NCBI RefSeq assembly: GCF_000737515.1
Contig: NZ_CP006587.1
Span: 3,653,001-3,717,000 of the forward strand
Origin: Hymenobacter sp. APR13
GTDB lineage: Bacteria > Bacteroidota > Bacteroidia > Cytophagales > Hymenobacteraceae
Direction of reading: 5' to 3'
Length of the DNA: 64,000 nt
Below the pieces are notes generated by a model, which did no database searches, had not been told where the DNA came from, and saw only the letters and a program-made list of their open reading frames with translations. Positions 1 to 64,000 of the stretch are shown piece by piece (the first letter of the stretch is position 1; each line of letters begins with the position of its first letter). A program made the position numbers and the translations under genes.

Positions 1-902
1 ACCTGCTCGAAAAAGGTCTGGAACTGGTAGCGGCCTTCCAGCAGGTCGGCGGCCAGCTCCTCCATGCCCATTTCCGGCAGGTGCTCCTCGCCCAGCTCAG
101 GCAGCACGTTGGAAATGTAGTCGGCAAAGACCTTGTTGGGCGAGATGATGAGCAGGTCCTTGGCGGCCATGGTTTCGCGGTAGCGGTAGAGCAGAAACGC
201 AATGCGGTGCAGGGCAATGGAGGTTTTACCCGAGCCGGCCACCCCCTGAATCACCATCACCGTGGCCTCCTCATTACGGATAACCGCGTTCTGGTCGCGC
301 TGAATGGTGGCGACGATGTTCTTCATCTTATCGTCGGAGGATTTGGCCAACTCCTGCTGCAGCACGTCGTCGTGGATGTTCACGTCGCTGTCGAGCAGGA
401 ACTCCAGGCGGCCGTCCCGGATCTTGTACTGTCGCTTCAGCTCGATGCGGCCCTGCACCGTGCCCGACGGCGTAGCGTACGACGCCTCGCCCAGCTCGAA
501 ATCATAGAACAGCGAGGAAATGGGCGCGCGCCAGTCGTAAATCAGGTTCTGGCGCTGCTGCTCATCAAAAAACGAATGCACCCCAATATACACCGGCACG
601 GCCGGCTGGTTTTTGGCGCCGAAATCGAGGCGGCCGAAGTAGGGCGACTGCACCAGCTTGAGCAACCGGCGCTTGCGGCCCACGGCGCCTTCGCCCGTGA
701 GGGCCATGCGGTTGATGGACTGGTCGGCGGCCACCATGTCGGCCTCGTCCATGCCCGACTGGTTTTCGTGGATGTACTCCTTTTTCTGGCGCAGCTCGGT
801 GGAGAACTGCTTCACGGCGTTGTCCACGCGGCGCACGGCCAGCGTGAGTTTCTCCTTGATTTCTTCCAGGTACTCTTTTTCTTCCTGTTCGGTAGCGTTC
901 AT
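1..902 (-). CDS. HelD-like UvrD/Rep-family helicase, N-terminal part
   Basis: Partial gene running off the left edge; about 300 N-terminal residues are readable from the ATG at 902. The start (MNATEQEEKEYL) leads into a charged helical arm, then a region containing RAPISSLFYDFELG, and a Walker A motif GVAGSGKTS followed by LHRIAFLLYRYR. This order (coiled-coil N-terminal arm, then a Rep-type ATPase domain) is typical of HelD-family proteins, which in Firmicutes and Actinobacteria release stalled RNA polymerase; Bacteroidota relatives are usually annotated simply as DNA helicases. It lies 86 bp downstream of the SulP gene on the same strand and could be cotranscribed. The ATPase C-terminal half is outside the window, so function rests on the N-terminal features. 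Confidence 0.85.
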   Translation of the reverse strand, partial: MNATEQEEKEYLEEIKEKLTLAVRRVDNAVKQFSTELRQKKEYIHENQSGMDEADMVAADQSINRMALTGEGAVGRKRRLLKLVQSPYFGRLDFGAKNQPAVPVYIGVHSFFDEQQRQNLIYDWRAPISSLFYDFELGEASYATPSGTVQGRIELKRQYKIRDGRLEFLLDSDVNIHDDVLQQELAKSSDDKMKNIVATIQRDQNAVIRNEEATVMVIQGVAGSGKTSIALHRIAFLLYRYRETMAAKDLLIISPNKVFADYISNVLPELGEEHLPEMGMEELAADLLEGRYQFQTFFEQ

Positions 903-988
903 CACGGGCTGCTGAAAATAGACTTCAAAGGTGCCATCAAAAGCCGGGCTGCCGAAGCGCCGGGCGTATTTTGCCGGAGCGGCGCCAG

Positions 989-2524
989 CTACTCGGCCGT
1001 TACCACGCGGTATTCGGGGTCTTCCTGAATGTTGACTTCGATGAGGGCGCCGGCGTTGCGCAGCAGCTGGCGGCAGTCGGGGCTGAGGTGGCGCAGGTGC
1101 AGGGTTTTGCCCAGGCGGTGGTAGCGCTCCGTGAGCTTGTGCAGCGCATCAATGCCCGACATATCGGCCACCCGGCTTTCGCGGAAGTCGATGACGACCT
1201 GAGTGGGGTCCTGCTGCACGTCGAACTTATCGGTGAAGGCCTGCACCGAGCCGAAGAACAGCGGCCCGTAGATTTCGTAGTGGCGGGTGCCGGCGGCGTC
1301 GGTGTGCTTGCGGGCCCGGATGCGCTTGGCGTTTTCCCAGGCGAACACCAACGCCGAAATCACCACGCCCAGCAGCACAGCCAGCGCCAGGTTCTGCGAC
1401 ACGGCCGTGACCAGCGTCACGAGCAGCATCACCAGCACGTCGGCGCGGGGCATGCGGCGCAGGATGCGTAGGCTGGCCCACTCGAAGGTGCCAATCACCA
1501 CCATAAACATCACGCCCACCAGCGCGGCCAGCGGCAGCTGCTCGATGAGCGAGGAGCCGGCCACCACAAACAGCGCCAGCGCCAACGCTGCCACCACGCC
1601 CGACAGCCGCCCGCGCCCCCTGGATTCCAGATTCACCATCGTCTGCCCGATCATGGCGCAGCCGCCCATGCCGCCGGTCAGGCCCGAGGCCACGTTGGCC
1701 AGGCCCTGGGCCACGCAGTCCTGGTTGCCGTGGCCGCGGGTGTCGGTCATTTCGTCCACCACGGTCAGGGTCAGCAAACTTTCGGTGAGGCCCACCAGCG
1801 CCATGATGACGGAGTAGGGCAGCACCAGCGCCAGCGTAGCCCAGGTCAGGGGCACCTGCGGCCAGTGCAGCGTGGGCAGCCCGCCCTTGATGGAGGCAAT
1901 ATCACCCACCGACTTGGTATCGAGGTTGCCCCCAATCACCAGCGCCGACACTATGATGATGGCCGCCAGCGAGGCCGGCACGGCCTTCGTGAGCTTGGGC
2001 AGCAGGTAGACGATGGCCATGGTGAGCGCCACCAGCCCGAGCATCAGCAGGAGCGGGGTGCCTTGCAGCCACTGATCCTCTCCACCCGCGCCGGGCACCT
2101 TGAACTGCTCCAGCTGGGCCATGAAGATGATGACGGCCAGCCCGTTGACGAAGCCGTACACCACCGGCTGCGGCACCAGCCGGATAAACTTGCCGAAACG
2201 CAGCAGCCCCACGGCAATCTGCAACACGCCCATCAGGGCCACGGCCAGGAACAGGTATTCCACGCCGTGCTGAGCCACCAGGGCCACAATGACGACGGCT
2301 ACCGAGCCGGCCGCGCCCGAAATCATGCCCGGCCGACCGCCGAAGATGCTCGTGATAAGGCAGATGATGAAGGCCGAGCCGATGCCCACCAGCGGGCTGA
2401 TGTGGGCCAGCAGCGCGAAGGCCACCACTTCCGGCACCAGGGCCAGCGCGGTGGTCAGGCCGGCGAGAATTTCGTTTTTGACGTTGATTTTGTACTGAGC
2501 CAGATAGGGCAGAACCTGAAACAT
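989..2524 (-). CDS. SulP-family anion transporter with C-terminal STAS domain
   Basis: A 511-residue membrane protein when read from the ATG at 2524; an in-frame TTG at 2554 would add ten residues but lies inside a leader hairpin, so ATG is preferred. Residues 10-390 hold about ten to twelve hydrophobic segments, including the SulP-type stretches EILAGLTTALALVPE and RPGMISGAAGSVAVV. The last 90 residues form a STAS domain (VVIDFRESRVADMSGIDAL). SulP proteins move sulfate, bicarbonate or related anions, often with sodium or protons; the short length and single STAS domain resemble BicA-type bicarbonate or sulfate carriers, but the substrate cannot be read from sequence. Confidence 0.9.
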   Translation of the reverse strand: MFQVLPYLAQYKINVKNEILAGLTTALALVPEVVAFALLAHISPLVGIGSAFIICLITSIFGGRPGMISGAAGSVAVVIVALVAQHGVEYLFLAVALMGVLQIAVGLLRFGKFIRLVPQPVVYGFVNGLAVIIFMAQLEQFKVPGAGGEDQWLQGTPLLLMLGLVALTMAIVYLLPKLTKAVPASLAAIIIVSALVIGGNLDTKSVGDIASIKGGLPTLHWPQVPLTWATLALVLPYSVIMALVGLTESLLTLTVVDEMTDTRGHGNQDCVAQGLANVASGLTGGMGGCAMIGQTMVNLESRGRGRLSGVVAALALALFVVAGSSLIEQLPLAALVGVMFMVVIGTFEWASLRILRRMPRADVLVMLLVTLVTAVSQNLALAVLLGVVISALVFAWENAKRIRARKHTDAAGTRHYEIYGPLFFGSVQAFTDKFDVQQDPTQVVIDFRESRVADMSGIDALHKLTERYHRLGKTLHLRHLSPDCRQLLRNAGALIEVNIQEDPEYRVVTAE

Positions 2525-2551
2525 AAACAGCTGAGAATTGACGGGTTTGGG

Positions 2552-2591
2552 CAAAACAAAAGCCGCCCACTTCCGGGCAGGAAGCGGCGGC
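2552..2591 (-). promoter_or_regulatory. hairpin plus T-run in the SulP leader (possible attenuator)
   Basis: On the minus strand a stem with arms GCCGCC/GGCGGC and an inner GGAA/TTCC helix is followed directly by TTTTGTTTT, then after about 25 nt by the SulP ATG. No minus-strand gene that needs a terminator is convincing upstream, so this intrinsic-terminator-like element sits in the SulP 5' leader and may attenuate it. Confidence 0.4.
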
Positions 2592-2666
2592 GCAGGGTAA
2601 GCAGGCCAGTCCTCAGGGTGGGGTGAGCTTGAACGTATAGAGTGGGGTAAGGCGCATAAGCAGGGG

Positions 2667-2674
2667 CAAAGGTA
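2667..2674 (-). promoter_or_regulatory. candidate -7 box upstream of SulP
   Basis: The minus strand reads TACCTTTG, a perfect match to the Bacteroidota -7 consensus TAnnTTTG. It would start a leader of about 135 nt that contains the hairpin at 2552-2591. No clear -33 TTTG is seen at normal spacing, so this is tentative. The rest of 2525-2872 shows no supported gene. Confidence 0.35.
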
Positions 2675-2872
2675 CGAACGGAGGCGGGTACGCGCCAGCG
2701 CGAAGGTGGCCGGTGGCCGCAGCCGCCCCGCTGCCGGGATAATTAAGCGTACCTTGGAGGAAAGGCCTGCCCCGGTGGGGCGTTGGGCCGCTGCCGTCTG
2801 CCGCGCTGTGCAGGTTGGCGCTACCTTCTCGCTCCATTGTCTGGTGGGGCGCCCCAGCTACGGGTTTCCCTC

Positions 2873-3130
2873 ATGTCTGCCTTCTACCAGCCCACGGCCG
2901 AGCTGCTGCTCGCGCTGGGCTTCACGCGCTTCGCCTCGCCGCCCCGCCAGGCCCGCTTCAGCCGCCCCAGCGCCTGCGGCCTCGAAACCATCGTGCTCTA
3001 CGACGACGGCGAGCTGACCCTGCTCGAAAACGTGGACAGCCAGCTGCTCTACAGCTTCCAGGGCCGGCTGGCCTCAGAGGCCGAGTTCCGGGTGCTGCTG
3101 CGTCAGGTGAACTGGGCCGCGGAAGGGTAG
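2873..3130 (+). CDS. small hypothetical protein (85 aa)
   Basis: I do not recognise this protein. The frame is open from 2783, but the ATG at 2873 (MSAFYQPTAELL) gives a compact soluble protein with the phrase LLALGFTRF near its start, a middle strand-rich stretch (ETIVLYDDGELTLLE) and a helix-like end. Codon use (GC-rich third positions) matches neighbouring genes. It precedes another small protein at 3272 on the same strand, whose start also has an LGF motif; the two may be related or functionally linked, but that is a guess. No signal peptide or membrane segment is visible. Confidence 0.55.
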   Translation: MSAFYQPTAELLLALGFTRFASPPRQARFSRPSACGLETIVLYDDGELTLLENVDSQLLYSFQGRLASEAEFRVLLRQVNWAAEG

Positions 3131-3137
3131 AGGGGCG

Positions 3138-3262
3138 TAGTTGTCAGTTGCTCGTTGTCAGTTGTCAGGGCTGAGGCCGGCTGCAATCGATGATAGCCAG
3201 CCAACACGCGCCAACAGCTGCTGACAACTAAAAACTGACAACTGACAACGAAAAACTAACAA
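3138..3262. repeat. inverted repeat of TTGTCAGTT type
   Basis: The left side carries GTTGTCAGTTG and TTGTCAGTTGTCAG, and the right side carries CTGACAACT and ACTGACAACTGACAAC. These can fold on each other across the gap between the two small genes. A similar short inverted pair occurs at 59430-59469, so this is one interspersed repeat family. Confidence 0.6.
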
Positions 3263-3271
3263 CTAAGCACC

Positions 3272-3613
3272 ATGAACGACCTGTATCTGCGAAGCCTCGG
3301 CTTTGCCCCCACCGACCCGGCGCAGGGCGCCAGCCGCCCCCCCTTCAGCGACGCCTGGCGCTACCAGCACGACCAGCTGGCGCAGGATGGCGCCAGCCTG
3401 TTCATCGAGCACCCGTTTGGGGTGGGCCGCTGCCGCCTCAGCGCGCTGGTCGCCCCGCTGGATGCCCACGACGTGTTTGCGGATATGCCGCTGGACGACC
3501 GCCAGGCGCTGGAAACGGCCATGGCTGCTTTCTATGCCGCCCACGGCGGCGTAGGTGCTACGGCCGAAGTGTTCGAGCCTCACCAGTATCTGCCCTACCG
3601 CCGCCAACGCTAA
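3272..3613 (+). CDS. small hypothetical protein (113 aa)
   Basis: Unrecognised soluble protein starting MNDLYLRSLGF just after the inverted repeat at 3138-3262. It has a mixed alpha/beta look: a central segment (ASLFIEHPFGVGRCRL) resembles a beta-hairpin, followed by a helix (DDRQALETAMAAFYAAHG). No signal peptide, membrane helix or catalytic motif is seen. Coding character is good: GC-rich third positions and no rare codons. A hairpin at 3630-3683 follows the stop. Its only visible association is the 85-aa gene upstream on the same strand. Confidence 0.6.
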   Translation: MNDLYLRSLGFAPTDPAQGASRPPFSDAWRYQHDQLAQDGASLFIEHPFGVGRCRLSALVAPLDAHDVFADMPLDDRQALETAMAAFYAAHGGVGATAEVFEPHQYLPYRRQR

Positions 3614-3629
3614 CAGCGAGCCACGCATG

Positions 3630-3683
3630 AGCCGGCCCGGTTTCCGCTGCTGCCTTCGGGTGGCGGCGGGAGCCGGGCCGGCT
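3630..3683 (+). terminator. stem-loop after the 113-aa gene
   Basis: An 11-bp inverted repeat AGCCGGCCCGG / CCGGGCCGGCT encloses a loop that can itself pair partly. It lies 17 bp after the stop at 3613 but has no T-run, so it may be a factor-dependent or weak terminator. The remaining 3684-3829 shows nothing else I can support. Confidence 0.45.
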
Positions 3684-3829
3684 TGTGTGTGCTAGGCGCA
3701 GGCCAGAGCTGACCAAGGCCTCTGAAGCTACAACATGGCAATACCTAAATATTTAGCCTGGGATGCGGCTCTGATTCAGCACAGAATCTCTATGTTTAGC
3801 CCTTGGTTTCCTGTTCCAGCCTTTCCACT

Positions 3830-5533
3830 ATGCCCACATCCTTTACTTCCTTTCCCAAAGCCCGCACTCCGCTGCTGCGGGCTCTGCAGCAGGCCTTTGG
3901 CCTAGCCACGCTGGCCAATGAGCCGGGCGCGCCGTCGGCAGAAGTCTTAGCCGACCTAGCCACCAGCCAGAGCCGCCGCGACTTCATGGCGGCCACCGCC
4001 AAAATGGGCCTGCTGGTAGGGGCCGGGGGCCTGCTGGCAGCCTGCGAAGCGCCCGTGGTAGAGCCTGCAGCACCTGCTGGTCTGGCTGCCGGTTTCGATG
4101 CCCAGAATCCGCAGCCGCGCATCGTGGTGGTGGGCGCGGGCTTGGCGGGCCTCAACTGCGCGTATCAGCTGCGCAAGGCCGGCCTGCGGGCCGATGTGTA
4201 TGAAGCCAGCAACCGCGCCGGCGGCCGCATTTTCACGGCCACCGGCCTGATGGCGCCAGGCCTGACCACCGAGCTGGGGGGCGAGTTCATCGACAGCGGG
4301 CACCGCGACATGCTGGAGCTGGCCCGGGAGTTTGGGCTGCCGCTCTACGACGTGGAAGCCCCCAGCGAAACCGTGCTACGCAAGGATGCCTACTACTTTG
4401 GGGGCCAGCAGTACACGGTGGCGCAGGTGATTGAGGCCTTCCAGCCCTACGCCCGCCAGATTGGGGCCGACTGCCGCTCGCTGCCCGGCACCATCACCTA
4501 CGACAACCTGTCGGCCGCCGCCGCCCGCTTCGACCAGCTGTCCATTGCCGGCTACTTCGACTCGATTGGGCTGACCGGGCTGGTACGCACGCTGCTGGAT
4601 GTGGCCTACGTGACCGAGTATGGGCGCGAAGTGAGCGAGCAGACGGCCATCAACTTTCTGTGGCTGTTCTCAGCCGATACGCACAAGGGCACCTTCGACA
4701 TCTTCGGCATCAGCGACGAGCGGTACAAGATTCAGGGCGGCAACCAGCGCCTCACCGATGCCATGGCGCAGCAGCTCAGCGGCCAGCTTACGCTGCAGCA
4801 CAAGCTGCTGGCCGTGGCGCAGCCGGCAGCCGGCGGCGAGTACCAGCTCACCTTCGAGCAGGCCGGCGGCCGCCAGGTGCAGATTGCCGCCGACTACGTG
4901 GTGCTGACGCTGCCCTTTACGGTATTGCGGCAGGTGCAGCTGCTGGTAGCGCTGCCCGCCTGGAAAACCAACGCCATCCGCAACCTGGGCTACGGTACCA
5001 ACGCCAAGCTGTTTCTGGGGTTCAATGGCCGCCCCTGGCGCACCGACGGCTACACCGGCTACATCTTCTCCGACACGCCCGTGCAGAGTGGCTGGGACTC
5101 GGGGCAGCTGCAGCCCACGGCGCAGTCGGCTTATACGGTGTACCTGGGCGGGCAGGAAGGCGTGCGGGTAGGCACCGGCTCGGCGCAGTCGCAGGTGAGC
5201 CGGTATCTGCCGGTGCTGGAAGCCGCGTGGCCAGCCACGCGCGGGCGCTACAACGGGCGGGTGGAGCGGATGCACTGGCCCACGCACCCCTACACGCTGG
5301 CCAGCTATGCCTGCTACCGGCCCGGGCAGTACAGCACCATTGCGGGGGCCGAAGGCCGGCCGGTAAGCAACCTGTACTTCGCCGGGGAGCATTGCAGCGC
5401 CTGGTACCAGGGCTACATGAACGGCGCCGCCGAAACCGGCCGCCTGGCCGCCGACGGCCTGCGGGCAGCGTTGCGCGGCAACAGCACGGCGCTGCACCGC
5501 CGCCTGCGCCAGCGCGAGCAGGCCCTGGTATAG
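3830..5533 (+). CDS. flavin monoamine oxidase family protein, Tat/lipoprotein signal
   Basis: A 567-residue FAD enzyme read from the ATG at 3830 (the frame opens at a TTG at 3803). Residues 48-52 are SRRDF, a twin-arginine motif, followed by a hydrophobic stretch ending in LLAAC, where Cys72 fits a lipobox; the protein is thus probably exported folded and perhaps lipid-anchored. The dinucleotide-binding motif VVVGAGLAGL is near residues 99-108, followed by EASNRAGGRI, and the C-terminal FAD-contact region is YFAGEHCSAWYQGYMNGAAETG. Monoamine oxidases of this family oxidise primary amines with release of peroxide and ammonia. The substrate is unknown. A strong terminator follows 25 bp after the stop. 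Confidence 0.85.
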   Translation: MPTSFTSFPKARTPLLRALQQAFGLATLANEPGAPSAEVLADLATSQSRRDFMAATAKMGLLVGAGGLLAACEAPVVEPAAPAGLAAGFDAQNPQPRIVVVGAGLAGLNCAYQLRKAGLRADVYEASNRAGGRIFTATGLMAPGLTTELGGEFIDSGHRDMLELAREFGLPLYDVEAPSETVLRKDAYYFGGQQYTVAQVIEAFQPYARQIGADCRSLPGTITYDNLSAAAARFDQLSIAGYFDSIGLTGLVRTLLDVAYVTEYGREVSEQTAINFLWLFSADTHKGTFDIFGISDERYKIQGGNQRLTDAMAQQLSGQLTLQHKLLAVAQPAAGGEYQLTFEQAGGRQVQIAADYVVLTLPFTVLRQVQLLVALPAWKTNAIRNLGYGTNAKLFLGFNGRPWRTDGYTGYIFSDTPVQSGWDSGQLQPTAQSAYTVYLGGQEGVRVGTGSAQSQVSRYLPVLEAAWPATRGRYNGRVERMHWPTHPYTLASYACYRPGQYSTIAGAEGRPVSNLYFAGEHCSAWYQGYMNGAAETGRLAADGLRAALRGNSTALHRRLRQREQALV

Positions 5534-5558
5534 CGGCATGCTGTTCTGTGCGGTCTGA

Positions 5559-5608
5559 CTACCTACAACAAGGGTCCCGGCATGTGCCGGGACCCTTGTT
5601 GTAGGTAG
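5559..5608. terminator. perfect 24-bp palindromic hairpin
   Basis: Arms at 5559-5582 and 5585-5608 are fully complementary with a two-base loop; the core reads AGGGTCCCGGCA. It lies between convergent genes (amine oxidase and the DUF3592-like gene) and could terminate from either side. Confidence 0.7.
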
Positions 5609-5660
5609 TGGGCTGATGGCTCGGGAATGGAACAACGGTAGCGCGGTAACCCCATGCAGG

Positions 5661-6011
5661 CTACCGCAGCAGCAGGCCCAGCCGGCTGAGAATAACGAAC
5701 TGCTCGGGGGCGGGGGCCGGGTAGCGCACGGTTACCTTCTGGCCGGTGATGAAGCGGGCGGCGCGGCACTTGCGGTGGCAGCGCAGCGTGAGCCACTGGC
5801 CCTGCCGGCCCTGAAAGCGCACCACCGGAAACTCTTCCAGCCAGCGCTGGGCGTCGGTTTCGAGGGCCACGATGGTGCCCTCGGCGACGATGCTGGCGGG
5901 GGCGGTGGCCGAGCCAGGGCGGTAGCGTTGCCAGAGCCAGCGCAGCACCCAGCCCGCAATGGCCAGGTGCGCCAGCGCCAGGGCGCCGGATACTAGGGGG
6001 AAGGTCGTCAT
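5661..6011 (-). CDS. DUF3592-like small membrane protein (116 aa)
   Basis: Read from the ATG at 6011 (MTTFPLVSGALALAHL); an upstream in-frame start at 6056 is less likely. One N-terminal membrane helix is followed by a soluble beta-rich domain with EGTIVALETDAQRWLEEFPVVRF and a late segment GQKVTVRYPAPAPEQFVI. The pattern 'modify sequence - PVVRF - G - VTV.Y.P' is shared with the proteins at 11405-11830 and, more distantly, 17541-17921, and fits DUF3592 proteins. Their role is unknown. Convergent with the amine oxidase gene. Confidence 0.6.
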   Translation of the reverse strand: MTTFPLVSGALALAHLAIAGWVLRWLWQRYRPGSATAPASIVAEGTIVALETDAQRWLEEFPVVRFQGRQGQWLTLRCHRKCRAARFITGQKVTVRYPAPAPEQFVILSRLGLLLR

Positions 6012-6109
6012 CGGGCAGAAAGCTTGGAGGCCAATGGGGTATTCTGCGCGCAGCAATGCTGCTACAAGATAACAGAATTGGGGCCTTGTGATTTAGGCTC
6101 TTACGAGGG

Positions 6110-6347
6110 CCTCACCCCCCGGCCCCCTCTCCCGTGGAGAGGGGGTGCCAGGCGACGTTTGGGACAACGAGTAACCTCACCCCCCGGCCCCCTCTCCCGT
6201 GGAGAGGGGGTGCCAGGCGACGCTCGGGCAACGAGTGGCCTCACCCCCCGGCCCCCTCTCCCGTGGAGAGGGGGAGCCGGACGACGTTGGGCAACGATTG
6301 GCCTCACCCCCGGCCCCCTCTCCCGTGGAGAGGGGGTGCCAGGCGAC
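6110..6347. repeat. four tandem copies of the CCCTCTCC/GGAGAGGG palindromic repeat
   Basis: Copies at 6110-6156, 6175-6221, 6239-6285 and 6302-6347, spaced about 64 bp. Each has CCTCACCCCC, then CCCCCTCTCC-CGT-GGAGAGGGGG, then GCCAGGCGAC or a near copy; the linkers (gttgggcaacgagt-like) are also similar, so whole 64-bp units were duplicated. Single copies of the family occur at 7323, 7387, 9497, 13968, 14069 and 18473. Six-frame reading creates proline-rich spurious ORFs here. Confidence 0.9.
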
Positions 6348-6393
6348 AGTTGGAGGGACAGGAGCTTATGGTTGGGACTCTTGCTATGCCTAT

Positions 6394-7224
6394 TTACTCG
6401 AAGACGATGGTGCGGTTGCGGTGGACGAAGACCTGCTCGCGGAATACCAGGGTGAGGGCGCGGGCCAGGGTGATTTTCTCGACGTCGCGGCCGGCCTGGG
6501 CCATGTCGAGGGCGCTGTGGGTGTGGTCGGTGGGGATGACGCTTTGGGTGATGATGGGGCCCTGGTCGAGCTGGTCGGTGACGAAGTGGGCGGTGGCGCC
6601 GATGCTTTTCACGCCGCGGGCGTAGGCCTGGGCGTAGGGGCTGGCCCCTACGAAGGCCGGCAGGAAGCTGTGGTGGATGTTGATGAGGCGGGCCGGGAAG
6701 TGGGCCACAAACTCGGGCGAGAGGATGCGCATGTAGCGGGCCAGCACCACGTAGTCGGGGTTGTAGGCGTCGATTTGCTGGAGCACGGCGGCTTCGTGGG
6801 CCTCGCGGGAGAGGCCTTCGGCACTGAGGTGGTGGTAGGGCACGCCGAGGCGCTCGGTGAGGTCGCGCAGGTTATCGTGGTTGCTGATGACGGCCAGCAC
6901 CTGGGCCTGCAGCTGGCCGAAGAAGTGGCGCAGCAGCAGCTCGGAGAGGCAGTGGTGCTCTTTGGTGGCCATGAGCACGATGCGGCGGGGCCGGTCGTCG
7001 CGGAGGCGGATGGTGGCGTGGGGCAGGGCGGTTTGCAGGTCCAGGAGCAGGCGGGCGGGCTCGCAGGGGCCTTCGAGCTCGGTGCGCATGAAGAAGTGGT
7101 GGTCGTGGCGGTCGACGAACTCGCCGTTGCGCAGGATGTTGAGGCCGTGGCGGTAGAGCACTTCGGTGATGCGGTACACCAGGCCCGGCTCGTCGGGGCA
7201 GTTGATGAGGAGGTAGTGGGTCAT
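6394..7224 (-). CDS. purU: formyltetrahydrofolate deformylase
   Basis: A 276-residue enzyme read from the ATG at 7224; the open frame extends upstream only through repeat sequence. It hydrolyses 10-formyl-THF to formate and THF, feeding formate to purine synthesis and balancing the one-carbon pool. Residues 1-80 are an ACT domain (LLINCPDEPGLVYRITEVL) and residues 85-276 a formyltransferase domain with the active-site segment INIHHSFLPAF near residue 180 and QLDQGPII near 219, giving the Asn-His-Asp set of this family. Length matches the family. The gene is flanked on both sides by CCCTCTCC-type repeats. Confidence 0.93.
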   Translation of the reverse strand: MTHYLLINCPDEPGLVYRITEVLYRHGLNILRNGEFVDRHDHHFFMRTELEGPCEPARLLLDLQTALPHATIRLRDDRPRRIVLMATKEHHCLSELLLRHFFGQLQAQVLAVISNHDNLRDLTERLGVPYHHLSAEGLSREAHEAAVLQQIDAYNPDYVVLARYMRILSPEFVAHFPARLINIHHSFLPAFVGASPYAQAYARGVKSIGATAHFVTDQLDQGPIITQSVIPTDHTHSALDMAQAGRDVEKITLARALTLVFREQVFVHRNRTIVFE

Positions 7225-7322
7225 GGCGGATCGGCAGGGGAAAGGCGGCCGCAAGGATAGGAATAGATCGGGAGAATAGGGCCTTACTCCTGGTTGCCGC
7301 TTCTGATGATGTTGGGCAGTGG

Positions 7323-7432
7323 CCTCACCCCCCCGGCCCCCTCTCCCGTGGAGAGGGGGTGCCAGTCGACGGTGGGCAGCGGTGGGCCTCACCCCCCGGC
7401 CCCCTCTCCGGTGGAGAGGGGGAGCCAGGCGA
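7323..7432. repeat. two copies of the CCCTCTCC/GGAGAGGG repeat
   Basis: Copies at 7323-7370 and 7387-7432 have the same core palindrome and direction as the array at 6110-6347. Here they lie upstream of purU, in the purU promoter-side gap. Confidence 0.85.
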
Positions 7433-7444
7433 TGGTGGGCGGTT

Positions 7445-7546
7445 GTAGAGACGCGACACTTCGCGTCTTGTCGTTGAGCGACTGAGGCCGAATGAGGGGG
7501 CAAAACAACGTCAGCAACGACGAGACGCAAAATATTGCGTCTCTAC
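7445..7546. repeat. GTAGAGACGCG-type inverted repeat pair
   Basis: Left arm from 7445 (GTAGAGACGCGACACTTCGC...) and right arm 7515-7546 (...ATTGCGTCTCTAC) are imperfect inverted copies of one roughly 32-bp element. The same family appears as a perfect pair at 20781-20886 and a degenerate pair at 30964-31071. Confidence 0.8.
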
Positions 7547-7552
7547 GGGAGC

Positions 7553-8044
7553 TTAGTTCGCTACAGAAACAGGAACGGGCTGGGGCTGGGGCGGCGTGGG
7601 GGCGTGGTGCCAGACGTGCTGGAGCTGGGGCAGGGCGGAGGCGCGGGCTTCGCCGAGCGACCAGTCGAGGGCGCTTTCGATGTTGGCGAAGAACTGGATG
7701 TCGTAGTGGATGAAGTGGCGGCTGACGCGGATGAGGCTTTCCACGACCATCTGGTTGTACATGTTGCTGGTGGGCAGCACGAGGGCAATCTGCTGGATGG
7801 CGGGCACGGACACGCGCGGCAGCCAGGTAGTAGTGAGCCAGAACTGTTCTTCCAGGCCGAGGTTGGGGAGCTGGTGCAGGTCGAGGATGGCGCTGTGGAC
7901 GGTACCCTGCTCTACGAGCTGGGCTACTTGGTTCATGCTGGCCCGGAAGTGGCGGAGGCCGGGTTGCGTGGGGTGCCACTGGAAGCGGAGCAGGTGGAGG
8001 TCGGGCTCATACTGGGCCCGGATATCGTGTAAGCGTAGAATCAT
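7553..8044 (-). CDS. hypothetical protein (163 aa), STAS/SpoIIAA-like fold possible
   Basis: Unrecognised soluble protein starting MILRLHDIRAQYEPDLHLLRFQWH. The alternating strand/helix pattern, with an early beta-rich part, a helix spanning SMNQVAQLVEQG, a strand SAILDLHQLPN and a later IALVLPTSNMYN, resembles small proteins of the STAS/SpoIIAA-like type found in Hymenobacter genomes, but no diagnostic motif is present. It ends in a proline-rich tail. The gene stops 6 bp before the GTAGAGACGCG repeat. Function unknown. Confidence 0.55.
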   Translation of the reverse strand: MILRLHDIRAQYEPDLHLLRFQWHPTQPGLRHFRASMNQVAQLVEQGTVHSAILDLHQLPNLGLEEQFWLTTTWLPRVSVPAIQQIALVLPTSNMYNQMVVESLIRVSRHFIHYDIQFFANIESALDWSLGEARASALPQLQHVWHHAPTPPQPQPVPVSVAN

Positions 8045-8171
8045 AGAGCACCAAAATGTGGCGTTGCGGGGTGTTGGCAGAGAAAGGGGCTACAAGGTAC
8101 GGGGGCGGCGGTGGTAGTGGATTCGGGGGCGGCCTGGTTTCCTGTGTTGCGGCCTGTGCTTATCGGTAGGT

Positions 8172-8402
8172 GCTATCTGGCAGGCAGTGGATGATAACTG
8201 GCAAGCAGTGGATACTAGCTGGCAAGTGGTAGATGGTATCTGTCAGGCAGTAGATGCTATCTGGCAAGTGGTGGATGACGTCTGGCAGGCAGTAGATGAC
8301 GTCTGGCAAGTGGTAGATGCTATCTGGCAAGCGGTGGATGACGTCTGGCAAGCAGAAGATGACGTCTGGCAGGCGGTGGATGCTATCTGGTAAGTGGCAG
8401 AT
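8172..8402. repeat. 21-bp minisatellite, 11 units
   Basis: Eleven consecutive 21-bp units of the form GAYRTCTGGCARGYRGTRGAT, with a partial twelfth after 8402. No unit contains an indel, so reading frames stay open on both strands: the plus strand would encode a VDDVWQA heptad. No start context or upstream gene supports translation. It fills most of the 500-bp gap between the genes at 8044 and 8552; the rest of that gap shows nothing. Confidence 0.9.
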
Positions 8403-8551
8403 GCCAAGTGGCAGCTGGGGGAAGCGGGGATATGGTAAGATAAGAGGGTGGCTAATGTAGTATAGATGTTTTGTTATATAAAAAAATGGTAGATTTTGCC
8501 GCTGGCTCTGACCGGCCGGAAATCCTTCATTTACCCCCTTTACGCTTATTT

Positions 8552-9493
8552 ATGACTACCAAACAACAAAACCAGGTGACGATGTATGCGGCGGTGCTGC
8601 GCTTCTTTGCGGAAGCAGGCGTGCCGCTGGTGGGAGTTAAGAAAATTGCACAGGGCCGTGATGCGCTGGCGGCGCTGGTGGCCCGCATTGAGGCAGTGGC
8701 CGCGGCGCAGGACCACTCCACGACGGGCGTGACGCGGGACCGGAAGGTGGTGAAGACGGAGGCGGCGCAAAAAGCCGAGATTCTGCGGCTGCTGGTGGTG
8801 GCCCTGACGACGGACGCGGCGCTGCGCGGGGAGTTGAAAACGCCGCTCAGCAAGCTGGTGACCGGCAAGGAGGCGGAGCTGCTGCGCTACCTGCAGAAGG
8901 TGGATGCGGCAGTGGGCACCATTGACGAGACGGAGCTGGCCGATGCGGGCTACGACCCGCAGGTGCGCCAGACGCTGCAAACCGATCTGGCGGAGCTACT
9001 GGCCACGCAGGGCGAGGCGCGGCAGATTGAGACGGGCACCAAGGCGGCCACCGAGACGCTGCCGGAGCTGGTGCTGGCGGCCTCGGAGCTGCTGGAAACC
9101 CAGCTGGACCCGTTTGTGAAGGCCCAGCAACTGGCCCAGCCGGAGCTGGTGCTGCAATACGAGGCGGTGCGGCGCATTGTACGGACGGCGGCGCGGCGGG
9201 CGCCGGAGTACCGGGGCGCGACGCTGCCGGGCAAGCCGGCGCTGGTGTACGACCGGCGCGAGGCGGGCGTGGTGGCGCCCATGCTGGGCAACCGTAGCGG
9301 CCGGGGCCTGACGCTGCGCTACTACACGGCGGCCACCCCGGCGGCGCTGCCGGAAGCGGGGCAGGGGCTGGCGGTGAAGAACAAGGCGGAGGTGCATCTG
9401 CCGGATTACAGCAAGCTGGGGCCGGCCGATGCGCCCTACCTGCTGGTAGTGCAGGAACAGCTGGATGGGGAAGGGCGCTGGGTGGTGCGGTAG
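8552..9493 (+). CDS. hypothetical protein (313 aa), helical
   Basis: Unrecognised. The frame opens at 8471, but the ATG at 8552 (MTTKQQNQVTMYAAVLRFF) fits better. Residues 1-190 are strongly helical and Lys/Glu/Ala-rich with a TTGVTRDRKVVKTEAAQKAEIL segment, suggesting a helical bundle. The last 110 residues look beta-rich and end with DAPYLLVVQEQLDGEGRWVVR. No signal peptide or membrane helix. Codon use is that of the host. It stands alone, followed by a repeat copy and a terminator. Confidence 0.6.
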   Translation: MTTKQQNQVTMYAAVLRFFAEAGVPLVGVKKIAQGRDALAALVARIEAVAAAQDHSTTGVTRDRKVVKTEAAQKAEILRLLVVALTTDAALRGELKTPLSKLVTGKEAELLRYLQKVDAAVGTIDETELADAGYDPQVRQTLQTDLAELLATQGEARQIETGTKAATETLPELVLAASELLETQLDPFVKAQQLAQPELVLQYEAVRRIVRTAARRAPEYRGATLPGKPALVYDRREAGVVAPMLGNRSGRGLTLRYYTAATPAALPEAGQGLAVKNKAEVHLPDYSKLGPADAPYLLVVQEQLDGEGRWVVR

Positions 9494-9496
9494 GGG

Positions 9497-9543
9497 CCTC
9501 ACCCCCCCAGCCCCCTCTCCCGTGGAGAGGGGGAGCCTGACGA
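9497..9543. repeat. CCCTCTCC/GGAGAGGG repeat copy
   Basis: Single copy starting four bases after the stop at 9493, same direction as those at 6110-6347; the CCCAG variant replaces CCCGG before the core. Confidence 0.85.
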
Positions 9544-9557
9544 TTATTGGGCATGAG

Positions 9558-9589
9558 AAAGGCCCCGGCGCAGTTGCGGCGGGGCCTTT
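9558..9589 (+). terminator. terminator after the 313-aa gene
   Basis: Arms AAAGGCCCC and GGGGCCTTT flank a 14-base loop; the 3' arm runs into TTTGTTTG. Typical intrinsic terminator for the plus-strand gene, and the A/T ends could serve the opposite strand as well. Confidence 0.7.
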
Positions 9590-9625
9590 GTTTGTGGTTT
9601 ATTCAACAGTATTTGAAGGGAGTTT

Positions 9626-11208
9626 CTAAAGGATGAGTGTGTTTGCGTAATCGGCTAGAATGGCAGATCGTTCTGATTTAAACCTTTCATAATCGTCGTG
9701 AAAGATGTCTTTAGGGCACAATGCACTTTTCATTATTTTATTCACTGCCATTTTACTGCCAGACATTTTTGATTTGTATATTGAGGGTTTGTCTCCACCT
9801 AGTCTGTTGTTGTCAGATCTTGATAAGATCGTAAAGTTTACAAGAGAATTTATCTCTCTGGTTGGAATATTGCTTTTTATTAAAAATGATTTTGGATAAA
9901 TATGGTGAAACTCGTTTTTATTTCCATCTCTCAATACTGGTTCTAATGATATTGGTCCTCCTGATATAAAATTTAGAGGCTTATTATTTGCTAGCATTAA
10001 TACAAATGTTTTTGTATTAACTGTGTTTAAATTAAATATATTATCGGTGAAAAAAGTATAATCTATTTTAACGTCAAACTCGCCAAGTGGTGTTAAGGGA
10101 TTTGATTTAAGGAGTTTTATTAGTTTTATATCTTCATTTAATTGTTCTAGGCGTTTGGAGTATCTTCTCGAAAAGAAAACCTTCCATGTCCAAGAAACAA
10201 GTTTTTTTGTTGTTTCGTGTTTGGATGTGTGTCTTGCTCTTTTGTTGTTGCAAAAAATACTGATAATGGTATTAATATAGTAGGGAATGGTAGTGACTGA
10301 GCTGAATACGACTTCATGGATGACCTTAGGAAGTCAACAGCTCCATTAATTCCTTTCCTTATTTCTGGGAAGCGTGATCGTACTTCTTCGCCTTTTAGGT
10401 TTACAATTGAATTAGGAGATGCGTCTCCATTAATTATAGCGGCGCAGCATCGTAACAACAGATCTGAATCCTCTCCAACATCCCTGAATCCATAGGGGGC
10501 AAGATCTTCAGCCAATTCCTGAAATTCATCTTGTAGATCAAAGTCTTCACTCCAAGTCCAAGCAGAAAGCAATTGAAGGGTATCAAGTTCTACGCCCAAA
10601 CGGTTGATTCTCTCGAAGACAATTGCTACAGCTGTTCTATCGTCTGATTCAAATGTTTGAACTGGTAATCTTGCTCTTGTAAATTTTTGGTAAAGCATAT
10701 CTACTTTTTCAGCTGTTTCCTCTGGAACGCTCAAAAGATATTTGCGGTATTTAGGAGAGTCGAATAATAATCTTAGGGGAAAGTGCTTTTCTGGGTTAAC
10801 CTCTTCGTCAGGTATAAATAAAAAATTAGAGTCCTGAATAGAATTTTGCTCACTTAGATCAAAATATATTTTAAAGGGTGAGTCATCTTCGCCTTCTATG
10901 GGGAGTAAGTGATTTTGGAAAACGCCAAAAATTGATGTTGCTCTTTGCTGGCCATCCAATACATAATCTATTGGGTAATCAGGGTCGTTGCTTGGTAATT
11001 CAAAAGGGCCAAGAGCTCGTTCGGATTTTAAAGGGTGTTTAGTTCGCCAGAAAAGTAGGGAGCCGAATGGAAATCCTTTGTATATAGAATCCATTAAGTG
11101 TGAAACCCTATCTGCGTCCCAAATAAATCCTCGTTGGAAGCTTGGAATCCTGATATTTCCATTGTTTATCTTTTGAATAAGCTCTGGAATGAATAATGGT
11201 TCTGCCAT
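9626..11208 (-). pseudogene. GmrSD-type DUF262/DUF1524 nuclease, frameshifted
   Basis: Two reading frames form one gene. The 5' part (11208-10147) has the DUF262 signature: IRIPSFQRGFIWD at residues 19-31 and DGQQR at 85-89. The 3' part (in frame to 9626) has the HNH-like DUF1524 motif EFHHIYPKSFL. At plus-strand 10202-10208 the minus strand reads A7; adding one A continues the protein as KKLVSWTWKVFFSRRYSKRLE straight into the second frame, giving about 527 residues. Proteins of this family (GmrSD, BrxU, SspE relatives) cleave modified phage DNA, with DUF262 using nucleotide. Base composition is clearly more AT-rich than all neighbours, indicating transfer. The break may be a real mutation, a phase-variable tract or a sequencing error. 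Confidence 0.85.
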
Positions 11209-11404
11209 CGTATTTATGCTTAGTGAGTGAAAAAAAGTGCTTATGTGATAGAGTTGATTTTACTTCAGTCCGCTGCATTAATACTGTTTCAACGTCTTTC
11301 GAAACCTACTCAACCCACTGGCCATGTTTTCCAAGTTCTCCAGCATCTGCGGGAGTTGGGTGAGGCTGGGGTGGCGGAGGTAAGATAGGTAGTGTTGACG
11401 GCTG

Positions 11405-11830
11405 TTACGCCAGCATATAAGCAAGTATGGCAACAACACCCAACAGGCCGGTGGCCCGGCCCAGCCAGCGGTAGATTACAATATCGGACTGATTGTAGGA
11501 GAGGACCAGAATTTCGGTGGGCGTGGCGGGATAGTACTGGATTTGCAGCGGCTCGCCCACGCGAAACTGGTAGCGGCGCTTGCTGTGCGGGTAGCAGACC
11601 GTGACGGTTTCCTGGGTAGCCGTCTGGAAACGCAGGACGGGGAAGTAGGTGCGGTGGTCGGTAGAAGGGTTGTCTTCCAGGCGGACAATGGTGGCTGTGG
11701 CGGAGAGGCCGTGGGTGAGCAAGTGCTGCTGTTTCTGGTGGAGCTGGCTGGCTTTGCGCAGGAATAGCCCACCCAGCAGCAGGCAGATAAGCGCAAACAG
11801 CAGGTCTTCAGGAATTGCCGGGATGGTCAT
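11405..11830 (-). CDS. DUF3592 domain protein (141 aa)
   Basis: Small membrane protein starting MTIPAIPEDLLFALICLLLGGLF. One N-terminal and one C-terminal helix (LLGVVAILAYMLA) enclose a soluble domain with GLSATATIVRLEDN, YFPVLRFQTATQETVTV and GEPLQIQYYPATPTEILV, the usual DUF3592 layout. Function of the family is unknown. It is paralogous to the gene at 5661-6011. The preceding 11209-11404 holds no gene I can support. Confidence 0.7.
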   Translation of the reverse strand: MTIPAIPEDLLFALICLLLGGLFLRKASQLHQKQQHLLTHGLSATATIVRLEDNPSTDHRTYFPVLRFQTATQETVTVCYPHSKRRYQFRVGEPLQIQYYPATPTEILVLSYNQSDIVIYRWLGRATGLLGVVAILAYMLA

Positions 11831-11907
11831 GGCACTTGAGGCCGTTGGGGTGGAGGTGGCTGTTTGCGCTGCGGCAGTGGCAATTGGATGGGTAGCAACG
11901 TCAGCAC

Positions 11908-11943
11908 GCGAGATGCTTCGACAGGCTCAGCATGACGTTCTTT
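11908..11943. repeat. GTCATGCTGAGC-type repeat copy
   Basis: Reads CGAGATGCTTCG, then CAGGCTCAGCATGACG. Same family as copies at 12309-12488 and 22662-22766; it ends just before the GIY-YIG gene's stop side. Confidence 0.75.
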
Positions 11944-12273
11944 TTAGAAAGCTTCCTCCAGACGGGGCGGTTGCGACGATAAGTCGTCTGACCAGGTAGC
12001 GGGGTCGATAGTGGCCCAGGTCGGATTGAAGGCGGCTATCAGGGCTTCTTTTTTTGCTCGGGTCCAGCCTTTTAGCTGCTTTTCGCGGGCTATGGCTTGG
12101 GTGGGGTCAGGGCAGGGTTCGAAGTAGATCAGTAGGTTGGTTTGATAGCGGCCCGTGAATTTGCCCGCATCACCCAGACCATTGCTATGCTCGTGCAGGC
12201 GTCGTGGCAAGTCGTTGGTGATGCCGATGTAGAGGACGGTATGCGCCGGATTGGTGAGGATATAGACATACAT
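11944..12273 (-). CDS. GIY-YIG nuclease family protein (109 aa)
   Basis: Starts MYVYILTNPAHTVLYIGITNDLPRRLHEH, the compact GIY-YIG module in its YhbQ/UPF0213-like form: the motif appears as VYI...YIG, followed by the conserved Arg in NDLPRRL, and REKQLKGWTRAKK later. Stand-alone domains of this size are frequent and their role is unclear; DNA-damage related nuclease activity has been shown for some. It lies between GTCATGCTGAGC repeats on both sides, and the 3' end touches one of them. The glutamate and asparagine expected near the C-terminus are plausibly EKQ and FNPTW. Confidence 0.85.
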   Translation of the reverse strand: MYVYILTNPAHTVLYIGITNDLPRRLHEHSNGLGDAGKFTGRYQTNLLIYFEPCPDPTQAIAREKQLKGWTRAKKEALIAAFNPTWATIDPATWSDDLSSQPPRLEEAF

Positions 12274-12308
12274 AGGTTGGGTCGGGTAATCATAGGTTGA
12301 TAGTTGAA

Positions 12309-12488
12309 CGTCATGCTGAGCTTGAATAGAACGTCATGCTGAGCTTGTCGAAGCATCTCGCGTGCTGACGTTTGATTACTACTCTGGTGTCAGCGGGCAA
12401 GATGCTTCGGCTTCGCTCAGCATGACGGTTAGTTTGGCAACGTCAGCGGGCGAGATGCTTCGGCTTCGCTCAGCATGACGTTCTTTTT
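12309..12488. repeat. cluster of GTCATGCTGAGC-type repeats
   Basis: At least four half-elements: two in the direct sense (AACGTCATGCTGAGCTTG at 12309 and 12330) and two inverted (GATGCTTCGGCTTCGCTCAGC from 12399 and 12457). They can form long hairpins between the GIY-YIG gene and the 3' end of the DUF3686 ATPase gene. Confidence 0.8.
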
Positions 12489-12495
12489 TGTGCCT

Positions 12496-15400
12496 CTACT
12501 CCCGCTTCAATACCTCCCGGATGCCGCTCAGGCCGCCGGCAATGTTTTCTAGTTTCTCCAGCATCTGGAGGAGCTGGGCGGGGCCGGAGTGGCGGAGGTT
12601 GTCGAGGTAGGTTTGCTTGATTTGCTGCCAGCGGGCGGCTTGCTCGGGGGTGAGCCAGCCGAGCAGCTCGCGCAGTTTGAGCAGGTTGGCTTCGGTGGCG
12701 CTGGTTAGGGTCTGGGCTTCGCTTTCGTAGTGGGCGGCCAGCAGGTCGGTGATTTCCTGGTCGTTCATGACGGGGCGGACTTTCTCGGCCAGCTTGTTCA
12801 TGTTGCGGTAGGAGCCCTGAAGCTTGAACGGCGGCTCGGTGCGGTAGGCGTCGGCCTGGGCGGCGCTGGCAATGTAGGCGGCGTTTACGCGGGCCACCAC
12901 GTCGCGCAGGCGCAGCAGCTGGCCGAGCACGGCCACGTACTCATTCAGCTCCTCGGGCGAGTGGTTGCCCTCGAAGCTGAGGCCATCCTGCTGGCCGGTT
13001 TCGGCGAGGCGGATGAGGGCGGGCACGTCCTGGGGGCTTTGGGTGGCGAGGCGGGCCAGGGCGGCGTTGCTGGTGAGGGCGTTTTCGAGGTAGGAAAGGC
13101 GGAAGGCGTCTTCGGAACCGGCCGTGAGGATGTCGCCGAGGTTGTAGATGTCGGCGCGGTTGGCCAGCATGTCGGGCAGCTGGAATACGTCGCCGCTTTC
13201 GGTGTAGGGGTTGCCGGCCATCACCACGGCCACCTTGCGGCCCCGGAAGTCGTAGGTGCGGGGGCGGCCCTGGTACACGCCTTCAATCTTGCGCTGGGCG
13301 TCGCAGAGCGAGATGAACTTCTGCAGAAACTCGGGGTGGCAGTGCTGAATGTCGTCGACGTAAATCATCACGTTGTCGCCCATCTCGAAGGCCAGGTTCA
13401 GCTTTTCCAGCTCCTGCCGCGCCCCGGCGTTGGGGGCCTGGGCGGGGTCTACGCTCGTCACGGCGTGCCCGATGGCGGGGCCGTTGATTTTCATGAAGAT
13501 GAGGCCCAGGCGGTTGGCCACGTATTCCATGAGGGTGGTTTTGCCATAGCCGGGCGGCGAAATCAGCAGCAGCAGCCCCATCAGGTCGGTGCGCTTGCCC
13601 TCGCCGGCCGTACCGATCTGCTTGGCCAGGTTGGCCCCGATGATGGGCAGGTATACTTTGTCAATCAGCTGATTGCGCACGAAGGACGTGAGCACGCGGG
13701 GCCGGAAGTCTTCCAGGCGCAGGTCCTCGGCGGTGCGGGCCAGCAGCTGCTTTTTCGTCTCCTGAAACTGCTCGTACTGGGCCACCGTGGCGCGGTCGTA
13801 GTGCAGCAGGCGGCGGCGGAACTCGGGGAAGTTGAGGTGATAAGTCCGGTCGTTGGTGATGCGCGGGTGGGTGCCCTGGAAGCCTTCGAGGGTTTCGGTG
13901 GTGGGCGTGTGGACCACGCGGGCGGGGTCGAAGGTGTGGGTGAGCAGGAGGACGGCCACCTCGGTTGCCTCACCCCCCGGCCCCCTCTCCTTCAGAGGAG
14001 GGGGAGCCTGACGAATGGGGTTGATGAGCTTGGGCCTGACTTTTAAAAGCCGCTTCCTGTGCAGCCGTGGCTCCCCCTCTCTGAAGGAGAGGGGGTTGGG
14101 GGGGAGGCAGCTCTGCACCCACTGGCGCACCAGCTGGAACTGGGCTACGGGCTGGTCCTGGAGCTGGGCTATGGACTGCTGGAAGAGGGCGGCGGCGTGG
14201 CGGTCCTGCAGCTGCTTCTGGAACTGCTGGTGGAGGTCGGCGGCTTCCTGGGAGATGATGAAGGAGCCGGTGTGGGTCAGCTCGTGGAACAGGTAGTCGC
14301 CGGCTTCCTGCACCTGGGCGGGGGTGAAGAGGCCGGTTTGGGCGGCAAAGGTTTCGACGGCGGTTTGCAGCTCGGCTTTCAGCTGGTCGAATTCCTGGGA
14401 ATCGGGGAAGACTTGCAGGAGTACGCCGATGCCTTGCAGCTGCCGCTCCCAGTGGGCGCGCTGGTCGGGGTCACAGAAGCGCAGCCAGTAGAGGGCGGCG
14501 GCGGCGCGGGTGTCGGCGGGGTAGCGGAGCAGGTCGGCGGTGCGGGTGAGGCGCACCAGGGCCGTGAGCAGCAGGGCGGCGTCGTGGTCGTGCACGCCTT
14601 TGAGGTAGCCTTCCTGGTAGCGGGCGGCCATGAACTGCTGCACGTAGCTCAGCAGCTCGGCTGCGCTCAGGTGGCCCAGCTCGGGCACCGATAGCACGGC
14701 GGGGCGGCCCGCTTCCGGATTGGCGGGGGCGGGGTGCTGGGCGGCCTGCAGGATGCGCCAGGCCAGAAACTCGGCCCGGTACACGTCCTGGTTTTCTGAT
14801 ACCACGGTTTGCTCCCAGACTGGCCTAGAAGCCAGTAAGGCGGGGTCGGTTATCTTCTGGAAGAAATTGGTGCCGGTGAGGTGGTAGTGCAGGTTGCCGT
14901 CGCGCAGCACCACGGTCAACTCCAGCGGCTGGGTGTTGACGGTGAAGGCGTGGGTGCCGAAGCGCAGAGTCTGGCCGCCGTCGGCGAACAGGTCGGCCCG
15001 GTCGCGGAGCTGGCGCACGGCGTTTTCGCGCAGGGTTTTCAGGCGGCTCTGCACGTCGTCGGCCTTCACCGAGTCGCCGAGGCTGAGCAGGTCCTGCGCG
15101 GTCTGGCGCACTTTCTCCACCATCACGTCGGTGGCAAAGTAGCCGTTGATGTCGGCCACTGATTCCAGCCGGCTGACGCGGCTCTGCACCGCTTTCAGCA
15201 GCCGCTCCGCGCTTTGCAGCAGGGCCGTGGCGCGCTGGTTGCGGGCCGCCACCAGGGCCGTTTTCTTCGACTCAAAGGCTTCCACCACCTGCTCGCGGCG
15301 GGTGGTCAGCTGCTCAATGAACTGGTCGAAGTCGGGGAACTTGCCTTCCAGCTCTTCCAGCTGCACCATCAGCTTGGTGAGGTACTCGTCGCACTTGGCA

Positions 15401-17499
15401 GGGGTGTCGGCCAGGTCGAGGTAGTTGGTGAGAGCCTGTTCCAGCAGCTTGAGCTGGGCCGTAAATTCGGCCTGGGCCTCGGTGCCGGCCAGGGCCTGCC
15501 GCCGCCGCTTCAGCGCCGCCCGAATCTGGTTGAAGCGGGCGTACACCGTCGAGATATTGTCGATGATGGCCGTGGTCTGGGTGGGGTCGGGGATGGGTAG
15601 GTTGCTCACCACCTCAATCAGCAGCTCCAGCTCCTGAGCCACGGCGGCGGTTTCCTGCTCGCGCTGGTCGGCCTCGATGGTTTTCTGCACCTGCTCCACG
15701 CCGTCGGCAATGGCCTGCACGCGCTGGGAATAGGGCAGAAGGGCATCGGGCCGAAGCAGGAAGTCCACGGTTTGCAGCGCCACTTCCTTGCTGAGCGCCT
15801 CCAGGTCCTGGGCGTGCTTTTCCACGGCCGGCAGCTCCACGTAGCGCAGCTCCTTCAATGAAATAACCTCGCCCCGCACCCCGCGCAGCTCGCCCAGCAG
15901 CTGCACAAACTCCGTGACGGTATCGGGCGCCGAGCGGCGGATGCGGCCGGTCAGTTCGTCGGCTTTCTGAAACACGGCGGCCGTTTGCTGGGCCGTGTTT
16001 TTGCGCAGGCTTTGCACCTTCTCGAACTCCTCCACGGCCGCCGTGGCCGTCTGGCGGATTTCGGCCAGGGGCTCGGCCAGGGCCTGGGCCGCGGGTTCGC
16101 GCAGCCAGTGGTAGGCGTCGGTGAGGCTGGTCGTCTGGCGGATCAGGTCGAGGTAGAGGCCGGCGTAGCTGTCGTCCTTGCCGGCGAGGGTCAGCACTTC
16201 CTGCACCTCGCTCATGGCCCGCACAATCTCCTTGTTGCCCAGCTTGTAAAGGTAGGAATCGGAGGTGACGGGCAGCTGGAAATCGGGCGCGGTGTAGGGC
16301 GTCTGCCAGATCTGCACCGCGTGGTGCTTCTTGGGCTCGTCGTCGGCCCGGAAGTAGCACAGCTCCCCGTTCTCAAACAAAGCGTAGCCGTGGCACACGA
16401 TGGGGTTGTCCACGCGCTGGGCAATGCGGTTGTAGCTCAGCAGCAGGTAGGTGCCGTGGTCTTTGTTGAAGAACACGTACAGAAAATCCTCCCCGTTCGG
16501 CGACACCACGCGCTTCTCAAACAGCATTTCGCGCAGGCCGTTGTCGAAGAGCTTGTTGTCGCCGGTTTGCAGGTAGAAGCCGTGGGGGAAGATGAGGCCC
16601 TGGCCGTCGGGCAGCAGCACGCAGGCATCGGCCAGGGCGTCGAGGCGCTGGGCGGTTTTGAGCCGGTGGTTGAAGATGAAGTAGCGATACTGCTGCTCCT
16701 GGTAGGGCCGGATTTTGAGCAGAATCAGGTTGCCGACCACCGCGTAGTAGATTTCCGAGTCGTCGAGGGTCTGGTCCTTGTCGTCGACCGGCTCGCTCAG
16801 GATGCCGTGGCCGGAGGTGGTGTTGTCCTCGATCTTGATGGTCAGGTCGCCGCCCACGGTTTCCACGAACACCTTGTCCTCGATGCTGATGTGGGGGTGC
16901 TTGCCGCCGCGCTGCATGTCGCGGGTGGCGCGCTTCCACTGGAACTCGTGCTGGGGCGGGAAGGTGTATTCGTGGTCGGAGCGGTTGTCGAGGTAGCTCA
17001 GTGTATCGCCTTGGATAAGCCACTTAAACGTCTTCACATCCGACGCACTCTTGCCCACCCGAAACACCATGAACAGGTGCACGCCAATGACGGCGAACTT
17101 CACGAACTGGGTGTTTTTGTAGTAGCGGTAGAGGTTGCGGAACTCCTCCAGAAACTGCGGGTGTTGCAGCAGCTCCAGCCCCAACGGCCGGAAATCGTGC
17201 CCGGCGTACTCGTACACCCCGAATACGTCGGCCAGATCGGGCTCAGCCTTCAGCCCCAGCACCACGTTGTAGCCGAAGATGAACCGCTGGCCCACCGGCA
17301 CCATGTCCCAGGCCACGCAGTTGTTTTCGGTGCTGATGCGGCCGGTGCCAATCAGGCGCGTATCCACGGCTCCGAACACCTGCTTGCGCTCCGCGTTGAG
17401 CGTATCGAGGCGATGGCGCAGGTCGGTGCTGCTTTTGAGCAGGCGGTTGCGCAGGATTTCGTAGGTGCCGGTTTCGAGTTGGGTAGCTTGAGCTTCCAT
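12496..17499 (-). CDS. DUF3686-family DNA repair ATPase-like AAA protein (1667 aa)
   Basis: Very large protein; ATG at 17499 preferred over GTG at 17514. Residues 1-470 form a beta-rich DUF3686 region, about 470-860 a long coiled-coil (repeated AEFTAQLKLLEQAL-like helices), and the C-terminal third an AAA+ module with Walker A PPGYGKTT near residue 1316 and a Walker B-like MIYVDDIQ near 1378, followed by VVMAGNPYT. Relatives in Bacteroidota are annotated as DNA repair ATPases on weak grounds; the true role is unknown. Residues about 1131-1177 are encoded by two interspersed repeats (13968-14014 and 14069-14107) inserted without breaking the frame (…PLSFREGEP… and …PPPLKERGPGGE…). Confidence 0.85.
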   Translation of the reverse strand: MEAQATQLETGTYEILRNRLLKSSTDLRHRLDTLNAERKQVFGAVDTRLIGTGRISTENNCVAWDMVPVGQRFIFGYNVVLGLKAEPDLADVFGVYEYAGHDFRPLGLELLQHPQFLEEFRNLYRYYKNTQFVKFAVIGVHLFMVFRVGKSASDVKTFKWLIQGDTLSYLDNRSDHEYTFPPQHEFQWKRATRDMQRGGKHPHISIEDKVFVETVGGDLTIKIEDNTTSGHGILSEPVDDKDQTLDDSEIYYAVVGNLILLKIRPYQEQQYRYFIFNHRLKTAQRLDALADACVLLPDGQGLIFPHGFYLQTGDNKLFDNGLREMLFEKRVVSPNGEDFLYVFFNKDHGTYLLLSYNRIAQRVDNPIVCHGYALFENGELCYFRADDEPKKHHAVQIWQTPYTAPDFQLPVTSDSYLYKLGNKEIVRAMSEVQEVLTLAGKDDSYAGLYLDLIRQTTSLTDAYHWLREPAAQALAEPLAEIRQTATAAVEEFEKVQSLRKNTAQQTAAVFQKADELTGRIRRSAPDTVTEFVQLLGELRGVRGEVISLKELRYVELPAVEKHAQDLEALSKEVALQTVDFLLRPDALLPYSQRVQAIADGVEQVQKTIEADQREQETAAVAQELELLIEVVSNLPIPDPTQTTAIIDNISTVYARFNQIRAALKRRRQALAGTEAQAEFTAQLKLLEQALTNYLDLADTPAKCDEYLTKLMVQLEELEGKFPDFDQFIEQLTTRREQVVEAFESKKTALVAARNQRATALLQSAERLLKAVQSRVSRLESVADINGYFATDVMVEKVRQTAQDLLSLGDSVKADDVQSRLKTLRENAVRQLRDRADLFADGGQTLRFGTHAFTVNTQPLELTVVLRDGNLHYHLTGTNFFQKITDPALLASRPVWEQTVVSENQDVYRAEFLAWRILQAAQHPAPANPEAGRPAVLSVPELGHLSAAELLSYVQQFMAARYQEGYLKGVHDHDAALLLTALVRLTRTADLLRYPADTRAAAALYWLRFCDPDQRAHWERQLQGIGVLLQVFPDSQEFDQLKAELQTAVETFAAQTGLFTPAQVQEAGDYLFHELTHTGSFIISQEAADLHQQFQKQLQDRHAAALFQQSIAQLQDQPVAQFQLVRQWVQSCLPPNPLSFREGEPRLHRKRLLKVRPKLINPIRQAPPPLKERGPGGEATEVAVLLLTHTFDPARVVHTPTTETLEGFQGTHPRITNDRTYHLNFPEFRRRLLHYDRATVAQYEQFQETKKQLLARTAEDLRLEDFRPRVLTSFVRNQLIDKVYLPIIGANLAKQIGTAGEGKRTDLMGLLLLISPPGYGKTTLMEYVANRLGLIFMKINGPAIGHAVTSVDPAQAPNAGARQELEKLNLAFEMGDNVMIYVDDIQHCHPEFLQKFISLCDAQRKIEGVYQGRPRTYDFRGRKVAVVMAGNPYTESGDVFQLPDMLANRADIYNLGDILTAGSEDAFRLSYLENALTSNAALARLATQSPQDVPALIRLAETGQQDGLSFEGNHSPEELNEYVAVLGQLLRLRDVVARVNAAYIASAAQADAYRTEPPFKLQGSYRNMNKLAEKVRPVMNDQEITDLLAAHYESEAQTLTSATEANLLKLRELLGWLTPEQAARWQQIKQTYLDNLRHSGPAQLLQMLEKLENIAGGLSGIREVLKRE
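13968..14107. repeat. inverted pair of CCCTCTCC repeats inside a coding region
   Basis: A forward copy at 13968-14014 and a reverse copy at 14069-14107, separated by 54 bp, both within the DUF3686 ATPase gene. Their core here is CCCTCTCCTTCAGAGGAGGGGG and its inverse with GAAGGAGAGGG. The insertion length keeps the ATPase frame open. Confidence 0.9.
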
Positions 17500-17540
17500 A
17501 GGAGGGCAAGGCACAGACCCTTGCAGGGAGAAAAAACGGC

Positions 17541-17921
17541 TTAGTAGTTTCGTGAAGACCGCAACCGGGCCTTCAGGATAGCATTAGCCGGATCTGATTT
17601 AGCGTAGATGACGGCGGTAGTGTCGCCTTTGGCGTGGGTGCGCAAAAAGTTTCTGGACACCCGCGTCCGAAGCAAATGCTCCACACCGCCCACAGTATAC
17701 CGCACGGATACGCGCCGGCTCTTGTACCTTCTTACCCGGGTAATAATGCCCGTAGCGTACCCCGGACTTTTCAGAATTGCCGCGCGCTTCTCGGCAATAT
17801 CCGTTTTGATGAAATAGATAAAGCCGGCCAGAAGGGCAATGCAGAAAGCTAGGCCAAGGGCGAGACTCACGATTTGCCGGCGGGTCATTTGGGGGGGAGT
17901 GGTGGAATCGGGAGCTTGCAT
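17541..17921 (-). CDS. small membrane protein (126 aa), DUF3592-like
   Basis: Starts MQAPDSTTPPQMTRRQIVSLALGLAFCIALLAGFIYF: a short cytoplasmic tail and one membrane helix, then a soluble part with ILKSPGYATGIITRVRRY, VSVRYTVGGVEHLL and KGDTTAVIYAKSDPANAIL. The layout 'G-x-I-x-x-V ... V-x-Y-x-V-x-G ... G-D-x-x-x-V-x-Y' suits DUF3592-like proteins. A second ATG at residue 12 is possible. It lies 41 bp upstream of the DUF3686 gene on the same strand and could be cotranscribed. Confidence 0.6.
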   Translation of the reverse strand: MQAPDSTTPPQMTRRQIVSLALGLAFCIALLAGFIYFIKTDIAEKRAAILKSPGYATGIITRVRRYKSRRVSVRYTVGGVEHLLRTRVSRNFLRTHAKGDTTAVIYAKSDPANAILKARLRSSRNY

Positions 17922-18014
17922 GAGCAGGTAGCTAAAATGGTAGCTCCTTCTTGAATGAGGAAAGGCTAACGGTGATTAAATGCTGGCAGAACGGTGGCTA
18001 CGGAGTGAAACCTG

Positions 18015-18413
18015 CTATTTCTTAGTCAGAATGACCCAAATGCCGGTGCCAATGCAGAAAAGTCCAAACGTAAATAGGGCGGCACCGCTTATCACCTCAA
18101 GAACCCCAGTGTCTTTTTGAAACAAGAATATTTCGGGGTATTTGGAAAGATGCTTCATCAAGATATGTTGCCTTCCTTGCAATGATATACAGTCCCTGTG
18201 GCTTATTTGCTTTGAGTAAATACGACTCCGATATTCGATATGCATCCATCGTTTTGCTTTGCTCGTGATACCACAGTCGTTAGGAAACTGATGTATTCTG
18301 ACCTGTACGAAATGGTCAGCCCGTGCTACTTCCCATTCTTTTAATTTCTGCGGTAAAAGGATAATAGTAAGCCCTATGAAGAATGAGCCACAAAGGAAGT
18401 AGATACTTTTCAC
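18015..18413 (-). CDS. small two-helix membrane protein (132 aa)
   Basis: Starts MKSIYFLCGSFFIGLTIILLP; a second membrane helix near the C-terminus (SGAALFTFGLFCIGTGIWVIL) closes the protein. The central 75 residues are soluble and basic. Base composition is lower in GC than its neighbours, so it may be of foreign or poorly constrained origin. No family recognised; layout is similar to DUF3592-type proteins but without their motifs. Confidence 0.5.
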   Translation of the reverse strand: MKSIYFLCGSFFIGLTIILLPQKLKEWEVARADHFVQVRIHQFPNDCGITSKAKRWMHIEYRSRIYSKQISHRDCISLQGRQHILMKHLSKYPEIFLFQKDTGVLEVISGAALFTFGLFCIGTGIWVILTKK

Positions 18414-18472
18414 GCCAAGTTGAGCCTGATTTATAGGCCGATATTCTGTGGCTCCAAGAAACTAGAAGCTAG

Positions 18473-18512
18473 TTCCCCCTCTCCTTTCCGGAGAGGGGGC
18501 TAGGGGGTGAGG
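18473..18512. repeat. CCCTCTCC repeat copy, reverse direction
   Basis: Reads CCCCCTCTCCTTTCCGGAGA, then GGGGGCTAGGGGGTGAGG; inverse of the copies at 6110-6347. It directly follows the flotillin gene's 3' end. Confidence 0.85.
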
Positions 18513-18522
18513 CGACTAGAGG

Positions 18523-20682
18523 TTACAGCATCCGCGCTGGCTTATCCCCGATGCCCAGCGCGGTAGCGGTGCCGGCCAGCTGCGTGATGGTGGCGCGGGT
18601 GGCGTCGTCGCCGGCCTGGTTCATCATCTTCAGCAGCAGGGCCGAGACGCTCAGGTTCTTCATGTCCTCCGAGCTCAGGCCGAACTGGTCCACGAAGCGG
18701 CGCAGGTTGGCTTTGAAGTCGCCACCGCCGTCGGGGCTGAAGAAGGCATCCTTCACGGTGCCCAGCACCTCGGAGTTGTGCACCGTGCGGTCAATCATCT
18801 TGCCCTTGGTGATGGAGCCGATGATTTGGTCGAAGAACATGGTTTCGCCGCCCACGATGTCGATTTTGGCGGCCTTGAGGGCCTCGCCAATCACGCCGGC
18901 CTGCGAGGCGGCAATGTCCTTCTGGATGTTGATCTGGGCCAGCTCTACCGACTTGTCCTTGTCGAGGCGCAGCTTGAATTCCTCGTGGTCTTTGCCCACG
19001 CCGTCGAGCTTCTTCATGGCGTCGGCCTTGGCTTCGATGCCCTTGGCTTCCACCGCGAATTTCTGCTCCGATACGGCGGCTTCGGCGAGGCCCTTCTTTT
19101 GGTCGGCATCGGCGCGGAACTGGATGATGTCGGCGTCGGCCTGGCCTTTCTCGCGGTTCACTTTGGCGGCTACCAAACCCAGCTTCTCGTCGGCTTCGGC
19201 CTGGGCGCCGGCTTTGGCCTGGATGGCCTGGGCCTCGGCGGCAGCAGTGAGCTGGAGCACGGCGGCTTCGGTTTCGCCTTCTTTCTGGCGGGCGGTGGCT
19301 TTGGCCTGCATCACCTGCGCTTCGGCCAGGCCCACGGCCGTGGCCTTGCTGGCTTCGGCCTCTGCTAGCGTGCGGATGGCTTGGCCCTTGAACTCGGCGG
19401 CGGCCTTCTCGGCTTCGGCATCAATAAGGGCCTGCTTGGCGCGGAACTCGGCGGCTTGGCGCTCCATGTCGGCGTTGCCTACCAGCGTGACGGTAGCGGC
19501 TTCGGCCTGCTGCTTGGCGGCCGTCAGGGCCACCAGCTTTTCCCGCTCGGCCAGGGCCTGGGCGCGGGTATCCTTGATTTTTTCTTCTTCCTGCACCGTG
19601 GCCTTTTCCACCGTGATTCGCTCGCGGATGATGGTCTGGATGTTCTTTTTCTCTTCTTCCAGGGCTTTCTCCTTTTCAATCTGGGCGAGGGCCACAATTC
19701 GCTCCCGCTCGTTTATTTCCAGGGCTTTGGCCTGGGCTACGCGCTCGGTTTCCACGGCGTCGGTGCGCTGCTTGTTGCGCTCGGCCACCAGCACCTGCCG
19801 GTCGCGGTTCTGCTCGGCAATGCCCACTTCTTCCTCGGTGGCAATGCGCGCCTTCTCCGATTTCAGGGTTTCTTCCTGCTGCACCTTGGCCGCCTCGGCG
19901 TTTTCGCGAGCCTTGATGTTGGCAATTTCCCGCTTCTGCTTTTCCTGGTTTTCAATCAGCTGCTTTTCCAGCTGCAGAATGGTTTCCTGGGCCTCTACGT
20001 CCTGCTTCTTGATGGTTTTCTGCTGCTCGCGCTGGATGGAGTTGGCCTGGATTTTCTGCTCCGAGGTCAGGGCAATAATCTTCTTGATGCCCTCGGCGTC
20101 CAGAATGTTGTCCTGATTCAGGGCCGTGAGCGGGGTTTGCTCCAGGTAGTCGATGGCGCAGTCGTCGAGCACGTAGCCGTTGAGGTCGGTGCCGATGATG
20201 CGCAGGATTTCCTGCTTGAACTGCTCGCGGGAGTTATACAGCTCAATGAAATCGAAGTGCTTGCCCACGGTTTTGAGGGCTTCCGAAAACTTGGCGTCGA
20301 AGAGGTTTTCCAGCGCGGCCGGGTCGGAGGCGCGGTGCGCGCCGATGCTCTGGGCCACGTTCAGCACGTCGTCGTGGGTTTTGTTGACGCGCACGAAGAA
20401 GTTCACCTTCACATCGGCCCGCAGGTTGTCTTTGCACACCAGCCCCTCGGAACCGGCCCGCTGGATGATGATGGTTTTGAGCTTGATGTCCATCACCTCC
20501 AGCTTGTGCAGCACCGGCACAATGAAGATGCCGCTGAACGATACCTTGGTTTCGCCCATGCCGGTGCGCACCAGGGCCTCGCCCTGCACGGCCTTTTTAT
20601 ACATGCGGGCCACAATGGCAATAAAGCCCAGAATAAGAACGGCGACGATGACCAGCACCGCAAGAGAGAGTTGTTCCAGCAT
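18523..20682 (-). CDS. flotillin-family protein (719 aa)
   Basis: Read from the ATG at 20682 (MLEQLSLAVLVIVAVLILGFIAIV); the open frame extends upstream without coding character. Residues 4-28 form a membrane helix, followed by an SPFH/Band-7 domain (about 35-220, with TKVSFSGIFIVPVLHKLEVMD) and a very long Glu/Ala-rich coiled-coil to about residue 580 with repeated AEA/EKA blocks, typical of flotillins such as YqiK. Flotillins organise membrane microdomains and are linked to membrane-stress responses. It is the last gene of a five-gene minus-strand cluster with YbjN-, PspA- and NfeD/YqiJ-like genes. The C-terminal 130 residues carry a helical oligomerisation tail. Confidence 0.9.
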   Translation of the reverse strand: MLEQLSLAVLVIVAVLILGFIAIVARMYKKAVQGEALVRTGMGETKVSFSGIFIVPVLHKLEVMDIKLKTIIIQRAGSEGLVCKDNLRADVKVNFFVRVNKTHDDVLNVAQSIGAHRASDPAALENLFDAKFSEALKTVGKHFDFIELYNSREQFKQEILRIIGTDLNGYVLDDCAIDYLEQTPLTALNQDNILDAEGIKKIIALTSEQKIQANSIQREQQKTIKKQDVEAQETILQLEKQLIENQEKQKREIANIKARENAEAAKVQQEETLKSEKARIATEEEVGIAEQNRDRQVLVAERNKQRTDAVETERVAQAKALEINERERIVALAQIEKEKALEEEKKNIQTIIRERITVEKATVQEEEKIKDTRAQALAEREKLVALTAAKQQAEAATVTLVGNADMERQAAEFRAKQALIDAEAEKAAAEFKGQAIRTLAEAEASKATAVGLAEAQVMQAKATARQKEGETEAAVLQLTAAAEAQAIQAKAGAQAEADEKLGLVAAKVNREKGQADADIIQFRADADQKKGLAEAAVSEQKFAVEAKGIEAKADAMKKLDGVGKDHEEFKLRLDKDKSVELAQINIQKDIAASQAGVIGEALKAAKIDIVGGETMFFDQIIGSITKGKMIDRTVHNSEVLGTVKDAFFSPDGGGDFKANLRRFVDQFGLSSEDMKNLSVSALLLKMMNQAGDDATRATITQLAGTATALGIGDKPARML

Positions 20683-20780
20683 GGAAGTAAGGAGTAGGAG
20701 TAGAAGCAAATCGGGAGAAAGAAAGAGAAAAATATGGGTAGCTGCCGCGCAGGAGCAGGATGTTAAGAGCTTGTATTGAC

Positions 20781-20886
20781 CGATGTAGAGACGCGACACT
20801 TCGCGTCTCGTCGTTGCTGACGTTGGCTAATGGTGTGGTTCTGGTCCGTTCAACGACGAGACGCGAAGTGTCGCGTCTCTACATCG
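20781..20886. repeat. perfect 36-bp inverted repeat, GTAGAGACGCG family
   Basis: Arms at 20781-20816 and 20851-20886 are exact inverse complements, spacer 34 bp. Core GTAGAGACGCGACACTTCGC. It lies between the NfeD/YqiJ-like and flotillin genes, within a presumed operon. Confidence 0.9.
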
Positions 20887-20906
20887 GGCACCGCCCTGAG
20901 CAGCGT

Positions 20907-21566
20907 TCAGGGCGCGTCGTAGGGCTCCACAAGGTAGCAGCGGCGGGCGGCATCGTAGTCGATTATCAGGGCCGTATCGCCTTTTTTCAGCTCGGTGGCG
21001 GCCGAGGCGGCCCGCACGTTGAGCACCAGCGGTGCGCCGGCGCGTTGCGGCACGCTGGCCTGGCCCAGTTGCTCCTGGCTGGCGGGCAGCAGCAGCGTGC
21101 AGACTTTGCCCAGCGGCTGCGCGCCGCTGTCGTGGTTGTGCTCCATGGCCGCAAACAGCCGCACAAACGGCGTGGTCAGCACCTTGCCCACCAGCAGGCT
21201 GCCCAGCAGCAGCGGCATCAGCAATGCCAGCCCCAGCAGCCCCGACGTGTTGCCCAGGTAGTAATTCAGCAGGATGCTGCCCACCCACCACGGCAGCGCC
21301 ACCAGGCTCACGAACACCATCAGCGGCACCCGGCCCAGGTTGAAAAACGCCAGCGCGTGGTTCAGCCAGCTCACGCCCGCGTGGGCCGTATCGGGCGCGG
21401 CATGGCCATCGGTGCCCAGGTGCCCGACGTGGTCGGTATCCACGTCGATGGTCTTGAAGTCGAGCACCCCCAGTAGCACCGTCAGCCAGTAGAGCAGCAC
21501 GAACACCAGCAGGCCGGTGGGCAGTAGGTTGGGCGGCGAAACAGCAGCGTGTAGAAGTTCGGTCAT
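20907..21566 (-). CDS. YqiJ/NfeD-like membrane protein (219 aa)
   Basis: Starts MTELLHAAVSPPNLLPTGLLVFVLLYWLTVLLG. Three or four membrane helices fill residues 15-140, including PLMVFVSLVALPWWVGSILLNYY, and the C-terminal 70 residues form a small beta-rich domain (GAPLVLNVRAASAATELKKGDTALI) like the OB-fold tail of NfeD/YqiJ proteins. In enterobacteria yqiJ is paired with the flotillin gene yqiK; the same pairing here supports the call and suggests partnership in membrane organisation. Same strand as its neighbours on both sides. Confidence 0.75.
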   Translation of the reverse strand: MTELLHAAVSPPNLLPTGLLVFVLLYWLTVLLGVLDFKTIDVDTDHVGHLGTDGHAAPDTAHAGVSWLNHALAFFNLGRVPLMVFVSLVALPWWVGSILLNYYLGNTSGLLGLALLMPLLLGSLLVGKVLTTPFVRLFAAMEHNHDSGAQPLGKVCTLLLPASQEQLGQASVPQRAGAPLVLNVRAASAATELKKGDTALIIDYDAARRCYLVEPYDAP

Positions 21567-21631
21567 GGTAGGAAACGGAAGCTGAGGGCCGGAAGATAGA
21601 GCAATAATGCCTGCCGAAAATGCCCTGATTC

Positions 21632-21868
21632 TTAACCGTTCAGGGGAAGCGTGCCAACCGACAACGTTGGCTGAAGCTGCTGTTCCAGCTCAGCATTGCG
21701 CCGCTCCAGCCGCTTGCTGTACCGCTGGTATGCCACCACGATGAGCACCCAGCCAAACGGGAAGCTGGGTGTCAGACCCTGAAAATCGTAGTGCAGGACC
21801 CGAGCCACGACGCTAAAGAGCAGAAGGGCAAAGCCGAAATACAACGGGAGTTTTTCGTTGCTATTCAT
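21632..21868 (-). CDS. small two-helix membrane protein (78 aa)
   Basis: Starts MNSNEKLPLYFGFALLLFSVVARVL; a second hydrophobic stretch FGWVLIVVAYQRY follows, then a short charged coiled-coil-like tail (RLERRNAELEQQL). No family recognised. Position between the PspA and NfeD/YqiJ-like genes on the same strand suggests a membrane accessory of that cluster. Confidence 0.6.
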   Translation of the reverse strand: MNSNEKLPLYFGFALLLFSVVARVLHYDFQGLTPSFPFGWVLIVVAYQRYSKRLERRNAELEQQLQPTLSVGTLPLNG

Positions 21869-21919
21869 AGTATTTGATAGGCAGTAATGTTGATAGGGAT
21901 AGGGAGTAGCCAGAACCGC

Positions 21920-22624
21920 TTACCCCAGCCCCAGCTTGGCCTTCAGCGCCTGCAAATCGGCGGAGGCCTGGCCGCTGCCGTCCTTGCCCAGCGCCTTATC
22001 GATTTCCTGGTCGATGGACTTGCTTTCCTGCGCAATCTGCCCGTACGATTCGGCCAGGGCTTCCTCGGTGGCCACCTTGTCCTTCATGCGCTCCAGCAGC
22101 GCCACCGTCCCCGACGAATCCAGCTGGGCCAGCTGCTGGTTGATGGTTTTGGTGGCCGTGCTCACCGTCACGCGGGCTTTCAGGGTTTTCAGCTCGTTGT
22201 CCCACTGCGAGATGGTGCTTTTGAGCTGCTGCACGTTCTGGTCGAGCTGCTGAGCCGAGGCCTCGAACTTCTGCTGCTCCTGGGTGGCGCGGGCGGCCTG
22301 CGCTTCGTGCTGGGTTTTCTTGAGCAGGGCTTCCGTGGCGAGGCGGTCGGCTTCGGCGGCTTCCAGCTCCTGGCGGTGGGCCTTCTGGAGCAGCAGCACG
22401 GCCTTGTTTTCGTAGTCGAGGGCGCGGCTGCGCTCCGCTTCGGCCTCATTGCGGCTCCTGATGGCCAGGGCCTTCACTTCCGCCAGCGCGTGCAGGGCCT
22501 TGTCCAGGTCCTGGCGCAGGTCGCGCAGGCCCTGCTCGGTCATTTTGATGGGGTCCTCGAACTGGTTGACCGCCGAATGCGCTTCGGCCTGCCCGATTTT
22601 GAAGATGCGGTTGAAGAGGTTCAT
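21920..22624 (-). CDS. PspA/IM30 family protein (234 aa)
   Basis: Starts MNLFNRIFKIGQAEAHSAVNQFEDPIKMTEQGLRDLR, the PspA N-terminus: an amphipathic helix followed by the conserved EDP..M..Q..RD pattern. The rest is a long antiparallel coiled-coil up to LGKDGSGQASADLQALKAKLG. PspA/IM30 proteins bind damaged inner membrane as ESCRT-III-like polymers. Length matches the family. It lies between a YbjN-like gene and genes for NfeD/YqiJ- and flotillin-like proteins, the usual company of non-enteric PspA homologues. Confidence 0.9.
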   Translation of the reverse strand: MNLFNRIFKIGQAEAHSAVNQFEDPIKMTEQGLRDLRQDLDKALHALAEVKALAIRSRNEAEAERSRALDYENKAVLLLQKAHRQELEAAEADRLATEALLKKTQHEAQAARATQEQQKFEASAQQLDQNVQQLKSTISQWDNELKTLKARVTVSTATKTINQQLAQLDSSGTVALLERMKDKVATEEALAESYGQIAQESKSIDQEIDKALGKDGSGQASADLQALKAKLGLG

Positions 22625-22661
22625 GGCTGTTGGGAGTTTGGGGTGTTGAGGAAGTTTGGCC

Positions 22662-22766
22662 CGTCATGCTGAGCCTGTCGAAGCATCTCTACCGCTTCGT
22701 CTGAATGGTATTGCAACGAAGCGGTAGAGATGCTTCGACTTCGCTCCGCTGCGCTCAGCATGACGG
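22662..22766. repeat. long inverted repeat of GTCATGCTGAGC type
   Basis: Left arm begins CGTCATGCTGAGCCTGTCGA and continues into CTCTACCGCTTCGT; right arm mirrors it (AACGAAGCGGTAGAGATGC) with an extra insertion TCGCTCCGC before the end. It sits between the YbjN-like and PspA genes. Confidence 0.85.
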
Positions 22767-23180
22767 TTAGGCGTCCTCAGAATCCGGTTTCGAAAACGCA
22801 ATCAACTCGTCGCTGAACTCGCTGAGTAGCAGCCCTAGCGAGTTGAAAACGGCCTCCAGCTCGGGCCGGTCGAGGTGCTCCAGCTGCAGCGTGTCGCGAA
22901 AGATGACCTTGCGGCCCGTTTCGTCCAGCACGAAAGCCCCGTGGATGATGTCGCGGTTTTTCTGGAGTAGCCGCTGGTAGATGTCGCAGCTGGGGGCGGG
23001 CAGCTCCAGCAGGTACTGCTCCAGAATCAGCAGCGGCTCGCCGCAGCCCAGCACTAGGTGCTCGATGCCCAGCTCCGGCTTGCTTACTACCAGCAGGTTG
23101 TTGGCCTCATCCTGGTGGCGGATATCGAAGTCAAGTTCGAGCAGGTAGTTTTGAATCGTATAGAAGTAGGAGTTGGCCAT
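22767..23180 (-). CDS. YbjN-domain-like protein (137 aa)
   Basis: Starts MANSYFYTIQNYLLELDFDIRHQDEANNLLVVSKPELGIEHLVLG. The pattern of an N-terminal helix, a five-strand sheet and a helix near the C-terminus (LDRPELEAVFNSLGLLLSEF) fits the YbjN / CesT-Tir chaperone-like fold. It is the promoter-proximal gene of the minus-strand cluster that continues with PspA, and families of this fold are known neighbours of PspA genes, where a chaperone or adaptor role has been proposed. Divergent from the XRE regulator. Confidence 0.7.
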   Translation of the reverse strand: MANSYFYTIQNYLLELDFDIRHQDEANNLLVVSKPELGIEHLVLGCGEPLLILEQYLLELPAPSCDIYQRLLQKNRDIIHGAFVLDETGRKVIFRDTLQLEHLDRPELEAVFNSLGLLLSEFSDELIAFSKPDSEDA

Positions 23181-23345
23181 AGAGTAGGTCGAACTTGGGG
23201 AGAAGGAAAGTTGGCCAGAAGGTACTTACTATCGGGAAGTAGTCTGTAGCACAGCGCCGGAAGGCAGAAGCTATAACAGCTCAAAATAATAGCGACCAGA
23301 AAGATGGGCATCGGGAATATGTGCTAGCTTTACGATGCAAGTGTA

Positions 23346-23376
23346 CTCAAAGTTTGAGATAGGCTCAAGTTTTGAG
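23346..23376. promoter_or_regulatory. two palindromes, candidate operators of the XRE regulator
   Basis: CTCAAAGTTTGAG (23346-23358) is a perfect odd palindrome; CTCAAGTTTTGAG (23364-23376) is the same site with one mismatched pair. Their starts are 18 bp apart, less than two helical turns, and the pair ends 19 bp before the regulator's ATG. This arrangement suggests two dimers and autoregulation; whether the divergent membrane-stress operon is also controlled is inference. Confidence 0.6.
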
Positions 23377-23395
23377 CAGAAAATATTTTTGCCGC

Positions 23396-24181
23396 ATGTC
23401 GTACGTAGGGAAGAACATCCGCAAGATAAGAACCGTCAAGAAGCTGAGTCAGGCCGCTTTTGCCGAGCTATTTGGCTTGGCCCGTCCCAGCGTAGGGGCG
23501 TATGAGGAAGGGCGGTCGGAGCCGAAAATGGAGACGCTGATCCAGATTGCTCATCATTTTGGCTTGTCGGTAGACCTGCTACTTACGAAAGAGCTAACCG
23601 TAAACGAGCTCTATCATTTCGATATTTTCCGGCAGGAAGCCGCCCCCGAAGCTCCCGCTACGCCAGCCGCCGCCGAGGCCGACCGGCTGGCCCAGCTCAC
23701 GCCTTTCGTGCCCGCCGACCGCCTGCTCGAGTACATCGTGCAGCACCACAACACCGCCTTCATCGACGCGCTGCCGCCGCTCACGTTTCCGCATCAGCTG
23801 GGGCCGGCCACCCGGGCCTTCGAGATTGTGGGGGCCGAAATGCAGCACCAGCAGCAGGGCCTGCGCCACCAGGACGTGGTACTGTGCTGCCGCGTAGACA
23901 AGGCCACGGCCACATTGCGGCCGGGCCGCATCTACGCCTTCGTTACGCAAAACAGCCTGCTGGTGCGCCGCCTCTCCGAGCGGCTGCCCGCCAACGTGCT
24001 CCGGCTCCGCGCCGACAACCCCGACTACGGCGCGCAGGAATTTGCCCTGGAGCAGGCGCTGGAAATCTGGGAAGTGAAGGCGGTGTTTACCACTCACCTG
24101 CGCCCCCCGTCCCGCATCGAGGACCGGGTGACGCGGCTGGAGCGGCAGGTGGAGGAGCTGCTGGCGCGGCTGGACGGGTAG
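23396..24181 (+). CDS. XRE-family regulator with inactive S24-like domain (261 aa)
   Basis: Read from the ATG at 23396; the earlier TTG at 23372 lies inside an operator-like palindrome. Residues 4-65 are a helix-turn-helix (KKLSQAAFAELFGLARPSVGAYEEGRS). A proline/alanine linker leads to an S24/LexA-like domain: where active proteins have G-[DE]-S-M the sequence is GAEM (near residue 146), and where they have the catalytic lysine in VKR it is VRR; later RADNPDY matches the family's S-x-NP-x-Y. Both catalytic residues are thus missing, so autocleavage is unlikely and the domain may bind a ligand or partner. A short coiled coil ends the protein. Divergent from the ybjN-pspA-flotillin genes, which it may regulate. 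Confidence 0.8.
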   Translation: MSYVGKNIRKIRTVKKLSQAAFAELFGLARPSVGAYEEGRSEPKMETLIQIAHHFGLSVDLLLTKELTVNELYHFDIFRQEAAPEAPATPAAAEADRLAQLTPFVPADRLLEYIVQHHNTAFIDALPPLTFPHQLGPATRAFEIVGAEMQHQQQGLRHQDVVLCCRVDKATATLRPGRIYAFVTQNSLLVRRLSERLPANVLRLRADNPDYGAQEFALEQALEIWEVKAVFTTHLRPPSRIEDRVTRLERQVEELLARLDG

Positions 24182-24192
24182 GCAGCAGATAT

Positions 24193-25335
24193 ATGCGGCT
24201 CTCAGACTACTTCACACAATTAACTATAAGGCCCCGGCTGTTGCTGGTGTTTCTGCTGCTGGTTGGCTTCGTGCTGCTGAGTTGGCAGAACTATCAGCCC
24301 CCCGCCGACGCGGAGCTGAACAAGCGTGTGCGGTATCTGGAGCGAGTTATTGAGGAAGGCGCGGGCGCGGGCACTGACCTGGCCAGCATCAACAGCCAAA
24401 ATCCGGAATGGGCGCTGTTTTCTCTTTCCTTCACAGCGTACGCGCTGGCCAGCCGGGCCGAGCAGCAGCCGGCGCTGCGGCCAGAAGCAGCGCGCTACGT
24501 GGCGCTGGCCGTTGCGCAGGTGCTGCAGCCGGCTATCCGCAGCACCTTCGAGCCGCTAGCTACCGCGGCCAGTCCCATCGACACCACTGGCTCAGTGCTA
24601 TATCTGGGCCACCTCAACCTGATGCTGGGCTGCCTGCGCCAGCTCGACCCTAAAACACCCTACGCCGGCCTGCACGATACGCTTTCGGGGGCGCTGTACC
24701 GGCGCTACGCTCAGGCGGCAAGTGGCTGCCTGGAGTCGTACGTTGGGCGGCGCTGGGTGCCCGACAACACGGTGGCGCTGGCGTCGTTGGCGCTGCATAG
24801 CCAGCTTACCGGCAGCCCCTACCGCATGGCAGCTGAGCGCTGGGTGGCGCGGGCCCGCCAGCACTACCTCGACCCCAAAACCGGCGTTCTGGCCTCGCAG
24901 GTGGATGCGCAGGGCCGGCCGCAGGAAGAAGCACGGGGCTCGATGGTAGGCTGGAGCATCTGGTTTCTGGCCCGCTTCGACCCCGAATTTGCCCGGCAGC
25001 AGTATCAGCTGTACCAGCAGCATTTCAGCACCAACCTGGGCGTGCTGCGGCTGTACCGGGAGCGGGCCGGCGCCTATACCACCAGTACCGGCGACATCGA
25101 CAGCGGCCCGCTGCTGCTCGGCTACAGCATGCCCGCCAACGCCTTTGCCTTCGCCGACGCCGTGGCGCTCCACGACCAACGGAATGCACAGCGGCTGCAC
25201 CGCCTCATCGCGCTGGGCCGCCGTTCGGTGGAAAGCCCCACGGAGCTGCGCTACGGAGTCCGGTTCCTGGATTTGCCGGTTAGCCCGCTGGCCGAGGCCC
25301 TGCTGCTCTACGCCGAATGCCCGGTGGTTCGCTAG
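24193..25335 (+). CDS. membrane-anchored alpha/alpha-toroid-like protein (380 aa)
   Basis: Read from the ATG at 24193, 11 bp after the regulator stop, so probably cotranscribed with it. One N-terminal membrane helix (LLLVFLLLVGFVLLSW) precedes a helical domain with repeated helix pairs and motifs VPDNTVALASLALHSQLTG, KTGVLASQVDAQG and GDIDSGPLLLGYSMPANAFA. The style of conserved 'DNT' and 'DIDSGP' loops between helices is like alpha/alpha-barrel enzymes of the linalool dehydratase/isomerase type, but I cannot name a family with certainty. Function unknown. Confidence 0.6.
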   Translation: MRLSDYFTQLTIRPRLLLVFLLLVGFVLLSWQNYQPPADAELNKRVRYLERVIEEGAGAGTDLASINSQNPEWALFSLSFTAYALASRAEQQPALRPEAARYVALAVAQVLQPAIRSTFEPLATAASPIDTTGSVLYLGHLNLMLGCLRQLDPKTPYAGLHDTLSGALYRRYAQAASGCLESYVGRRWVPDNTVALASLALHSQLTGSPYRMAAERWVARARQHYLDPKTGVLASQVDAQGRPQEEARGSMVGWSIWFLARFDPEFARQQYQLYQQHFSTNLGVLRLYRERAGAYTTSTGDIDSGPLLLGYSMPANAFAFADAVALHDQRNAQRLHRLIALGRRSVESPTELRYGVRFLDLPVSPLAEALLLYAECPVVR

Positions 25336-25364
25336 CTTGCCGCCTGTTTGATTGAATTTCCATA

Positions 25365-26249
<885 letters not shown>

Positions 26250-26261
26250 GTGGCAGGCGGC

Positions 26262-28550
26262 CTAGCGGCTGACTTCGAGCCAGCCTTTGTAGGTGCGGCC
26301 GGTTTGCGGGTGGCGCAGCAGGTAGTAGTAGGTGCCGGGCGCGGCGTTCTGGCCCCAGTCGTTTTGGTAGGAGCCAGTGGAATAGATGCTGCGTCCCCAG
26401 CGGGAATAGATGGTGAGGGCCCAGCCGCTGCCCTGCAGGCCCCGAATGACGAACCGCTCGTTCTGCGTGTCGCCGTTGGGGGTGATGATGTTGGGGATGG
26501 TAAGGCAGGCTTCGGTGCCGACGCGGCGCGTGGCGGTCTGGGTGCCACAGGTGCCGGAGATGGTAAGCGAGTAGGTACCGGCTTCGCGCACCAGCAGCGC
26601 GGGGGCGGTAGAGCCATCGGACCAGCGGTAGCTCAGGCCGGGGGCCGTGGTGGCGGGGGCCAGCAGCCGTAGCGTGGCGCCTTCGCAGAGGGTGGTGTCG
26701 GGGCCGAGCGTGAAGGTCCGAACGGGTTCGGCGGCGCGCACGCGCAGGGTAGCTACGCGGCTGCAGCCACTGGCAAAAAAGGCGGTGAGCGAGTAAGTGC
26801 CGGGCTGCTGGGCGCTGATGGTGGGCGTGGTGGCGCCGGTGCTCCAGAGGTAGCGGGTGGCGTTGGGCGCGGCGGCGCTCAGGGTGAGAGGGCGGCCGGG
26901 GCAGAGCAGCGAGTCGCCGAGGATGGCCGCTGTGGGCGCAAAATCCCGCACCGTGTAGCGGGCCGTGCTGCTGAAACCGCCGCCGAAGCTGGCCGTGACG
27001 GTGTAGGTGCCGGGCTGGGTGGCGGTGATGGTGGCGGTAGTGGCCCCGGTATTCCAGGCGTAGCTGGCCGCGGCCGGCGTGGCGGCGGCCGTGAGCAGCA
27101 CCTGTCCGCCATTGCACAGCAGCGAGTCGCCGAGGATGCGCACGGTGGGCGCTCCGCTGAGCCGCACGAGCCAGAAGTCGCTAGTGCCATAAGGGCCGGC
27201 CAGGGGTTGGGTTTTGTCGCCGGAGCTATCAGAATAAGACGTGCCGCCGAGGAGGAAGCCGCCATCCGTGGTCTGGCGCAGGCTGTTGAGCGCGTCGCCG
27301 TTGTTGCCGCCGTAGGCCAGGTCCCAGCGTTTGGTGCCGTTGGCCTCCAGCTGCACCAGCCAATAGTCGCCGTTGGGACTACGGTTGGGCTGGGTCCGGT
27401 CGCCGGAAACTCCGGAGGCAGAAACCCCGCCCAGGGCGTAGCCACCGTCGGCAGTCTGGCACAGGCTGCGCAGGTCGTCGGCGTCGATGCCACCCAGCGT
27501 CCGGTTCCATTGCGGCGCACCGGCGGCGCTGAGCTTCACCACCCAGTAGTCGTGCTGGCCGCGGCTGGGCTCCGACTTCTCCCCGGAAACCCCGGAAAAG
27601 GACAGGCCGCCCACCAGGTAGCCGCCATCGGTGGTTTGCTGCAGGCTACGGAGCTTGTCGTCGTCGGTGCCGCCGAGGGTCCGGTCCCAGAGCTTACGGC
27701 CGCCGGCATCGAGCTTCACCACCCAGAAATCGGCGGAGCGAAACGGCACGGTGGGGCCGCGGTTGGGTTCCGATTTGTCGCCGGTCGCGCCCGATTCAGA
27801 AAATCCCCCGACGATGTAGCCCCCATCCGTGGTTTGCTGCAGGCAGGTCAGCTGCTCGTTTTCCTGGCCGCCCAGCACCTGGTCCCATTGCTTGACGCCG
27901 TTGGCATCGAGTTTCAGGAGCCAATAATCGGCGGTAGGGTAGGCGCCGGGCAGGCCCCGGTTGGGCTGGGTTTTGTCGCCGCTGATGCCGGAAGAGGAGG
28001 CGCCGCCCAGGATGTAGCCGCCGTCGGCGGTCTGCTGCAGGGCGCTGAAGTAGTCGAGGCTATTGCCGCCGAAGGTGTAGTCCCACTGTTTGGTGCCGTT
28101 GGCCGTGAGCTTGACGATCCAATAGTCGCTGGACTGGGTGGGACCCTGGTTGGGCTGGGTTTTGTCGCCGGAGGCCACGGACAGCGACCAGCCGCCGAGG
28201 ATGTAGCCGCCGTCGGTGGTTTGCTCCAGGGCCAACAGCTCGTCGGTGCTGGAACCGCCGAAGGTGTAGTCCCACTGCCGGGTGCCGTTGGCATCGAGCT
28301 TCACCACCCAGTAGTCGGCGAGGCCCCGGCTGGGCTGGGTTTTGTCGCCGCCGCTGCCGGAGGTGGAGAGGCCGCCCATAATGTAGCCGCCGTCGGCGGT
28401 CTGGCGCACTACGGCCAGATCTTCGAAGGCCGTGCCGCCCAAGGTAAGGTCCCAGAGCTTGGTGGGAGTCTGGGCCTGGCTGGCCACCGTGGAAAAAAGG
28501 AAACCGAGCAATAGCAGTGCCCGCAGCCCGGGCAGATAAGGCAGTGACAC
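26262..28550 (-). CDS. secreted seven-repeat T9SS protein with type B sorting domain
   Basis: Seven repeats of about 60-65 residues fill the first 450 residues, each with W(D/N)...GG, QT(A/T)DGGY(I/L)xGG, GDKTQPxxG and (D/F)(Y/F)W(V/L)V(K/R)L; seven copies suggest a seven-bladed beta-propeller. Three Ig-like segments follow (ILGDSLLCNGG, ILGDSLLCPGR, LGPDTTLCEGA), then a gliding-motility-associated C-terminal domain (ITPNGDTQNERF...GTYYYLLR). The start is uncertain: GTG at 28550 gives a clean signal peptide (RALLLLGFLFSTVASQAQ), while GTG at 28694 adds 48 residues. Exported by the type IX system to the surface or medium; ligand unknown. Confidence 0.8.
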   Translation of the reverse strand: MSLPYLPGLRALLLLGFLFSTVASQAQTPTKLWDLTLGGTAFEDLAVVRQTADGGYIMGGLSTSGSGGDKTQPSRGLADYWVVKLDANGTRQWDYTFGGSSTDELLALEQTTDGGYILGGWSLSVASGDKTQPNQGPTQSSDYWIVKLTANGTKQWDYTFGGNSLDYFSALQQTADGGYILGGASSSGISGDKTQPNRGLPGAYPTADYWLLKLDANGVKQWDQVLGGQENEQLTCLQQTTDGGYIVGGFSESGATGDKSEPNRGPTVPFRSADFWVVKLDAGGRKLWDRTLGGTDDDKLRSLQQTTDGGYLVGGLSFSGVSGEKSEPSRGQHDYWVVKLSAAGAPQWNRTLGGIDADDLRSLCQTADGGYALGGVSASGVSGDRTQPNRSPNGDYWLVQLEANGTKRWDLAYGGNNGDALNSLRQTTDGGFLLGGTSYSDSSGDKTQPLAGPYGTSDFWLVRLSGAPTVRILGDSLLCNGGQVLLTAAATPAAASYAWNTGATTATITATQPGTYTVTASFGGGFSSTARYTVRDFAPTAAILGDSLLCPGRPLTLSAAAPNATRYLWSTGATTPTISAQQPGTYSLTAFFASGCSRVATLRVRAAEPVRTFTLGPDTTLCEGATLRLLAPATTAPGLSYRWSDGSTAPALLVREAGTYSLTISGTCGTQTATRRVGTEACLTIPNIITPNGDTQNERFVIRGLQGSGWALTIYSRWGRSIYSTGSYQNDWGQNAAPGTYYYLLRHPQTGRTYKGWLEVSR

Positions 28551-28743
28551 CAGCGTAGTCTTGAGGAATGTGGTAGCGGGCCGGAAAGCAGCCGCCAAAA
28601 ATGCAGCAGGCGGTGCCAGGTTGTCGCAAAAAACCTGATTGGGCACGGAAAAAAAGGACTCCTGCCTCGTTCGGGCCCGACTGCCCGGCGACACCCGTAC
28701 GACAACGACTCAACAAAGAAGCTGCATAACGGGCGTGCTACGT

Positions 28744-29772
28744 TCACACCGTGTCGTGGCCGGCGGCAGCCAGCTCGCGCAGTACGTCGCGCAGGCCTTC
28801 CGGTTCCCTGATCAGCTGGCCGATGTGGTGCAGGTAGTCGGTTTCGGCGCGCAGCTGGCGCTTGAGCTGGCGGATTTCCTGTTCGCGCTTCTTGCCGGTG
28901 CTGTCCATGAAGCCATTGTCGCCGAATTTCAACTCGTTGAGCTGCTGCTTGAGCTCCAGCTGCTGCTGGTGCAGGGCCTGGGTGTAGCGCGCGAGCAGCG
29001 TGTCGTCGGTGGAGTCGGTGGGGGCGGCTTCGGAGAGCAGCTGCAGCAGCGTGTAGAGGTCGTTGGTTTCGTAGGCCTCCGTGATGCGCTGCATGAGGGC
29101 CGTTTTGATCTGCTGAGCCTCCGGGTCGCGCTGCAGGTCGGGGTGGTGGGTGCGGGCCAGCTGGCGGTAGAGGGTCTTGGTGTTGGAAAGCAGCTCCTGC
29201 TGCGCCTGGCGGGCAGCTTTTTCGGCAGCTTCCTGCGCTTTCTCGGCCTTCGATTTGCGCCGGTTGCGGGCCTGCGCCGCGGCCTGCTCGTGCGGCGGCA
29301 GACTGCTGTCTGCCGGCTCAGCGGCGGATTCTCTCGGCTCCTGGGGCTGTTGTTCATCGTCGTCGTCGGCATCGGCGGCGCGGCGGCGGGGGGCGTACTT
29401 GCGCAGGATGTCGGCGGCATCCTCGCCGAAGCGGTTCTGCAGGGCCCGGGCGTTGCCCACCAGCAGGGCCGTAATCTGTTGCTCCTCCAGGCGGCTGAAA
29501 TAGCTCAGCAAAAAGGCTTCTTCCAGCGGCGCAAACAGCGCCTGCCGGGCCTCTACTACGGTTCGGGCTGCGGGGCCCACCTGCTGCCAGTAGCGCCGCA
29601 GGGCGTCTTTCTGCTCGTCCTGCAGCTCCCGCAGGCGCTGCCGCAGCCCCTCCACCTGCGCCACCGCCGCCCGAAATGCCTGCTGCGCCGGTGTGCTCAC
29701 CGGCTCGCCGGAAGAGGGCACAGGCAAAGCATTAGCGGCAGGTAGGTCGGTGGCAGGGTTGTGCAGGTTCAT
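28744..29772 (-). CDS. J-domain-containing protein (342 aa)
   Basis: Residues 1-190 are helical and include an acidic DADDDDEQQPQEP stretch and a basic/Ala-rich coiled coil (KSKAEKAQEAAEKAAR). A J-domain-like segment follows: LYRQLARTHHPDLQRDPEAQQ, with the HPD motif that stimulates DnaK. The C-terminal 100 residues are coiled-coil. It lacks the Gly/Phe and zinc-finger regions of true DnaJ, so it is a type III J-protein; its client is unknown. Same strand as the T9SS gene downstream, 49+ bp apart. Confidence 0.75.
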   Translation of the reverse strand: MNLHNPATDLPAANALPVPSSGEPVSTPAQQAFRAAVAQVEGLRQRLRELQDEQKDALRRYWQQVGPAARTVVEARQALFAPLEEAFLLSYFSRLEEQQITALLVGNARALQNRFGEDAADILRKYAPRRRAADADDDDEQQPQEPRESAAEPADSSLPPHEQAAAQARNRRKSKAEKAQEAAEKAARQAQQELLSNTKTLYRQLARTHHPDLQRDPEAQQIKTALMQRITEAYETNDLYTLLQLLSEAAPTDSTDDTLLARYTQALHQQQLELKQQLNELKFGDNGFMDSTGKKREQEIRQLKRQLRAETDYLHHIGQLIREPEGLRDVLRELAAAGHDTV

Positions 29773-29837
29773 GGTGTAAAGGTAGGTTTTGAGGTGGTGG
29801 GGTGAACGGTGATGGGGTGACAGGTGGCAGGTAAAGA

Positions 29838-29942
29838 AAGAACGTCATTCCGAGCGGAGCGAGGAATCTCGCGTGCTGACGTTGGAGTGGCATTGTCTAC
29901 CACGCTAGCGAGATTCCTCGCTCCACTCGGAATGACGTTCTT
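29838..29942. repeat. inverted repeat of GTCATTCCGAGC type
   Basis: Left arm AAGAACGTCATTCCGAGCGG... and right arm ...CCACTCGGAATGACGTTCTT are near-perfect inverses over about 35 bp, spacer about 35 bp. Related in style, not in sequence, to the GTCATGCTGAGC family. Confidence 0.85.
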
Positions 29943-29985
29943 CACTTTACCTGTCACCTCATCCTCTCATAACCCCATTCCCTCA

Positions 29986-30891
29986 TCACAAAAAAAACAC
30001 CTCATACGCTACCCGAAACGTGTTGCAGTGCGCGTCTACGATGTCGGAGAGGCGTTCGGAGTAGCCGCCGCCCATACTCACGGCCACAGGCAGGCGGTGC
30101 TGGTGGCAGAGGCGCAGCACATACTCGTCGCGCTGGCGGCAGCCGGAGAGCGTGAGGGCCAGCTTGCCCAGCTTGTCGGTGGCCAGCACGTCTACGCCGG
30201 CTTGGAAAAACACGAAATCGGGCTGCACGCGTGCCAGCAGGCCGGGCAGCGTGTCGTGGAGCAGGCCCAGGTAGGTGGCGTCGTCGGTGCCCAGGTCCAG
30301 CGCTACATCCAGGTCCGACTGCTCCTTGCGCAACGGGTAGTTGGCGCCGGCGTGCATGCTGAAGGTGAACACGCGCGGCTCATCCCGGAAGATGCTGGCC
30401 GTGCCGTCGCCCTGGTGCACATCGAGGTCCACGACCAGCACCTGCCGGGCCAGGCCGTGGTGGAGCAGGTGGGCGGCGGCCACGGCAATGTCATTGAGCA
30501 CGCAGAATCCTTCGCCCCGGTCGCGGAACGCGTGGTGGGTGCCGCCAGCCAGGCTCATGCCGATGCCCGTGCGCAGCGCTTCCTGCGCCGACTGCACGGT
30601 GCCGGCCACGCTGCTCAGCGAGCGGCGCACCAGCTCCGGGCTTTGCGGCAAGCCCAGGCGGCGCACTTCGGCGGCCGTCAGCTGCAGGTCGCGCACCCGG
30701 TGCCAGTAGTCGGCGGAGTGCACGCGCAGGATGTCTTCCTCGCTGGTCAGGCCGGGGTCGTAGAAGTCGGCGGCGGGCGCAATGCCCTGCCACAGCAGCT
30801 GCTCCCGAATCAGCTCGTACTTGGCAATCGGGAAGCGGTGGCCATCAGGCAGGCTGATGCTGTATCGTTCGGAGGTGGCGAGGCGCGGCAT
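29986..30891 (-). CDS. histone deacetylase-family protein (301 aa)
   Basis: Read from the ATG at 30891 (MPRLATSERYSISLPDGHRFP); the longer open frame crosses a repeat. Conserved class I/IV HDAC motifs are present: GGTHHAF with paired histidines, DLDVHQGDGTA with the metal-binding Asp and His, GVDVLATDKLGKL with the second Asp, and the closing GGGYS. Bacterial members (acetoin utilisation protein, acetylpolyamine amidohydrolases) remove acetyl groups from proteins or small amines; the substrate here is unknown. Length fits the family. Confidence 0.9.
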   Translation of the reverse strand: MPRLATSERYSISLPDGHRFPIAKYELIREQLLWQGIAPAADFYDPGLTSEEDILRVHSADYWHRVRDLQLTAAEVRRLGLPQSPELVRRSLSSVAGTVQSAQEALRTGIGMSLAGGTHHAFRDRGEGFCVLNDIAVAAAHLLHHGLARQVLVVDLDVHQGDGTASIFRDEPRVFTFSMHAGANYPLRKEQSDLDVALDLGTDDATYLGLLHDTLPGLLARVQPDFVFFQAGVDVLATDKLGKLALTLSGCRQRDEYVLRLCHQHRLPVAVSMGGGYSERLSDIVDAHCNTFRVAYEVFFL

Positions 30892-30963
30892 ATGCTGCGC
30901 AAGTACGTAACCCAGGGACGGAGGATGGGGCAGGCGGTTGTTTGCCAGGATTTCGGAACGTAC

Positions 30964-31071
30964 GTAGAGACGCGTACTCGCGTCTCGTCGTTGGTGATGT
31001 TGTTTACATGACGCGGCTCCAATCGTGCGGTGCCATTCGTTCAATGACGAAACGCAAATATGCCTCTCCAC
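30964..31071. repeat. degenerate GTAGAGACGCG inverted repeat pair
   Basis: Left arm from 30964 (GTAGAGACGCGTACTCGCG); right arm 31042-31071 (CAATGACGAAACGCAAATAT then GCCTCTCCAC) has several mismatches. Oldest-looking copy of the family in this window. Confidence 0.7.
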
Positions 31072-31171
31072 GGGATGCGAAAAATCACAACATTTATTAA
31101 TGGTCTGCCGATAAATAGGAAAGGATAGAGTCACGAGTTGAAAAAAATAATTAAAATATTTTCGAAATTAA

Positions 31172-31203
31172 TTTGGTGGCTATAAAAAGTCCTTTCATAT
31201 TTG
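31172..31203 (+). promoter_or_regulatory. Bacteroidota -33/-7 promoter
   Basis: TTTG at 31172-31175, 20 bp, then CATATTTG at 31196-31203; the consensus is TTTG-N17-23-TAnnTTTG, so only one base deviates. It points to a start near 31210, in front of a 25-codon ORF and a terminator at 31334. Confidence 0.6.
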
Positions 31204-31225
31204 TGACACCAAACACAACAACCCC

Positions 31226-31303
31226 ATGCTGCGCCACATCAACTACACCTTTGAGCAAGACCGGATGAAGCCAAGTGCATCGTCCATGGTTCGGTATAGC
31301 TGA
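31226..31303 (+). CDS. 25-codon ORF on a short transcript
   Basis: MLRHINYTFEQDRMKPSASS followed by MVRYS, then a stop. It sits between a good promoter (31172-31203) and an intrinsic terminator (31334-31369), so a transcript of about 160 nt is expected. It may encode a small peptide, or the RNA itself may act, for instance as an sRNA. No ribosome-binding site is seen, which is normal in this phylum. No similarity recognised. Confidence 0.35.
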   Translation: MLRHINYTFEQDRMKPSASSMVRYS

Positions 31304-31333
31304 AGCAGTAGCAGATTCCCTCTGACACTTCCG

Positions 31334-31369
31334 CAACCCGAACCCAGAAGGTTCGGGTTGTTTGTTTTT
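31334..31369 (+). terminator. intrinsic terminator of the short transcript
   Basis: Perfect 10-bp stem CAACCCGAAC / GTTCGGGTTG with a 7-base loop, then TTTGTTTTT. Confidence 0.85.
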
Positions 31370-31391
31370 CAACCCCTTATCCCCTTCGGCC

Positions 31392-31502
31392 ATGCACCAG
31401 CCAGCTGCTTACGTTGCGCTATCCTTCCCGAGTAAACGGCAAAATCGCCGCGAGTGGGATATGTGCGGCCGGGACTTTTTATCGAAAGATTCACGCGGAT
31501 AA
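31392..31502 (+). CDS. 36-codon ORF before a terminator (doubtful)
   Basis: MHQPAAYVALSFPSKRQNRR, then EWDMCGRDFLSKDSRG. Basic, no family. Located between two terminators; it may be a small protein or just part of an untranslated RNA. Only the terminator at 31528 supports transcription here. Confidence 0.2.
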   Translation: MHQPAAYVALSFPSKRQNRREWDMCGRDFLSKDSRG

Positions 31503-31527
31503 CTTCCGTCTGATGCCTTCGTGAAGA

Positions 31528-31559
31528 AGCCCGGCTCTCCCCAGAAGCCGGGCTTTTTT
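31528..31559 (+). terminator. intrinsic terminator
   Basis: Stem AGCCCGGCT / AGCCGGGCT, 9 bp, followed by TTTTT. It separates whatever is transcribed at 31370-31527 from the Ro60 gene. Confidence 0.8.
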
Positions 31560-31575
31560 CATGCTAATTTTTCAA

Positions 31576-31599
31576 TCGAATAAATTAATTTTTATTCGA
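31576..31599. promoter_or_regulatory. AT-rich palindrome upstream of the Ro60 gene
   Basis: Arms TCGAATAAA and TTTATTCGA, 6-base centre. It lies 94 bp before the Ro60 start and after the last terminator, where an operator would be expected; no sigma-54 type site (as in enterobacterial rtc operons) is seen. Confidence 0.4.
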
Positions 31600-31692
31600 A
31601 ACAGGAAAAGTATGTCTGAATTATAGAGCGCAAAAGCCCGGCTTATTTCTCAATTAAATGCGTGTCGTTTTCATCTTTTTACCGCCATTTTT

Positions 31693-33219
31693 ATGCGTTT
31701 TAATTTACCCTTCCGCAAAGCCCGGCCCGATACCGTAAACCACGCCGGGGCCGCCGCTTTCACTTTGTCGCCTGCGCTGGAGCTGTACGCCGCCGTGGCC
31801 ACCACGGCCCTCACCGACCAGTTCTACGAAACAGCCGATACGCGGCTGACGCGGCTCCGGGAGCTGGTGGCGCGGTGCGAGCCCCGCTTTGTGGCCCAGC
31901 TGGCGGTGTATGCCCGGGAGCGGATGCACCTGCGCTCCGTGCCGTTGGTGCTGGCCGTGGAGCTGGCCCGCCGCCACCGCGGCGACAGCCTCGTGAGCTG
32001 CCTGGTGGCCCGCATCGTGCAGCGCCCCGACGAAATCACGGAGCTGCTGGCCTTCTATACGCAGGCCAACCAGCGCACCGGCCGCAAAACCCTCAACCGC
32101 CTCTCCAAGCAGGTGCAGAAAGGCCTGGCCCAGAGCTTCAACCGCTTCGACGGCTACCAGCTGGCCAAGTACGACCGGGCCGGCGCCGTCCGCCTCCGTG
32201 ACGCGCTGTTTCTGGTGCACCCTGCCGCCAAAAACGCCGAGCAGCAAGCCCTGTTCAACCAGTTGGTGGCGGGTACGCTGCCCACGCCCTACACCTGGGA
32301 AACCGAGCTGTCGGCGCTGGGGCAGGTGGCCTACGCCACGCCGGCGGAGCGCACGGTGGCCTTCCGCCAGAAATGGACCGAGCTGATTGGCAGCGGCAAG
32401 CTGGGCTACATGGCCCTGCTGCGCAACCTGCGCAACATCCTCGAAGCCGACGTGTCGGCCGAAACGATGGTGGAGGTGTGCGCCACCCTGGCCGACCGGT
32501 TTGCGGTGGCGCGCAGCAAGCAGCTGCCCTTCCGGTTTCTGGCGGCCTACCGCGAGGTGAAAGCCCTGCACGGCGGCCACGTGTCGGCGGTGCTGGCGGC
32601 GTTGGAAGACGCCATCAGCCACAGCGCCGCCAACCTGCGCGGCTTCGGCCCCGACACCCGCGTGGTAATTGCCTGCGACGTGTCGGGCTCGATGCAGCAG
32701 CCGGTGTCGCCGCGCAGCAAAGTGCTGCTCTACGACGTAGGTTTGGTGCTGGGTATGCTGCTGCAGAGCCGCTGCCAGCACGTGGTGGCCGGCATGTTCG
32801 GCAACACCTGGAAGCAACTCAGCTTGCCCCGCGGCCCGGTTTTGCGCAACGTCGACGAGTTCTACCGGCGCGAAGGCGAGGTCGGCTACAGCACCAACGG
32901 CTACCTCGTTATCGAGGACCTCAAGCGCCGCCGCGAGGTGGTAGACAAGGTGCTGGTGTTCACCGACTGCCAGCTCTGGAACACGCACTTCAATGGCACC
33001 ACCATCGCCAAAGAGTGGGCTGAATACCGCCGCACGGTGGCACCCCAGGCGCGGCTGTACCTCTTCGACCTGGCCGGCCACGGCACCGCCCCCCTCGACG
33101 TGCGCGCCGAGGACGGAGTGGCCCTGATTGCCGGCTGGTCCGACAAGGTGTTCGACGTGCTGGCGGCGCTGGAAAACGGTGGCTCCGCCCTCACCGAAAT
33201 CGAATCGATTGACTTCTAA
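31693..33219 (+). CDS. rsr: Ro60-type TROVE domain / vWFA protein (508 aa)
   Basis: Bacterial Ro60 homologue. Residues 20-310 form the helical-repeat TROVE domain (LELYAAVATTALTDQFYETADTRL, ARERMHLRSVPLVLAVELARR, LRNLRNILEADVS), a ring that binds misfolded RNA ends in its hole and Y RNA on its outer surface. Residues 318-500 are a von Willebrand A domain with an intact MIDAS motif DVSGSM near residue 327. Length matches the family (about 530). Bacterial Ro proteins work with Y RNAs and exonucleases in RNA turnover, and are often next to rtcB, as here at 34287. The intergenic DNA that follows folds into five Y-RNA-like units. ATG at 31693 is the only plausible start. Confidence 0.93.
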   Translation: MRFNLPFRKARPDTVNHAGAAAFTLSPALELYAAVATTALTDQFYETADTRLTRLRELVARCEPRFVAQLAVYARERMHLRSVPLVLAVELARRHRGDSLVSCLVARIVQRPDEITELLAFYTQANQRTGRKTLNRLSKQVQKGLAQSFNRFDGYQLAKYDRAGAVRLRDALFLVHPAAKNAEQQALFNQLVAGTLPTPYTWETELSALGQVAYATPAERTVAFRQKWTELIGSGKLGYMALLRNLRNILEADVSAETMVEVCATLADRFAVARSKQLPFRFLAAYREVKALHGGHVSAVLAALEDAISHSAANLRGFGPDTRVVIACDVSGSMQQPVSPRSKVLLYDVGLVLGMLLQSRCQHVVAGMFGNTWKQLSLPRGPVLRNVDEFYRREGEVGYSTNGYLVIEDLKRRREVVDKVLVFTDCQLWNTHFNGTTIAKEWAEYRRTVAPQARLYLFDLAGHGTAPLDVRAEDGVALIAGWSDKVFDVLAALENGGSALTEIESIDF

Positions 33220-33228
33220 TACCCGCAA

Positions 33229-33275
33229 CCCCGGGAGTGGCATTCCGCCAAGAAAAGCTGCCGCTGCTCCCGGGC
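33229..33275 (+). other. hairpin directly after the Ro60 gene
   Basis: CCCGGGAG and CTCCCGGG pair across about 30 bases with an inner GGCA/TGCC helix. No T-run. It may protect the mRNA 3' end or be a processing point upstream of the Y-RNA-like array. Confidence 0.4.
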
Positions 33276-33342
33276 CCCTGCCCGATTTTCTACAAGCCCC
33301 ACGCAATAATCATGTCCAGTACATCGTAAACTCTTTGGGAAG

Positions 33343-33419
33343 GCGGCTGACCACTATTCGGCAGCCGTCGGCCGGAACGGCGCGGCGCCGGGGCAATTCG
33401 GCCTCGGCCCCCCGTTCCA
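33343..33419 (+). other. two strong hairpins leading into the Y RNA array
   Basis: CGGCTG / CAGCCG (33346-33368 region) and a longer stem GGAACGG...CCGTTCC enclosing GCCGGGGC-AATTCG-GCCTCGGC. These do not carry the GGTGCC / GTTGCC marks of the Y units, so they are a leader structure, or a diverged unit. Confidence 0.4.
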
Positions 33420-33435
33420 ACCCCTGAACTGCGGC

Positions 33436-33563
33436 CGTTGGGTGCCGTAAGCGGGCGGTACTTCGCTGGTTGAAGCAGGCTTCTTCGGAAGTGCTGCCGG
33501 GTTCGAGTCCCACGCCGCGGCTACTGCCGGGGTACAATCCGCCGGCTGACCGTTGCCCCAGCG
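33436..33563 (+). ncRNA. Y-RNA-like unit A (T-arm only)
   Basis: Terminal stem CGTTGGG / CCCAGCG (7 bp, one G-U) frames the unit. It has the shared 5' mark GGTGCCGTA (33441), TACTTCG (33459) and the 3' mark GTTGCC (33552). A T-arm with the standard TTCGAGT loop (33502-33508) is present with a 3-bp stem, but no D-arm can be found, so this is a divergent or partly degraded tRNA mimic. First of five tandem units between Ro60 and rtcB. Confidence 0.6.
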
Positions 33564-33584
33564 CCGTGGTTTCAGGACGTTATG

Positions 33585-33727
33585 ATAAGTCGGGTGCCGT
33601 GGAGAAGCGTTTCTTCGGGTCGCACGTTCGAGTCGTGTCTGCCGGCCGCATCAGGGCAGGCAGTAGCTCAGCTGGTAGAGCAGAGGTGGCATCAGCCACT
33701 GTTTCTCACCTGTTGCCCCGGGCTTAT
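33585..33727 (+). ncRNA. Y-RNA-like unit B with permuted tRNA mimic
   Basis: Terminal stem ATAAGTC / GGCTTAT plus GGG/CCC. Order inside: GGTGCCGT; linking helix GAGAAGC/GTTTCTC (33602-33608 with 33701-33707); T-arm CACG-TTCGAGT-CGTG (33623-33637); acceptor-like helix CTGCC/GGCAG (33639-33643 with 33659-33663) closed by a 15-base loop; TA; D-arm GCTC-AGCTGGTA-GAGC (33666-33681); extra hairpin GTGGC-ATCA-GCCAC; GTTGCC. The T-acceptor-D order is the reverse of a tRNA's and matches the tRNA-like domain of bacterial Y RNAs (YrlA). The TACTTCG hairpin of the other units is altered here (TTTCTTCG). Confidence 0.75.
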
Positions 33728-33762
33728 TCTATTTCTATTGCCTATTTACTTCAGCGTAACGC

Positions 33763-33907
33763 TGTACGGGTGCCGTAGCCGGGCCATACTTCGCGCTCTT
33801 AACGCCCAGGTCGCGGGTTCGAGTCCCGCTGGCTGCTGCTTCGGTGGCAGCTGTAGCTCAGTTGGTAGAGCAGGTTTTTGGAGGCCGGGCGCTTGTTGCC
33901 TCGTACA
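33763..33907 (+). ncRNA. Y-RNA-like unit C with permuted tRNA mimic, UUCG cap
   Basis: Terminal stem TGTACGGG / CTCGTACA-type (8 bp, one G-U). GGTGCCGTA at 33769, CATACTTCG at 33785, linking helix CGCCC/GGGCG, T-arm GCGGG-TTCGAGT-CCCGC (33813-33829), acceptor helix CTGCTGC-TTCG-GTGGCAG (33833-33850) extendable to 10 bp and capped by a UUCG tetraloop, TA, D-arm GCTC-AGTTGGTA-GAGC (33856-33871), GTTGCC at 33895. The T and D loops keep the bases that dock on each other in tRNA (TTC in one, GG in the other). Confidence 0.8.
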
Positions 33908-33915
33908 AATTGCCG

Positions 33916-34050
33916 GCTGATCGGTGCCGTAGCAGGGCCTTACTTCGATGGGGTCGGTGGGGTCGTGGGTTCGAGTCCCACCTGCCGCAAGGCAGTAGCT
34001 CAGTTGGTTAGAGCACGCATGTGGGCCCTGCACCCTGTTGCCCGATTAGC
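33916..34050 (+). ncRNA. Y-RNA-like unit D with permuted tRNA mimic, GCAA cap
   Basis: Terminal stem GCTGATCGG / CCGATTAGC (9 bp, one G-U). GGTGCCGTA at 33923, TTACTTCG at 33940, linking helix GGTGGGG with CCC..CACC, T-arm GTGGG-TTCGAGT-CCCAC (33965-33981), acceptor helix CTGCC-GCAA-GGCAG (33982-33995) with a GNRA tetraloop, TA, D-arm GCTC-AGTTGGTTA-GAGC (33998-34014), GTTGCC at 34037. The cleanest of the five: every tRNA-like helix has full pairing. Confidence 0.85.
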
Positions 34051-34052
34051 GG

Positions 34053-34132
34053 AAAAAAGCTGGTGCCGTAGGGCCGCCATACTTCGTCCTGTCACTACCA
34101 AGCGGCGGTTCGGCTTGTTGCCCAGCTTTTTT
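34053..34132 (+). ncRNA. Y-RNA-like unit E, minimal, with T-run
   Basis: Terminal stem AAAAAAGCTGG / CCAGCTTTTTT, 11 perfect pairs, with GGTGCCGTA at 34062, CATACTTCG at 34078 and GTTGCC at 34117. There is no T-arm or D-arm, only a short inner helix (GCCGCC with GGCGG). Ends in T6, so it can also terminate transcription of the whole array. Begins two bases after unit D. Confidence 0.7.
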
Positions 34133-34286
34133 CATCCGGCAAATTCAATACGAAATTCTACTCAGTTATCCGCATTACCCATTATTTACAGCTCATAGTT
34201 AATTACTTGATAAGCAACGATTAGTATTTAATACTCAATACCAGCTAATCCATACTAACTACTTTCCACTCACGAATTCCTCCATC

Positions 34287-35687
34287 ATGGCCTCACAATT
34301 ACGTGGCAACGACTTGCGCCAGCTCGGGTTTCCCGAAGGCCGGGCTATTGGCCTGGCGCTGGCCCAGCTGCAGCGCAAGCACCTCAAAAAACTCTCTCAA
34401 ACCGACCAGTTGGCTCTGCTCACGGCGCTGCTGGCAAACCCCACTGACTTTCTTACCGACCTCGACTGGAGCCATACGGCCGCCGCGCTGCTGCCAGCGC
34501 CCAGCCGCCATATTGCCCTCGCCGAGCGGAAAAGCTACGCCGTCTTCGGGGCCGAGCACATCGAGCAGGGTGCCATCCACCAGATGGAAACGGCCATGAA
34601 GCTGCCCGTAACCATGGCCGGCGCCCTCATGCCCGATGCCCACCACGGCTACGGCCTGCCCATCGGCGGGGTGCTGGCCACCGACAACGCCGTGATTCCC
34701 TACGCCGTGGGCGTGGACATTGGGTGCCGGATGGCGCTGTCGGTGTTTGCGCTGCCGCCCAAGTTCCTGGAGCAACGGGTGCAGGAGCTGCGCAAGCTGC
34801 TGCTGGAGCACACGCGGTTCGGCAACAAGCAGGGCTTCGTGCGCGGCCAGAAGCTCGACCACGCCGTGCTGGAGCGCCCCGAGTTCCGCGACATTAACTT
34901 CCTGCGCAACAAGCAGGGCACGGCCGCCGAGCAGATTGGCACGTCCGGCGGCGGCAACCACTTCGTGGAATGGGGGGTGGTCGATATCCTCGACCCCACC
35001 AACGAGCTGGGCGTGCCGGTGGGCCAGTACCTAGGGCTGCTCTCGCACAGCGGCTCGCGGGGCTTGGGCGCCAGCGTGGCCAACCACTACACCAAGCTGG
35101 CCAAAGACGTCTGCCAGCTGCCCGCCGAAGCCCAGCACTTAGCTTGGCTTTCCCTGGACAGCGAGGCCGGCCAGGAATACTGGGCGGCCATGAATCTGGC
35201 CGGTGACTACGCTTCGGCCTGCCACCACCAGATTCATCAGCGGCTGGCCAAGGCCTTGGGCGAGCGGCCCCTGGCGAAAGTGGAAAACCACCACAACTTC
35301 GCCTGGAAAGAGCGGCTGGCTGATGGCCGTGAAGCCATTGTGCACCGCAAGGGCGCTACGCCGGCCGGGGCCGGCGTGCTTGGCATTATTCCCGGCTCCA
35401 TGACGGCTCCCGGCTTCATTGTGCGGGGGCGGGGCGAGGCAGCCTCGCTGTCGTCGGCGTCGCACGGGGCGGGGCGGGCCATGTCCCGGACCCGGGCCAA
35501 GCAGGAGCTGGGCGAAGCGGAAGTGCGGCGCTACCTGCAGCAGCACGGTATCGAGCTGATCGGCGGCGGCCTCGACGAAGCTCCGCAGGCCTACAAAGAC
35601 ATCCGGGCCGTGATGCAGAGCCAGACCGAGCTGGTGGATGTGCTGGGCTCATTCACGCCGCGTATCGTGCGGATGGAAGGCGGCTGA
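34287..35687 (+). CDS. rtcB: RtcB-family RNA ligase (466 aa)
   Basis: RtcB joins RNA 2',3'-cyclic phosphate or 3'-phosphate ends to 5'-OH ends using GTP and manganese. Motifs: MPDAHHGYGLPIGGVLAT, metal cysteine in GVDIGCRM near residue 147, GTSGGGNHF, HSGSRG, NHHNFAWKE, HRKGATPA, IIPGSM and the guanylylated histidine in SASHGAGRAMSR near residue 394. Length matches the shorter bacterial RtcB group. Located downstream of Ro60 and the Y-RNA-like array on the same strand; neither rtcA nor the regulator rtcR is in the window. Two strong hairpins follow the stop. The 34133-34286 gap is AT-rich and may hold the rtcB promoter; no clear box is seen. Confidence 0.95.
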   Translation: MASQLRGNDLRQLGFPEGRAIGLALAQLQRKHLKKLSQTDQLALLTALLANPTDFLTDLDWSHTAAALLPAPSRHIALAERKSYAVFGAEHIEQGAIHQMETAMKLPVTMAGALMPDAHHGYGLPIGGVLATDNAVIPYAVGVDIGCRMALSVFALPPKFLEQRVQELRKLLLEHTRFGNKQGFVRGQKLDHAVLERPEFRDINFLRNKQGTAAEQIGTSGGGNHFVEWGVVDILDPTNELGVPVGQYLGLLSHSGSRGLGASVANHYTKLAKDVCQLPAEAQHLAWLSLDSEAGQEYWAAMNLAGDYASACHHQIHQRLAKALGERPLAKVENHHNFAWKERLADGREAIVHRKGATPAGAGVLGIIPGSMTAPGFIVRGRGEAASLSSASHGAGRAMSRTRAKQELGEAEVRRYLQQHGIELIGGGLDEAPQAYKDIRAVMQSQTELVDVLGSFTPRIVRMEGG

Positions 35688-35715
35688 TAGCCCCTTGGAT
35701 TGCTGCGCAGAAAAC

Positions 35716-35741
35716 AACGCCCAGGCCTCGGCCTGGGCGTT
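35716..35741 (+). terminator. terminator after rtcB
   Basis: Perfect 12-bp stem AACGCCCAGGCC / GGCCTGGGCGTT with a 2-base loop, then TT. Confidence 0.8.
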
Positions 35742-35780
35742 TGCAGTTGTTAGGAGGAAGATTGAAAAATGGTCTGACAA

Positions 35781-35824
35781 CCCCAATGCCCGGCATGCAG
35801 AGTGTAGCATGCCGGGCATTGGGG
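35781..35824. terminator. second perfect hairpin after rtcB
   Basis: 18-bp arms (CCCCAATGCCCGGCATGC and its inverse), 8-base loop, followed by TTTACT. It can serve the small minus-strand gene at 35842 as well as rtcB. Confidence 0.75.
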
Positions 35825-35841
35825 TTTACTATTCGCGCAAC

Positions 35842-36051
35842 TCAGGCAAGCACGCGCCGGTGGCGGGCCACGCGGTGTCTGGACTTGAATTTGCCGGCCG
35901 GATCAGTGTGGCGCTGGTCGGCGTCCATGTTCCATAGGCCAGAAGACCCGATACAGCCCGATAGGGTATTGGCCGACAGGATACCGCTGGCAAGCAACAG
36001 CACTGCTATGGCAGTAGTAGGCAAAGATGAGGTGAGCACATGGCGTTCCAT
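35842..36051 (-). CDS. small secreted hypothetical protein (69 aa)
   Basis: MERHVLTSSLPTTAIAVLLL followed by ASGILSANTLSGC: a basic start, a hydrophobic core and a possible signal cleavage or lipobox-like Cys; the last 20 residues are Arg/His-rich. On the minus strand TATCTTTG, a -7-like box, occurs near 36190-36200. No family recognised. An overlapping 146-aa frame (35903-36343) looks less gene-like. The region 36052-36448 otherwise shows only a small palindrome (36137-36155). Confidence 0.4.
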   Translation of the reverse strand: MERHVLTSSLPTTAIAVLLLASGILSANTLSGCIGSSGLWNMDADQRHTDPAGKFKSRHRVARHRRVLA

Positions 36052-36448
36052 ACGAATGGGGATTCGTGGTGAGAAAGAAACTCAATGGAACCTGGGCTAG
36101 GTGTAATGCGCAGGAGTTAGCGTGGAGCGGAGCGGCGGCTGCACTAATAGTGCAGCTAATATTTATAGCAAAATGATATGCAAAGATATATACGGAGAAG
36201 ACCCGAATGTTGGATTCTAGTTGGAATAAAATATTTCTGATGTTGTTTTTAAGTATTCTGATAACCAATTGGATGAGTCTGTAAAAAGGGAGAAATATTT
36301 TTGATTTTTGTAATGTGTTACCGCAGATTCGGATCAGGCACATACCTTGGTGGTAGCTGGTGCAGCTACGCTACTATACCGTGCTTCTAGGCTCATGAAG
36401 GTGTCGGATAGCATTGCAGCCACCTAGCAATATGCTTGGAAACGTAAT

Positions 36449-36487
36449 GCAAAAAGCCCGCTCCACGAGGTGGAGCGGGCTTTTTGC
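36449..36487. terminator. strong bidirectional terminator
   Basis: Perfect 18-bp stem (GCAAAAAGCCCGCTCCAC and its inverse) with loop GAG; both ends give a T-run on the respective strand. It terminates the PID-CTERM gene on the minus strand. Confidence 0.85.
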
Positions 36488-36505
36488 GTATTCGAGGCGA
36501 AGGGT

Positions 36506-36721
36506 TTATCGTTTGCGATGGTCGCACAGTTTTTTGAGGCCGAAGCCTACGCCCGCTGCCAGCAGCAGGGAGGCGCCGCCATCAATAGGGACGGCAGTAG
36601 GGGTTGGGGTGGGGCCACCCGAACCGGGGCCCTGGGCCTGTACTAGGTTAAGGCCACCAGACACCAAAACAATGCCAGCCGTAGCTAGCACGAAACGAAG
36701 AGAAGAGGAAATGATTTTCAT
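36506..36721 (-). CDS. PID-CTERM sorting-domain protein (71 aa)
   Basis: Read from the ATG at 36721. Signal peptide MKIISSSLRFVLATAGIVLV ending near LVQAQ, a short Gly/Pro/Thr linker, then the sorting tail VPIDGGASLLLAAGVGFGLKK and basic end DHRKR. VPIDGG plus a hydrophobic helix and basic tail is the PID-CTERM signature, thought to be processed by an exosortase-like system in Bacteroidota. The mature protein would be only about 20 residues, so it is almost nothing but sorting signals. Function unknown. Confidence 0.8.
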   Translation of the reverse strand: MKIISSSLRFVLATAGIVLVSGGLNLVQAQGPGSGGPTPTPTAVPIDGGASLLLAAGVGFGLKKLCDHRKR

Positions 36722-36813
36722 ACGAAGAGGGCTAGCAAAATAGGGAAGACAAGTTGCGCTACACTGTGGCCCGGCTGCCCGCAAGAGCTGAGCAGCCAGG
36801 CCAGGTGTGCAGT

Positions 36814-39800
36814 CTATTCTACAATCAGGCGCTTGTTGATGGTGCCTTGGGCAGTCTGCAGACGCAGCGTGTACACCCCGGCAGCTACGCCCGACAGCGA
36901 AACCTGACGAGCATCGGTAGAGCCAGCGGGCAGCGTGAGGCTGCGTACGGCCTGGCCAAGCGAGTTGACCAACTGCACATCGGTGGCCTGGCGGGCCAGC
37001 GAGGCTGGCAGGCTAACCGATACCGTACCGCGAGCTGGGTTCGGGAACACTGCCACCTGCTGGCTCAAAGACGCTGGCGCGTTGGCCAACACGCGCTGCT
37101 GGGTGAGCAGCAGCGAGAACCGGCCAGTAGCAGCGGCGCCGGCATTCAGCGAGAAGCTGTATTCCGACTGGCTGGTGAGGTCAGTGAGAGTGCCGGTCTG
37201 CGCATCGCGAAGGTAGGCATAGGTGCCAGCCGGCAGGCGCAGCAGCTCTGTGGCGCGCAACGTGTAGCTGCCAGCAGCAGCTTGCACCCGGAGTGGCACC
37301 TGCACATCGCGCTGGGTTAGTTGCGGCAGGGCATTCACGGCGAGCAGTGTGCCCGACGCAGCCTCGCTGGCCAGCAGGAGCGGCGCACCGCCCTGCAGCT
37401 TATAAGCATCCATTTGCGAATCGAACCCAGCAGTGGCTGTGCCCTCGAAGTACACTACGGCTTCATCGGCGGCACCGGCGGCACTACGCAGGTCCAGTCG
37501 CACGAGTGGGGCGTCGGCTATGCCACGCTGGAACACGGGGTTTTCGTAGGTGGTGTAGCGGGCTGTGTTGTTAAACGTGAGCGAGGCATCTGAAGTGCCA
37601 GGGAAACTGGCTCGTACAAAGAAGCCTTGGCCCGAAGCAATGCGCCGCTCGCCACCGTTGGTGCCCGCACCGTTTACGGTGTAAGTGGAGTAGGTGCCAG
37701 CATACTGGCCCGTAGAACGATACACGTATACCGTAGCGTCCACGTTGTTGCGCACTACCAGTTCCCAATCAATGGGCGACGGGTAGGGGTTGCCACGCAG
37801 GTGGTAGCCTGATTCAGGCTGCGTGCCGCGGGTCAGGCCGCCGGCAGTATACGTACCGTTGTTGAGCGTACCCACGAAATCCACGGTCTGTGCGGCCGGG
37901 ATGTTAACCGTGTAGCCGCGCCCTACGGCCAGCGCATCGCCAGTGCCGTTTGGCGAGAAGAAGCCGCGGTCAAAATCCTGAGGGGCAGGGTTGCCGCTGG
38001 TTGTTACGCGGGTTTCGTCATAACCGAACACCGTAGGGAAGGGCGTAACGGCGCTTGGTACAGCAGCGGTGTTGTAGGCGGGGTTCACCACCGGCGAGAA
38101 GCCGCTGGTGCCCAGATCGGCTACCGTGGAGCCCGTCACAGGCGCTGAGTAGTGGCGGTAGCCGCTGCCGCCGTTGCGGGTAGCATCAATGTAACGCTGC
38201 ACCGTGGCCGTGCCACTCACAACGGCCGCGCCATTGTTTACGACGTGGGCCGTGCCGGTGGCGTTGGAGAGCAGCGTCAGGTTGCCGTTGGAGGTGAGGT
38301 TACCATTCAGCAGCAGCACCCGCTGCACCAGTACTGGGGCGTTGGCTATTACGCCGGCCGGGCCGGCGGTCAGGTTATTGAAGGTTGTGCTGGAGCCGCT
38401 GATGGTTTGGGCCGTGGAGCCCGAGAAGCGGAACTCGCCGTTGCCGGTACCCAGCACTGAGCCGCCGGTGTTCGTGAAGTTGCCGTTGAGCGTGAGCTGG
38501 CTGCCATCGGCCGTGGTAAGGGTGGCGCCGTTGCCCAGCAGCAGGCTGTTGACCTGTTGCGTGGTGCTCACCACCGGGTCGTTGGCTACGTTCGGAATCG
38601 TGACGTCGTCGGTGGCAGTAGGCACCTGCATGGGGTTCCAGTTGCCGGGGTTGGTCCAGTCACTATTGATGGCGCCCGTCCAGGTGATGCCGTTGAGTAC
38701 CGGTGTCAGGAAGGCAGCCAGGCCAGTAAGGTTGGAGCCGCTGCCGATGCGGCCCACCACCGTGGCGCTGCCGCTGGTCAGGTCGACCGTATACAGGTTG
38801 TCGGCGCTGCTACCTGTTGGCGTTGCTACCAGATAAGCCGTGTTGGCCGGAGTAGCTGGCGTAGTCAGGTCGGCGAAGATGTCGAAATCAGCCCCGGGCG
38901 TGATGGTCAGGCCCGTAGCGCCCTGGTCTACGTAGGTGCCGGCGTTGGCATCGGTAGAGCGCAGCAGCACGTTGCGCGTCTGGTCGTAGCCGTAGAGCGT
39001 GGTGCCGGTGGCGGTGTTGTTGTCGTTGTTAGTGTAGCCCACAGCCGACAGCGCCGGTGCGCCGTTGGGGTTGGAAAGGGTGCCGTCCGTGAGGAAGGTG
39101 CCATCGTTCGGGTTCATCCGCAGGTTGGCCTGAGTAGAAGCCGACGTGATGCGGATTCGGTCCGGAACCGGGTTGAAATCGAAACCGATGCTGGAAGCCA
39201 CGGTGCCCAGCGGCATGGCCTGCAGACTGCCTACCGGCATCAGGGCCCCGGATGTCAGGTTCAGGGTGTAGAGCTGGCCCTGCTGGTTGGCAGCATCGTA
39301 GCCGAGCGCATACAGCATGCCGGTGGCAGGGCGGAAGTCGGTGCCCACCAGCACCTGCGAGCCGTTGGCGGGCAGGCCGGTGATGTTGACGGCCGTGCGG
39401 ATAACACCAGGGTTACCGGAGTCAAACGACACCAAGTTGCCGCCGGCCACGCCGTACAGCAGGCGGCCGGTGAGGGCCGCCGACGCATCAGCGCCCCCAA
39501 TCAGGGCAGCCACGTCGCGCACCGGAATGCCCAGCCCGATGGCGCCTACCAGCGTTGGGTTGGCCGTGCCCAGGTCCAGCGTGTAAAGGTTGCTGGTGGC
39601 CTGGCCGTTGGGGTTGGCGGTCAGGAATGCGCGGTTGGTGGAGGTGCTCTGGTCGAAGAAGATGTCGAGGTCGGCCAGGGCGTTGTTCGGGTTCAAGGTC
39701 AGCCCGGTGTTGTTGCCTACCGTGTTGAGGATGCCGGCATTCGGCGGGTTCTGGGTGGCCAGAATGCTGAGCGCCTCGTCGATATCATACAGCGTGGTGC

Positions 39801-41187
39801 TGGTGCTGCCCACGTAGCTGTTGGTGTAGCCCACCGTGCCGATGCGCGGCGTCTGGCCAACGTTCACGTCGGGGGGAGTAATACCATCACCGGGATTGTA
39901 GGTCAGCGGCCCGTCGGTGGCGGCCAGGGCGCCGTTGTTGGGGTTGAGGCGGTAGTTGGCCCGGTTGGTGCTCACCACCCGGATGCGGTCCACGGTGGGG
40001 TTGAAGTCGAAGCCGATGTTATCGGCCGGGCCGCCCAGCTCCAGCCGGATAGCCGCGCCAATGGGCGTGGCCACTCCGGTAGCCGGCACAATGCTGTAAA
40101 GCTGCGTGTTGGGGCCGGTTGTGGTGGCATCGTAGCCCAGGCCAATGTACTGGCCGTTGTTGGGCCGGAAGTCGGTGCCTACCAGCGTTTGCCCGGTCGT
40201 AACCCCCGTAATGGACGTGGCCGCCAGGATGTAGCCGGGCGTGTTGGAGTAGAACGATACCAGCGTGTTGTTGGTGTTGAGCGCGTACAGCAGCTGCCCG
40301 CTCGGGGCCGGAGCGGTCCGGTCGATGCCAAACGTAATATCATCCACCGCCAGCCCTGCCTGGCCAGTCATCAGTAGCGACGCGTTGCCGGTGGCCAGAT
40401 CCAGGGTAAAAAATGTGGTCTGTGGAATGGAGTTGGTGAACCGGGTTACGGTTAGCAGTGCTATCTGCGTGCGGGTCGCCGGGTCGGTGTAGATGTCGAG
40501 GTCGGTCTGGTCGCCGGCCGCCAGCAGTGGCTGAGAGAGGCGCGTGATGGGTACGGGCGAGGCTAGCGTGCCGTTGTTGGGCGGATTCTGGATGTAGAGC
40601 GTCGAGCGGCTCTCGTCCACATCGTAGAGCGTAGTAGTAGCCGTACCGATAAAGCTGTTGGTATACGCTACCGAGCCTACGGCTGGCGTACCGCTGGGCA
40701 TGTTCAGCACACCGTCTGTGAAAGCCAGGGCGCCGTTGTTGGGGTTGAGGCGGTAGTTGGTGCCCGTCAGGCTCGTCACCCGGATGCGGTCCACGGTGGG
40801 GTTGAAGTCGAAGCCGATGCCTTCGGTGCCGTTGCCTAGTGCCAAAGCCAGCGTGCCGCCAATGGCTGTAGCCGCGCCGGAAGTTTTGCTAATGGTGTAG
40901 AGCTGAGCCGTGCCGCTACCCGTATACCCCAGCGCAAATAGCTCGCCGGTTGCCGGCCGCGAATCCAGCCCAACGATGGTCTGGCCGGCAGCTACGCCCG
41001 TAATGGGTAGAAAGGCAGGCGTACCATTGCCCACAAAGCTCGACACTATCAGTTGGCTGGATGCCCGGTTGAGCCCATAAACTGTCTGGGCCTGTGCCGC
41101 TACGGTGCCCATCAGGCCCAGGCCCACGGTGAGGCCCAGCATACGGCGGTTGAAAGGCGTAAACGCAGAGCGTAAGGGTGTTTTCAT
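36814..41187 (-). CDS. secreted protein with three DUF4394 domains and T9SS type A sorting
   Basis: Read from the ATG at 41187 (MKTPLRSAFTPFNRRM), giving 1457 residues with a signal peptide ending in VAAQAQ. Three DUF4394 domains of about 260 residues follow one another, each marked by T(V/L)VGxD(F/S)RP, IGFDFNP(T/V)xDRIR(V/I), N(Y/L)R(L/M)NPN(N/D)G and DxD(E/Q)xx(S/N). A beta-rich middle part (GNWNPMQVPTATDDVTI onwards) and a C-terminal region precede the type A sorting domain (VFPNPARGTVSVSL...GVYTLRLQTAQG). Exported by type IX secretion; DUF4394 function is unknown. No gene is antisense to it despite long open frames there. Confidence 0.85.
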   Translation of the reverse strand: MKTPLRSAFTPFNRRMLGLTVGLGLMGTVAAQAQTVYGLNRASSQLIVSSFVGNGTPAFLPITGVAAGQTIVGLDSRPATGELFALGYTGSGTAQLYTISKTSGAATAIGGTLALALGNGTEGIGFDFNPTVDRIRVTSLTGTNYRLNPNNGALAFTDGVLNMPSGTPAVGSVAYTNSFIGTATTTLYDVDESRSTLYIQNPPNNGTLASPVPITRLSQPLLAAGDQTDLDIYTDPATRTQIALLTVTRFTNSIPQTTFFTLDLATGNASLLMTGQAGLAVDDITFGIDRTAPAPSGQLLYALNTNNTLVSFYSNTPGYILAATSITGVTTGQTLVGTDFRPNNGQYIGLGYDATTTGPNTQLYSIVPATGVATPIGAAIRLELGGPADNIGFDFNPTVDRIRVVSTNRANYRLNPNNGALAATDGPLTYNPGDGITPPDVNVGQTPRIGTVGYTNSYVGSTSTTLYDIDEALSILATQNPPNAGILNTVGNNTGLTLNPNNALADLDIFFDQSTSTNRAFLTANPNGQATSNLYTLDLGTANPTLVGAIGLGIPVRDVAALIGGADASAALTGRLLYGVAGGNLVSFDSGNPGVIRTAVNITGLPANGSQVLVGTDFRPATGMLYALGYDAANQQGQLYTLNLTSGALMPVGSLQAMPLGTVASSIGFDFNPVPDRIRITSASTQANLRMNPNDGTFLTDGTLSNPNGAPALSAVGYTNNDNNTATGTTLYGYDQTRNVLLRSTDANAGTYVDQGATGLTITPGADFDIFADLTTPATPANTAYLVATPTGSSADNLYTVDLTSGSATVVGRIGSGSNLTGLAAFLTPVLNGITWTGAINSDWTNPGNWNPMQVPTATDDVTIPNVANDPVVSTTQQVNSLLLGNGATLTTADGSQLTLNGNFTNTGGSVLGTGNGEFRFSGSTAQTISGSSTTFNNLTAGPAGVIANAPVLVQRVLLLNGNLTSNGNLTLLSNATGTAHVVNNGAAVVSGTATVQRYIDATRNGGSGYRHYSAPVTGSTVADLGTSGFSPVVNPAYNTAAVPSAVTPFPTVFGYDETRVTTSGNPAPQDFDRGFFSPNGTGDALAVGRGYTVNIPAAQTVDFVGTLNNGTYTAGGLTRGTQPESGYHLRGNPYPSPIDWELVVRNNVDATVYVYRSTGQYAGTYSTYTVNGAGTNGGERRIASGQGFFVRASFPGTSDASLTFNNTARYTTYENPVFQRGIADAPLVRLDLRSAAGAADEAVVYFEGTATAGFDSQMDAYKLQGGAPLLLASEAASGTLLAVNALPQLTQRDVQVPLRVQAAAGSYTLRATELLRLPAGTYAYLRDAQTGTLTDLTSQSEYSFSLNAGAAATGRFSLLLTQQRVLANAPASLSQQVAVFPNPARGTVSVSLPASLARQATDVQLVNSLGQAVRSLTLPAGSTDARQVSLSGVAAGVYTLRLQTAQGTINKRLIVE

Positions 41188-41680
41188 CACAGGAAACAGG
41201 GTAAGGTTGAAAGGAAAAAATACAGCCGAATGTCCACAGCGGTAGGTTGTATTTTGCCAATACACCTTGCCAAGTAGACACAAACCTTACGGCAACGGCA
41301 AGCGGAACGGATTGGCAAAAAGGATTAAAAATTCATTAAAAATTTATGTTGTATAAGATTGTGGCTATTCAGGAACACTCGCCATTCGGTATCGTTCAGG
41401 GCTTTTCTCAAATCCGGAACCGCCAGTCAGCTAAGTAGTAGGTTGGGTCAAAACAGATTGTAAAGTGGTATTTTGCCGATATAGACCGTTGCAGATTACC
41501 GGCGGGCCCCGGCATGGGCCGGGCGGGCCGGGCTGCCCCGCGCCCTGGCTTCTCTTTTTGAAACGGACGGTCCCGAAACGGAAGCATCCGGATATATGCG
41601 CGCTTGCGTACGTCTGCTAACTTACGGGCTGGTTGGCCGGGCCCTGAAGGGCCTGGCTCGTCATATTCTCACTTCCTGTC

Positions 41681-42103
41681 ATGTCTACTATTCAACGATC
41701 CGCGGCCGCGCAATGGCATGGCCGTGGCACCGACGGCATCGGCCAACTCAGCACGGGCAGCACCGTGTTGCAGGAAGCCCGCTACAGCTACCGCTCACGC
41801 TTCGCAGAAGGAGGAATGGGCACTAATCCGGAGGAGTTGCTGGCCGCTGCGCATGCCGGCTGCTTCGCCATGAAGCTGGCGTTCAACCTGCAGTCAGCGG
41901 GCTTCACCGCCGACCACATTCACGCCCAGTGCGCGGTAGCTTTGCACGAGGGCTGTATTGTCAGTTCGCACCTGACCGTCGATGCGGCCGTGCCCGGGCT
42001 GTCGGCCGAGCAGTTTCAGCTTCTAGTGGACGATGCCAGCCAGAACTGTCCCGTATCAAAAGTTCTGCAGGCTACTATCACCTACCAAGCCATACTGGCC
42101 TAA
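41681..42103 (+). CDS. osmC: OsmC-family peroxidase (140 aa)
   Basis: Detoxifies organic hydroperoxides with thiols. The two catalytic cysteines appear in HAGCFAMKL (near residue 62) and NCPVSKVL (near 127), the former preceded by NPEELLAAAHA, all standard for OsmC. Length fits the family. Gene stands 12 bp before the convergent MOSC gene. Region 41188-41680 upstream holds no gene; two related stretches reading TATTTTGCC occur at about 41249 and 41469 and could be promoter parts. Confidence 0.92.
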   Translation: MSTIQRSAAAQWHGRGTDGIGQLSTGSTVLQEARYSYRSRFAEGGMGTNPEELLAAAHAGCFAMKLAFNLQSAGFTADHIHAQCAVALHEGCIVSSHLTVDAAVPGLSAEQFQLLVDDASQNCPVSKVLQATITYQAILA

Positions 42104-42115
42104 TTTGGCGCTGGC

Positions 42116-42658
42116 TTACTCCGGCTTTGCGGCAGGAGCTGCCATCGGTGCCACCCGCACTGCGTCGCCTACCCGGATGAGGCCGCCCTGCACAATGCGG
42201 GCCGTGATGCCGCCGTGGCCGCGCATGGCGTTGTAGCCCCCGGGGCCCAGCTCTTCCTCCATGCGGGAGCAGGGGTGGCACTCACCCGTGATTTCCAATA
42301 CAACAGTTTCTCCAATGAGCACCTGCCGGTTTTTGAGGGCCAGCAGATTCAGGCCGCTCACCACCAGGTTACGGCGCAGCCGGCCGGGGTGTACCGGCGC
42401 TTCCATGCCCAGGTAGCCGGCCACGGCCGCCAGATGCTCGTGCTGCACCAGCGTAATCTGGCGCTTGCCGCCGGCCTTGGGCCGGGCATGGTCGCCGGCC
42501 AGGTGCCGGTCAGTTTCCACGGTAGCTTCCGGCACCGAAAGCAGCGGCTCGCGCCGGGCCGGGCGCAGGCCTATCCATTCCAGGCGGCCGGTTTGGGGCA
42601 GCGTGGAAAGGAGTTTGGCAATGGTGGATTTGTCGTCGCCGAAAAAAGGAAAAGGCAT
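42116..42658 (-). CDS. MOSC domain protein (180 aa)
   Basis: Read from the ATG at 42658 (MPFPFFGDDKS); the frame upstream lacks coding character. The MOSC core is clear: LVQHEHLAAVAGYLG, LRRNLVVSGLNL, and the conserved cysteine region GECHPCSRMEEELGPGGYNAMRGHGG. MOSC proteins resemble the C-terminal domain of Moco sulfurases and YiiM, and many act on molybdenum cofactor or reduce N-hydroxylated compounds. A stand-alone bacterial form; substrate unknown. Confidence 0.85.
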   Translation of the reverse strand: MPFPFFGDDKSTIAKLLSTLPQTGRLEWIGLRPARREPLLSVPEATVETDRHLAGDHARPKAGGKRQITLVQHEHLAAVAGYLGMEAPVHPGRLRRNLVVSGLNLLALKNRQVLIGETVVLEITGECHPCSRMEEELGPGGYNAMRGHGGITARIVQGGLIRVGDAVRVAPMAAPAAKPE

Positions 42659-42768
42659 GGCAGAGCGCTGGAATGGAAAGAAAAGAGGCAGCCTGGAACC
42701 GCCCCGGCTACTCCGTCTACGCACACAGCGCAGCCGCAGCCATAACAACTATGACAGGCGCGCGCAGG

Positions 42769-43476
42769 TCAGGCGCTGACAAGGCGGGCCACGAAGAAGG
42801 CCGCGCCGGCGGCCAGCGCCCCGATGTCCGCCATCCGTAGCGCCCCGATAACGGGCGGCTGGCCCGTCAGGCGGCTTTTCAGGTAGCCGAACAGCAGCAG
42901 ACACACCAGCGTTATCACCGCCGACCAGAGCAGGCCCTCGGTGGGAGTGTCGGTGAGAAAGTAGGCGCTCAGCGGAATCAGGCCGCCCAGCGCATACGCC
43001 AGGCTGATGGTGAAGGCGCTTTTAGGAGCCTGGCGCGGGTCGGGCTGCTCTAGGCCCAGTTCGTATTTCATCATGAAGCGCACCCACTGCTCCGGGTCGG
43101 CGGTGAGTTCGTGCACGGCCAGAGCGCGGGTTTCGGGCGAGAGGCCCATTTCGGCCAGAAGCTCGTCTACTTCGGCGCGCTCCACGTGCGGCACTTCCTG
43201 CACTTCCCGGTGCTCACGCGCCAGCTCGGCGGCGTAGTGCTCCACTTCAGTGCGGCCCGCCAGGTAGCCGCCCAGGCCCATGGCAATGGAACCGGCCACA
43301 ATTTCAGCCAGGCCCGCCGTAATCACCAGCTCTGACGACTGCACCGCCCCGCTCAGACCAGCGGCCAGTGCAAAAGGCACCGTCAGCCCATCAGACAGGC
43401 CGATAACGATGTCCTGTAGGATGGCCGAGCTGGTCAGGTGAGCCTCGGGGTGAGGGTGCGTGTGGGCGTGCTGCAT
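42769..43476 (-). CDS. VIT1/CCC1-family iron/manganese transporter (235 aa)
   Basis: His-rich start (MQHAHTHPHPEAH), then the first membrane helix with IVIGLSDGLTVPFALAAGLSG, the family signature with Asp and Gly-rich turn. A cytoplasmic metal-binding insertion with multiple Glu (AREHREVQEVPHVERAEVDELL) follows helix 2, and three more helices close the protein. Members export iron or manganese from the cytosol. Neighbouring Dps and iron-permease genes support an iron role. Confidence 0.9.
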   Translation of the reverse strand: MQHAHTHPHPEAHLTSSAILQDIVIGLSDGLTVPFALAAGLSGAVQSSELVITAGLAEIVAGSIAMGLGGYLAGRTEVEHYAAELAREHREVQEVPHVERAEVDELLAEMGLSPETRALAVHELTADPEQWVRFMMKYELGLEQPDPRQAPKSAFTISLAYALGGLIPLSAYFLTDTPTEGLLWSAVITLVCLLLFGYLKSRLTGQPPVIGALRMADIGALAAGAAFFVARLVSA

Positions 43477-43594
43477 TGGGAGGAGTAAATATAGAATGTA
43501 AGCTAACCCAAATTTGATTTCAAGCGTATGGATGCACGTTGCCGGCCTTCGGGCAGCGACATTCTTCTGACCTTACTTCGCTTCCTTTTTTCCC

Positions 43595-44272
43595 ATGGCC
43601 AAAGCTCCCGCCAAGAAAACTGCCGCCCCTGCTGCGCCAGCTACTTCCAAGGCTTCGTCTGCCCGCAAAGCCGGCGTTTCTTCCGCTTCAGAACAAGCTG
43701 CTCCCAGCGTGCAGCCCATCCTCAACCAGCAGTTCCACGCCCCGGCGCCGCTGCAGAAATACGGCACTGTATCCCAGCGCCTGCCCATCGGCCTCGACGA
43801 GAAAACCCGTCAGCAGAGCGTGACCAACCTCAACCAGCTGCTGGCCGACACCATCACGCTACGCGACCTGTACAAAAAGCACCATTGGCAGGTGGTAGGC
43901 CCTACCTTCTACCAACTGCACCTGCTCTACGACAAGCATTATGAAGAGCAAAGCACGCTGGTAGACACCATTGCCGAGCGCATCCAGATTCTGGGTGGCG
44001 TGGCTGTGGCCATGGCCCACGACGTAGCCGAGCTGACCAGCATTCCGCGCCCTCCCCGCGACCGGGAAGAGGCTCCTATTCAGGTAGGCCGCCTGCTGGA
44101 AGCCCACCAGATCATCCTCAAGAACTGCCACAAGTTTGCCAAAGAAGCCGACGACGCCGGCGACGACGGCACCAACGACCTGGCCGTGAGCGACGTAATG
44201 CGCCTCAACGAGCTGCAGGTGTGGTTCGTGTCGGAGCACGTGGTGGACACGCCACTGGCCCGCGCCGAGTAA
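43595..44272 (+). CDS. dps: Dps-family ferritin-like protein with basic N-terminal extension
   Basis: Residues 1-45 are Lys/Ala/Pro-rich (MAKAPAKKTAAPAAPATSK), a disordered tail likely to bind DNA. The Dps four-helix core follows with the ferroxidase segment KKHHWQVVGPTFYQLH and D-x-x-x-E residues in DKHYEEQSTLVDTIAERI. It oxidises and stores iron with peroxide and compacts DNA. Total 225 residues, longer than E. coli Dps (167) because of the tail. A terminator follows 25 bp after the stop. Confidence 0.93.
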   Translation: MAKAPAKKTAAPAAPATSKASSARKAGVSSASEQAAPSVQPILNQQFHAPAPLQKYGTVSQRLPIGLDEKTRQQSVTNLNQLLADTITLRDLYKKHHWQVVGPTFYQLHLLYDKHYEEQSTLVDTIAERIQILGGVAVAMAHDVAELTSIPRPPRDREEAPIQVGRLLEAHQIILKNCHKFAKEADDAGDDGTNDLAVSDVMRLNELQVWFVSEHVVDTPLARAE

Positions 44273-44297
44273 GCGCCTGCCTGCTAAAGGCACCACG

Positions 44298-44335
44298 AAA
44301 AGCCGGTCTGTTTCCTGAAGCGGACCGGCTTTTTT
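44298..44335. terminator. terminator between dps and the iron-permease gene
   Basis: AAAAGCCGGTC and GACCGGCTTTT pair around a 14-base loop, T-run on the plus strand, A-run giving T's on the minus strand. Serves convergent genes. Confidence 0.8.
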
Positions 44336-44340
44336 GTGCC

Positions 44341-44826
44341 CTAGCGGGGCTGGTGGCCGGCCTGCAGCTTGGTTTCGTGGTTTTCCTCGGCTTCCTCCAC
44401 GCTGTGCGTGCGGCCCAGATTGTGTTCCTGTCGGGCCATTTCGGCCAGCTTGGTGAAGTAGCGGTGGAGCAAATGAATTTCCTCTTCCGAGAAATCCTGG
44501 GCATTGATGAGTCGGTTGCTGGCGCCTTTGTGAGCGGCAATAAGCTCATTAAGCTTGAGGTGCAGCACCAGCGAATCCTTGTTCTGCGCCCGCTGAATCA
44601 GGAACACCATCAGAAAGGTGACGATGGTGGTGCTGGTGTTGATGACCAGCTGCCAGGTTTCGGAATACTGGAAAACAGGGCCAGTGAGGGCCCAGACGAC
44701 CACCGTGCCCAGCGCTAGGCAGAAGGCCAGCGTCGTGCCCGACCACGCCGTAACCCGGCCCGCAAACCGGGCGAAAAAGTTGCCGTGCGAGGAGCCGGCA
44801 GGCAGTAAGTCGTGCATAGGTATCAT
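44341..44826 (-). CDS. low-affinity iron permease family protein (161 aa)
   Basis: Two membrane helices (TTLAFCLALGTVVVWALTG and WQLVINTSTTIVTFLMVFLIQ) followed by AQNKDSLVLHLKLNELIAAHKGA, the typical sequence of Fet4-like bacterial proteins. ATG at 44826 or 44817 are both possible. In bacteria the family is annotated as low-affinity iron permease by similarity to part of yeast Fet4, but transport is not well proven. Neighbour of dps and the VIT1-like gene. Confidence 0.85.
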   Translation of the reverse strand: MIPMHDLLPAGSSHGNFFARFAGRVTAWSGTTLAFCLALGTVVVWALTGPVFQYSETWQLVINTSTTIVTFLMVFLIQRAQNKDSLVLHLKLNELIAAHKGASNRLINAQDFSEEEIHLLHRYFTKLAEMARQEHNLGRTHSVEEAEENHETKLQAGHQPR

Positions 44827-45098
44827 TCAATGGGAGGTGAAACGCCTGTCCAGCATGCCAGCGCAGCTGATTTTCGGCAAAATGAGGGCAGTAGTATGAA
44901 ATTTTAATGAGTCGGCTTTTCGCTGATTCTGAGTGCACAACGGGAAGCAGTAGGGCGTAGGCATGGCATAATCAGCAAAAAATACGGGAGTGGGCTTGCG
45001 CCACCCGGTCAGAGTCCCTACTTTTGCTCTCGCTTTACCACCTCAGTAAGGCCTCAGGCTTTGGCTTGAGCAAGTTTGAAAGGAGTGCTTGCCAATCT

Positions 45099-45180
45099 GC
45101 GCACGTGGTGAAACTGGTAGACACGCCATCTTGAGGGGGTGGTGCCTTCGGGTGTGGGAGTTCGAATCTCCCCGCGCGCA
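45099..45180 (+). tRNA. tRNA-Leu (anticodon GAG)
   Basis: 82 nt. Acceptor GCGCACG with CGCGCGC and discriminator A; the fifth pair is A-C, all others Watson-Crick. D-arm starts TGGTGAAACTGGTAGACAC, anticodon loop TTGAGGG (GAG, leucine CUC/CUU codons), short variable arm TGCCTTCGGGTG, T-arm GGGAG-TTCGAAT-CTCCC. CCA is not encoded. The mismatch is a sequence feature, not a sign of a pseudogene by itself. Confidence 0.9.
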
Positions 45181-45187
45181 CTCCAAT

Positions 45188-45223
45188 AAAAAGCCGCTTC
45201 AGCTTAGCTGACGCGGCTTTTTT
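45188..45223 (+). terminator. terminator after tRNA-Leu
   Basis: AAAAAGCCGC and GCGGCTTTTTT with an inner CAGCT/AGCTG helix; T-run on the plus strand. Confidence 0.8.
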
Positions 45224-45255
45224 GTGTCCGTTTGCGGCTCCCTTAGGCAGAGGGC

Positions 45256-46839
45256 TTACCCGCCGTTGCGCTCGAACGGGTTGAGCGGCACTACCAGCAC
45301 CACCTTTTCGCGCTCTACCAGCACTTGGCCCGGCAGAGCGCCTTTGGGCTTGCGCACGAATTTTTTGGGCGTCACCGTCACCGGGCAGAGCGAGTCGTTC
45401 TGGCGGCGCGAGTACCACGCGGCCAGCTGGGCGGCGCGCTCTACCACGGGCTCCGGCACCGGCAGGCCCGCCCGGTGCCGGATAACAACGTGCGAGCCGC
45501 TTACATCCTTGGCATGCAGCCATAGGTCGTCTTTGTGGGCGTAACGCTGCGTAAGCAAATCGTTGTTCTGGGCGTTGCGGCCCACCAGAATCGTGAATCC
45601 GGAGTCCTCGAACACTTTGAAGGGCAGCTCGGTGGCGGCTTTGGCTTTGGTTTCGGGCTCCAGCTGGTGCTGCTTGCGCCAGGCGCGCAGGGTTTTCAGA
45701 TCGGGTGGGAGCAGGGGCAGTTCTTCCAGGCGCTCCAGGCACCAGAAGGCTTCGGCTTCGCGGCGCTCTGCCCGCTCCGAAAGCTGGCGGGTTTCCAGCT
45801 GCTGGTTTTTGGCTTTGCGGTACAGGTTCTGGGCCGTGCGCTGGGGCGTCTCGCTGGGCTTGAGCTTGATGGTGCGGGGCTGGTTGTCTTGGTAGAAATC
45901 CACGACTTCCACGCTGCTGGCGCCGGCCGGAATCTGGCTCAGGTGCGCCATGATGAGGTCGGCCGTCTGGCGGTAGCCCACGGTGTGCTCCAGGGCGTAG
46001 AGCCGGCGGTGGGCCATGCTGGCGCTTGTGCTTGCTTCCTCGGCCCGGCGCTCCAGCGTCTGGCGCAGCTGCCGCAGCTCCAGCTCATGGGCGCGGCGGC
46101 TCAGGGCCAGTGGCACGAAGGCGCGCAGGGCCGCTATGGGGTCGGTGGCGGGCAGTTCCCGCTCTATCTCGCCGAGGGGCAGCAAGCTCAGGCGGGTGCG
46201 GCCTTCTAGCGTGGTCAGATAAAAAGCCACTGGGTTTTCGAGTTGCCGCAGCACCTGCTGCACCAGTTGCTCCTGCTGCGCTGTGGTGGCCTGATCGTAA
46301 CCGTGGGCGCGCAGGTAGCGGGCGGGCAGGTCGGCCAGGGCGGGGTAACGCTTGAGTGGGTGCGGGGCCGTAGCGGCAGAGCCGGCCGGCTGGTCGGCGG
46401 CGGCTGTGAATACCGGCTGCAGGTCGGCATCGGTGGTGTAGCGCTGGTGGAACAGCTCGGCCGGGCCCTCGGGCCGGTGGCGGAACACGGCGTTGGGACG
46501 GGAGCTATACAGCTTCAGCAGCAGCGTGGCGCCACTCTCGAAGCGCAGTTGCAGCACCCGGTCGTGGGGCGCGGCCGTCACGTCGCGCAGCTGCTGGCCC
46601 AGCAGGTCGGGCAGCAGGTCTACGGAGTTGGCGCGGGCGCGGTGGAAGGTTTCGGGCAGCGCCAGCGCCGTGAAGGTGGCCGACAGCTGGGCTTTCAGCC
46701 AGAACTCGGCCGTGCCGTTGGTCAGGCCCAGTACCAGCTCATCCTTTTCCTGTGAAAAGCACGCCACCACCCGGTAGCCGGCCAGCTGCTGCGTGAGGGC
46801 GGGGGCCAGCTGGCGCAGGAAATAGTAGTTGGTGTGCAT
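45256..46839 (-). CDS. rqcH: NFACT family protein, RqcH-like (527 aa)
   Basis: NFACT-N domain first (MHTNYYFLRQLAPALTQQLAG), a coiled-coil arm around residues 240-380 (RRAHELELRQLRQTLERRAEE; AERREAEAFWCLERLEEL), then NFACT-R with ILVGRNAQNNDLLTQRYAHKDDLWLHAKDVSGSHVVIRH. RqcH adds C-terminal alanine tails to nascent chains on stalled 50S subunits for degradation. Length is slightly short of B. subtilis RqcH (about 570). Convergent with the tRNA-Leu. Confidence 0.9.
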   Translation of the reverse strand: MHTNYYFLRQLAPALTQQLAGYRVVACFSQEKDELVLGLTNGTAEFWLKAQLSATFTALALPETFHRARANSVDLLPDLLGQQLRDVTAAPHDRVLQLRFESGATLLLKLYSSRPNAVFRHRPEGPAELFHQRYTTDADLQPVFTAAADQPAGSAATAPHPLKRYPALADLPARYLRAHGYDQATTAQQEQLVQQVLRQLENPVAFYLTTLEGRTRLSLLPLGEIERELPATDPIAALRAFVPLALSRRAHELELRQLRQTLERRAEEASTSASMAHRRLYALEHTVGYRQTADLIMAHLSQIPAGASSVEVVDFYQDNQPRTIKLKPSETPQRTAQNLYRKAKNQQLETRQLSERAERREAEAFWCLERLEELPLLPPDLKTLRAWRKQHQLEPETKAKAATELPFKVFEDSGFTILVGRNAQNNDLLTQRYAHKDDLWLHAKDVSGSHVVIRHRAGLPVPEPVVERAAQLAAWYSRRQNDSLCPVTVTPKKFVRKPKGALPGQVLVEREKVVLVVPLNPFERNGG

Positions 46840-47004
46840 GAAAGAGCGGGCAGAAATCGGGTATCTGGAGAGTAAGCTGGATTATACGACAGCTCCCGGC
46901 GAAGATAGAAACGGCTGCGCTGCCACTGCTGCTTTGCAACCTTCGGTGTAGCTGCAGGCTCCACCAAACACGAGCAACTTTGCTCGGGCATCCAGATATA
47001 GTTT

Positions 47005-47481
47005 ATGAAACAGTATTTACTTCTTGCCGCCCTGACTGTTAGCCTTGGAGCCTGTCAAGAGACGGATAGCAACGAAGACGCGACGCCAGTTGCTATCGAG
47101 GCGCAATTCAGCCAGGATTTCACACTTAGCTATCGGCAACAGGCTATACTGCCAACCGTAATTCAACCGGAGCTGACAATAGAGTTAGTTGATTTGCAGT
47201 ATTCTATCTGCCCCAAAAACGCTCGTTGCTTCGGCGCCAATTTTGCGTTTCCGATTCTGGCCGTAACAGACGCGCAAGGCCAAACGCAGCAACTGAAAAT
47301 GCCAGTAAATCACACAACTGGCTTGCGTTATGGATCTTTTGTTGACACTACCAGCGTACGGGCAAACGGCCGCCGCTACTTACTGCAATACACAGAATGG
47401 AGCGTAAAATCTGACTGTGATCAACCAGAGAAAAAAGATCTATCCGTAGCTCTGCGTATCACAAAGCAGACTGTAAATTGA
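47005..47481 (+). CDS. predicted lipoprotein (158 aa)
   Basis: Signal MKQYLLLAALTVSLGAC with a lipobox ending at Cys17, followed by a negatively charged linker. The mature part is beta-rich (IEAQFSQDFTLSYRQQAIL; RANGRRYLLQYTEWSVKSDCDQ) with three further cysteines, two of them close together in SICPKNARC. Lower GC than its neighbours. No family recognised; outer-membrane anchoring is likely in this phylum. Confidence 0.65.
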   Translation: MKQYLLLAALTVSLGACQETDSNEDATPVAIEAQFSQDFTLSYRQQAILPTVIQPELTIELVDLQYSICPKNARCFGANFAFPILAVTDAQGQTQQLKMPVNHTTGLRYGSFVDTTSVRANGRRYLLQYTEWSVKSDCDQPEKKDLSVALRITKQTVN

Positions 47482-47488
47482 CTGGTCC

Positions 47489-48259
47489 TTACTCTACCTC
47501 CAGCCGCAGCCCATCATAGGCCAGCCGGATGAAGTCGGGCAGGGTGGCTTCTACTTCGCGGTGGCGGCCCAGCAGGTGGCTGATGTGAGTGAGGTAGGCG
47601 CGGCGCGGGGCCAGCTCCTCCAGCACGGCCACGGCCTCCGAGAGCGAAAAGTGCGAAATGTGCTTTTCCTGCCGCAGGGCGTTCAGCACAATCACGTCGG
47701 AGCCGCGCATCAAATCCAGCGAGGCCGACGACAGGTGGTTGGCGTCCGTGACGTAGGTGAAGTTGCCCACCCGAAAGCCCAGCACCGGCAGCTTGTAGTG
47801 CAGCGCCCGAATCGGCTGAAACGACACGCCCTGCACGTCGAACGGGGTGGTGTCGCTGAGGATGGGGATGGTTTGTACCTGCGGCACGCCGGGGTACTTG
47901 TGCTCCGAGAAGATGTAGGCGTACTCACGCCGCAGCTGCTCCAACACGCGCAGCTCGGCATACACCGGCATGTCCTGCTGCTGCTTGAAATTGTAGGCCC
48001 GGATGTCGTCCATGCCGGCCGTATGGTCTTTGTGCTCGTGCGTGAACACCAGCGCATCGAGGTGGTCGATCTGCTCGCGCAGCGCCTGCTGCCGGAAATC
48101 GGGGCCGGAGTCGATGACGAGGCTTTTGCCCTGCACCTGCAGGTGCACCGACACCCGCAGCCGCTTGTCGCGGTAGTCGAGGGAGCGGCACACGGCGCAG
48201 TGGCACCCAATCACGGGCACGCCCTGCGACGTGCCCGTGCCAAGGAAGGTAATCTGCAT
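47489..48259 (-). CDS. MBL-fold hydrolase, PhnP/RNase Z-like (256 aa)
   Basis: Starts MQITFLGTGTSQGVPVIGCHCAVC, a glycine-rich loop plus a zinc-like Cys cluster as in PhnP. The metal motif is HEHKDHTAGMDDIRAY, with later ligands in YVTDANHLS and THISHLLGRH. PhnP cleaves cyclic ribose phosphates in phosphonate use; other members are of unknown specificity. No phn genes are nearby, so the exact substrate stays open. Convergent with the lipoprotein gene, 7 bp apart. Confidence 0.85.
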   Translation of the reverse strand: MQITFLGTGTSQGVPVIGCHCAVCRSLDYRDKRLRVSVHLQVQGKSLVIDSGPDFRQQALREQIDHLDALVFTHEHKDHTAGMDDIRAYNFKQQQDMPVYAELRVLEQLRREYAYIFSEHKYPGVPQVQTIPILSDTTPFDVQGVSFQPIRALHYKLPVLGFRVGNFTYVTDANHLSSASLDLMRGSDVIVLNALRQEKHISHFSLSEAVAVLEELAPRRAYLTHISHLLGRHREVEATLPDFIRLAYDGLRLEVE

Positions 48260-48264
48260 TGCTT

Positions 48265-48345
48265 AATGGTTGAATTGTTAAATGGTTGGTTGTTCAACAA
48301 GTCGTTAAAACAGCCAACCATCTAACCATTTAACAATTCAGCCAT
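48265..48345. repeat. inverted repeat of GTTGAATTGTTAAATGG type
   Basis: Left side AATGGTTGAATTGTTAAATGG; right side AACCATTTAACAATTCAGCC. Same family at 55072-55091 and 55330-55362. Confidence 0.8.
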
Positions 48346-48352
48346 TCGGCAT

Positions 48353-48730
48353 CTAGCCAACATACTGCTTCACCACGCGCACCAGGGCGTCGAAGTCCAG
48401 CGGCTTGGGCAGATAGTCGGTGACGCCGGCTTCGCGGAACTGCTCCATGGAGTAGTTGTTAGCGTTGCCGGTGATGGCAATGATCGGAATTTTGGAGATG
48501 CGCTCATCCTGGTGCGCCCGGATTTCGCGGGTGCACTCCATGCCGTCTTTCACCGGAATGTTGATGTCCATCAGAACGCAGTCAATGGGCTGGCTTTCCA
48601 CCTGCTTGATGACTTCGCCACCGTTTTTGGCCGACACGATGCGGTATTGCTGGAGTTCGAGGATTTTCTTGGTCAGGTTCAGAATGACAGAGCTGTCTTC
48701 CGCAATTAGTATTGTTTTCGTGTCGCTCAT
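48353..48730 (-). CDS. single-domain response regulator (125 aa)
   Basis: Receiver domain only: acidic pair in LIAEDSS, phospho-acceptor Asp in CVLMDINIPVKDG, Thr in AITGNANNY and Lys in YLPKPLDF. Read from the ATG at 48730; the frame opens slightly further upstream. It lies 69 bp downstream of the hybrid kinase gene on the same strand, so it probably receives phosphate from that kinase's HPt domain and passes it to a partner by protein contact. Confidence 0.9.
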   Translation of the reverse strand: MSDTKTILIAEDSSVILNLTKKILELQQYRIVSAKNGGEVIKQVESQPIDCVLMDINIPVKDGMECTREIRAHQDERISKIPIIAITGNANNYSMEQFREAGVTDYLPKPLDFDALVRVVKQYVG

Positions 48731-48799
48731 GGGAGGAAGAAGAATGGAGAGTTGGTAAGACAAAGAAAAGGATCAAGCATTGCGCAGGCAAAAAGGAAC

Positions 48800-52888
<4,089 letters not shown>

Positions 52889-53029
52889 GAGGGAAGGCAG
52901 TGGCGTCGGCGGCAACGACAAGAAACTACCGCCGGGGCCAGGTTTAACCGTTAAATTTGTCGAAAATATCCCAAACCCCCTGCGCTTTTTGCCCGGAGCC
53001 CGCTGTGGCCAGAGGCGGCGCTTCCTTCT

Positions 53030-54172
53030 ATGGCTGCACCGCGCCTGGTTTTTACCGTCACCACCGATCTGAATTACGACCAGCGGATGCAGCGCATTTG
53101 CGGCTCGCTGGCGCGGGCCGACTACGCGGTGCTGCTGGTGGGGCGGGAGTGGAGCACTTCGCGGCCGCTCACCCCGCAGCCCTACCAGCAGCACCGGCTG
53201 CGCTGCCGCTTCCAGCGCGGCAAGCTGTTTTACCTGGAGTTCAACCTGCGGCTGCTGTGCTACCTGTGGGGCCAGCGCGCCGCCGCCTGGTGCGCCATCG
53301 ACCTGGATACGGCGCTGCCCGTGTGGCTGCGGTCCCGCTTTGCGGGCCAGCCGCTGGTGTACGACGCCCACGAGCTGTTTACGGAAGTGCCCGAAGTGGT
53401 GGCGCGCCCGGCCGTGCAGCGCCTGTGGCGCGCCGTAGAGCGGTTTGTGGTGCCGCGCGCCGCCCTGGCCTACACCGTGGGGCCGGCGCTGGCCCGGCTG
53501 TTTGAGAGCCGCTACGGCCGGCCGTTTGAGGTGATCCGCAACATCAGCCGCTTGGAAGCCACGCCCCTGCCGCCCGCTCCGGCCGCCGCGCCTGAGGGCG
53601 GCTACATCCTGTACCAGGGTGCCCTCAACGCTGGGCGCGGTCTGGAGCAACTGCTGGCGGCCATGCCCGCCGTGGCAGGCCGGCTGGTGATTTGCGGCGA
53701 AGGCGACCTGTCGGAGGCGCTGCGGGCGCAGGCGGCGGCGCTGGGGCTCACCCAGAGCGGGCAGGTGGAGTTCCGGGGCTTTGTGCTGCCCGATGAGCTG
53801 CGCGAGATTACGCGCCACGCCGGCCTGGGCCTCAACCTGCTCGAAAACAGGGGCCTGAGCTACTACTATTCGCTGGCTAACAAATTTTTCGACTACCTGC
53901 ACGCCGGCATTCCGCAGGTGGTCACCGACTTTCCGGAGTACCGCGCCCTCAACGAGCAGTACGACGTGGCCGAGCTGGTGCCCGACCTGAAGCCCGACAC
54001 TCTGGCCGCCGCTCTCAACCGCTTGCTGCCCGGTGGCGAGGCTGCCCGCTACCACCAGTTGGCTGAAAACTGCCGGCTGGCCCGCCCGCAGCTCAGCTGG
54101 CAGCACGAAGAAACCCGGCTGCTGGCGCTGTATGCCGCGCTGGTCGGCCCTCCCCAACCTGTTTCCGCATGA
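53030..54172 (+). CDS. GT4-type glycosyltransferase (380 aa)
   Basis: Starts MAAPRLVFTVTTDLNYDQRM. GT-B fold: acceptor half with VYDAHELFTEVPEV, donor half with GGYILYQGALNAGRGLEQLLAAM, LVICGEGDL and the late motif NLLENRGLSYYYSLANKFFDYLHAGIPQV (conserved acidic region). Transfers a sugar to an unknown acceptor, possibly in surface polysaccharide synthesis. Its stop overlaps the start of miaA by 4 bp (ATGA), so the two are translationally coupled. Confidence 0.85.
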   Translation: MAAPRLVFTVTTDLNYDQRMQRICGSLARADYAVLLVGREWSTSRPLTPQPYQQHRLRCRFQRGKLFYLEFNLRLLCYLWGQRAAAWCAIDLDTALPVWLRSRFAGQPLVYDAHELFTEVPEVVARPAVQRLWRAVERFVVPRAALAYTVGPALARLFESRYGRPFEVIRNISRLEATPLPPAPAAAPEGGYILYQGALNAGRGLEQLLAAMPAVAGRLVICGEGDLSEALRAQAAALGLTQSGQVEFRGFVLPDELREITRHAGLGLNLLENRGLSYYYSLANKFFDYLHAGIPQVVTDFPEYRALNEQYDVAELVPDLKPDTLAAALNRLLPGGEAARYHQLAENCRLARPQLSWQHEETRLLALYAALVGPPQPVSA

Positions 54173-55092
54173 GTGTTCTTTCTGATCTGATAACTACGCT
54201 GGAGTTGCAGCTGGCCACTGCTCCGGGCCCTACGCTGGTGGTGGTGGCCGGCCCCACCGCCGTGGGCAAAACGGCGCTCAGCGTGCAGCTGGCCCAGCAT
54301 TTCCGCACCGAAATCGTGTCGGCTGACTCGCGGCAGTTTTTCCGGGAGATGAGCATCGGCACGGCCAAGCCCACTCCTGTCGAGATGCAGGGCGTGCCGC
54401 ACCACTTCATCGACTCGCACAGCATCACGGAAGACTACAGCGCCGGCCGCTTCGAGGCCGATGCGCTGCGGGTGCTAGCCGAGCTGTTCGGCCGCCACGA
54501 GGTAGTAGTGCTCACGGGCGGCTCCGGCCTCTACCTGCAGGCCCTCACCGACGGCCTTGATGAGCTGCCCACTTCCAACCCGGACCTGCGCGCCCAGCTG
54601 CAGCAGGAGCTGGCTGCCACCGGCCTCGCGCCGCTGGTGGAAGAGCTGGCCCGCCTCGACCCCGTGGCCCACGCCCGCATCGATAGGCAAAACCATCAGC
54701 GAGTGCTGCGAGCCGTGGAAGTGTGCCGCGCCACCGGGCAGCCGTTCAGCAGCTTCCAGACCGGGCGCACGGCCGCCAGCCGGCCCTTCCGCATCATCAA
54801 AACGGCCCTCACCCGCGAGCGGGAAGTGCTGTACGAGCGTATCAACCAGCGCGTCGACGAGATGCTGGCCGCGGGCCTGCTGGCTGAAGTGGAAAGCCTG
54901 CTGCCCTTCCGCCACCACAACGCCCTGCAAACCGTGGGCTACCAGGAAATCTTCGGCTACCTCGATGGCCTCTACGACTGGGAAGAGGCCGTGCGCCTGC
55001 TCAAGCGCAACACCCGCCACTACGCCAAGCGCCAGCTCACCTGGCTCCGCCGCGACGCGGAGTATCAGTGGGTTGAATTGTTAAATGGTTAA
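54169..55092 (+). CDS. miaA: tRNA dimethylallyltransferase (307 aa)
   Basis: Adds a dimethylallyl group to A37 of tRNAs reading UNN codons. P-loop GPTAVGKT near residue 27, DSRQFF, GTAKP, and GGSGLYLQAL are all present; the C-terminal half holds the tRNA-binding GYQEIFGYLDG and KRNTRHYAKRQLTWLRRD. Length fits the family. The last codons (VELLNG and stop) come from an interspersed repeat (55072-55091), so the present C-terminus is repeat-derived. Confidence 0.95.
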   Translation: MSVLSDLITTLELQLATAPGPTLVVVAGPTAVGKTALSVQLAQHFRTEIVSADSRQFFREMSIGTAKPTPVEMQGVPHHFIDSHSITEDYSAGRFEADALRVLAELFGRHEVVVLTGGSGLYLQALTDGLDELPTSNPDLRAQLQQELAATGLAPLVEELARLDPVAHARIDRQNHQRVLRAVEVCRATGQPFSSFQTGRTAASRPFRIIKTALTREREVLYERINQRVDEMLAAGLLAEVESLLPFRHHNALQTVGYQEIFGYLDGLYDWEEAVRLLKRNTRHYAKRQLTWLRRDAEYQWVELLNG

Positions 55093-55362
55093 ATGGCCGA
55101 AGGGCTGGCCGTGCTGTTAGCCCCGGAGGGGCGGCATGTTGGTAGCCATCCGGCCCGCCTGAAACGACAAAAAGCCCCAGCGGGGCGACACCCTGTCCGC
55201 GCGGATAAGGTGTCGCCCCGCTGGGGCTTTTGTTATGGGAAAGCGGCTGGTATCTACCGATATGTCGCCCCTCCGGGGCTAACAAAACGGCCAGCTGCCA
55301 GGCCAGTCAGCTAACCGGTCCGCAGACCAGTCAGCCATTTAACAATTCAGCCATTCAACCAT
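55072..55362. repeat. nested repeats between miaA and pfkA
   Basis: A GTTGAATTGTTAAATGG copy overlaps the miaA stop (55072-55091) and an inverted one lies at 55330-55362. Between them is another nested pair: outer arms GTTAGCCCCGGAGGGGC (from 55117) with GCCCCTCCGGGGCTAAC (to 55281), inner arms AAAGCCCCAGCGGGGCGACA and its inverse (55169-55228), with CTTTTG after the inner stem, which can act as a terminator for miaA. No gene is present. Confidence 0.8.
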
Positions 55363-56336
55363 TAAACACTCAGAATCTCTACCATGCGCATGAAGCTCTG
55401 GTTGATGAGTTTCTTCTTGTTGATAGTGTCGGAGAAGGGCGTGTAGACGAGCTTGCGGTCCACGATGCCGGCCATGACGTTGCGCATGCCATTGAGCAGG
55501 CCTTCCACGGCCGCAATGCCGATCTGCGAGGCCAGCATGCGGTCGGCAGCGGAAGGAGCGCCGCCGCGCTGGATGTGCCCGATAATGGTCACGCGGGTGT
55601 CGAGCTCCGGAATGGCTTCCTTCACGCGCTGGGCCACGGTGTGGGCGTTGCCTTCTTCCTCGCCTTCGGCTACTACCACAATGAACGAGGTTTTGGAACG
55701 GCGCCAGCTGTTTTGCAGCGAGTCAATCACGGCCTCGGTGCTCATCTGGGTTTCCGGAATCATCACAATTTCGGCCCCGCCACCGATGGCGCAGGGAATG
55801 GCAATGTAGCCGGAGTCGCGGCCCATCACTTCCACAAAGAAGCAGCGGTCGTGCGAGTCGGCTGTGTCCCGGATCTTGTCGATGGCCTCCAGGGCCGTGT
55901 TTACGGCCGTGTCGTAGCCGATGGTGTAGTCGGTGCCGAACAGGTCGTTGTCGATGGTGCCGGGCGCGCCCACGGTGGGGATGCCGAACTCCTGCTCGAA
56001 GAGGGTGGCGCCGGTGAAGGTACCGTTGCCGCCGATGGCCACGAGGCCTTCGATGCCGTTGTTAACCAGCTGGTCGAACGCCTGCTGGCGGCCTTCCTTG
56101 GTCATGAACTTCTGGCTGCGGGCCGACTTGAGGATGGTGCCGCCTTTCTGGATGGTGTTAGCCACCGAGGCCGAGTCGAGGCGCACGAATTCGCCCTTGA
56201 TCATGCCGCTGTAGCCGCGCATGATGCCATACACCTCAATGCCGTGGTAAACGGCCGTGCGCACCACGGCCCGAATGCAGGCATTCATGCCCGGTGCGTC
56301 GCCGCCGCTGGTGAAAACTGCAATACGCTTCATCAT
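55362..56336 (-). CDS. pfkA: ATP-dependent 6-phosphofructokinase
   Basis: Read from the ATG at 56336 (two adjacent ATGs; TTG at 56348 is less likely), 324 residues. Motifs: GGDAPGMN (ATP/glycine-rich loop), GGNGTFTGA, GTIDNDLFGTD with catalytic Asp, MGRDSGYIA, and GHIQRGGAPSAADR. The GGNGT form in place of GGDGS near the nucleotide site is a variant worth noting; it is still compatible with ATP use. Commits glucose to glycolysis. Followed by repeats; no partner gene adjacent. Confidence 0.93.
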   Translation of the reverse strand: MMKRIAVFTSGGDAPGMNACIRAVVRTAVYHGIEVYGIMRGYSGMIKGEFVRLDSASVANTIQKGGTILKSARSQKFMTKEGRQQAFDQLVNNGIEGLVAIGGNGTFTGATLFEQEFGIPTVGAPGTIDNDLFGTDYTIGYDTAVNTALEAIDKIRDTADSHDRCFFVEVMGRDSGYIAIPCAIGGGAEIVMIPETQMSTEAVIDSLQNSWRRSKTSFIVVVAEGEEEGNAHTVAQRVKEAIPELDTRVTIIGHIQRGGAPSAADRMLASQIGIAAVEGLLNGMRNVMAGIVDRKLVYTPFSDTINKKKLINQSFMRMVEILSV

Positions 56337-56594
56337 ACTTCTTGTCAAAAATGCCCGTTCCGCCCTCCCCGGGAAGGCGGAACGGGCAAAGGTGGCAAAT
56401 CAATAGCGAAAAGCCGCTCCGAATTTGGGAACAGCAACAAAATTATGGCAAAGCCGGCTATCTGTTTTTTTTCGGGCTGCGTATGCCCAGCAGTTGCAAA
56501 CCTGTGCCAAGCCTAGTAACTTCCACTTGCCGCCCCCGGCCGGGCGGTTTTTTTTGTTTCTTTTCCGTCTGCCCTTCCTAAGCCGCACCCACCT

Positions 56595-57020
56595 ATGTTT
56601 GGTTTTTTTGAAAACGAGCAAACCCGCAAAGTCAAGAGCCATATTCAGAACCTGGCGGCGCTGGCCAAGGCCGACGGCCACATCGATGAGCGGGAGATGA
56701 GCTTTATCGTAGCCGTGGGCAAGAAAAACGGCATCCGGGCCGACGAAATCCGGACGCTGGTAGCCAACAGCGCCAACAGCCGCATGATTGTGCCCGACAA
56801 CGACTCCGAGCGATTCGACCAGATTTTTGACATGGTGGACATGATGCTGGCCGATGGCATCGTGGACGACAACGAAATGGACTTCTGCACCATCATGGCC
56901 GAAAAGCTGGGCTTCCGCAAAGACGTGGTTGGCCTGCTCATCAAGCAGATTTCGCAGGGCGTGAAAGACGGCATGGACCGGGACAGCATCAAAACCGACA
57001 CGCAGGCGTTGTTGAATTAA
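56595..57020 (+). CDS. TerB-like protein (141 aa)
   Basis: Starts MFGFFENEQTRKVKSHIQNLAALAKADGHIDERE, with paired acidic segments (ADGHIDE, ADGIVDDNEMD) that mark the TerB fold, an all-helical domain often metal-binding. TerB proteins occur in tellurite-resistance and membrane-stress systems, but stand-alone copies like this have no known role. A terminator follows the stop. Confidence 0.75.
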   Translation: MFGFFENEQTRKVKSHIQNLAALAKADGHIDEREMSFIVAVGKKNGIRADEIRTLVANSANSRMIVPDNDSERFDQIFDMVDMMLADGIVDDNEMDFCTIMAEKLGFRKDVVGLLIKQISQGVKDGMDRDSIKTDTQALLN

Positions 57021-57045
57021 AAAGTAAGAATTAGAAATTAAAAAC

Positions 57046-57091
57046 TGGCCGTTCAACGCCCCGTTTGGGAATCGTTGAACGGCCAATTTTT
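57046..57091 (+). terminator. terminator after the TerB-like gene
   Basis: Stem TGGCCGTTCAACG / CGTTGAACGGCCA (13 bp), loop 14, followed by ATTTTTT. Confidence 0.85.
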
Positions 57092-57103
57092 TATGCCTGA
57101 CTC

Positions 57104-58297
57104 TTACGCTACAATGGCCGATATGGCCCGGAGCAGGGCGGCGCAGGCCTCGTCGATTTGCTCATTGGTGATGATGAGGGGCGGGGCGAGGCGCAGGGAA
57201 TTGTCGCAGAACAAGAACCAGTCGGTGAGGATGCCTTCGTGCTCCAGGGCGTGGTCGATGATGGGCTTGAGGACCTCGAACGAGTCGAACTCCACCGCCA
57301 TCAGCAGGCCGCAGCCGCGCACCGCCCGGATGGCCGGATGCACCAACTGCCGCCGGAAACGGGCCGCCTTTTCGGCCACGCCGGCCAGCATGCCTTCTTC
57401 CTGAATGGCCTGCAGCGTAGCCAGTGAGGCCGCGCACGACACCGGATGCCCGCCGAACGTGGTGCAGTGGCCCAGGATGGGGTTGGTTTTGAAGCCCGCC
57501 ATGATTTCCTGCGACGAGATGAACGCCCCGATGGGCATACCGCCGCCCATGCCCTTGGCACAGACCAGAATATCGGGCGTGATGCCGAATTGCTCGAAGG
57601 CCCAGAGCGTGCCGGTGCGCCCGAAGCCGCACTGAATCTCGTCGAGAATGAGCAGGGCGCCTACTTCAGTGCAGCGCTGGCGCAAAGCGGGCAGGTAGCC
57701 GGGCTCGGCCACGCGCACGCCGGCCTCGCCCTGCACCGTTTCCACGATGACGGCGGCCGTGTGCTCGGTTATCAGGGCCAGATCCTCTAAGTGATTGTAG
57801 CGGAAGTGCTGCACGTCGGGCAGCAGGGGGCGGTAGGAGTTCTTGAAGCCCTCGGAGCCGGTGATGCTGAGCGCGCCGTGCGTGGAGCCGTGGTAGGCAT
57901 TGTGGCAGCTGATAAAGCCGGTGCGGCCGGTGTGGCGCTTGGCCAGCTTCAGGGCGCCCTCAATGGCCTCGGTGCCGGAATTGGTGAAGTACACCGCGTC
58001 GAGGTGGGCGGGCAGGGTGGCGTGCAGGGCTTCGGCCAGCAGGGCCGGCGGCGCCTGCACCAGCTCGCCATACACCATCAGGTGCAGGTACTTGTCGAGC
58101 TGTTTTTTTATGGCCTCGATGACGCGGGGGTGGCGGTGGCCGACGTTGCTCACGCCGATGCCGGAAATCAGGTCGAGGTAGCGGCGGCCGTCGGGGCCGT
58201 ACATATACACGCCCTCGGCCCGCTCAATTTCCAGCAGCAGCGGAAAATCGGAGGTTTGGGCTTGGTGGCGCAGAAAAAGCTGGCGAGTGGTAAGCAT
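57104..58297 (-). CDS. class III pyridoxal-phosphate aminotransferase (397 aa)
   Basis: Read from the ATG at 58297 (MLTTRQLFLRHQAQTSDFP). Fold type I, class III: YFTNSGTEAIEGALKLAKRHTGR, HNAYHGSTHG, LILDEIQCGFGRTGTLWAFE with the PLP-contact Asp, and the Schiff-base lysine in CAKGMGGGMPIGAF near residue 250. Relatives are acetylornithine, ornithine and 4-aminobutyrate aminotransferases; no arginine-biosynthesis neighbours are present, so the substrate is uncertain. Convergent with the TerB-like gene. Confidence 0.85.
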   Translation of the reverse strand: MLTTRQLFLRHQAQTSDFPLLLEIERAEGVYMYGPDGRRYLDLISGIGVSNVGHRHPRVIEAIKKQLDKYLHLMVYGELVQAPPALLAEALHATLPAHLDAVYFTNSGTEAIEGALKLAKRHTGRTGFISCHNAYHGSTHGALSITGSEGFKNSYRPLLPDVQHFRYNHLEDLALITEHTAAVIVETVQGEAGVRVAEPGYLPALRQRCTEVGALLILDEIQCGFGRTGTLWAFEQFGITPDILVCAKGMGGGMPIGAFISSQEIMAGFKTNPILGHCTTFGGHPVSCAASLATLQAIQEEGMLAGVAEKAARFRRQLVHPAIRAVRGCGLLMAVEFDSFEVLKPIIDHALEHEGILTDWFLFCDNSLRLAPPLIITNEQIDEACAALLRAISAIVA

Positions 58298-58408
58298 ATG
58301 CGGCAAAGGTACGGCACCGGCCGCGGCCAACGGCCGGCCCCGGGTAGGTAGCAGGCAACAAACGGGCAACAAAAAAGGCTGCCGCGGCAGCCTTTTTTGT
58401 GGGAGAAG

Positions 58409-58888
58409 TTAGTCGTCGAGGCCGGGGCCGCCGCCGGGGGGCAGGCCACCGCGCCGGTCGGCTACGCGCTTGAGTACGTCGCGGGTGAACTGCCGCTCAG
58501 CCACGAACAGCTTGCCGACCTGCCGGATGGTGAGCACCTTCTGAAACTTGTCGAAGTACTCTTTCTCCAGATTCACTTCCTGCTGGCGCAAGGCCAGGGC
58601 CTGGGTCAGGTTGTCCTTGATCTGGGCGTCGGAAAGGCCGTCGGGCTCGTCGGTGCGGAGTAGGCGCATGCGGCGGTTCAGGTCGCGGCGCTTCTGCGTG
58701 AATTCGTTGTAAACGGGCCAGAAACGCTGGGCCTGGTCCTGGGTAAGCGCTATTTTTTCGGTGAGGTAGGCGATTTTAGCGTTTTCGAGCTGGCTCAGGC
58801 GGCCACCCGGGCGGACGCCTTTCTGGGCCACGGCCGGCACGGCAGCCAGCAGGCACAGCAGCAGCAGCGTACGGAAGAGGTAGTTCAT
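58409..58888 (-). CDS. periplasmic Spy/LTXXQ-like protein (159 aa)
   Basis: Read from the ATG at 58888. Signal peptide MNYLFRTLLLLCLLAAVPAVAQ, then a helical mature protein with two LTxxQ-like motifs (IALTQDQAQRFWPVYNEF; NLTQALALRQQEVNLEKEY). Such proteins include Spy/CpxP chaperones of the envelope-stress response. Third gene of a minus-strand group that begins with the ECF sigma factor, which suggests it is part of that regulon. C-terminal Gly/Pro tail. Confidence 0.75.
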   Translation of the reverse strand: MNYLFRTLLLLCLLAAVPAVAQKGVRPGGRLSQLENAKIAYLTEKIALTQDQAQRFWPVYNEFTQKRRDLNRRMRLLRTDEPDGLSDAQIKDNLTQALALRQQEVNLEKEYFDKFQKVLTIRQVGKLFVAERQFTRDVLKRVADRRGGLPPGGGPGLDD

Positions 58889-58921
58889 GGGAGTGAAAGT
58901 CGGGAGAGAAGACAAGGCGAA

Positions 58922-59383
58922 TTATAGATAGGTTTCGTCGGTGGGCTGGGCATCGAGCACGTCCTGCAACTCGGCGGAAGAGGCCTGCAGGTAGCTTTCG
59001 GGCAGGGCCTGGGCTGTGGCGGGCAGTTCGGCCAGGTCGGTGAGGGTGATGCGCTGCTCGTTGGCCAGCAGGTACTCTACCAGTTCGGTGCGCGGCACGC
59101 TGGCCAGCGTGCCGGCGGCCGGCGTGGTGGGCACTGCGCCGGGCCCGCTCAGCAGAAACGAGGCCGCGAAGCTGCCCAGCACCACCGTAGAGGCCAAGGC
59201 CGTGCGCAGCGGCGCCGAGAGGGCCGCCAGCCAACCCGGCACGGCCAGCGGGCCGGAGGCCATGGCGTGCGGCTCCACGCGCTGCATCACGCGCATCGGC
59301 AGCTTATCGAAATAGCCGTCCGGCGGCGGTGCCAGCGGCTGCGGCCGGCGCGGATGGTCATCCAGACGAAAAGGAGTTTTCAT
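58922..59383 (-). CDS. membrane protein downstream of sigma factor (153 aa), possible anti-sigma
   Basis: Read from the ATG at 59383 (MKTPFRLDDHPRRPQPLAPP). A cytoplasmic N-terminus of about 60 residues, one membrane helix (LASTVVLGSFAASFLLSG) and an extracytoplasmic C-terminal part. No anti-sigma motif (such as the zinc HxxxCxxC) is visible, but size, topology and position directly after the sigma gene fit an anti-sigma factor. Call rests on context. Confidence 0.6.
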   Translation of the reverse strand: MKTPFRLDDHPRRPQPLAPPPDGYFDKLPMRVMQRVEPHAMASGPLAVPGWLAALSAPLRTALASTVVLGSFAASFLLSGPGAVPTTPAAGTLASVPRTELVEYLLANEQRITLTDLAELPATAQALPESYLQASSAELQDVLDAQPTDETYL

Positions 59384-59429
59384 GGCACTTAGAAGCAACT
59401 CAGGCAGTAAGGTTTAATCGGGGTGTTCG

Positions 59430-59469
59430 TTGTCAGTTGGTGGATATCGACACTGACAACTGACAACTC
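59430..59469. repeat. TTGTCAGTT-type inverted repeat
   Basis: TTGTCAGTT on the left and CACTGACAACTGACAACTC on the right of an 18-base centre; same family as 3138-3262. It lies between the sigma and putative anti-sigma genes. Confidence 0.65.
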
Positions 59470-60010
59470 ATTCAGCATTTGTGATGTAGGCTTCGATTTT
59501 CTTGGCGGCGTGGTGGTAGGAGGCTTTCAGGGCGCCTACGCTGGTGCCGGTTACTTCGGCCATCTGCTCGTAGGGCATTTCGTCGTAGTAGCGCAGGTTG
59601 AACACGAGGCGCTGCTTGTCGGGGAGCGTGAGAATGGCTTTCTGCAGGCGCAGCTCGATTTCGTCGCCGGCCAGGCCCGGGTCGGCTTCCACTTTGGCCG
59701 TAAGCTCGGCCGCCACATCATGGATGGGCAGGAAGAACTTGCGGCGCTTGCTTTGCAGGAAGTTCAGGCACTCGTTGGTGGCAATGCGGTAAATCCAGGT
59801 GTAGAGCGAGGCATCCTGCCGGAAGTTCTCCAGGTGCTTCCACACTTTCACAAACACGTCCTGGGTGAGGTCGTCGGCGTCGTCGTGGTCGATGACCATC
59901 TTGCGCACGTGCCAATACACCTTAGTCTGGTACTTGCGCACCAGCTGGTTGAAGGCCACGTTGCGGGAGGCCGGGTCTGCGAACTTGCGGAGGATGTCCT
60001 GGTCTTCCAA
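59468..60010 (-). CDS. ECF-type RNA polymerase sigma factor (180 aa)
   Basis: Region 2 (NVAFNQLVRKYQTKVYWHVRKMVIDHDDADDLTQDVFVKVWKHL) and region 4 (LTLPDKQRLVFNLRYYDEMPYEQMAEVTGTSVGALKASYHHA) are complete. The family normally starts MEDxxILRKF; here this corresponds to a TTG at 60010, and no in-frame ATG fits, so TTG initiation is likely. The genes at 58922 (membrane protein) and 58409 (Spy-like) lie just downstream on the same strand, the typical layout of an envelope-stress sigma operon. Confidence 0.9.
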   Translation of the reverse strand: MEDQDILRKFADPASRNVAFNQLVRKYQTKVYWHVRKMVIDHDDADDLTQDVFVKVWKHLENFRQDASLYTWIYRIATNECLNFLQSKRRKFFLPIHDVAAELTAKVEADPGLAGDEIELRLQKAILTLPDKQRLVFNLRYYDEMPYEQMAEVTGTSVGALKASYHHAAKKIEAYITNAE

Positions 60011-60163
60011 GCAGAAGATGGGGTTAGGCGGGGCGGAGAGCGAGCGGTTGGCCGGTTAGAGTGGCAGGGCTGGCCTGGGTTTAATCAGGGACGAATAAAA
60101 AGCACGGCGGGCGCCGAAACAGCAGGGGCCGGCGCTATCTTGGCGGCTTATTCATACGCTGCT

Positions 60164-60811
60164 ATGGCCTCAAAAATATTCTATCTGGACGAAAGTAAGC
60201 AGGATGCTATTGTGCTCAAGTGGGGCCTGCTCTGGAGAAACTTCACCATTCACAAAGACGGCCAGCTGATCGGTAGCCTCCATGGCACCACCGAGCTGGA
60301 GCGCGGCGACACGTTTCTGCTGCCCGACGGCCGCTCGTTGCGCGTGCAGCTCACCCGCAAATTCGTGTTCAGCCAGGGCCTGGATGTGCTGCTGGATGGC
60401 CAGACGCTGCCCGGCAGCCACACGCACCCGCAGCAGCAATTCCGGCAGGGGCTATACACACTGCTGTTTTTGGCGGTCGTAAATATTGGGCTGGGGCTGC
60501 TGGCGCTGCTGCCGGGGATGCTGATGCTGCGGCAAATGGGCTTTGGTTCTGGCCTCATCGGGGCAGGCCTGATCTACGCCGGACTGGCTTGGTGGGCCTG
60601 GAGCCGGAAATCAGCCGCGGCCATGTACTGCGCGCTTGGGCTGTTTGTGCTGGATTTTGTGGCGGGCATCGTGCTGTCGACCACCGCGGGCGGCAGTGCT
60701 ACAGGCGCCATGTTCATGCGCCTGTTCATTGGCGTTCTGCTGCTGAATGGTGCGCAAGGGGCCAAAGTGCTACGCGGGCAGCAGGAACCGGTAGCGGAAG
60801 GAAGCGTGTAA
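60164..60811 (+). CDS. membrane protein (215 aa)
   Basis: Unrecognised. ATG at 60164 (MASKIFYLDESKQDAIVLKW). The first 95 residues are soluble, with TIHKDGQLIGSLHGTTELERGD resembling a small beta-rich domain. Four membrane helices follow (LLFLAVVNIGLGLLALLPGMLM; LIYAGLAWWAWS; ALGLFVLDFVAGIVLS; LFIGVLLLNGAQG). Divergent from the sigma operon; function unknown. Confidence 0.6.
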   Translation: MASKIFYLDESKQDAIVLKWGLLWRNFTIHKDGQLIGSLHGTTELERGDTFLLPDGRSLRVQLTRKFVFSQGLDVLLDGQTLPGSHTHPQQQFRQGLYTLLFLAVVNIGLGLLALLPGMLMLRQMGFGSGLIGAGLIYAGLAWWAWSRKSAAAMYCALGLFVLDFVAGIVLSTTAGGSATGAMFMRLFIGVLLLNGAQGAKVLRGQQEPVAEGSV

Positions 60812-60857
60812 GCAATGCGGCGTTCAGCTGCCGGGAGACGGCCACCACACAGCGCCG

Positions 60858-61598
60858 CTACCGCCGCGTGCTGTACGACAGGCCCACCGTGACGTTGGTG
60901 TTTTCCGGCACCCGGCCTTCGCTGAACTGGCTCTCGAAGGAGTAGTTGTAGGAGAAGCTGACAGCCAGCTGGCGCGTGAGCTTGAGGGCGGCGGTGGTGA
61001 GGTTGCTGAAGCGGTAGTTGCCGAAATCGGCCAGGGAAGGCTGGTAGAACGTAGTGGAAGCCAGCGTCAGAATCCGCACCGACCAGGCGGCTTTCAGGCG
61101 CACCGAGTTGCGGGCCGTTACCTGGCGGCGGCCATCGAGGAAGCTGGTTTGCTCCCGGATGATGAGGTTGCTGACCGATACTTCGCGGCCCAGCGTGTCG
61201 GAGTAGAAGGCCCTGCCGGGCCCGGCGCCCACCTGCGTGCGGCTGGTGATGCCGCGCAGGTTGCTTTGCTCGAACCCGCCGAGGGCGTAGGCCCGGAACC
61301 GGCCTTTATAATAGTAGGGCGTGGCATTGAGCAGCAGCTCCCGCTCGCGCAGCCGCTTGTCCTGCCGGCCAAAGATGAAGCTGCCGGTCAGGGGCAAACC
61401 GAAGTGCTGGCCGCGCGTGAACGTGAGGCTCTGGGTGGTGGACAGCAGCGTGCGGTTGACGCCGCCGCGGCTGTAGGCGCCCGTCAGCTGGGTGTTGTAG
61501 ACGATGAGCGTGGTGTCGGGCTGCTGCTGGTTCTGGGCCTGGGCCCGGCGGGCGGGCAGCAGCGCAACGAGCAGGAGCAGGAGGAAAGATAGGCGCAT
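60858..61598 (-). CDS. DUF481-like outer-membrane beta-barrel protein (246 aa)
   Basis: Read from the ATG at 61598. Signal peptide MRLSFLLLLLVALLPARRAQ, then alternating short strands (LTGAYSRGGVNRTLLSTTQSL; FGLPLTGSFIFGRQDKRL; NATPYYYKGRFRAYALGGFEQ) ending in VTVGLSYSTRR with an aromatic/basic C-terminus. This fits DUF481 barrel proteins (salt-induced outer membrane type). Function unknown; convergent with the membrane-protein gene at 60164. Confidence 0.7.
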   Translation of the reverse strand: MRLSFLLLLLVALLPARRAQAQNQQQPDTTLIVYNTQLTGAYSRGGVNRTLLSTTQSLTFTRGQHFGLPLTGSFIFGRQDKRLRERELLLNATPYYYKGRFRAYALGGFEQSNLRGITSRTQVGAGPGRAFYSDTLGREVSVSNLIIREQTSFLDGRRQVTARNSVRLKAAWSVRILTLASTTFYQPSLADFGNYRFSNLTTAALKLTRQLAVSFSYNYSFESQFSEGRVPENTNVTVGLSYSTRR

Positions 61599-61700
61599 AA
61601 GCAAAGGAAATAGCACAGTCGGCAAGCCGTAAAACCGCGGAAAAACCCGTTTCTTCCCGCTTTGCCGGCGGCCCCAAACTTACGGCCGTCCTCCGTGCCT

Positions 61701-63986
61701 ATGAAGCTGCTACTGCATTTTATCCTGTGTGTATGGCTGAGTGGCCTGGCGAGCGGCCCGGCCTGGGCCCTGCGCATCACCGAGCACCGCCGCGTGGGCA
61801 CGGCGGCGCCGGCGCGGCTGCAGAAGCTGGAGTTGGGGTTGGCCCTGGCCACGGCCCCGGTGCAAAACCCCTACGACCCCGCCGAAATAACGGTGGGGGC
61901 CGAGTTTACCAGCCCCAGCGGCGTGGTGCACCGGGCGGTGGGCTTCTGGTACCAGGATTTCCGGCGCTGCACCACCTGCGCCCCGTTTCCGCGCCAGAGC
62001 GCCACCGACACCTGCACCTACTGCACCACCTGCCCCGAAGACCCGCGCTACCTCGTGCCCGTGCCCACGCGCCTGCCCTGGCGCATCCGGTTTGCGCCGC
62101 CCGAAGCCGGCCGCTGGAGCTACCGCCTGCTGGTGCGTCACCAAGATTCCAGCACCGTAAGTGCGCCCACCTACTTCACTGTAGCCGCCGCCGACAACCC
62201 CGGCTTCGTGCGGGTGCACCCCAACGGCCGCAACTTCGCCTTCGCCGATGGCCGCGTGTTCTTTCCGCTGGGCATGAACGTGGTGAACAACGGCGTGGAA
62301 GAGCGCTACACCCGTCTGCCGTACCACGATGTGCGCGACGGGATCCGCAAAATAGCCGACAACGGCGGCAACTTCGCCCGCCTGATGCTGATGCCCGGCC
62401 AGTTCAGCCCCGAAGGCTCCGACAGCCCCGCCGGCTGCTACGACGCCCGCCAGAATCGCGCCTACGACCTCGACGCGCTGGTGGAGCAGGCTGCCCGCCG
62501 CCGCGTGTACCTGCAGATTGCGCTGTCCTCGGTCACGGACATTGCCGACAACGGGGAGGTGGGGCAGGCCTGGCAGCGGCACCCGTACCGGCAGCGGCTG
62601 GGCCCGGATGCGCCGCCCATCCGCTTCTTCACCGATTCCGTGAGCCGGCAGCTGTTCCGGCAGCGGATCCGCTACGTGGTGGCCCGCTGGGGCTACTCGC
62701 CGGCCATTTTCGGGCTGGAAATGATGAACGAGGCCGACCTGTTCGGCGGTAAAGCCGACAACTTCTGGAACCCCGGCAACTCGGCCCGCGTGGGCAGCTG
62801 GGTGCGCGAGATGATAGCCTACGCCCGCACCCTGGCCCCGCAGTATCTCTACACCAGCTCCCTGGGCTACGCCTTCAGCGGCGACTACCCGGGCCCCGAT
62901 GGCAAGCCGCTCTACCAGGCCCCGGAGCTGGATTTCGTGCAGGACCACTACTACAGCTCCGACCTGAACGTGGAGCACCAGCGTGCCTACCTGGCCCGGC
63001 GGGCGGCCGTGCATTTCCCCGGCAAGCCCTACCAGCTGGCCGAGTTTGGCCTCGGCATCGAAAAGCAGTGCTGGTACGGCAGCTCCAACTTCACGGCCCC
63101 GCGCTACCCGCCCGGCGTCCGCTACCACGACCTGATTGAGATGCACAACACGCTCTGGTCGTCGGCGTTCAATGGCTCGGGCGGGGCGGCGCTGTATTGG
63201 TGGGCCAATCAGGTGTTCGGGATCTGCTACGGCGGCCAGTACCACTATTTCAAGCCGCTGCAGCTGTTTCTGGCCGGTAGCCCCATCTTCAGTGAAGACT
63301 ATGAGGTGCTGGCCAGCGCCTGCCCCGGCACGGCCGGCCCCAAAGACACGCCGCACACGCCCACCACGCCCGGCAACTGCGTGCCGGTGTGGGCCGCCGG
63401 CAGCCCCGTCAAGGACACCGTTTCGCTGGAGCCCGGCGGGGCTTTCACGTCTGACACGCGCCTGGAAGTGTTTGCCCTGCGCAGCCCTGCGCAGGTGCTA
63501 GGCTGGGTGCACAACCGGGCTAGCTACTGGTACCAGCTGCCTCACCAGGCCGGCTCGTTCACCGATACCTCCTGCCTGCTTTTCAACGACAACCAGCCCA
63601 GCACCCCCGACAGCATTACGGCCCTGGTAGGCCAGACCGTAAGTCTGCCCGGTATGGCCCGCCCGGGCCGCTACCGCTTGGAGTTTTTCAGCACCTATCC
63701 GTTCTATGCCCTCAGCGCCGGCGGCTCGGTGGCGCAGGGCGGGCGCATCACCCAATTCACCACCGAGGTGCGCACCGATGCGGCCGGCCAGCTCACGTTC
63801 ACGGTGCCGCCGCTGCGTCCGCTGGGCCGCCCGCCCTTCGCGCCCGACTACGGGTTTCGGGCCACCTGGCTGCCGGATACCACGCCCAACGTTACCTCGA
63901 AAGCCCCTGCCAACTCCGCCCCTAAAAAGCAAACCACCCGGCCTGCAGTTCGCAAGCCTGCCACCCAGGCTACTCCTCGTCGCTAG
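61701..63986 (+). CDS. DUF5060 / cellulase-like glycoside hydrolase (761 aa)
   Basis: Read from the ATG at 61701: signal peptide MKLLLHFILCVWLSGLASGP then AWA. A DUF5060-type beta-sandwich domain occupies about residues 40-175 (NPYDPAEITVGAEFTSPSG), with a Cys-rich insertion (CTTCAPF, CTYCTTC). A TIM-barrel domain follows: FPLGMNVV, NGGNFARLMLMP, IFGLEMMNEADLFG (catalytic acid Glu in MNEA near residue 350) and YQLAEFGLGIEKQC (nucleophile candidate). The C-terminal part is beta-rich, with a basic Lys/Arg/Thr/Pro tail. Probably cleaves a plant or microbial beta-glycan; substrate not deducible. No sorting domain of type IX is seen. Confidence 0.85.
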   Translation: MKLLLHFILCVWLSGLASGPAWALRITEHRRVGTAAPARLQKLELGLALATAPVQNPYDPAEITVGAEFTSPSGVVHRAVGFWYQDFRRCTTCAPFPRQSATDTCTYCTTCPEDPRYLVPVPTRLPWRIRFAPPEAGRWSYRLLVRHQDSSTVSAPTYFTVAAADNPGFVRVHPNGRNFAFADGRVFFPLGMNVVNNGVEERYTRLPYHDVRDGIRKIADNGGNFARLMLMPGQFSPEGSDSPAGCYDARQNRAYDLDALVEQAARRRVYLQIALSSVTDIADNGEVGQAWQRHPYRQRLGPDAPPIRFFTDSVSRQLFRQRIRYVVARWGYSPAIFGLEMMNEADLFGGKADNFWNPGNSARVGSWVREMIAYARTLAPQYLYTSSLGYAFSGDYPGPDGKPLYQAPELDFVQDHYYSSDLNVEHQRAYLARRAAVHFPGKPYQLAEFGLGIEKQCWYGSSNFTAPRYPPGVRYHDLIEMHNTLWSSAFNGSGGAALYWWANQVFGICYGGQYHYFKPLQLFLAGSPIFSEDYEVLASACPGTAGPKDTPHTPTTPGNCVPVWAAGSPVKDTVSLEPGGAFTSDTRLEVFALRSPAQVLGWVHNRASYWYQLPHQAGSFTDTSCLLFNDNQPSTPDSITALVGQTVSLPGMARPGRYRLEFFSTYPFYALSAGGSVAQGGRITQFTTEVRTDAAGQLTFTVPPLRPLGRPPFAPDYGFRATWLPDTTPNVTSKAPANSAPKKQTTRPAVRKPATQATPRR

Positions 63987-64000
63987 CCGTCAACTCAGGC

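Follow-up and report, generated by a model that had tools for sequence, protein, structure and literature searches.

An array of Y RNAs with predicted permuted-tRNA bodies between the Ro60 and rtcB genes of Hymenobacter

The gap between the Ro60 and rtcB genes of Hymenobacter sp. APR13, examined here within a stretch of 64,000 nucleotides (the window), holds five units, A to E, that behave as Y RNAs in computational tests. Their oddity appears to lie less in their number than in their cargo, namely bodies that read as circularly permuted tRNAs, some of them with a tRNA-like anticodon loop, which a preliminary description of the same DNA had missed. As a tentative but serious possibility, the array would bind Ro60 and its permuted-tRNA effector domains would act as tRNA decoys or baits beside RtcB repair.

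Gene context and the five units

The upstream gene (positions 31693-33219, forward strand) encodes a Ro60 (TROVE) protein of 508 amino acids, which matches Pfam TROVE (PF05731, E 1.4e-28) and the solved TROVE proteins 9l5y and 9kop (E 9.5e-27), and narrowly misses the vWA_Ro60 cut-off (27.5 against 27.7 bits). The downstream gene on the same strand (34287-35687) encodes the RNA ligase RtcB, of 466 amino acids (PF01139, E 2.6e-83). No ATG-started frame of at least 200 amino acids was found in the intervening gap, and no match to tmRNA was found at 32500-35000 at E values up to 10.

A repeat search located a 25-nucleotide core, GGTGCCGTA-N9-TACTTCG, in five copies within that gap (at 33441, 33593, 33769, 33923 and 34062), of which the one in unit B is divergent (GGTGCCGTG ... 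TTCTTCG); the motif GTTGCC is identical in all five units. A core finder returned five forward and no reverse-strand copies in the gap, against a mean of 0.08 in 200 dinucleotide shuffles, and 450 cores in 69 related gaps, for which the reverse strand yielded six and five shuffles yielded 3-13. A covariance model built from unit C and 48 relatives (R1, with C itself among the 49 training sequences) recovered A, B, D and E at 36.9-102.4 bits. The preliminary claim of five units between Ro60 and rtcB, marked by shared motifs, is thus confirmed by the core, GTTGCC and the R1 matches.

All five units lie on the forward strand. Unit A (33429-33569; R1 36.9 bits, E 3.9e-8; private stem -11.9 kcal/mol) comprises a Ro60-type stem, a T-arm-like hairpin (33499-33511) and, from 33475, a UUCG-closed hairpin that occupies the site of an anticodon-type loop in some relatives; no clear D-arm was found in it. 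Unit B (33581-33730; 66.1 bits, E 8.5e-16) has a T-arm (33622-33638), an acceptor-like hairpin and a D-arm (33666-33681), with no anticodon loop ahead of the T-arm; units of its type instead carry a short-loop hairpin after the D-arm, closed by ATCA in the window and by UUCG in several relatives. Unit C spans 33757-33912 (155.5 bits, as a training member) and unit D 33911-34054 (102.4 bits, E 1.9e-23 at whole-genome scale). The limits of D, which shares a few bases with C and with E, come from the whole-genome R1 search, the matches listed for the window search being A, B, C and E only. The short unit E (34050-34134; 45.2 bits, E 2.7e-10) is without T-arm and D-arm and carries CTGTCAC (34089-34095), the loop of tRNA-Asp GUC, on a stem of just 2 bp. 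As had been described, the array ends in a T run (34127-34132), which follows unit E and none of the others. Of three terminator-like sites in the region (shuffles average 1.2) two lie at E, and the stem of that unit runs into the T run, so that E probably doubles as a terminator.

The earlier proposal that each unit is framed by a private stem, differing in sequence yet still paired, stood for most units. When the motif alone was used to pick the 3' end, the 5' arm paired best with the 3' arm of its own unit in 180 of 226 testable units (of 448 in all), at a mean of -9.8 kcal/mol against -3.5 with other arms of the same array. Within the window this was true of four rows out of five, the exception being C, whose 5' arm pairs slightly better with the 3' arm of A (-8.0) than with its own (-6.7). 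By plain folding energy, units B, D and E were only moderately better than shuffled sequences (z -2.0 to -2.7), and A and C were no better (z -0.84 and +0.27, respectively).

Relation to Y RNAs

The identification of the units as Y RNAs, already suggested in the preliminary description, is supported by Ro60 adjacency, a two-sided Ro60-type stem, the best-matching RNA family, covariation, and co-occurrence with Ro60. Among Rfam families, YrlA (RF02553) ranked first for B, C and D (30.6, 42.5 and 42.4 bits, E 1.8e-7 to 5e-4; for C and D, 8e-8 to 9e-8 at whole-genome scale). The proposed search with a YrlA model was therefore favourable as to family, but these units, and every other match in the genome, stayed below the gathering score of 69 bits; they are accordingly regarded as Y RNAs of YrlA architecture rather than as members of RF02553 by its threshold. 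Among 61 congeners, R1 matches were found in 43 of 43 genomes with Ro60 and in 0 of 18 without it, and the array, absent from those 18, is thus accessory.

Conservation of the stems in related genomes, on which the Y RNA proposal had been made to depend, was evident, with R1 E values far from chance. Across 42 pairs, 95.8% of cells were paired, as compared to 36-46% when the pairs were slid, and covariation was 0.443 against 0.168. An interrupted, conserved stem of the Ro60 type is formed by the 5' and 3' ends, with an invariant unpaired U at column 15 of alignment A1 (from which 7 of 56 units were set aside by eye as other types). A tRNA-like effector domain (T-arm, acceptor-like stem and D-arm) is present in B, C and D, in part in A, and not in E. 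What did not hold was the idea that five such RNAs in a row are special: three to nine per locus is usual in the 69 Hymenobacter gaps, and related arrays extend beyond the genus.

Permuted tRNA bodies of units C and D

Judged from its predicted pairing, unit C has the full set of tRNA arms in circularly permuted order, and unit D comes close to this. The anticodon arm of C (33793-33807) consists of GCG (tRNA nucleotides 29-31), the loop CTCTTAA (CUCUUAA, 33796-33802) with the anticodon CTT (33798-33800; Lys CUU), CGC (39-41), and CC (42-43), which pairs with GG (27-28) at 33873-33874. It is followed by a T-arm (33813-33829), an acceptor stem of 7 bp (33830-33836 with 33847-33853) and a D-arm (33856-33871), and un-permuting the unit yields a 72-nucleotide tRNA with arms of 7, 4, 5 and 5 bp. 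In unit D, the corresponding arm (33946-33959) consists of CG, the loop ATGGGGT (AUGGGGU, 33948-33954) with a Pro-type anticodon GGG (33950-33952), CG, and GTG, which pairs with CGC at 34016-34018 including one G-U pair; its loop is that of the genome's tRNA-Pro GGG. A T-arm (33965-33981), an acceptor-like hairpin of 5 bp only with a GCAA loop, and a D-arm (33998-34014) complete the body. The Ro60 stem interrupts the 5' strand of the anticodon stem after nucleotide 28 in C and after nucleotide 29 in D; with the arm retained around this insertion, the anticodon loop would face outward. The D-arm of D (TAGCTCAG...) differs from that of the genome's real Pro tRNAs (TAGCGTAG...), which suggests that the unit imitates any one tRNA only in part.

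The anticodon hairpin was not predicted by unconstrained RNAalifold. Automated tRNA calls across these units carry a warning for annotation: (i) ARAGORN labels 33768-33839, in unit C, as tRNA-Lys, a call that starts inside the Y stem and so borrows its acceptor stem from Y-stem bases; and (ii) the Rfam tRNA model fuses the D-arm of C with the T-arm of D. In native order, ARAGORN found no tRNA in 177 excised unit cores. As a proof of the anticodon arm, ARAGORN on re-ordered units was rejected: it called 50 of 55, yet still called an average of 36.6 of 55 when the anticodon region was shuffled, and such calls therefore weigh little. It was replaced by tests of pairing, of U33 and A37, and of exact loops.

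Arrays and loops in related genomes

The gaps surveyed were those of Hymenobacter in which rtcB fell within the stretch taken, nine gaps from other genera being left aside. Downstream of Ro60, rtcB lies on the same strand at 0.8-3.9 kb in all 48 named loci of the genus; at 79% identity or more, it also occurs in 4 of the 18 congeners that are without Ro60. C-type units (spacing 19/20) were picked by spacing and acceptor/D geometry only, 22 of 90 being dropped for geometry. Among the remaining 68, 56 form pairs 29-31/39-41 (mean 4.1 and maximum 10 in 500 shuffles), 51 form all 5 bp (1.3 and 8), and 47 combine the inner 3 bp with U33 and A37 (0.2 and 2). Among 40 D-type units (spacing 17/18), 21 form 5 bp (shuffle mean 0.7, maximum 5) and 19 display U33-NGG-G37, as in Pro tRNAs (0.9 and 5). 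The relatives are not independent, and the shuffle counts consequently overstate significance.

Loops identical to one of the 7-nucleotide anticodon loops of the genome's 38 distinct tRNAs were found at tRNA positions 32-38 in 145 of 448 units, which is the peak of the count; off register it fell to 80 at ±1 and to 25-27 at ±3. The C-type loops comprise 22 distinct sequences, 17 of which (including CTCTTAA of unit C) match none of this genome's tRNA loops. Across the genus, the loop classes are Lys, Pro, Asp, Phe, Asn and Trp. Many short units without T- and D-arm keep an Asp or Phe loop, and in 15 of 104 the Asp loop CTGTCAC sits on a hairpin of 4-6 bp. Coherence between D-arm and anticodon was not found in the D-type units, whose D-arm is generic, nor was a Trp-type D-arm found in any of the 12 units with Trp-type loops. 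The analysis of tRNA bodies leaves out 172 of the 448 units, which had no parsed T-arm or were shorter than 90 nucleotides.

Other Bacteroidota, as well as phages, also carry related units. A phylum-wide R1 search gave matches in 257 of 296 genomes, a figure that should not be taken as the number of Y RNAs, because many of the matches listed are partial (model positions 32-126 or 37-119, about 34-43 bits) and by their range look like tandem tRNA genes. Nineteen stretches with mostly full-length matches were followed, and tblastn located Ro60 in 17 of them (the exceptions being L225 and L229). Phage-borne Ro60 loci bear similar units, one of which pairs a Glu CUC loop with a Glu-type D-arm. Outside the genus, 11 of 68 full-length matches had an exact loop (shuffle mean 3.3, maximum 10), a weaker enrichment. 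A wider proposal, which is doubtful, is that Ro60 loci of Bacteroidota and some phages form libraries of permuted tRNA mimics (Lys, Pro, Asp, Asn, Phe, Trp, Glu, Gln, His, Leu and Ser) with fast-changing anticodons on a kept arm frame, and would constitute a previously unrecognised system of Ro60-displayed decoys against tRNA-cleaving toxins or phage-defence nucleases, with repair by RtcB.

Comparison with known systems

The units share with YrlA (RF02553) the adjacency to Ro60, the end-to-end stem, and the permuted order of T-arm, acceptor-like hairpin and D-arm. The YrlA consensus, however, has no hairpin between upper stem and T-arm, where C and D have a 7-nucleotide anticodon-type loop; further departures are class II variable arms with Leu/Ser-type D-arms in some units, and short units in which the tRNA body is missing. 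Other RNAs that mimic part of a tRNA include tmRNA and permuted tmRNA. The Salmonella rsr-yrlBA-rtcBA operon similarly joins Ro60, Y RNAs and rtcB, but its description in passages of PMC7790460 has yrlB and yrlA, as compared to five units here and three to nine per locus in the genus. The Rsr-Y RNA-PNPase complex (RYPER) of Deinococcus radiodurans, as outlined in parts of PMC7790460, PMC8394870 and PMC8058203, likewise involves a Ro60-carried Y RNA as a possible tether, whereas the present locus has several units with different effector domains.

Possible function

The units, their stems, the permuted layout, the predicted anticodon arms and the apparent dependence on the presence of Ro60 are supported by sequence comparison and covariation; resemblance and neighbourhood are what suggest a decoy role. 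A single transcript would run through the array, probably ending at E, and would then be cut into units, each comprising a Ro60-type stem, presumably held by Ro60, and an effector domain, which in B, C and D would be a circularly permuted tRNA (T-arm, acceptor-like stem with a short closing loop, D-arm). Enzymes that recognise anticodon loops, chiefly tRNA-cleaving toxins and phage-defence nucleases, may be drawn to the units as decoys or baits. The units would thereby spare or report on real tRNAs, with the neighbouring RtcB resealing those that are cut. This reading draws on the downstream rtcB, the phage-borne units, the accessory nature of the array, and a suggestion, in passages of PMC7790460, that Salmonella YrlA inhibits a nuclease competitively; the same passages report, as a counter-point, that YrlA is not a substrate of the nuclease studied. 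The absence of an anticodon loop from A and B, and the weak stem of that in E, count against it, as do the differing D-arm of D, the many C-type loops unlike any tRNA loop of the genome, the failure of RNAalifold to predict the hairpin, the weaker enrichment outside the genus and the rtcB genes of congeners that have no Ro60.

A less likely account, which nevertheless retains an appreciable chance, is that the units tether PNPase, through their tRNA-like body, to a Ro60 protein bound at the Ro60 stem, as in RYPER, extra copies adjusting dose or substrate range and the anticodon arms being leftovers of an ancestral tRNA. Parts of PMC8394870 and PMC7790460 describe such a tether role in D. radiodurans and outline it for YrlA, and it would accommodate the missing or weak loops of A, B and E, that of A being replaced by the UUCG-closed hairpin. 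Leftovers should decay, yet U33 and A37 persist as positions 34-36 vary and the flanking pairs are kept, NGG with G37 is retained in 19 of 40 D-type units, and Asp and Phe loops survive in many short ones.

Enzymes that modify tRNA nucleotides 34 and 37, for example, accept loops with features such as U33-G34-U35, A36-A37-A38 and U36-A37. That the loops are substrates of such enzymes, recruited to or titrated by Ro60, is rather improbable: features of these kinds do recur in the units, and parts of PMC8394870 describe DusA and TruB as acting on the D- and T-loops of YrlA, but Lys, Pro, Asp, Phe, Asn and Trp loops within one genus share no obvious modification, and the neighbouring rtcB is left unexplained.

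Permuted tRNA genes of algae and archaea place the 3' half ahead of the 5' half, with a stem that joins the ends. If C-like units were precursors of this kind, the Ro60 stem would be excised, RtcB would join nucleotides 28 and 29, and a working tRNA would result once the acceptor loop was opened. The matching gene order, the adjoining ligase gene, the complete tRNA obtained by un-permuting C and the absence of a further Lys(CUU) among the genome's 38 distinct tRNAs agree with this scheme. It is nonetheless very improbable: A, B and E give no complete tRNA and D has five acceptor pairs; the commonest C-type loop is UUU (17 of 56, against nine for CUU), already served by a normal gene; several loops fit no usual tRNA; and the ARAGORN calls of re-ordered units add little. 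The algal and archaeal genes also differ from these loci, where a Ro60-type stem lies within the anticodon arm, Ro60 adjacency is conserved and several units are not convertible to tRNA.

That tandem tRNA pseudogenes have been taken for Y RNAs has a negligible chance, for although real tandem tRNA genes score weakly with YrlA (25.1 bits) and probably account for many partial R1 matches at 35-42 bits, YrlA at E up to 10 matches 13 of 14 control genomes (never above the cut-off) and the Rfam tRNA model can bridge C and D, every unit has a private stem and Ro60-type motifs that show covariation between species and are confined to genomes with Ro60, which is strong counter-evidence.

Significance

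The novelty of a Y RNA array that displays anticodons is provisional. Neither long Y RNA arrays nor anticodon loops in Y RNAs appeared in the titles, abstract openings and passages surveyed (PMC7790460, PMC8394870, PMC8058203, PMC7824862, PMC7765460, PMC4030889, PMC10498592 and PMC11277228). According to passages of PMC7790460, D. radiodurans was the only bacterium in which the functions of Ro60 and Y RNAs had been studied, and possibilities are offered. If arrays of Y RNAs do present different tRNA anticodons, the role of Ro60 and its Y RNAs beside rtcB becomes directly testable; this would also tie Ro60, RtcB and tRNA-targeted conflict together, and could explain why phages carry Ro60.

The array between Ro60 and rtcB

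The Ro60 (TROVE) gene of the window (31693-33219) and rtcB (34287-35687) lie on the same strand, and the gap that separates them contains no ATG-started frame of at least 200 aa. That gap carries five copies of a 25-nt core (GGTGCCGTA-N9-TACTTCG), and each of the five repeats is closed by GTTGCC and a stem of its own. A core finder returned these five cores, as compared with none on the reverse strand and 0.08 in shuffled sequence, which confirmed the five units (A to E) that had been proposed to lie here. When the same finder was applied to 69 Ro60-rtcB gaps from the genus (after exclusion of duplicates and of loci with rtcB beyond the fetched stretch), 450 cores were found, whereas the reverse strand gave 6 and five shuffles gave 3-13. 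Individual loci hold from three to nine cores: eight in 17 loci, seven in 14, six in 13, five in 11, nine in six, four in five and three in three. The array is characteristic of those members of the genus that carry Ro60; the preliminary description of five units in a row as a cassette of a new kind was borne out as regards the array, but not as regards anything peculiar to the number five.

Several further elements were observed in these gaps. Directly 3' of the Ro60 stop codon in the window lies a GC-rich hairpin (33228-33276; CCCGGGAGTGGC ... GCTCCCGGG), possibly a terminator or stabiliser, with a terminator-like site predicted at 33271-33284; hairpins of similar kind and different sequence follow the Ro60 stop codon in several relatives, as judged by eye. 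Upstream of unit A, a two-hairpin element (33340-33425; GGCGGCTGACC..GGCAGCCGTC; GGCCGGAACGG..CCGTTCCAACC) has, again by eye, similar sequence in several relatives that possess an A-type unit, and raises the question of whether it is a leader or promoter region of the array. Plus-strand frames of at least 200 aa occur in 32 of the 69 gaps; the one identified lies between Ro60 and the array in Hymenobacter telluris (L091, 7546-8559) and encodes an ADP-ribose glycohydrolase of the microbial PARG type (PF10021, E 3.3e-47).

Permuted tRNA anatomy of units C and D

Unit C contains all of the arms of a tRNA (7 acceptor, 4 D, 5 anticodon and 5 T base pairs), with the Ro60 stem interrupting the anticodon stem's 5' strand between nucleotides 28 and 29. 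Its order, in tRNA numbering, is: 5' strand of the Ro60 stem, GCG (29-31), CTCTTAA (32-38), CGC (39-41), CC (42-43), AGGTC (44-48), T-arm (49-65), acceptor 3' strand (66-72), a short loop, acceptor 5' strand (1-7), TA (8-9), D-arm (10-25), A (26), GG (27-28), and 3' strand of the Ro60 stem. Unit D is laid out as C, except that the Ro60 stem follows nucleotide 29 and the acceptor-like stem has 5 bp, and its loop is exactly that of this genome's tRNA-Pro(GGG). In one close relative (G002, 99% Ro60 identity; a single anecdote), both loops differ from those of the window at nucleotide 34 only (CUU versus UUU in C, GGG versus UGG in D), so that the amino-acid box is kept.

Two automated predictions across these units would be wrong annotations: the tRNA-Lys(CTT) that ARAGORN places inside unit C (33768-33839), which has the same anticodon although it begins in the Y stem, and an Rfam tRNA model match (33847-33989) that fuses the D-arm of C with the T-arm of D.

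An alignment was made of 49 of 56 C-type units (those spaced like C) from the genus. From it, RNAalifold, unaided, predicted the Ro60 stem, upper stem, T-arm, acceptor stem and D-arm, with double-sided changes in 22 of 37 pairs; the small anticodon hairpin was not predicted from these 49 units. Across 42 named pairs, 95.8% of cells are paired (versus 36-46% when slid) and covariation is 0.443 (shuffles, 0.168 +/- 0.008), the counts for the anticodon helix being biased upward because the 56 units were pre-selected partly on its three inner base pairs. The covariance model built from unit C and 48 relatives (R1) scored B at 66.1 bits, E at 45.2 and A at 36.9 in the window; D reached 102.4 bits in a whole-genome search and is absent from the list of the window search. 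The best Rfam family for B, C and D was YrlA (30.6-42.5 bits, under its cut-off of 69), with whole-genome E-values of 8e-8 to 9e-8 for C and D and 2.4e-4 for B; at E up to 10 the YrlA model matched 13 of 14 control genomes, never above the cut-off. In G000 (C1, 4618217-4618414), adjacent genuine tRNA genes produce a false YrlA match of 25 bits, since a T-arm followed by the neighbouring gene's D-arm imitates the permuted order.

Anticodon arms across the genus

The anticodon arm was assessed by shuffle tests that ignore the units' common descent. Among 90 C-type units with 19 or 20 nt from TTC to the T-arm, 68 pass acceptor and D-arm geometry; three inner anticodon pairs form in 56 of these (500 shuffles: mean 4.1, maximum 10), all five in 51 (mean 1.3, maximum 8), and three pairs together with U33 and A37 in 47 (mean 0.2, maximum 2). 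With no geometry filter, at a spacing of 20, three pairs form in 55 of 70 units, with U33 in 52 and A37 in 50 of these 55. The 22 distinct C-type loops have their lowest entropy at positions 33, 37 and 38 and their highest at 34-36; five recur unchanged in tRNAs encoded by this genome (Lys UUU, Asn GUU, Gln UUG, Glu UUC and His GUG), and 17, including CTCTTAA of unit C, match none of them. D-type units (spacing 17 or 18) show two inner pairs in 27 of 40 (shuffles 8.3, maximum 17), all five in 21 (0.7, maximum 5) and U33-NGG-G37 in 19 (0.9, maximum 5), and every nucleotide occurs as the first anticodon base, as it does in the set of four Pro anticodons.

In 145 of 448 units, a 7-mer identical to the anticodon loop of one of the genome's 38 distinct tRNAs lies at most 28 nt after TTC (shuffles sum to about 13.6), at least one such loop being present in 61 of 69 loci and two or more kinds in 44. 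Displacing the 7-mers by a single base in either direction lowers the count to 80, by two bases to 49 and 48, and by three to 25 and 27; among the offsets tried, the count rises again only at +12 (95), in the variable loop and T-arm. Short units, which lack T- and D-arm, carry the tRNA-Asp loop CTGTCAC on a 4-6 bp stem in 15 of 104 cases and the tRNA-Phe loop CTGAAAA in 26, where the stems are mostly weak; unit E, of this group, has CTGTCAC with only two pairs. A variable-arm-like hairpin precedes the T-arm in 34 of 44 units with Leu- or Ser-type D-arms versus 44 of 152 of class I (Fisher p 1.5e-8, uncorrected for descent). Of 68 loci, 25 contain Leu-type and 18 Ser-type units; the window's units are of neither type.

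Association with Ro60 within and beyond the genus

Among the matches listed, the closest named relative of this Ro60 is that of Hymenobacter sp. BT190 (96% identity). Within the best 80 of 168 Ro60 relatives, rtcB follows downstream on the same strand in 48 of 48 from Hymenobacter or Solirubrum and in 9 of 32 others; in several relatives (such as L090, L094 and L102), a further rtcB paralogue (55-68% identity) comes after the first one inside the fetched stretch. When 61 congeneric genomes were scanned for both Ro60 and R1 matches, an R1 match at E 1e-10 or better was found in all 43 with a Ro60 match (among them one fragmentary Ro60, G040, and three copies disrupted by internal stop codons or a frame break, G003, G012 and G022) and in none of the 18 without. 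The G040 locus (L082), where Ro60 is in fragments, holds three cores and a single R1 match at that threshold (5.8e-11), and its array looks reduced, as if decaying upon Ro60 loss. Covariation, R1 matches and co-occurrence with Ro60 together support the earlier reading of the units as Y RNAs.

Several other Bacteroidota harbor full-length R1 matches (64-120 bits), mostly adjoining Ro60, with loops that include CTTTTAA, CTCATAA (Met/Ile CAU) and CTGTTAA. Outside the genus, the enrichment is weaker than within it: of 68 distinct full-length matches, 11 carry exact loops (shuffles 3.3, maximum 10), two of these 11 (in L229 and L152) resembling real tRNA sequence by eye, and 18 have arm-like hairpins (6.8, maximum 15). 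Ro60 genes were found in 95 phage and 81 plasmid records. Ten stretches from phages, viruses and plasmids were searched with R1, which exceeded 60 bits in five (L230, L233, L234, L236 and L237); L238 gave only weak matches (22 bits or less), L239 one at E 0.92, and L231, L232 and L235 none. By eye, one of the three units of Xanthomonas phage Olaya (L234) carries the Asn loop CTGTTAA and another combines a CUC (Glu) loop with a Glu-type D-arm, and Brevundimonas phage Bambus (L233) has one unit with a Leu-type variable arm and D-arm. The Deinococcus plasmid unit (L236) bears a UCGG-closed hairpin instead. On a plasmid of Rhizobium sp. BT04 (L237), rtcR, Ro60, Y RNAs and RtcB are consecutive, with three YrlA-like matches, all under the Rfam cut-off, between Ro60 and RtcB.

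Possible function

The Y RNA architecture, the array, the permuted tRNA bodies, the anticodon arms in C and D and the tie to Ro60 are supported, and we hold this anatomy, taken alone, to be highly probable; its anticodon-bearing permuted tRNA is provisionally considered the new part. Unit E closes the array and is the only unit of the window followed by a T run, and, over the 69 loci, at least five consecutive Ts come after the last unit in 37, versus 75 of 379 other units, a pattern that fits the proposal of a single transcript cut into units. By analogy with published accounts of YrlA and Rsr (PMC7790460, PMC8394870), Ro60 would bind the unit stem. The displayed tRNA features may attract tRNA-recognising enzymes; competitive inhibition has already been proposed as something that the tRNA-like domain of YrlA may do (PMC7790460). 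The most plausible of these enzymes would be nucleases that cut anticodon loops, a form of damage that RtcB can reseal, and a decoy function joined to the anatomy is judged to fall just short of an even chance.
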